Shown here one piece after another: positions 1-33,333 of a DNA stretch of 33,333 nucleotides. The translations under genes were made by a program, and so were the position numbers. Below the pieces are notes generated by a model. The model was not told where the DNA came from. It searched no databases and saw only the letters and a program-made list of their open reading frames with translations. Position 1 is the stretch's first letter, and every line of letters begins with the position of its first letter. The stretch lies in the NCBI GenBank assembly GCA_012515985.1, contig JAAYXJ010000010.1:1-33333 (forward strand), read 5' to 3'. The stretch is from Gammaproteobacteria bacterium (lineage in GTDB: Bacteria > Pseudomonadota > Gammaproteobacteria > Xanthomonadales > Xanthomonadaceae).

Positions 1-945
1 ATCGGCCGCGGCGTGGCGGCGCGAGAGGTGCGGCAGGATCACCGTGCCCAGCGCCACCCCGAACAGCCCGAGCGGGAATTCCACCAGCCGGTCCGAGTAG
101 TACAGCCACTCCACGCTGCCGGCCGCCAGCAACGATGCGAAGGCGGTGCCCACGATCAGGTTGATCTGGGCCACCGAGGACGAGAACAGGGTGGGCAACA
201 TCAGCCGCCCGACCTTGCGCACCTCGGCGTGGGCGAAGCCCCAGCGCAACCGCGGCCGCAGCCCGAGCCGTCCCAGCGCCGGCCACAGCAGCGCCAATTG
301 CAGGAACCCGGCAATCAGCACGCCCCAGGCCAGACCCACCGGCGGAATCTCGAACCGGGGTGCCAGCCACATCATCGCCGCGATCAGGGTCAGGTTGTGC
401 AGAACCGGGGTGAACGCCGGTAGCCCGAACTTGCCGTGGGTATTGAGGATCGACGCCGACAGCGCCATCAGCGAAATGAACAGCAGGTACGGGAAGGTGA
501 TCCGCAGCATCTGCCCGGTCTGGCGCAGCAGCTCCGGATCATCCAGCCAGCCGGGGGCGAACAGCCGCGCCAGCAGCGGCGCAGCCAGCATCCCCAGCGC
601 GGTCACCACCAGCACCACCGCACACAGCGCACCGGCCATGTGGTCGATGAAATCCTTCAGCGCCGCCTTGTCGCCCTTTTCCCGGATCTCGTTGAGCACC
701 GGCACGAAGGCCATCGCCATCGAGCCCTCGGCGAAGATGCGGCGCAGGAAGTTGGGGATGCGGTAGGCAACGATGAAGGCGCCGATGGCGCCGCCGGTGC
801 CGAACAGGGTTGCCTGGAGCATGTCGCGGGCAAAGCCGCTGATCCGCGACAGCAGGGTCATGCCGCTGAAGACCGCGGTGGAGCGCAGCAGGCCGCCGCC
901 CCGCGGCTGGACGGTTGCCCCGGCCCCGGGTTCGGGCGCGCTCAC
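1..945 (-). CDS. murJ: Lipid II flippase MurJ (MviN), N-terminal part; 3' end lies outside the window
   Basis: Reverse-strand translation from a GTG at 945 reads MSAPEPGAGATVQPRGGLLRSTAVFSGMTLLSRISGFARDMLQATLFGTGGAIGAFIVAYRIPNFLRRIFAEGSMAMAFVPVLNEIREKGDKAAL..., typical MurJ N-terminus. Absent from the ORF track because its stop is outside the window. Confidence 0.93.
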   Translation of the reverse strand, partial: MSAPEPGAGATVQPRGGGLLRSTAVFSGMTLLSRISGFARDMLQATLFGTGGAIGAFIVAYRIPNFLRRIFAEGSMAMAFVPVLNEIREKGDKAALKDFIDHMAGALCAVVLVVTALGMLAAPLLARLFAPGWLDDPELLRQTGQMLRITFPYLLFISLMALSASILNTHGKFGLPAFTPVLHNLTLIAAMMWLAPRFEIPPVGLAWGVLIAGFLQLALLWPALGRLGLRPRLRWGFAHAEVRKVGRLMLPTLFSSSVAQINLIVGTAFASLLAAGSVEWLYYSDRLVEFPLGLFGVALGTVILPHLSRRHAAAD

Positions 946-972
946 GCCCCGCCCCCCACGCGGTCCGCAGTG

Positions 973-1001
973 TTGACCCAACCCGTTGAATCCCCCATAA
1001 T
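973..1001 (+). promoter_or_regulatory. Sigma70-type promoter candidate for rpsT
   Basis: TTGACC (973-978), 17 nt spacer, CATAAT (996-1001), about 100 bp upstream of rpsT. Confidence 0.6.
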
Positions 1002-1100
1002 TTCCTGCTCGCTTGTGTTTGTTGCCGGGATTGCCCGGTGATTCCGTTCCCGGGCCCGCTATCGTACGCGCCCCACCACCCGCAGATTCAGGATTCCATC

Positions 1101-1379
1101 GTGGCCAACATCAAGTCTTCCAAGAAGCGCGCCAAGCAGGCCGTCGTGCGCAACCAGCGCAACAGCAGCCAGCGTTCGCAGCTGCGCACCGCGGTGAAGA
1201 AGGTGATCAAGGCGCTCGACGCCAACGACGCCGCCGGCGCCCAGGAGGCGTTTGCCGCCGCCCAGCCGCTGCTCGACCGCTTCGGTGCGCGCGGCCTGAT
1301 CCACCGCAACAAGGCCGCCCGCCACAAGAGCCGCCTGAGCGCACGGATCAAGGCGCTGCAGCAGCAGTCCGCCGCCTGA
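1101..1379 (+). CDS. rpsT: 30S ribosomal protein S20
   Basis: (M)[38 protein letters not shown]...; GTG start at 1101, internal to the listed ORF 1038..1379. Confidence 0.97.
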
Positions 1380-1401
1380 CCGGCGCGCCCTGGCGTCACT
1401 G

Positions 1402-1427
1402 AAAGCCCGGCCCTGGCCGGGCTTTTC
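1402..1427 (+). terminator. Rho-independent terminator after rpsT
   Basis: AAAGCCCGGCCCTGGCCGGGCTTTT: GC-rich stem followed by a T run. Confidence 0.8.
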
Positions 1428-1494
1428 GTTTGCGCGCAATCCGGAAACCGGCCGCCGCGCCCCGTGACCGGGCGCCGCAGCGGCGCTGACGCCG

Positions 1495-2785
<1,291 letters not shown>

Positions 2786-2871
2786 TCGGCTCCGGATCGG
2801 TCGGCACGGGAAGCCCCGACGGCGGGATCGTGCAAGTCCGGCCGAAGCGGCAGACCTTTCCGACGGAGTGA

Positions 2872-2989
2872 GCCGCGCCCCGGTGGCCGGGGGTATCGCG
2901 ACAAGCAATACATGGATGTATTGCGCGCGCGTCGCGACACGGACGTCGCGCCGCGCGAAAAGCGATACCCGCGGCCGGCGGGGCGCGGC
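2872..2989. repeat. Large inverted repeat IR2 (28 bp arms, 25/28 complementary) with inner hairpins
   Basis: Left arm 2872-2899 gccgcgccccggtggccgggggtatcgc; right arm 2962-2989 gcgatacccgcggccggcggggcgcggc. Inner perfect hairpin CAATACA-tgga-TGTATTG (2906-2923) and CGCGAC-acggac-GTCGCG. Confidence 0.83.
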
Positions 2990-3047
2990 GTCCATCCGAA
3001 GTCCGGACCGCCACGCCCCAAAAACCCCCGGAAATCAGGCACCAACG

Positions 3048-3075
3048 AAAAGCCCCGCGTCTCGCGGGGCCTTTC
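3048..3075 (-). terminator. Rho-independent terminator of rplU-rpmA
   Basis: aaaAGCCCCGCGtctCGCGGGGCcttt about 25 bp beyond the rpmA stop. Confidence 0.75.
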
Positions 3076-3100
3076 TGGTGCATCGGGTTGTCGCGCGGGG

Positions 3101-3361
3101 TCAGTCCGCGGCGACGACGTTCACCGTGCGGCGCTTGTTGGCGCCCTTGGTGGTGAACTCCACGGTGCCATCGACCAGCGCGTAGAGCGTGTGGTCGCGG
3201 CCCAGGCCCACGCCGTTGCCGGGGTGGAACTTGGTCCCACGCTGGCGGACGATGATGTTGCCGGCCTCGATGGCCTGGCCGCCGTAGATCTTCACACCCA
3301 GGAACTTCGGGTTGGAGTCGCGGCCGTTGCGGGTCGAACCGCCTGCTTTCTTGTGTGCCAT
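3101..3361 (-). CDS. rpmA: 50S ribosomal protein L27
   Basis: [48 protein letters not shown]. Confidence 0.98.
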
Positions 3362-3373
3362 GGCTGCTGCTCC

Positions 3374-3694
3374 TTACTTGCTGTCGCCACCGGCAATGCC
3401 GGTGATCTCGATTTCGGTGTAGTGCTGGCGATGTCCCTGCCGCTTCATGTGGTGCTTGCGGCGGCGGAACTTGATGATCTTGATCTTGTCGGCGCGGCCG
3501 TGGGCCACGACCTTGGCGGTGACGGTGGCGCCGTTGACGGCGTCGCCGACCTTGATGCCATCGCTGTCGCCGAGCATCAGGATGTTGTCGAACGTGACCT
3601 CGCTGCCGGCATCGGCCTCGAGCTTTTCGACGCGGAGCGTTTCGCCCTGCGCCACGCGGTATTGCTTACCGCCGGTGACCAGTACTGCGTACAT
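3374..3694 (-). CDS. rplU: 50S ribosomal protein L21
   Basis: [43 protein letters not shown]...[16 protein letters not shown]. Confidence 0.98.
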
Positions 3695-3766
3695 GACGTG
3701 CCTCTCGTGGTTCGGTTCTGTAGTTATTCTTTGATCTGGCCACCATCGAGGGCGGACAGAAGCGGA

Positions 3767-3796
3767 ATTGTAGGGGAATCAGCGATTTGGGGTCAA
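3767..3796 (-). promoter_or_regulatory. Sigma70-type promoter candidate for rplU-rpmA
   Basis: Reverse strand TTGACC (3796-3791), 18 nt spacer, TACAAT (3772-3767), upstream of rplU. Confidence 0.65.
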
Positions 3797-3962
3797 CCGG
3801 CCAATTCCGCCGTCGCGGATGCTGCGACAGGCCCCGGTCATGCTCGCCGGAAGGTGGAAAACCCCCGGTTTGCCCCCATATCCGAGCCTCGGTAGGCTGA
3901 TCGACTGCCCGCCCTTTTCCCCCACCCGCTCGGCGCGCGCCGGGCCATCCCCCGGACTTTCC

Positions 3963-6910
<2,948 letters not shown>

Positions 6911-6914
<4 letters not shown>

Positions 6915-7327
6915 GCATGGACGACAAGCAACCCGACGCGCTGTTCCGCATGCCCCTGAGCGTGCGCTGGCGCGACCTGGACGCCTTCAACCACGTCAAC
7001 AACTCCAACTTCCTCACTTATCTGGAGGAAGCGCGGATCCGCTGGTTCGATTCGCTCGACGAGGAGTGGGTGACCGAGGAAACCGCGCCGCTGCTGGCCG
7101 CGGTGCAGGTGAACTACCGCATGCCCATCCCCTACCCGGCTGAACTGGTGGTGGCGCTGCACTGCGAGCGCCTGGGCAACACCAGCGTGACCATCGGCCA
7201 CCGCATCACCAGCCGGGACGGCGCAACGCTCTACGCCGACGGCCACGTGGTGATGGTGTGGGTGGAGCGCGCCAGCGGGCGGCCGACTGCGCTGCCGGAC
7301 GCCGTCCGCCGCGCCGCGGGCGGTTGA
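6911..7327 (+). CDS. Acyl-CoA thioesterase, hotdog fold (4HBT-like)
   Basis: [29 protein letters not shown] hotdog thioesterase motif; ATGA overlap with uvrA. Confidence 0.85.
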
Positions 7328-7360
7328 TCCGCCCGACCGACCTGACCAATCGAGCTCGCA

Positions 7361-7420
7361 GGCGGGTTCGACCCGCCGTTCCATGGTCGGTCCCGGGCGG
7401 CGGCTCAACGCCCGCCCTAC
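7361..7420. repeat. REP-like pair of palindromes
   Basis: GGCGGGT-tcg-ACCCGCC (7361-7377) followed by GGGCGG...CCGCCC (7395-7417). The reverse strand begins GTAGGGCGGGCGTTGAGCC, resembling GTAG-type REPs of Stenotrophomonas/Xanthomonads. Confidence 0.55.
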
Positions 7421-7450
7421 AATCGACCCACTCCTTTGAAGGGAATTCAC

Positions 7451-8215
7451 ATGAGCGAACTGGTCGAGTCGATTCCGCACGGTCGCATCCACGAGCTGCG
7501 CCTGGCGCGCCCACCGGTCAACGCCATCAACTCGGGGCTGTGCGCGGCGCTGATCGGCGCCATCGATGCAGCCGTGGGCGCGGGCGCCGAAGGGCTGGTG
7601 CTCTCCGGCGGGCCGAAGGTCTTCTCCGCCGGCCTGGACGTGCCGTGGCTGCTCACCATCCAGGACGACCGGCAGGCATTGCATGACGCCTGGAACGCTT
7701 TTTTCAACGCCGCACGCGCCCTGGCCGCCAGCCCGGTCCCGGTGGTGGCGGCGATCGCCGGCCATGCCCCGGCCGGCGGCTGTGTGCTGGCGCTGTGCTG
7801 CGACTGGCGGGTGATGGCGGAGGGCCCCTTCACCATCGGCCTCAACGAAACCCAGGTGGGCATCGCCATCCCGCCCGGGATCATGCAGCTCCTGCAGCGC
7901 ACGGTCGGCCCGCGCCGCGCGGAAGCGATGCTGGTGCCCGGCGAGATGGTGGAGTCGGAGCAGGCGCTGCAGATCGGCCTGGTGGACGAGCTGGCCGGCA
8001 TCGACCACGTGGTGACCCGCGCCATGGCCCGCCTCGACCTGCTGCTGGACCTGCCGCGCGGGCCGATGCTGGAAACCCGGCGGGTGCTGCGCAAGGACCT
8101 CCAGGACGCCCTCTCACCCGAGAACATGCAGCTGGAACAATGCCTGGAATCCTGGCACAGCGAGGACACCCAGCAGGCCCTGCGGGCGATGGTGGCCAGG
8201 CTCGGGAAGGGCTGA
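7451..8215 (+). CDS. Enoyl-CoA hydratase/isomerase family protein (crotonase superfamily)
   Basis: RPPVNAINSGL, GGPKVFSAGLDV, AIAGHAPAGGCVLALCCDWRVMAEG crotonase signatures; start at 7451. Confidence 0.85.
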   Translation: MSELVESIPHGRIHELRLARPPVNAINSGLCAALIGAIDAAVGAGAEGLVLSGGPKVFSAGLDVPWLLTIQDDRQALHDAWNAFFNAARALAASPVPVVAAIAGHAPAGGCVLALCCDWRVMAEGPFTIGLNETQVGIAIPPGIMQLLQRTVGPRRAEAMLVPGEMVESEQALQIGLVDELAGIDHVVTRAMARLDLLLDLPRGPMLETRRVLRKDLQDALSPENMQLEQCLESWHSEDTQQALRAMVARLGKG

Positions 8216-8227
8216 GTTGGGCGCTGG

Positions 8228-9085
8228 TCAGGCCCCGGTGGCCACCGGACGCTCCGGGTCCTCGATCCAGCCGCTCCACGAGCCCGTGTAGAGCTTCGCG
8301 CCGGGCAAGCCGGCATGCGCCATCGCCAGCAAGTGGTGGCAGGCGGTCACGCCGGAACCGCACATCACCGCCACCTGGCCGGGATCGCGCCCGGCCATCA
8401 ATCCCTGGAACCCGTCGTGCAGCGCCTGCGCGTCGCGGATGCGGCCGTCGCCGCCGACGTTCTCCAGGTACGGCCGGTTTACCGCTCCCGGGACGTGTCC
8501 GGCCACCGGATCGATCGGCTCCGAAACCCCACTGAACCGCTCGGCACCGCGCGCGTCGACCAGCAGTCCCCCGTCCTCGAGATGGGATTCCACCGCCCTG
8601 GCGTCCAGCAGCCGCGAGCGATCGAAATCCGCCCTGTAGCGGGCCGGGGCAGGCGCCGCGGTGACCGTTTCCACCGGCAGCCCCAGCGAGCGCCAGCGCG
8701 CCCAGCCGCCATCGAGCACGGCGACGTCCACATGGCCCAGCGCGCGCAGCAGGAACCACAGGCGGGCGGCGAACGCGCCGTCGCCGCCGTCGTAGGCCAC
8801 GACCTGGTGGTGCGGCGTGATCCCCCAGTCGCCCAGGCGCGCACAGAACACGGTCGCGTCCGGCCACGGATGACGCCCTGCCCCGCCGCCGTGGGCCGCG
8901 GTGCCGGACAGATCCCGGTCCATGTGCGCGTGGACGGCGCCTGGCACGTGGCCGGCCGCGAAAGCCTCATTGCCGGCGTCGGGATCGGCCAGCGAGTGCC
9001 GGCAATCCACCACCGCCAGCTCTTCGCGGCCCAGCGCGGCGGCCAGCGCCTCCGCCTGCACCACCGTCTGCCAGCCCATGGTCAT
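8228..9085 (-). CDS. Rhodanese-type sulfurtransferase (thiosulfate/3-mercaptopyruvate sulfurtransferase-like)
   Basis: Two rhodanese domains: VDCRHSLADPDAGNEAFAAGHVPGAVHAHMDRDLSG and LVDARGAERFSG...HVPGAVNRPY; active-site loop CGSGVTACH. Confidence 0.9.
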   Translation of the reverse strand: MTMGWQTVVQAEALAAALGREELAVVDCRHSLADPDAGNEAFAAGHVPGAVHAHMDRDLSGTAAHGGGAGRHPWPDATVFCARLGDWGITPHHQVVAYDGGDGAFAARLWFLLRALGHVDVAVLDGGWARWRSLGLPVETVTAAPAPARYRADFDRSRLLDARAVESHLEDGGLLVDARGAERFSGVSEPIDPVAGHVPGAVNRPYLENVGGDGRIRDAQALHDGFQGLMAGRDPGQVAVMCGSGVTACHHLLAMAHAGLPGAKLYTGSWSGWIEDPERPVATGA

Positions 9086-9723
9086 GTGGCCATCTCCCGT
9101 GCGCGCACCAATCGCTCACGCAGGTTGTACAGGATCGATGCGGTCACGCCCCAGATCCGGTGCGGGACCAGTTCGGGCTCGCCGCGGTACTCGAGAACCT
9201 CGCGCGGACGACCGCCGTACTCGATCTGCAGGCGTCGCAGGTTGTCGGGCGAGAGCAGGAAGCCAAGCTCCACTTCAAACACATCGGCGACCTCGGAGGG
9301 ATCGGGAATGGCCACGAAGCCGGGATCGATCGCCGCCACCGCCGGCAGCACGCGATACCCGCTCACGGTCACCACCGGGTCCAGCCAGCCCAGCGGCCGC
9401 GCCTGCGTGGGCAGCAGGCCCACCTCCTCGTGCGCCTCGCGCAGCGCCGCGGCCAGCGCGTCGCTGTCGCCCGGCTCCACCCCGCCGCCGGGAAAACTCA
9501 CCTGCCCCGGATGGTGGCGCAGGACCTCGGTGCGGCGGGTCAGCACCACGTAGGGGCCATCCTCGCGCGGCACCAGTCCCACCAGCACCGAGGCCTGGCG
9601 GAGCGGGCGGCGCGGCGGCAGAAGGTCGGCCACCTCGTCGAGGTTCCAGCCGTCGTCGGCCGGTGGCGCGCGCAGCGGATGCAGCGCGCGAGCCAGGTCG
9701 GCCAGCCGCGCCTCGGGGCTCAC
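9082..9723 (-). CDS. NUDIX hydrolase, CoA pyrophosphatase-like
   Basis: Nudix box GGGVEPGDSDALAAALREAHEEVGL; 4 bp overlap with the sulfurtransferase. Confidence 0.88.
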   Translation of the reverse strand: MSPEARLADLARALHPLRAPPADDGWNLDEVADLLPPRRPLRQASVLVGLVPREDGPYVVLTRRTEVLRHHPGQVSFPGGGVEPGDSDALAAALREAHEEVGLLPTQARPLGWLDPVVTVSGYRVLPAVAAIDPGFVAIPDPSEVADVFEVELGFLLSPDNLRRLQIEYGGRPREVLEYRGEPELVPHRIWGVTASILYNLRERLVRAREMAT

Positions 9724-9905
9724 GTGCGCTCCGCCTCGCGCCGGGGCAGCACATCGTCCATCAGGTGCATGCGCTCATCATCGTCCATCACGCCCCAGCG
9801 GGCGATCTCGTCCGTGGTCCGGTGGCAGCCCATGCAGATGCCTTCGCCGTCCAGGGCGCACACGCCAATGCAGGGGGTGAGGACGGCACGGAGCTGGAAG
9901 TTCAT
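9720..9905 (-). CDS. DUF1289 family protein
   Basis: TPCIGVCALDGEGICMGCHRTTDEIARWGVMDDDER cysteine pattern; overlaps the NUDIX gene. Confidence 0.85.
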   Translation of the reverse strand: MNFQLRAVLTPCIGVCALDGEGICMGCHRTTDEIARWGVMDDDERMHLMDDVLPRREAERT

Positions 9906-9916
9906 CTCATACCCAT

Positions 9917-9945
9917 GAAAAAGCCGCGCCGGCTTGCGCCGACGC
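9917..9945 (-). terminator. Terminator-like hairpin after the FKBP gene
   Basis: aAAAGCCGCGCCGGCttgcGCCGACGCGGCT hairpin with one mismatch; A run on the plus strand gives a U run in minus-strand transcripts. Confidence 0.55.
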
Positions 9946-9980
9946 GGCTGTCGTTGCGGCGCTGCGGACGCAGCCGGACG

Positions 9981-10688
9981 TCAGTTGTTGATGCTGACCA
10001 GCTGGACCTCGAACACCACCGCCTGGTTCGGCCCGATCGGCGACTGCGGGGTGTTGCCGTAGGCGATGTCCGGTGGCAGCACCACTTCCCAGCGGGCGCC
10101 GGACTGCATCATGCCGATGGCCTCGCGCAGGCCGGCCAGCGGGATCTCGCCGACCGTCATGGTCACCGGGCCGCCCTGCTGGCCACCCTCGCGCGGGGCG
10201 CTGGTGTCGATGAAGGTCGGGCCCTCCGGCAGGCTGGCCTTGTAGTGCACCTGCACCTGGCTCTGGGCGGTGGGGCGGGCGCCGCTTCCGGCCTCGATCA
10301 CCCGGTACTGCAGGCCGCTCTCGGTGGTCTGCACGCCGGACTTCGCCCGGTTCTGGGCAAGGAAGGCGTCGCTCTTGGTCTTGTTCTCGGCGGAGGCCTG
10401 GTTGAAGGCTTCCTGGGCCCGCGCCATCTGGCGCTGCTGCATGTTCTCCACCGCGGTGCGCAGCTGCTCGACCGGCACCGTGGGGTCCTTGCGGGCGTAG
10501 CCGTCGCGCAGCGCCTGGACGACGGTTTCAACGTTGATCTGCTCGCCGCTTTCGACGAGGTTCCGGCCAAGGTCATAGCCCAGCGCGTAGCTCAGCTGGC
10601 CCTGCTCGGTGGACGTGTCCTGGGCTGCGGCGGCGCCGCTGGCCAGGGTAAGGGCCGCGACGGTAGCGGCCAGAAGGCGCAACTTCAT
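9981..10688 (-). CDS. FKBP-type peptidyl-prolyl cis-trans isomerase, exported
   Basis: Signal peptide MKLRLLAATVAALTLASGAAAA; FKBP N-terminal and FKBP C-terminal domains (GLQYRVIEAGSGARPTAQSQVQVHYKASLPEG...WEVVLPPDIAYGN). The track start at 10802 is likely too early. Confidence 0.92.
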   Translation of the reverse strand: MKLRLLAATVAALTLASGAAAAQDTSTEQGQLSYALGYDLGRNLVESGEQINVETVVQALRDGYARKDPTVPVEQLRTAVENMQQRQMARAQEAFNQASAENKTKSDAFLAQNRAKSGVQTTESGLQYRVIEAGSGARPTAQSQVQVHYKASLPEGPTFIDTSAPREGGQQGGPVTMTVGEIPLAGLREAIGMMQSGARWEVVLPPDIAYGNTPQSPIGPNQAVVFEVQLVSINN

Positions 10689-10883
10689 GCAGTGGTTCTC
10701 CAGATTTCCGGGGTGGTTCGGGGCATCGGATCCGTCCGCGCCAGCGGCGGACCACCTGCGGGCGAACGCGATAGGATAGCGGCCGGGCCGCTTAACTGTC
10801 ACTTAGGACGGCTGTGCGACCCCGGCGGCGGGCGGAAAGTTCCGCCGTTTCCCCGATTTCCATTCATTCTTGCCCAGGTACTC

Positions 10884-11662
<779 letters not shown>

Positions 11663-11666
<4 letters not shown>

Positions 11667-12013
11667 GCGGAGACGCGCTCGCCCTGCGCCTGCTTGAATT
11701 GCTGGACGCGGATGACCTGGACGGCGCCATCGACGCCGGGCTGGCCGGGTTCGACCCGCATGCCTGCCCCTCGCTCGGGCCCGCGCAGCGTGAGCGGTTG
11801 CTGTCCGCGCGCGACAGGCTGCTGGCAGCCTGGGCGGCGCGAGACCGCCACCGCGCCCGCAACGCACGGCTGGCACGCAAGGCGGAGGAGCTGCGCGCCA
11901 GGCGCCAGGCGCGCTCGGCCCCGGCCCCGGCCGGAAAGCGGCCCGCCCTGCCGCCTGCCGCCGCGGCCGCGCTGGCCCGCGCGCGCCAGCGCGCCCGAGG
12001 TGGCGCCCAGTGA
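11663..12013 (+). CDS. Hypothetical protein, Ala/Arg-rich, translationally coupled
   Basis: GTG start overlaps the enoyl-CoA hydratase stop (GTGA) and its own stop overlaps the nth start (GTGA); MSGDALALRLLELLDADDLDGAIDAGLAGFDPH... Confidence 0.65.
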
Positions 12014-12699
12014 GCGGTACGGCGGTGAACGCGGCGCGACGCCGGCGCGGCAGGCGGATGACACGGGAGGAGATCGAGGAAATGTTCCGGCGGCTGTCGG
12101 AACTCAACCCGAACCCGACCACCGAGCTGGAGTACTCCACGCCGTTCGAGCTTCTGATCGCGGTGATCCTTTCCGCCCAGGCCACCGACGTGGGCGTGAA
12201 CAAGGCGACCCGGCGGCTCTTCCCCGTGGCGAACACCCCGCAGGCGATCGCCGAGCTGGGAGAAGAGGGGCTGAAGGATTACATCAACACCATCGGCCTC
12301 TATAACGCCAAGGCCAGGAACGTCATCGCCACCTGCCGGATCCTGCTTGAGCAGCACGGCGGCGAAGTCCCGCGCGAGCGCGCCGCGCTTGAGGCACTGC
12401 CGGGGGTCGGGCGCAAAACCGCCAACGTGGTGCTCAACACCGCCTTCGGCGAGCCGACCATGGCCGTGGACACCCACATCTTCCGGGTTTCCAACCGCAC
12501 CGGCCTGGCGCCGGGGAAAAACGTGCGTGAAGTGGAGGACGCATTGCTCAAGCGGGTGCCCAGGCACTATCTGCAGGACGCCCATCACTGGCTGATCCTG
12601 CACGGCCGCTACGTGTGCAAGGCACGCAGGCCGGATTGCCCGGCCTGCGTGATCCACGACCTGTGCCGCTGGCCGGACAAGACCGCGCCCGCGGAGTGA
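12010..12699 (+). CDS. nth: Endonuclease III
   Basis: ELEYSTPFELLIAVILSAQATDVGVNKATRRLF, LPGVGRKTANVVLNTAFG, FeS ligands C-X6-C-X2-C-X5-C near the C-terminus; ATG at 12058 is an alternative start. Confidence 0.96.
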   Translation: MSGTAVNAARRRRGRRMTREEIEEMFRRLSELNPNPTTELEYSTPFELLIAVILSAQATDVGVNKATRRLFPVANTPQAIAELGEEGLKDYINTIGLYNAKARNVIATCRILLEQHGGEVPRERAALEALPGVGRKTANVVLNTAFGEPTMAVDTHIFRVSNRTGLAPGKNVREVEDALLKRVPRHYLQDAHHWLILHGRYVCKARRPDCPACVIHDLCRWPDKTAPAE

Positions 12700-12750
12700 G
12701 CCTGCACATGGCCGTCACGAAGTTGCACCCCGTGTGATCCTGACCGGTTC

Positions 12751-12768
12751 CTGTCACAAAACCGTCAA
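12751..12768 (+). promoter_or_regulatory. Pho box (PhoB binding site) upstream of porin
   Basis: CTGTCAC-AAAA-CCGTCAA, 7+4+7 direct-repeat structure close to consensus CTGTCAT-N4-CTGTCAT; -10-like CATAAG (12777-12782) follows at PhoB-class spacing. Confidence 0.75.
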
Positions 12769-12815
12769 CCCGGCGACATAAGCTGGGCGTAGCCTCGCCA
12801 ACGAGCCCCATCGTC

Positions 12816-13961
12816 ATGTCGATTCCCCGCCCGAGCGCGCCGATCGCGGCACTCGCCGTGCTGCTTGCGGCTTCACCCCAGGCTCGCGCCATCGACCTGG
12901 GCGAAGTCGGCGGTTTCGAGCTGTCGTTCGAAGGCCTGTTCCAGGTCGACGGATACCGCTACCGGGATGACTGGAGCCACCTGGGCGACGATACGGATGT
13001 GCGGCGCTCCGAGCTGGTGCTCAAGGGCGCGCATGCCAGCGGGTTCGACTGGGTCGTGGGTTATGACTCCAAATCGGAAAAATGGCTGGACGTCAACGCC
13101 CGCATCCGCTTCGACGGACGCAGCCAACACCTGCGCGTCGGACAGTTCAAGCAGCCCACGGGGCTTGAGGAGCTGAGTTCGTCGACCACCAACGACTTCA
13201 TCGCCAAGGCGGCCGCCACCAATACCTTCGCGGTGTCGCGCCGGCTGGGCGTGGGCTGGGGCATCGACCAGGGCGACTGGAGCGTTTCGGCGAGCTGGTT
13301 TGACCGCGAGCTGACCCGCAATGAAGCCGAAGGCGACGGCTTTGCCGCCCGCGGGACCTGGGCTCCCCTGCGCGGGGAAGGCAGGGTCCTGCACCTGGGC
13401 CTTTCCGCGAGCCGGCGCGACGCCCCGGATGATGGCATCCGCCTGCGCGCCCGGCCCAACATGGACCTGGCCGGGATCCGCCTGCTCGATACCGGCGCGA
13501 TCGCCGATGCGCGGCGGGCCACCACGGTGGGCGCGGAAGCCATGTGGATCCAGGGCCCGGTCAAGGTGCAGGCGGAATGGTTCGAGTCCACCGTGGAGCG
13601 CCGCGACAGCCGGGACTTCGACGGGTCCGGCGGCTATGCCTCGGTGGTGTGGCAGCCCGGCGGGCAGACCTGGGACTATCGCGAGGGCGTGCCGCGCACC
13701 CCGGGCGCAGGCGGTGAGCCCGCCGGCCTGTGGCAGCTGGGGGTGCGCTACGACCGCCTGGACCTCGACGATCCAGGCGCCGGGATCGCCGGTGGCACCA
13801 TGGACGTGTGGACGGCCGGGGTGAACTGGTACCACGGCGAGCACCTGAAGCTGGCGCTCAACTACGTCGAGGCCGACACCGCCCGCGACACGGGCCCACC
13901 GACGGGCTGGCTGGACGTTGATCCTTCCAGCATCCAGGCCCGGGTCCAGCTGGCCTGGTGA
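12816..13961 (+). CDS. Phosphate-selective porin, OprP/OprO family
   Basis: Signal peptide, then FELSFEGLFQVDGYRYRDD...RRSELVLKGAHASGFDWVVGYDSKSEKWLDVNARIRF...LRVGQFKQPTGLEELSSSTTNDFIAKAA...; C-terminal aromatic ...RVQLAW. Confidence 0.87.
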   Translation: MSIPRPSAPIAALAVLLAASPQARAIDLGEVGGFELSFEGLFQVDGYRYRDDWSHLGDDTDVRRSELVLKGAHASGFDWVVGYDSKSEKWLDVNARIRFDGRSQHLRVGQFKQPTGLEELSSSTTNDFIAKAAATNTFAVSRRLGVGWGIDQGDWSVSASWFDRELTRNEAEGDGFAARGTWAPLRGEGRVLHLGLSASRRDAPDDGIRLRARPNMDLAGIRLLDTGAIADARRATTVGAEAMWIQGPVKVQAEWFESTVERRDSRDFDGSGGYASVVWQPGGQTWDYREGVPRTPGAGGEPAGLWQLGVRYDRLDLDDPGAGIAGGTMDVWTAGVNWYHGEHLKLALNYVEADTARDTGPPTGWLDVDPSSIQARVQLAW

Positions 13962-13978
13962 GGCTTGCCGGGGTGGCG

Positions 13979-13996
13979 ATGTCACCCCTGCGTCAT
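13979..13996 (+). promoter_or_regulatory. Second Pho box, upstream of the glycosyltransferase/PAP2 relic
   Basis: ATGTCAC-CCCT-GCGTCAT, 7+4+7 structure matching the Pho box consensus. Confidence 0.6.
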
Positions 13997-14054
13997 CCAA
14001 GCGCAATGCCGGTGACACCGCTCGGGGGGATTCTGGGTCAAACCGGAGTTCCCG

Positions 14055-14346
14055 ATGCATGACGCGCTCGTCACCGAAACCTGGCCCCCTGAAGTCAACG
14101 GCGTCGCCCTGACGGTGCGCAGCCTGCAGCGCGGACTGCTGCGCCGTGGCCGCAGGGTCAGCGTGGTGCGGCCCGCGCAGCATCCGGGACAGGTCGCTGC
14201 CGTTCGCGGCGAGCGTGGCGGTATCGCGCGTCGTACTCGACCTGCACTACCCCAGCGACGTGCTTGCGGCCACGCTGATCGGGAGCGTCCTGGCCGGGAT
14301 TTCCATCGCGCTTGCCCCCGGCGTCGCGCTGCCGGTCATGGGCTGA
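14055..14346 (+). pseudogene. Fusion relic: N-terminus of GT4-type glycosyltransferase joined out of frame to C-terminus of PAP2 phosphatase
   Basis: Frame of 14055: MHDALVTETWPPEVNGVALTVRSLQRGLLRRGRRVSVVRPAQHPG (GT4 N-terminus). Frame of 14146: RSLPFAASVAVSRVVLDLHYPSDVLAATLIGSVLAGISIAL (PAP2 SR...HYPSDV motif), stop at 14346. Junction about 14175-14200. Confidence 0.75.
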
Positions 14347-14381
14347 GCAGCCGGGCAGCCGCGGCCCGCTACCATGGGCGG

Positions 14382-15239
14382 GTGAACTACCGCCACTCCT
14401 TCCACGCCGGCAACCATGCCGATGTCCTCAAGCACGTCGTCCTGCTGGCCCTCTGCGACGCGCTCGTTGCCAAGCCGGCCGCCTGCTTTGCCCTGGACAC
14501 CCATGCCGGGCGCGGGCTCTACCAGCTTGAAGGCGGCGAGGCCTCGCGCACCGGCGAGGCGCTGGACGGCATTGGCCGGCTCGGCGACGGCAGCGGCGCC
14601 CCGCCGGCCGTGCAGCGGTACCTGGAGGCGGTGGCCCGCTGCCGCAGCGAGCACGGCGATGGCGCCTATCCCGGCTCCCCGTGGCTGCTCGCCCATGCGC
14701 TGCGCGCGCAGGATGCGATCGCCTGCTGCGAACTGCAGCCCGGGGAAGCGGCGGCGCTCAGGCTTGCCCTTCGCGCCGACCGCCGGGTGACCGTGCACGA
14801 GCGCGATGGCTACGCGGCCATGCGTGCCCTGCTGCCTCCGCGCCGGGGCGAGACCCGGTTCGCGCGCGGCCTGGTGCTGATGGATCCGCCCTATGAGCGC
14901 CGGCTGGCGGAGTTCGACGAGGCGATCCCGGCGCTGCAGGAAGGCCTCGCCCGCTGGCCACAGGGCTGCTTTGCGCTGTGGTACCCGATCAAGCAGCGGC
15001 GCTGCCTGCAGCCGTTCCTGCGCCGCGCGGCCGCGCTGGAAGCCAGGTCCGCCCTGGCGTGTGAACTGCTGGTGCGCCCCGACGACTCGCCGCTGCGCAT
15101 GAACGGCAGCGGCATGCTCCTGCTCAACGCCCCGTGGCGGATCGAAGCGGCGCTGGCACCCGCGCTGGCCCACCTGTGCAGCGCGCTGGGCGAGCCGGGC
15201 GCGGACCACGATCTGCGATGGCTGCGGACGCCCGCCTGA
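14382..15239 (+). CDS. rlmJ: 23S rRNA (adenine(2030)-N(6))-methyltransferase RlmJ
   Basis: GTG start; (M)NYRHSFHAGNHADVLKHVVL, MDPPYERRLAEF, ALWYPIKQR, MLLLNAPW. The listed ORF 14055..15239 has a spurious N-terminal extension through the relic. Confidence 0.93.
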   Translation: MNYRHSFHAGNHADVLKHVVLLALCDALVAKPAACFALDTHAGRGLYQLEGGEASRTGEALDGIGRLGDGSGAPPAVQRYLEAVARCRSEHGDGAYPGSPWLLAHALRAQDAIACCELQPGEAAALRLALRADRRVTVHERDGYAAMRALLPPRRGETRFARGLVLMDPPYERRLAEFDEAIPALQEGLARWPQGCFALWYPIKQRRCLQPFLRRAAALEARSALACELLVRPDDSPLRMNGSGMLLLNAPWRIEAALAPALAHLCSALGEPGADHDLRWLRTPA

Positions 15240-15359
15240 GCGGGCCCGGCCCTGCCCCGACAGCGCTCATGTGGACGCCGGATTCAGCCGCACGGGGCCA
15301 CACTGGGACGGGCTGAACAAGCAAATCCTTCACTTCCAGCATGGCAGCATCCCCACCCA

Positions 15360-15911
15360 ATGGCCGCTAGAAACCGACTACCGCCGTGGCACGATGAAGT
15401 CCGGCTCGCCAATGGACGCGAGATCCTCATCCGTCCCATCCGGCCCGACGACGCGCTGCCGGTGCGCGCCGGGTTCAGCCTGCTCCAGCCAGAGACGCTG
15501 CGCCATCGCTTCCTGCGGGAGATGAGCGAGCTCACCCCGGAGATGGCCCAGCGCCTGACCCGGCCCGACCCGAAGACCACGTTCGTGCTCGTGGCCGGCG
15601 AAAACCTCCCGGCCGGCGAGGCCGTGATCGGCGCCATCGCGCGCGTCCACGCACCTGCCGGCAGCGGCGAAGGCGAGTTCGCGATCCTCGTGGGCCAGTA
15701 CCTGGCCGGGATGGGCGTGGGCCGCCAGCTGATGCTGCGGCTGGTGCGCTGGGCGCGCGGCAAGCGCCTGGAGCGCCTCTACGGCGACGTGCCCGAGGAG
15801 AACGAGCCGATGCTGGCACTGGCCGGATCAGTCGGCTTCCACCGCGAAGGCGCCCCCCGCGACGGCCTGGTGCGGATGGTGCTCGACCTGGACAGCGCCG
15901 GGCAGGCTTGA
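15360..15911 (+). CDS. GNAT family N-acetyltransferase
   Basis: ILIRPIRPDDALPVRAGFSLLQPETLRHRFL, EFAILVGQYLAGMGVGRQLMLRLVRWARGKRLERLYGDV. Confidence 0.87.
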   Translation: MAARNRLPPWHDEVRLANGREILIRPIRPDDALPVRAGFSLLQPETLRHRFLREMSELTPEMAQRLTRPDPKTTFVLVAGENLPAGEAVIGAIARVHAPAGSGEGEFAILVGQYLAGMGVGRQLMLRLVRWARGKRLERLYGDVPEENEPMLALAGSVGFHREGAPRDGLVRMVLDLDSAGQA

Positions 15912-15942
15912 GCCCGCCGCGCCCGCTACAATAGCGGGTTCG

Positions 15943-18900
15943 ATGACGCCCCCTTCCCCTCCCGCCCCGCCGCTGCCGCGACGCGGCCAGCAGCGCGCCT
16001 TCTGGCGTGCGCCGGCCTCGCCGTCCGCGCTTGCCTGGATGCTGGCCGCCGCCGCGCGCGAGCATGGCCGCCCGCTGCTGCTGGTTGCCCGCGACAACCA
16101 GCACGCCCACCAGCTGGAAGGCGACCTGCATACCCTGCTGGGCAATGACCCGGATGTGCCGGTGCTGCCGCTGCCGGACTGGGAAACGCTGCCCTACGAC
16201 CAGTTCAGCCCGCACCCGGAGATCGTCAGCCAGCGCCTGGCGACCCTGCACCGCCTGCCCACGCTCAAGCGCGGGATCGTGGTGGTGACGGTGGCCACGC
16301 TGATGCAGCGGCTTCCGCCGCTCAACTACGTGATCGGCCAGACCTTCGACCTCAAGGTGGGCCAGGCGCTGGACCTGGACGGGGAGAAGCTGCGCCTGGA
16401 ATCGGCCGGCTACCGGCATGTGCCGCAGGTGATGGACCCGGGGGAGTTCTCGGTGCGCGGCGGCCTGCTGGACGTGTATCCCATGGGCGCGGATGCGCCC
16501 TTCCGCATCGAGCTGCTGGACACCGACATCGAATCGATCCGGCGCTTCGACCCGGAATCCCAGCGCTCGCTGGACAAGGTTGAAGCGATCCACATGCTGC
16601 CCGGCCGCGAGGTGCCGCTGGACGAGGATGCGCGCGGGCGGGCCATGGACGCGCTGGTGGAGCGCTTCGACCTGGACCAGCGCCGCAGCGCCCTGTTCCA
16701 GGACCTCAAGGCGGGCAGCGCGCCGGCGGGCGTGGAGTATTACCTGCCGCTGTTCTTCGAGGCGCCGCGGGAGCGCTTCGGGGCCGCGCCTTCGCAGCCG
16801 GTGACGGCAACCCTGTTCGACTATCTGGCAGAAGACGCCCTGCCGGTGATTTCGGCCGGCGCCCGCGAGGCCGCCGACGCATTCCACGCGCAGGTGGCCG
16901 ACCGCTACGAGCAGCGCCGGCACGACGTCGAGCGGCCCCTGCTGCCGCCGGGCGAGCTGTGGCTCCCGCCCGATGCGGTCCGCGAGCGCCTCAACCGCGG
17001 CGAGCGGGTGGAGGTGGCCGGCGAGGGCCATCCGCGCCACGCGGACGCCGTGGCCTTGGGCGACCAGCCCGCGCCGGACCTGCCCCTGACGGTGCGCAAC
17101 GAGGAGCCGGCGGCGGCACTCAAGTCATTCCTGGCCAGCTATCCGGGCCGGGTGCTGGTGGCGGCCGACAGCCCGGGGCGCCGCGAGGCGCTGCAGGAAA
17201 TGCTGCAGTCGGCCGACATCCGGCCGCAGGTGCTGCCGGACTTCAACGCCTTCCTGGAAACGCCGCCGGAGCCTGGCACCCCGGCCTTGGCCGTGGCGCC
17301 GCTGGAGAACGGCTTCGCCGTCGACAAGCCGCAGGTGACGGTGCTCACCGAGCGCCAGCTGTTCCCCGAGCGGGCCAGCCAGCCGCGCCGGGCCCGTCGC
17401 GCGGGCCGCGAGCCCGAGGCGATCATCCGCGACCTGGGCGAACTCGCCGAGGGCGCGCCGATCGTGCACGAGGACCACGGCGTGGGCCGCTATCGCGGCC
17501 TGGTGGTGCTGGAGGCCGGCGGCAGCCCGGCAGAATACCTGGAGATCGAATATGCCAAGGGCGACCGCCTGTACGTCCCGGTCGCCCAGCTGCACCTGAT
17601 CAACCGCTATTCGGGCGCCTCGCCCGAAACCGCGCCCCTTCACTCGCTGGGCGGCGAGCAGTGGACGAAGGCCAAGCGCAAGGCCGCAGAAAAGGTCCGC
17701 GACGTGGCCGCCGAACTGCTTGAAATCCACGCCAAGCGCATGGCTCGCAGCGGCCTGGCGCTGGATGTGGACCGCGCCGAGTACGAGCCGTTCGCCGCCG
17801 CCTTCCCGTTCGAGGAGACCCCGGACCAGCTCGCCGCCATCGAGGCGGTGATCCGTGACCTGGGCTCGAGCCAGCCGATGGACCGCGTGGTCTGCGGCGA
17901 CGTCGGCTTCGGCAAGACCGAGGTGGCGGTGCGCGCCGCGTTCGTGGCCGCCAATGCCGGCAAGCAGGTGGCGGTGCTGGTGCCCACGACCCTGCTGGCC
18001 GAACAGCACTACCGCAACTTCGCCGACCGCTTCGCGGACTGGCCGATCCGGGTCGAGGTGCTCTCGCGCTTCAAGAGCACGAAGGAGATCAAGGCCGAGC
18101 TGGAGAAGCTGGCGCGCGGGGAGATCGACGTCATCGTCGGCACCCACCGGCTGCTGCAGAAGGACGTGAAGTTCAAGGACCTGGGCCTGGTGATCGTGGA
18201 CGAGGAGCAGCGCTTTGGCGTGCGCCAGAAGGAGGCACTGAAGGCGCTGCGCGCCAACGTGCACCTGCTCACGCTCACCGCCACGCCGATTCCGCGCACG
18301 CTCAACATGGCCATGGCCGGCATGCGCGACCTCTCGATCATCGCCACCCCGCCCGCGCACCGCATGGCGGTGCAGACCTTCGTGGGCGAGTGGGACGGCG
18401 CCATGCTGCGGGAAGCCTTCCAGCGCGAGCTTTCGCGCGGCGGCCAGGTGTACTTCCTGCACAACGACGTGGAGTCGATCGGGCGCATGCAGCGCGAGCT
18501 GGAGGAGCTGGTACCCGAGGCCCGCATTGGCGTGGCCCACGGGCAGATGCCCGAGCGCCAGCTCGAGCAGGTGATGCTGGATTTCAACCGGCAGCGCTTC
18601 AACGTGCTGCTGTGCACGACCATCATCGAGTCGGGCATCGACATCCCCAACGCCAACACCATCATCATCAACCGCGCCGACCGCTTCGGGCTGGCCCAGC
18701 TGCACCAGCTGCGCGGACGCGTGGGCCGCTCGCACCACCGCGCGTACGCCTACCTGGTGGTGCCGGACAAGCGCTCGATCACCGCGGATGCAAAGAAGCG
18801 GCTGGAGGCCATCGCCTCGATGGACGAGCTGGGCGCCGGCTTCACCCTGGCCACGCACGACCTGGAAATCCGTGGCGCCGGCGAGCTGCTGGGCGAGGAC

Positions 18901-19455
18901 CAGAGCGGGCAGATGGCCGAGGTCGGCTTCAGCCTGTACACCGAGCTGCTGGAGCGCGCGGTGCGCTCGATCCGGCTGGGCAAGTTGCCCGACATGGACG
19001 AGGAGCCGGACCGCGGCGCCGAGGTCGAGCTGCATGCCCCGGCCCTGATCCCCGAGGACTACCTGCCCGACGTCCACACCCGCCTGACCCTCTACAAGCG
19101 CATCAGCAGCGCCCGCGACGCCGGCGAGCTGCGCGAGTTGCAGGTGGAGATGATCGACCGCTTCGGGCTGCTGCCCGACCAGGCCAAGATGCTGTTCGCC
19201 ACCGCCGAGCTGAAGCTCGAGGCCACGGCGCTGGGCATCCGCAAGCTGGACCTGGGGCCGGAGGGCGGCCGCGTGCAGTTCATCGAGAAACCCAGGGTGG
19301 ACCCGATGGCGGTCATCCGCCTGATCCAGGGGCAGCCGAGGCACTACCGCATGGACGGGCCGGACAAGGTGCGCATCACGCTCGAACTGCCCGAGCCCGC
19401 CGACCGGCTCAAGGCCGCACGCGGGCTGCTCATCGCACTCTCGCCCGGGCCTTGA
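15943..19455 (+). CDS. mfd: Transcription-repair coupling factor
   Basis: CarD-like domain (GAPIVHEDHGVGRYRGL), helicase motifs GDVGFGKTEVAVRAAF, DEEQRFGVRQKE, TATPIPRTLNMAMAGMRDLS; full length 1170 aa. Confidence 0.98.
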   Translation: MTPPSPPAPPLPRRGQQRAFWRAPASPSALAWMLAAAAREHGRPLLLVARDNQHAHQLEGDLHTLLGNDPDVPVLPLPDWETLPYDQFSPHPEIVSQRLATLHRLPTLKRGIVVVTVATLMQRLPPLNYVIGQTFDLKVGQALDLDGEKLRLESAGYRHVPQVMDPGEFSVRGGLLDVYPMGADAPFRIELLDTDIESIRRFDPESQRSLDKVEAIHMLPGREVPLDEDARGRAMDALVERFDLDQRRSALFQDLKAGSAPAGVEYYLPLFFEAPRERFGAAPSQPVTATLFDYLAEDALPVISAGAREAADAFHAQVADRYEQRRHDVERPLLPPGELWLPPDAVRERLNRGERVEVAGEGHPRHADAVALGDQPAPDLPLTVRNEEPAAALKSFLASYPGRVLVAADSPGRREALQEMLQSADIRPQVLPDFNAFLETPPEPGTPALAVAPLENGFAVDKPQVTVLTERQLFPERASQPRRARRAGREPEAIIRDLGELAEGAPIVHEDHGVGRYRGLVVLEAGGSPAEYLEIEYAKGDRLYVPVAQLHLINRYSGASPETAPLHSLGGEQWTKAKRKAAEKVRDVAAELLEIHAKRMARSGLALDVDRAEYEPFAAAFPFEETPDQLAAIEAVIRDLGSSQPMDRVVCGDVGFGKTEVAVRAAFVAANAGKQVAVLVPTTLLAEQHYRNFADRFADWPIRVEVLSRFKSTKEIKAELEKLARGEIDVIVGTHRLLQKDVKFKDLGLVIVDEEQRFGVRQKEALKALRANVHLLTLTATPIPRTLNMAMAGMRDLSIIATPPAHRMAVQTFVGEWDGAMLREAFQRELSRGGQVYFLHNDVESIGRMQRELEELVPEARIGVAHGQMPERQLEQVMLDFNRQRFNVLLCTTIIESGIDIPNANTIIINRADRFGLAQLHQLRGRVGRSHHRAYAYLVVPDKRSITADAKKRLEAIASMDELGAGFTLATHDLEIRGAGELLGEDQSGQMAEVGFSLYTELLERAVRSIRLGKLPDMDEEPDRGAEVELHAPALIPEDYLPDVHTRLTLYKRISSARDAGELRELQVEMIDRFGLLPDQAKMLFATAELKLEATALGIRKLDLGPEGGRVQFIEKPRVDPMAVIRLIQGQPRHYRMDGPDKVRITLELPEPADRLKAARGLLIALSPGP

Positions 19456-19462
19456 GGCCCGG
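19445..19462. terminator. Hairpin at the convergent end of mfd and the glycosyltransferase gene
   Basis: CCGGGCC-TTGA-GGCCCGG, with the mfd TGA stop in the loop; no clear U tract. Confidence 0.4.
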
Positions 19463-19469
19463 CCCCACC

Positions 19470-20126
19470 TCAGGCGGCCGCTTCCAGCGCCAGCAGGTAG
19501 TCGCCGAACCCATGGCGGGCGCGCGCATCGCGCCTTGCGCTGGTCACGACGGCGGGATGGGGGCGTCGCGCCAGCACGAATCCATCCCGCGCCAGGGCGG
19601 CCACCAGGGCCTGATCCTCGTGCGCCGCAAGCGGCGGGAATCCGCCTACCGCACGGTACGCCGCCGCCGACACCCCGAGGTTGGCGCCGTGCACGTGCGG
19701 GTGCCCGTCCTCATACCGTTCGCCCGCTAGGAACGCGGCGCGCACGCGCGGCGCGAAGTCGAGCCAGTCGGCCACCCGCACGGTGCCGCAGAAAGCATCC
19801 GCGCCGCAGGCAAGCTGTGCCGAAAGCCAATCGACGGGAACCCGGCTGTCTGCGTCGGTGGTGGCGATCCAGCGTGCTCCCATGGCAAGCAGCATGTCCG
19901 CGGCCGTGGCCCGCGCCCGGCCCACGCAGCGCGCCTGCAGCGCCACTGTGCGGACCCCGTGCGCCGCGCAGACCGCGGCGGTGCCGTCCGTGCAACTGTC
20001 CAGCGCAACCAGGACCTCGACCGGCTCGCCGGCGAGTCCCGGGCAGCGGGCGGCCGCCTGGAGCGACCGCAGGCAGTCCCCGATCAGCGCCTCTTCGTCA
20101 TGTGCGGGCACGAGCACCCCGATCAT
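19470..20126 (-). CDS. Glycosyltransferase, GT2 family
   Basis: MIGVLVPAHDEEALIGDCLRSLQAAA...VLVALDSCTDGTAAV...TTDADSRVPVDWLSAQLA...HVHGANLGVSAAAYRAVGGFPPLAAHEDQAL. Confidence 0.85.
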   Translation of the reverse strand: MIGVLVPAHDEEALIGDCLRSLQAAARCPGLAGEPVEVLVALDSCTDGTAAVCAAHGVRTVALQARCVGRARATAADMLLAMGARWIATTDADSRVPVDWLSAQLACGADAFCGTVRVADWLDFAPRVRAAFLAGERYEDGHPHVHGANLGVSAAAYRAVGGFPPLAAHEDQALVAALARDGFVLARRPHPAVVTSARRDARARHGFGDYLLALEAAA

Positions 20127-20719
20127 CGCAGGCCCTCGCGCGCGGCGACCGACACCGGCCCCAGGCTCCAGCATTCCAGCAGAACGTCCGCATCGCTGTA
20201 CCGCGCGAGCCTGGCCAGCCCAGGGACCGCGGCCAGGCACGCGTGCACGGCCGCGGTGCTGCTGCAGCGGCCCTGGAAGTCATGCTGCCAATGGCAGCCC
20301 ACCACCACCGCGCCGGGGGCGAGGCTTTCCTCCAGCCGGGCAACGAAGCGCGCGAGGGAGGGCGCGTCCAGGTAGTAGCCCACCTCGCCCACCACCACCA
20401 GGTCGAAGTGGTCGTCGGGCCATTCGCCCGGATGCTCCATCTGCCGCACCTCCACGTGCGCCAGTGCGCTGCATCGCGCACGGGCCGCGGCCACTGCCCG
20501 CGGGTGCAGGTCGGTGCCCAGGAGCGCCTTGCACCGTCCGGCCAGCGCATGCGTCAGCTCCCCATTGGCGCAGCCGATTTCCCAGCCCCGCCCGAAACCC
20601 GGCCATGGCAACACCGCCAGCAGCAGCTCCCGCTTGCGCTGCTCGTACCAGCGCGTGCGATAGCCGAAGGGGTCGTCGGATGTCTGCCAGACCTGGTCGA
20701 GATGCGCCGCCGCGCTCAT
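20123..20719 (-). CDS. Class I SAM-dependent methyltransferase (NodS-like)
   Basis: DDPFGYRTRWYEQRKRELLLAVLP...GWEIGCANGELTHALAGRCKALLGTDLHPRAV...FDLVVVGEVGYYLD; start at 20719. Confidence 0.85.
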   Translation of the reverse strand: MSAAAHLDQVWQTSDDPFGYRTRWYEQRKRELLLAVLPWPGFGRGWEIGCANGELTHALAGRCKALLGTDLHPRAVAAARARCSALAHVEVRQMEHPGEWPDDHFDLVVVGEVGYYLDAPSLARFVARLEESLAPGAVVVGCHWQHDFQGRCSSTAAVHACLAAVPGLARLARYSDADVLLECWSLGPVSVAAREGLR

Positions 20720-21057
20720 GGCAGGTACACCTCGAAAGGCCGGTCGAAGCGGCGGATGGCCTCTTGCTTGCGCGAGCGCGCCTGCGCATCGAGCGGCATC
20801 CGGAACGCCTGGAACGGCGCGCGCGGCGCATCCGGCTCCAGCCAATGCCAGGCCCAGACCGGGTAGCGGAGCAGGCGGGCGCCGCGCGCCGGGGCGGCGG
20901 CGATCGCGGCCCGGCCGGCCGCATCGTGGTCGGGATGGCCATCGTGCTGCCATGGGGCCAGCACCAGGTCGCCGGGCGCCAGCCTGTCGTGGAGGGCGCC
21001 GGGGAGTTCATCCGCGTGGCCCGTGCCGACGATGCGGGGCCCCTCTACAGCGGCCAT
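20716..21057 (-). pseudogene. PIG-L family deacetylase, truncated: N-terminal catalytic half missing (probably non-functional)
   Basis: MAAVEGPRIVGTGHADELPGALHDRLAPGDLVLAPWQHDGHPDHDAAGRAAI...YPVWAWHWLEP...KQEAIRRFDRPFEVYLP retains the second-half HxDH motif but has no HPDDE. ATG overlaps the upstream stop (ATGGCCGCTGTAG). Confidence 0.6.
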
Positions 21058-22025
21058 CGCTGCGAGGCCTCGATCGGCGCCACCTGCCTGCCCAGCGCCG
21101 CCCAGTCGCGATCGGCGTGGCTCTGGCGGACAAACACCGCCAGGTCCGCGCAGCGCCGCGCGTGTTCGCCGTCCCGGCACAGCGGTGCCGGCCCGAGGCT
21201 GCGGCCGGCCAGGTCCAGCACCTGCTGGCATGCGCGCTCCACCACCGAGCGCACCCGCACAACCTCGCGCTCGAACCCGTGTTGCGGGCTCGCGTCGATC
21301 ATTGCGGCGAGTTCCCGCAACAGCGCGGCGGCGCTGCCCAGTGCCATGTCGCAGCGCCCCAGCGCCGCCGCCAGGTGGGGATCGCGCGCGACGCGTCCGG
21401 GATCCGCCATCCGCTGCGCGATGGCGACCGCGGCCCCATGCCAGCAGGCGGCAATGCCCGCGCCGCCGTGCCAGAAGCCCGGACGCGCCAGGTAGTCCCC
21501 GGGTGCGCCGATCACCCGGCAGGGCACCGCATCGAACTCCACGGCACCGCTTTCGATCGCCTCCATGCCCACCGCGTTCCAGTCACCGGACACGCAGTGC
21601 ACCCCGGGCCGGTCCATCCGCACCAGCACGAGCTGGCGCGCATCGCCGGATGCCGCGGTGAGCAGGGCCGCATCCACGAACCGCGCGCCGGAACACCAGG
21701 GCTTGCGGCCGACCAGCCGGGGGCCGGCCCGCCCGTTCACGATCCGCACGGTCGACTCGGGCCCCTCGGCCGCCCATACCGCCAGCAGGCTCGCGCCGCC
21801 GGGCCCGCTTGCTCCCAGCTCGGCAAGGATCGCCAGCGCATCGTGATGGGCTTCCAGGACCTTGGCCAATGCCAGATCCTGCCCACCCCACGCGGCCAGC
21901 GCACGCCACCGCTCCAGCGTCGCCCCGTGCCCCGGGAGCGGGAGGGCGGGCACGTTGCGCAGCGCCGCGCGGGCGCGCTCCTCCAGCGTGCTGGTCCGGG
22001 TTGGCGATGGCGCGATCGTCAGCAT
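21045..22025 (-). CDS. Acyl-CoA dehydrogenase-like protein
   Basis: LALAKVLEAHHDALAILAELG, GRKPWCSGARFVDAALLTA, GNWNAVGMEAIESGAVEF-like segment (DWNAVGMEAIESGAVEFDAVP), FWHGGAGIAACWHGAAVAIAQ, C-terminal FVRQSHADRDWAALG; ATG at 22025 (22061 alternative). Confidence 0.75.
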   Translation of the reverse strand: MLTIAPSPTRTSTLEERARAALRNVPALPLPGHGATLERWRALAAWGGQDLALAKVLEAHHDALAILAELGASGPGGASLLAVWAAEGPESTVRIVNGRAGPRLVGRKPWCSGARFVDAALLTAASGDARQLVLVRMDRPGVHCVSGDWNAVGMEAIESGAVEFDAVPCRVIGAPGDYLARPGFWHGGAGIAACWHGAAVAIAQRMADPGRVARDPHLAAALGRCDMALGSAAALLRELAAMIDASPQHGFEREVVRVRSVVERACQQVLDLAGRSLGPAPLCRDGEHARRCADLAVFVRQSHADRDWAALGRQVAPIEASQRWPL

Positions 22026-22100
22026 GAACGGGCAGTGGAGCATTCCGCCCGTGCCCGCCACGTGAGCCGGCCGGGCGGCAATCGGGACCCCGCCCGCCGG

Positions 22101-23003
22101 TCAGCTCGCGCCCTGCCGCTCCCCGTCCTGCGGGCCGCCGGCATGCTGCGCCACCAGTTCCCGCACCCACGCGGCGGGCTCCGGGCGTCCGCCGGTATCG
22201 AGCACGAACTCCTGGCCCTTGGGCACGCTGCGCAGCAGGCAGCGACCCGGCTCCGAACTCCAGCGGCCCGGATTGGCGTGATAGGTCAGCGGTGCCAGCC
22301 CCGTCGCCGGATGGAACCATTCCGGAAGTGCCCACACGCTGCGGCTGGCGCCCGCGGCCGTCAGCCGCAGGCCTTCGGCATAGCGCGGGAATACGCCGCC
22401 GCCGGCGTGACCCACGGCGAATGCCGAGCGTTCGCGACCCACGTACAGCACGTTGTCGGCGCCGCGGTAATGGCCGGGATTGGCGACATGGGGATGGTCG
22501 GCGATCCACGGATGCCGTCGCAGGCTCTCCGCCCGGCCGGACACGACCGGTAGCACCTCCGCCACCTCCAGCCAACCGTACAGAAGGTGCAGGTCCGGCG
22601 CCCCGGGCACGTAACGCCAGCGCCGCGCATGCCGCTCGACTTCCCGGAACCAGCCGAAGAACAGGAACACCGCCCCCGGCCCCACGCCCTGCCGGGCCAG
22701 GTGCGATTGCGCGGCACCGTTCTGGCCAAGCGCCGGCCGCCAGCCGGGCAGCCGCAGGTCGGCGCGGCGGTCCAGGTCCGGATCCATGTGCACGCGCGTG
22801 TGCCGCGAATGCCGGCCCCCAGACAGATCCCGCAGCAGGGGCCCCAGCGCCACTCCGGGGGCATTGAGATCGGCGAGGCGGAAGTCGTCCTGTGCTGCCG
22901 GGATCGGCAGCGGCAGCAGTCGTCCATCGGGCAGGATCGGGCTGGCCATGCCGCCATAGCCGGAGTCGAATCCCTTGCGCGAGAGCACCAGGCGGTGGAT
23001 CAC
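22101..23003 (-). CDS. Nmad3-like protein (nucleotide modification associated domain 3)
   Basis: (M)IHRLVLSRKGFDSGYGGMASPILPDGRLLPLPIP...RRADLRLPGWRPALGQNGAAQSHLARQGVGPGAVFLFFGWFREVERHARRWRYVPGAPDLHLLYGWLEVAEVLPV... matches my recollection of this family; GTG start 23003 preferred over 23060. Confidence 0.6.
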   Translation of the reverse strand: MIHRLVLSRKGFDSGYGGMASPILPDGRLLPLPIPAAQDDFRLADLNAPGVALGPLLRDLSGGRHSRHTRVHMDPDLDRRADLRLPGWRPALGQNGAAQSHLARQGVGPGAVFLFFGWFREVERHARRWRYVPGAPDLHLLYGWLEVAEVLPVVSGRAESLRRHPWIADHPHVANPGHYRGADNVLYVGRERSAFAVGHAGGGVFPRYAEGLRLTAAGASRSVWALPEWFHPATGLAPLTYHANPGRWSSEPGRCLLRSVPKGQEFVLDTGGRPEPAAWVRELVAQHAGGPQDGERQGAS

Positions 23004-23058
23004 GGTCGGCTCACCCGCCCTGCCCCAAGCTTGGCCCAGGTCCAAGCGGAGCGCTCCC

Positions 23059-23289
23059 ATGCCCTACGACAGCATCAGCGACCTGCCCGAAGCGGTGCGC
23101 GACAACGTCCCCAAGCACGGCCAGGAGATCTACAAGGAGGCGTACAACAGCGCCTGGGACCAGTACAAGGATCCCGATGACCGCCGCGGCGACGCCTCGC
23201 GCGAGGAGGTCGCCCACCGCGTCGCCTGGTCGGCGGTCAAGGAGAAATACGAGAAGGGCGACGACGACAAGTGGCACGCCAAGAAATAG
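23059..23289 (+). CDS. ChaB family protein
   Basis: MPYDSISDLPEAVRDNVPKHGQEIYKEAYNSAWDQYKDPDDRRGDASREEVAHRVAWSAVKEKYEKG. Confidence 0.88.
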   Translation: MPYDSISDLPEAVRDNVPKHGQEIYKEAYNSAWDQYKDPDDRRGDASREEVAHRVAWSAVKEKYEKGDDDKWHAKK

Positions 23290-23317
23290 CGCCGGGCGGG
23301 CTTCCGCCCCCCCGGAG

Positions 23318-24682
<1,365 letters not shown>

Positions 24683-24802
24683 TCACCCGGCCCCCGCCAG
24701 TGGGCTCGCCCCCGCGCCACCATCACTTGCCGCGCAGCGAGAGGGGTCGGCGGGCCAGCCCGCGAAACGACCGGACCGAGCGCGCTGCTCATCAACCGGC
24801 CG

Positions 24803-24997
24803 CTATCCGCCCCCGTTCCTGACAAGGTACAGGGCGACCAGTCCGATCCCCAGCACCACCCCGCCGATGATCCTGATCTGCCGCTCGGGCAGCATCATGA
24901 TCTGCGCCGCCGCGCGCTTCCAGCCGCCCGGGGCCACGAACAACAACAGCCCCTCAAGCACTGCCACCAGGCACAGCGCGACCCACAGGTCACTCAT
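24803..24997 (-). CDS. DUF2065 (YjeT-like) small membrane protein
   Basis: MSDLWVALCLVAVLEGLLLFVAPGGWKRAAAQIMMLPERQIRIIGGVVLGIGLVALYLVRNGGG, located after hflC. Confidence 0.9.
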   Translation of the reverse strand: MSDLWVALCLVAVLEGLLLFVAPGGWKRAAAQIMMLPERQIRIIGGVVLGIGLVALYLVRNGGG

Positions 24998-25860
24998 CTG
25001 TCGCTGCGCAGGTACTGCAGGAACGGATCATTGCGCTCGAGCACGATCACCGCCTGCCCGTCCTCGAACGCGGTCCGGTACGCCTCAAGGCTGCGCTGGA
25101 ACGCGTAGAACGCCGGATCCCGGCTGGCGGCCTCGCCGTAGATGCGCGTCGCCTCCGCATCGCCCTCGCCTCGCAGGGTCTGGGCGTCACGCTCGGCCTC
25201 GGCCAGGATCACCGCCTGGTCGCGGTCCGCCTGTGCACGGATCTGGCGCGCCTGCTCCTCGCCCTCGGCGCGCAGCCTGGCCGCCACCTGCTTGCGCTCG
25301 GCGCGCATGCGGTTGTAGACCTGATTGATCACGTCGCTGTCGGTGGGCAGGTCGATGCGCTTGAGGCGGATGTCGATGACCTGCATGCCGAGCGTGGCCG
25401 CGCCGTCATTGATCGAGGACAGCTGCTTGGCGATCACGTCCGAGCGGTCGCCGGACACCAGCTGGGTCAGGGTGCGGGCGTTGATCTCATTGCGCAGGGA
25501 ATCCTTGATGATCGGCGCCAGGCGGTCTTCGGCCACGGCCATGTCACCGGCGGTGGCGCGGTAGAAGTCCGCCACGTCGGAGATGTAGCCGATGGCCACG
25601 AAGTCCACCTCCACGTCCTTGCGTTCCGAGGTCAGGTAACGCTCGGGCGAGAAGTCCACCGCATTGAAGCGGCGGTCGAACACCTGGGCGTTCTGGATCA
25701 GCGGGATCTTGAAGTGCAGGCCGGGACCGACGTCGGTGCGCACCACCCGGCCGAGCTGCAGCACCAGCCCAACCTGGCCCTCGCGCACGATGTACATCGA
25801 GCCCATCAGCCCGATCACCACCAGCACGGCCAGGACCGGAATCATCGCCTTCAACCTCAT
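24994..25860 (-). CDS. hflC: HflC, SPFH-domain protease modulator
   Basis: MYIVREGQVGLVLQLGRVVRTDVGPGLHFKIPLIQNAQVFDRR..., adjacent to hflK. Confidence 0.96.
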   Translation of the reverse strand: MRLKAMIPVLAVLVVIGLMGSMYIVREGQVGLVLQLGRVVRTDVGPGLHFKIPLIQNAQVFDRRFNAVDFSPERYLTSERKDVEVDFVAIGYISDVADFYRATAGDMAVAEDRLAPIIKDSLRNEINARTLTQLVSGDRSDVIAKQLSSINDGAATLGMQVIDIRLKRIDLPTDSDVINQVYNRMRAERKQVAARLRAEGEEQARQIRAQADRDQAVILAEAERDAQTLRGEGDAEATRIYGEAASRDPAFYAFQRSLEAYRTAFEDGQAVIVLERNDPFLQYLRSDR

Positions 25861-26990
25861 CGCTGGCCTCCTTCACGCGGCGGGCGCGGCAGCCGCTGGC
25901 CCGTCGACGGTTGTTCGGAACTGCTTGCGCCGGCGCCGGAGTCCGGCATTTCCACCGGCACGATCGGCGGCGACGAACCGGTGCGCGGCTGGCCCTGGCC
26001 ATCAGCCATGGGAACGTAGATCAGCTGGCGCCCGTCACCCCCCACCACCGTGCGGTTGTCGGCGAGGACCTCCTGCACGGTCTCCAGCCACAGGCGCTTG
26101 CGCGTGACGTCGGCGGCATTGCGGTATTCGTCGAGCAGCAGCGAGAAGCGGGTCGCGTCACCGGTGGCGCGGGCGATGGCTGCGGTCTTGTAACCCTCGG
26201 CCACGGTCCGGGTGCGCGCGGCTTCACCTCGCGCCTCCGGCACGATCCGGGCGGCGTAGGCGCGGGCCTCGTTGATCAGGCTCTCCTGGACCTGCTGGGC
26301 GCTGTTGACCTCGTCGAAGGCCGGCTTCACCTGGTCCGGCGGACGCGCGTCCTGCAGGTTGAGTTCGGTGACGATCAGGCCGGTGCGGTAGATGTCGAGC
26401 GAATCCTGCAGCTGCTTGGCGGCCACTGCCGACAGCGGGCCGCGGGCACCAAGCACGGTGTCAAGATCGGCGCGTCCGACCTGCTCGCGCACCACGCCCT
26501 GGGCCACCTGTTCCAGCACCCGCACCGCGTCCCGGGTCCCGAACAGGAACAGCTCCGGATCGCCGACCCGGTACTGCACGTTCAGCGAAACGACCACGAT
26601 GTTCTCGTCGCGGGTGAGCACCGGGACGGTGTTGGTGAAAGTGCGGATGCCCGTGGAATCGACCTTGATCACCCGCTCCGCCGGCCAGGGCAGCTTGAAG
26701 TTGGGGCCCGGCTGCATGATCCGGACCGCCTGGCCGAAGCGCAGCACGACCCCGCGTTCGCGTTCGCCAACCAGCACGAAGGACGTCAGCACCAGCCACG
26801 CGGCCAGCGCGATCACCACCCATCGCAGCGGGTTGCCCCCGCCGCCGGAACCGCCGAACAGATTGCGCAGCCGGGCGACCACGTCGTCGAACCCGCCGCC
26901 GCCGGAAGGCCGCCACGGGCTGTTGCCGTCGCCGCCGGATCCGCCGCCTCGGCCGCCGCGGTTGTTGTTGCCGGGAATGTTCCAGGGCAT
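25857..26990 (-). CDS. hflK: HflK, SPFH-domain protease modulator
   Basis: MPWNIPGNNNRGGRGGGSGGDGNSPW Gly-rich N-terminus, TM segment, VGERERGVVLRFGQ; start at 26990. Confidence 0.96.
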   Translation of the reverse strand: MPWNIPGNNNRGGRGGGSGGDGNSPWRPSGGGGFDDVVARLRNLFGGSGGGGNPLRWVVIALAAWLVLTSFVLVGERERGVVLRFGQAVRIMQPGPNFKLPWPAERVIKVDSTGIRTFTNTVPVLTRDENIVVVSLNVQYRVGDPELFLFGTRDAVRVLEQVAQGVVREQVGRADLDTVLGARGPLSAVAAKQLQDSLDIYRTGLIVTELNLQDARPPDQVKPAFDEVNSAQQVQESLINEARAYAARIVPEARGEAARTRTVAEGYKTAAIARATGDATRFSLLLDEYRNAADVTRKRLWLETVQEVLADNRTVVGGDGRQLIYVPMADGQGQPRTGSSPPIVPVEMPDSGAGASSSEQPSTGQRLPRPPREGGQR

Positions 26991-27109
26991 GCCTGCTCCA
27001 GTCTTTGGATTCACCGGCGCGGCCGGACCGGCCGCGCGGGGACGCACATTCTACAAGGAGTTTCCCACCGCGCCCGCTCCGTCGGAGGGGCAGACAAAAC
27101 GGGGGCGCT

Positions 27110-28417
27110 TCAACCCGCCGACAGCAGCTCGCGCAGGGGACTTCCCTCGGGCCCGGCGGCCAGGCGCGCCGCATCCCCGTGGGGAAGGTCGATCCGCAGG
27201 TGCCAGCCGTGCTCATCGTGGCTTTCCTCGCGCACCGCGTCGAGCTCATGCAGGCGCGCGCGCAGGCGGCCGGCGGACGATGGAAGCTCGAGCTCCCCGG
27301 TGACCCGCCTCAGCCCCAGGCTCCCTGCGAGGGCTTCGCGCAGCAGATCCAGCCCGTCCCCGTCGCGAGCGGAAATCCACACCCGCTCGCGCTGGGGCTG
27401 GCCATTGCCGGCGGCCCCGTGCGGCTGGTCGTGGCGCGGGGCGGCACCCTCGATCCTGTCGATCTTGTTGAACACCAGCAGCTGCGGGATATCCCCGGCG
27501 CCGATTTCCTCCAGCACCGCGTCCACCTGGGCGATCCGTTCGTCGCGCAGCGGGTCTGCGGCATCCACCAGGTGCAGCAGCAGGTCGGCGTCGCGCGCTT
27601 CGGCCAGCGTGGAGCGGAATGCGGCCACCAGCTCATGGGGCAGGTCGCGCACGAAGCCGACCGTGTCGGCCAGGATCACGCTGCCGCCGGGCAGTTCAAG
27701 CTTGCGCACGGTTGGATCCAGGGTGGCGAACAACTTGTCCGCCGCGTAGGCCCCGGCCCCGGTGAGCGCATTGAACAGGGTCGACTTGCCGGCGTTGGTG
27801 TAACCCACCAGTGCCACCCGCGGCAGTTCGCTGCGCACCCGGGCACGGCGCATCTGGCCGCGCTGCACCTCCACCTTTTCCAGCCGCTTCTGCAGCTGGT
27901 CCACCCGCTTCTGCAGCAGCCGGCGGTCGGTTTCGAGCTGGGTCTCACCCGGACCCCGCAGGCCGATTGCGCCGCCGCGCTGGCTGTCCAGGTGGGTCCA
28001 GCCGCGCACCAGCCGGGTGGCCATGTGCCGCAGCTGGGCCAGCTCGACCTGCAGCTTGCCCTCGTGGCTGCGCGCACGCTGGGCGAAGATGTCCAGGATC
28101 AGCCCGGTGCGATCCACCACCCGGCGTTCCAGCGCCTTCTCCAGGTTGCGCTCCTGCACCGGGCTGAGCGGATGGTTGACCAGGACCAGATCCGCGCCGG
28201 TGGCATCGGCCGCGGCGCGCACTTCCTCAAGTTTCCCGCTGCCGACAAGGGTCGCGGGGTTGGGGCGGTCCAGGCGGGCGGTGACCACCGCCGCCACCGA
28301 CGCGCCGGCGGAGCGCGCCAGCTCGGAGAATTCCTCCAGCGCGTCCTCGTCGGGCGCTCCTGCGGCGTGGGGTTGGATCAGCAGGGCGTGCTCGCCCTTT
28401 TGGCTGCGTTCGAACAA
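27110..28417 (-). CDS. hflX: GTPase HflX
   Basis: GGAIGLRGPGETQLETDRRLL, VALVGYTNAGKSTLFNALTG, ADTVGFVRDLPHELVAAFRSTLAEA. Confidence 0.97.
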   Translation of the reverse strand: MFERSQKGEHALLIQPHAAGAPDEDALEEFSELARSAGASVAAVVTARLDRPNPATLVGSGKLEEVRAAADATGADLVLVNHPLSPVQERNLEKALERRVVDRTGLILDIFAQRARSHEGKLQVELAQLRHMATRLVRGWTHLDSQRGGAIGLRGPGETQLETDRRLLQKRVDQLQKRLEKVEVQRGQMRRARVRSELPRVALVGYTNAGKSTLFNALTGAGAYAADKLFATLDPTVRKLELPGGSVILADTVGFVRDLPHELVAAFRSTLAEARDADLLLHLVDAADPLRDERIAQVDAVLEEIGAGDIPQLLVFNKIDRIEGAAPRHDQPHGAAGNGQPQRERVWISARDGDGLDLLREALAGSLGLRRVTGELELPSSAGRLRARLHELDAVREESHDEHGWHLRIDLPHGDAARLAAGPEGSPLRELLSAG

Positions 28418-28514
28418 GCGGCGGGCGCTCCTTGGGGTGTGTCCCCATCACATGAGGCCAGCGCGACGTGATGTCAAGCCGCCGCCACCCCGCAACGCCC
28501 TGCCGGAACGCCGT

Positions 28515-28802
28515 TCAGTCTTCGCTGCGCCCGGGCACCGGCTCCGGGGTGCCGGCTTCGCCCGCTGCCTGCACGTGGCCCCCGCCCGGCCCCACCCTGA
28601 CGTTGCGGGCCGGTACGACGGTGGAGATCGCGTGCTTGTACACCATCTGGCTGACGGTATTGCGCAGCAGGACCACGAACTGGTCGAACGACTCGATGGT
28701 GCCCTGCAATTTGATGCCGTTGACGAGATAGATCGAAACCGGAACGCGCTCGCGGCGAAGGGCGTTCAGGAAAGGGTCCTGCAAGGACTGTCCCTTGGAC
28801 AT
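28515..28802 (-). CDS. hfq: RNA chaperone Hfq
   Basis: [64 protein letters not shown]. Confidence 0.98.
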
Positions 28803-28947
28803 GTATGTTCCCCAGCTTGGTTATTGTTGTGGCGGCTCCTCCGGCCGCGTCCGCCGCCCTGCATCCCCTGGCGGTGACGCGCCGATGGTACACAAACAAT
28901 GCGCGCCGGCAGTCCCGGCGCACCGGATCCGAGGCCCCTGCCGCGGT

Positions 28948-29916
28948 TCAGGGCGCCACGACCCCAGGTTTGCCGAGGAACAGGCCGATGGCATCGTCCA
29001 AGGCGCGCACGTCGTGCGCCGGGTCGAACCACCGCGCATCCAGTTCGCCCCGCAGCCAGGTCAGCTGGCGCTTGGCCAGCTGGCGGGTCGCGGCGATCGC
29101 CCGTTCAACGAAGACATCGGCCGAAGTGGCGCCATCAAAATGCTCCCACGCCTGCCGGTATCCCACCGCGCGCAGCGCGGGAAGATCCAGCGGCGCAGGG
29201 TGGTCGCGGAGGCGCGGCTGCGCGCGCAGCGCCTCCACCTCGGCCAGGAACCCGGCGCGCAGCATGGCATCGAAGCGCCGGGCGATCCGCCCGTGCAGCA
29301 CCGCCCGGTCTGCCGGCGCCAGCACCAGCTTGAGCACCCGGTATGGCAGTCGCCGCGGCGCCTCTCGCTGCAGTGCGCTGATCGGGCGACCGGTCAGCCG
29401 GTAGACCTCCAGCGCCCGCTGGATCCGCTGCACATCCGTGGCGTGGATGCGCCGGGCGGCTTCGGGGTCCACCTGCGCCAGGTCCGCATGCAGCGCGGCC
29501 CAGCCCCGGTGGCCGGCCTCGTGCGCCAGCTGCGCGCGGACATCGGGGTCGGCCGCCGGCATCGCCGAAAGGCCGCGCAGCAGCGCCTGGAAATACAGGC
29601 CGGTGCCCCCGGCGAGGATCGGCAGCCGTCCCCTGGCGGCAATGGCGTCCAGCGCCGCGCGCGCGTCGGCCGCGAACTCGGCCGCGGAATAGGGCTCCCA
29701 GGGATCGCGGACGTCGATCAGGTGGTGTGGGACGCCTCTGCGCTCTTCCAGCGCCGGCTTGGCCGCGCCGATGTCCAGCCCGCGGTACACCAGCGCGGAA
29801 TCAACGCTGATGATCTCCCCGTCCAGCGCGCGCGCGCACTCCACAGCGAAGGCGGTCTTGCCCGACGCGGTCGGGCCCATGATCGCGATGACCGGCGGCC
29901 GGGAATCAATGGACAT
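28948..29916 (-). CDS. miaA: tRNA dimethylallyltransferase
   Basis: [63 protein letters not shown]. Confidence 0.97.
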
Positions 29917-29948
29917 CCCCGGATTATCGGCCAGCGGCGGTCATGGCA

Positions 29949-31454
29949 TCAGTAACCCGTCTCCCGCAGCGACAGGCGCACCTGCTCATGGGTGCCCTGG
30001 ATTTCCCCGTCGGGCTCCCTGCCCAGCAGGCTGACCACGACGATCGCCAGGGTGGCCGCGATAAAGCCCGGCACCATTTCATACAGGGCGAACCCGAACT
30101 GCTCCACCACGATTTCCTTCCAGGCGATCACCACCACCGCGCCGGTCACCATCCCGGCCAGCGCACCGTTGCGGGTCATGCGCCCCCAGAACAACGACAG
30201 CACCAGCACCGGGCCGAAGGCCGAGCCGAAGCCCGCCCACGCATAGGCCACGAGGCCCAGCACCCGGCTGTCCGGATCACGCGCCAGCCACAGCGCCACC
30301 AGCGCAACCAGCAGCACGCTGGCGCGGCCCACCCATACCAGCTCGCGCTGGCTGGCGTCCTTGCGCAAGAACCCGCGGTAGAAGTCCTCCGAGAGCACGC
30401 TGGAACAGACGATCAGCTGGCTCGACAGCGTGCTCATCACTGCCGCCAGGATGGCCGACAGGATGATGCCCGCGATCCACGGGTTGAACAGCAGCTCCAC
30501 CGCGATGATGAACACCCGCTCCGGATTGGCCTCCACCGGCCCCGCCGCGTCCGCGTTGAGGGCGAAGTACGCGAGGCCGAAAAAGCCCACCGTCAGCGAT
30601 CCGACCATGCACAGGATCATCCAGCCCATGCCGATGCGGCGCGCCTTGGGGATCGACTGGATGCTTTCGGCCGCCATGAAGCGCGCCAGGATGTGCGGCT
30701 GCCCGCAGTAGCCCAGGCCCCATGCCAGGGCAGAGATGATGGCGACGATGCCGCCGGCGCCGATCCAGCTCAGCTTGGTCGGATCCAGCTCGCGCACGAC
30801 CTCCAGCGCGTCAACCGGCCCGCCGCTGTGCATCAGCACCAGCACCGGCGTGACGATGAGCGCGAACAGCATCATCGTGCCCTGCGCCACGTCGGTCCAA
30901 CTCACCGCCAGGAACCCGCCCACCAGGCTGTAGGCCACGGTCACGGCCGCGCCCCAGAAGATCGCCTGGGTGTAGCTCATGCCGAACACGCTCTCGAACA
31001 GCCGGCCGCCGGCGACCACGCCCGAGGCGCAATACACGGCGAAGAACACCAGGATCACCAGCGCCGACAGCACCCGCAGCACCTTGCTGGTGTCCTTGAA
31101 CCGGTTGGTCATGTAGTCCGGAAGGGTCAGCGCGTTGCCGGTGCGCTCGGTGTAGACCCGCAGGGGACCGGCCACGTAATGCCAGTTGAGCCAGGCGCCG
31201 GTGACCAGCCCGAGCCCGATCCAGGCCTCGGAAAGGCCGTTGAGGTACATCGCGCCCGGCAGGCCCATCATCAGCCAGCCGCTCATGTCCGAAGCACCCG
31301 CCGACAGTGCGGTGGTGGTGGGGCTCAGCCGGCGGCCGCCGAGGATGTAGTCGTCGAAGTTCCTGGTGGAACGCCAGGCGTAATAGCCGATCAACAGCAT
31401 TCCGGCCAGGTAGACGAGAAAGGTGACGATGAGCGGCGTGCTGGACTGGATCAT
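29949..31454 (-). CDS. putP: Sodium/proline symporter
   Basis: SSS family: DDYILGGRRLSPTTTALSAGASDMSGWLMMGLPGAMYLNGLSEAWIGLGLVTGAWLNW...SSQLIVCSSVLSEDFYRGF. Confidence 0.94.
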   Translation of the reverse strand: MIQSSTPLIVTFLVYLAGMLLIGYYAWRSTRNFDDYILGGRRLSPTTTALSAGASDMSGWLMMGLPGAMYLNGLSEAWIGLGLVTGAWLNWHYVAGPLRVYTERTGNALTLPDYMTNRFKDTSKVLRVLSALVILVFFAVYCASGVVAGGRLFESVFGMSYTQAIFWGAAVTVAYSLVGGFLAVSWTDVAQGTMMLFALIVTPVLVLMHSGGPVDALEVVRELDPTKLSWIGAGGIVAIISALAWGLGYCGQPHILARFMAAESIQSIPKARRIGMGWMILCMVGSLTVGFFGLAYFALNADAAGPVEANPERVFIIAVELLFNPWIAGIILSAILAAVMSTLSSQLIVCSSVLSEDFYRGFLRKDASQRELVWVGRASVLLVALVALWLARDPDSRVLGLVAYAWAGFGSAFGPVLVLSLFWGRMTRNGALAGMVTGAVVVIAWKEIVVEQFGFALYEMVPGFIAATLAIVVVSLLGREPDGEIQGTHEQVRLSLRETGY

Positions 31455-31555
31455 TGTTCCTCGCGATTTCAGCCGCGGGACGGCGGCAGCGACGGCGCAG
31501 CCTAACGCAGCTGGAACAGCGATGCAGCCCGGCGCGGGGGCCGGGGCGGACCGGG

Positions 31556-32455
31556 TCAGTCGTCTTCCGGCCAGCGGATCGCCGGGCCCGGCGCCCGCTT
31601 GCGCGGCAGCGATACCGACTCCACGGCCGCGAGCACCTTGAGCGAATCCACGGTCTGGGCCACGTCGTGCACCCGCAGGATCACGGCCCCGCGCTGGGCG
31701 GCCAGCAGGTGCGCGGCGACCGAACCCGCGGCGCGCTCGCGCGGGTGTTCGCGGCCGGTGATTTCACCAATGCTGCGCTTTCGGGAAAAGCCTGCCAGCA
31801 CCGGCACGCCGAGCTCTGCGAAACGCTCGAGCTGCGCCAGCAGGGCGAGGTTGTGCGCGGTGGTCTTGCCGAAGCCGAAGCCCGGGTCGGCGATAATCCT
31901 GCGCCTGTCGATCCCGGCCATCTCGGCGGCAAAGATGCGCTCAGCCAGGAACCGGTGCACCTCCCCGACCACATCGTCGTACTCCGGCGCGTCCTGCATG
32001 GAGCGCGGCTCGCCCAGCATGTGCATCAGCACCACCGGCACGCCCAGCTCCGCCGCCGTCTCCAGCGCGCCCTCGCGGCGAAGCGCGTAGACATCGTTGA
32101 TCATCCCCGCGCCCGCCTCGACGGCCGCGCGCATCACCTCCGGGCGCGAGGTGTCGATGCTCAGCGGCAGCCGGGTTTCGCGGGCCAGACGCTCGATGAC
32201 CGGGACCGTGCGCCGCAGCTCTTCCTCCAGCGCCACCTCTTCCGATCCCGGCCGGGTGGACTGCCCGCCGATGTCGAGGATGTCGGCGCCTTCGCCGGCC
32301 AGCGCCAATCCATGCGCGACCGCGGCGTCGTGGTCGAAGTGCGACCCGCCGTCGGAAAACGAATCCGGGGTCACGTTGACGATCCCCATCACCCGGGGGC
32401 GGTCGAGCGCCAGCGGGCGCCCGCCGCAGTCAAGCGTTGGGGTGGTGTCGAACAT
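31556..32455 (-). CDS. folP: Dihydropteroate synthase
   Basis: VMGIVNVTPDSFSDGGSHFDHDAAVAHGLALAGEGADILDIGGQSTRPGSEEV, DPGFGFGKT. Confidence 0.97.
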   Translation of the reverse strand: MFDTTPTLDCGGRPLALDRPRVMGIVNVTPDSFSDGGSHFDHDAAVAHGLALAGEGADILDIGGQSTRPGSEEVALEEELRRTVPVIERLARETRLPLSIDTSRPEVMRAAVEAGAGMINDVYALRREGALETAAELGVPVVLMHMLGEPRSMQDAPEYDDVVGEVHRFLAERIFAAEMAGIDRRRIIADPGFGFGKTTAHNLALLAQLERFAELGVPVLAGFSRKRSIGEITGREHPRERAAGSVAAHLLAAQRGAVILRVHDVAQTVDSLKVLAAVESVSLPRKRAPGPAIRWPEDD

Positions 32456-32470
32456 CGGCCGCGGCCGCGG

Positions 32471-33333
32471 TCAGGTCTGCTCGGCCGGCCCGCCGATCGG
32501 GATCGGCTTGCTGTCGCCGTCGCCGCCGTCACCGCCGCCATCGCGGCGCGACTTGTCCCAGCCCATGGGCGGCGGCGGATCGCGGCCTTCCATGATGGCG
32601 TCGATCTGCGGGACGTCGATGGTCTCGTACTCCAGCAGCAGCTTGGCCATCGCGTGCAGCTTGTCGATGTTCTCGGTGAGGATCTGGCGCGTGCGCTCGT
32701 AGGCGCGGTCGAGGATCCCGCGCACCACTTCGTCGATCTTGCGCGCGGTATCGTCCGAGACGTTCTTGTGCTGGGTGACCGAGCGGCCCAGGAACACCTC
32801 GTCCTCGTCCTCGCTGTAGGCGATGGGCCCCATCTCGTCGGACAGGCCCCACTTGGTGACCATGTTGCGGGCGATCTTGGTGGCGCGCTCGATGTCGTTG
32901 GAGGCACCGGTAGTGACCTTGTCCTCGCCGAAGATCAGCTCCTCGGCCACGCGCCCGCCATACAGCGAGCACAGCTGGGATTCGATCGCCACCCGGTTCA
33001 TCGAGTACTTGTCGCCTTCCGGCAAGTACATGGTCACGCCCAGGGCGCGGCCGCGCGGGATGATGGTGACCTTGTAGACGGGGTCGTGCTCGGGCACCAG
33101 GCGGCCGACGATGGCGTGGCCGGCCTCGTGGTAGGCGGTGAGCTCCTTCTCCTCCTCGCTCATGGCCATCGAGCGGCGCTCGGCGCCCATCAGGATCTTG
33201 TCGCGGGCGCGGTCGAAGTGGTCCATGCGCACCTCGCTCGCGTTCTCGCGGGCGGCGAACAGCGCCGCCTCGTTGACCAGGTTGGCCAGGTCCGCGCCGG
33301 AGAAGCCGGGCGTGCCGCGGGCCACGATCATCG
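32471..33333 (-). CDS. ftsH: ATP-dependent zinc metalloprotease FtsH, C-terminal part; 5' end outside the window
   Basis: [36 protein letters not shown] zinc motif, [28 protein letters not shown]. Confidence 0.98.

Follow-up and report, generated by a model that had tools for sequence, protein, structure and literature searches.

Remains of a probable Pho-controlled glycosyltransferase-phosphatase operon in Luteimonas suggest a lost branch of phosphate-starvation lipid renovation

A Pho box in a genome of the genus Luteimonas is followed by the joined ends of two genes, for a GT4 glycosyltransferase and a PAP2 phosphatase, which stand intact at the same place in a sister species. We read this scar as what is left of a GT4-PAP2 operon under PhoB control that served to convert phospholipids to glycolipids and was lost here by deletion, and give the reading as a whole a probability of roughly 0.64; the loss of a Pho-controlled operon as such is well supported. 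The stretch of DNA analysed (the window, 33,333 nucleotides) comprises positions 1-33333 of contig C270 of G000, a MAG-like draft genome of 281 contigs and 73.8% completeness, whose genus also contains Luteimonas granuli, aquatica and panaciterrae. On the + strand the local gene order starts with nth (12010-12699) and continues with a porin gene, the scar (14055-14346), rlmJ and a GNAT gene (15360-15911). The sister species used for comparison (G030) is near-identical and has a single-contig genome, to which blastn aligns the window collinearly at 12855-14197 (94.8% DNA identity) and at 14196-20752 (97.4%).

At the position of the scar G030 holds intact GT4 and PAP2 genes, and the 1,386 bp missing from the window comprise most of both. 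What is left of GT4 is the 5' end, about 47 of 380 codons at 14055-14197 (+), with 95% amino acid identity to the intact G030 protein and without the EX7E region; PAP2 is reduced to its last 49 codons or so at 14196-14346 (+), which are 97.96% identical to the G030 gene product and still match Pfam PAP2 (E=1e-7). Of the three catalytic motifs present in the G030 protein, C1 and C2 are absent from the window copy and C3 alone is kept, and the GT4 and PAP2 halves of the scar lie in different reading frames. In the base-level view of the blastn alignment the junction falls at 14195-14198, with 2 nt of microhomology, position 14197 corresponding to 4053 of G030 and position 14196 to 5438. A search for a further GT4 copy elsewhere in the 73.8% complete draft found none. 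On these alignments the scar is a real relic of GT4-PAP2, and the lineage appears to have lost the operon by a 1.4-kb deletion, as seen in one MAG-like draft genome. An alien or phage origin of the scar was rejected, since it aligns to the native GT4 and PAP2 genes of G030. The original prediction, that the relic is what remains of a Pho-controlled GT4/PAP2 operon, is supported by the intact operon behind an identical box in G030 and by the conservation of that box across relatives. Next to the relic, window positions 12701-12854, with the porin promoter and the start of the signal peptide, do not align to G030, and the window lacks some 17 kb that G030 has between nth and its porin gene, apparent type II secretion (gsp) genes among them; the interval 12700-12855 looks like a second rearrangement.

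The box of the GT4-PAP2 operon (site 2, ATGTCACCCCTGCGTCAT) occupies 13979-13996 (+), with the ATG of the GT4 remnant (14055) 58 bp downstream, and is conserved at about -75 of GT4; its half-sites, ATGTCAC and GCGTCAT, flank the spacer CCCT. For scoring, a matrix was trained on the promoters of pstS at 29 loci elsewhere in the genus, with the window's own genome excluded, and from it a half-site matrix was built out of the averaged half-site and a neutral spacer; the latter was preferred because the 21-bp pstS matrix largely reflects a single pstS lineage, which has an AAAA spacer. Among 66,634 window positions the half-site matrix ranks site 2 first and the site before the porin (site 1) third, so that the 7+4+7 site expected before the relic is present and the matrix scoring proposed along with it came out in favour of both boxes. 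The raw 21-bp pstS matrix places the site-1 repeat second and site 2 seventh in the window, and a soft E. coli consensus ranks the two sites third and fourth. Upstream of GT4 there are two TGTCAY-type half-sites 11 bp apart, the arrangement that marks a member of the PhoB regulon, and the recovery of this site by a pstS-trained matrix indicates the same motif as in the pstS promoters of the genus. Chance occurrence was rejected, as both boxes are top-ranking in the window and the one before GT4 leaves a footprint across the whole family in which only one spacing occurs. PhoB is found in G000 over the cut-off (373.6 bits) with a PhoR-like ORF beside phoB, and PstS is present with a degenerate repeat.

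The pattern GTCAY-N6-GTCAY precedes GT4 in 27 of 38 loci, mostly at -74 to -77, where shuffles give 0.04, and a scan of spacings 0 to 13 for a GTCAY repeat upstream of these loci found none but 6. Of 158 distinct orthologous loci 70 have the strict pattern, some 75 bp ahead of GT4, a count uncorrected for shared descent; 1.94 Mb of neighbouring sequence contains 6 matches on both strands, and 0.0005 are expected per upstream region. With a pstS-only matrix 86% of the GT4 upstreams score at least 10, versus 0.9% of background stretches. The repeat and its spacing are kept though the promoter DNA surrounding the box has strongly diverged among relatives, which points to selection, and by this comparison the box before GT4 stands out as a strong phylogenetic footprint, conserved across the family and beyond. 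Xanthomonas (L122-L146) keeps GT4-PAP2 with an only degenerate box, of the form TGTCAY-N5-CGTCTT in several loci, hinting at a weakened or changed Pho control in that genus; a complete lack of the box in Xanthomonas, as read from the strict pattern, is too strong a statement, since the matrix detects the degenerate repeat in several loci at -75/-76. At some distant GT4-PAP2 loci no recognisable box was found.

The porin gene (12816-13961, +) is intact and encodes an OprP/OprO-type protein of 381 aa, 96% identical to that of G030, with a Porin_O_P domain (PF07396, E=7e-72) that spans residues 58-381 and lies above the cut-off (243.1 bits vs 20.9). Before it are Pho-box-like 11-bp direct repeats at 12751-12782 (+), CTGTCACAAAA CCGTCAACCCG GCGACATAAG, of which site 1 itself (CTGTCACAAAACCGTCAA) covers 12751-12768 (+), 47 bp before the porin ATG (12816), and the 11-bp repeat extends from there into GCGACATAAG (12773-12782). 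A Pho box before an OprP/OprO-like porin, as originally proposed, was found at this place, and Pfam confirms the porin. The box stands before many porin orthologs and is absent before others; judged from these upstream regions it is plausible, and less conserved than the GT4 box. A porin-GT4 pair was rejected as a conserved unit, most genomes of the family having GT4-PAP2 with no adjoining porin. Of the two-box Pho island first proposed, the two boxes hold as real, but their pairing is partly coincidental, the porin adjoining GT4 in only a subset of the genus.

GT4 is found in 127 of 150 genomes of the family and is kept in 47 of the 52 of the genus, and PAP2 adjoins it in 101 of 102 loci with at least 60% GT4 identity; by these counts GT4-PAP2 is near-universal in Xanthomonadaceae/Lysobacteraceae. 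The named GT4 hosts are Lysobacter, Stenotrophomonas, Xanthomonas, Pseudoxanthomonas, Arenimonas, Silanimonas, Dokdonella and Pseudomonas matsuisoli. G575 and G577, two genomes of the genus with a listed completeness of 100%, have no GT4 match at the threshold and are possible independent losses. A typical Xanthomonadaceae GT4-PAP2 locus with a Pho box also occurs under the label of the cyanobacterium Tolypothrix campylonemoides (L148), probably as a contamination of that assembly. Larger gene sets are found in other lineages. In L180 (3968-7935) and L187 a Pho box heads a row of four genes, namely GT4, one for a PlcP-like phosphatase of the calcineurin type, PAP2 and another GT4, the last being nearest to monoglucosyl-diacylglycerol synthase (5.8e-46, below cut-off); L180 is a Chromatiales MAG and L187 another proteobacterial MAG, and both four-gene loci are apparent operons. 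L227, L237 and L238 contain GT4, PlcP-like and PAP2 genes, and loci of Azoarcus and Thauera contain GT4 and PlcP-like genes, where the label PlcP-like denotes an identity assigned without a reference PlcP sequence. About half of the genus has a PlcP-like gene at other loci. The search for plcP homologs elsewhere in the genome, suggested at the outset, found no PlcP-like protein in the draft G000 and only a distant, LpxH-level match (29%) in G030, so that the loss of GT4-PAP2 would plausibly abolish the lipid-renovation route. An OlsB-type ornithine lipid gene gives a borderline match in G030 only and none in the 73.8% complete G000.

As regards the enzymes, the best NCBIfam relatives of GT4 are GlcN-phosphatidylglycerol synthase (5e-38) and monoglucosyl-DAG synthase (9e-23), both matches far below the equivalog cut-offs. 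Its AlphaFold model (pLDDT 90) has the standard GT-B fold, which does not tell the acceptor, and a fold search returned generic GT-B enzymes only, such as BshA, MshA and PimB', which do not discriminate the substrate. For PAP2 the relatives are PgpB (2.6e-8) and LpxE (6ebu, 5.7e-7), and the best NCBIfam match is the undecaprenyl-diphosphatase SepP (1.4e-14, below cut-off). The searches gave no enzyme of this exact family whose substrate has been measured. Given the likeness to undecaprenyl-diphosphatases and LpxE, PAP2 could possibly act on other lipid phosphates; from gene context, profiles and regulation it is most likely that diacylglycerol is the product of PAP2 and the acceptor of GT4. 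In the course of events that we infer, low phosphate would activate PhoB in the intact relatives, and PhoB would bind the box of 11-bp repeats some 75 bp ahead of GT4. The PgpB/LpxE-like PAP2 would then take the phosphate off phosphatidate, or off a related lipid phosphate, to leave diacylglycerol, to which GT4, the profile kin of lipid glycosyltransferases, would add a sugar; the product would be a glycolipid free of phosphorus, which takes the place of phospholipid. The 1,386-bp microhomology deletion of the Luteimonas lineage studied here has taken out most of both genes but not the box and the start codon; this branch of the response would thereby be lost, with retention of the Pho-boxed porin, pstS and phoB. 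The linkage to PlcP-like and MGlcDAG-synthase-like genes in other lineages fits the lipid remodelling that was originally suggested, the best available, if putative, reading.

Two other assignments of the pathway have to be weighed against this one. The operon would alter lipid A or another envelope phosphate if PAP2, in the manner of LpxE, removed a phosphate and GT4 put a sugar in its place, sparing phosphate without glycerol glycolipids. We consider this unlikely: PAP2 matches LpxE nearly as well as PgpB, but GT4 enzymes work on the cytosolic face of the membrane and LpxE-type PAP2 enzymes on the periplasmic face, and the GT4 profiles point to glycerolipid glycosyltransferases. Glycerolipids are also favoured by those operons that include a PlcP-like phosphatase and a GT4 resembling MGlcDAG synthase. 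No more probable is an operon in which undecaprenyl (pyro)phosphate is recycled and the sugar goes onto a polyprenyl or surface-glycan intermediate, with Pho control serving the phosphate economy of the cell wall; the SepP match of PAP2 is in line with it, whereas GT4 stands alone in the loci inspected, with no obvious polysaccharide cluster adjoining, and resembles lipid glycosyltransferases in its profile.

The relic could also be non-biological, if the MAG contig were misassembled or represented one strain variant of an organism whose operon is intact. The fragmentation and incompleteness of the draft and the departures from G030 on the porin side would agree with an artefact of this kind, which is nevertheless quite improbable, since the junction shares 2 nt only, far under an assembler overlap, both its flanks are collinear with G030, G000 has no other GT4 copy, and the absence of GT4 from G575 and G577 indicates that loss occurs in the genus. 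A deletion followed by reuse of the surviving promoter, either for a Pho-driven GT4-start/RlmJ fusion or for a low-phosphate boost of rlmJ, seems very improbable. The gene rlmJ (14382-15239, +), for a 23S rRNA methyltransferase, is in frame with the GT4 start codon, and the resulting ORF 14055-15239 of 394 aa (Pfam RsmJ/RlmJ, E=1.8e-64) consists of 47 GT4 residues, 62 out-of-frame residues and RlmJ. The open frame, the intact Pho box and the interval between box and rlmJ, in which no terminator-like site was found on the + strand, speak for such reuse, but in G030 rlmJ also lies directly behind PAP2 with an open upstream frame, so that openness is expected in GC-rich DNA. The window matches the same place of G030 at 98% DNA identity over 14200-16200, and because rlmJ already follows PAP2 there, it is not newly captured, and by this gene order nothing new need have happened. 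It is possible that the box promoter now drives rlmJ.

Going back to the loss of a lipid-renovation operon, a literature search, with most subscription journals outside its reach, turned up no account of a GT4-PAP2 operon behind a Pho box. We tentatively propose, at somewhat less than even odds, that GT4-PAP2 is an undescribed, PlcP-independent, PhoB-controlled renovation operon, core to the Xanthomonadaceae (Lysobacter, Stenotrophomonas, Xanthomonas, Luteimonas) and belonging to a module GT4-[PlcP]-PAP2-[GT4] spread more widely among Proteobacteria, of which operon the window would be a natural knockout with its promoter preserved. If so, most of the family, including plant pathogens, biocontrol strains and opportunists, would have a renovation operon missed by searches for plcP/agt. 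Two named genes, their promoter and a natural knockout beside the intact sister G030 make a direct lipidomic test possible. The lipid switch would furthermore bear on antimicrobial tolerance, given that analogous glycolipids change the polymyxin sensitivity of P. aeruginosa (PMC8528852).

Compared with known systems, the window porin resembles the phosphate porins OprP/OprO in its family match and its Pho-box-like promoter, and differs in setting, as only some genomes of the genus have it next to GT4. The G030 PAP2 protein shares with the lipid phosphatases PgpB and LpxE the motifs C1 (KX6RP), C2 (PSGH) and C3 (SRX5HX3D), but it is short (about 181-203 aa) and below the equivalog cut-offs, and the window copy has C3 only. 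In P. aeruginosa phospholipids are converted to MGDG and GADG by PlcP, Agt1 and Agt2, whose operons are each preceded by a Pho box (PMC8528852). With the PlcP-Agt systems (P. aeruginosa PA3219-PA3218 and PA0842, Phaeobacter, SAR11, A. tumefaciens) GT4-PAP2 has in common the Pho box, a putatively lipid-type glycosyltransferase and the low-phosphate logic; its phosphatase could likewise yield diacylglycerol, and in some lineages the operon also holds a PlcP-like gene, whereas the partner in the Xanthomonadaceae is PAP2, not PlcP, and no PlcP-like protein was found in the draft G000. Diacylglycerol may be released by phospholipase C or arise when phosphatidate is dephosphorylated, phosphatidate phosphatase being a recognised alternative (PMC4796936); GT4-PAP2 would belong to the latter type. 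The cyanobacterial route to diacylglycerol suggested in that paper is alike in using a phosphatase on phosphatidate rather than phospholipase C, and unlike in that no operon with a Pho box and a glycosyltransferase is described there.
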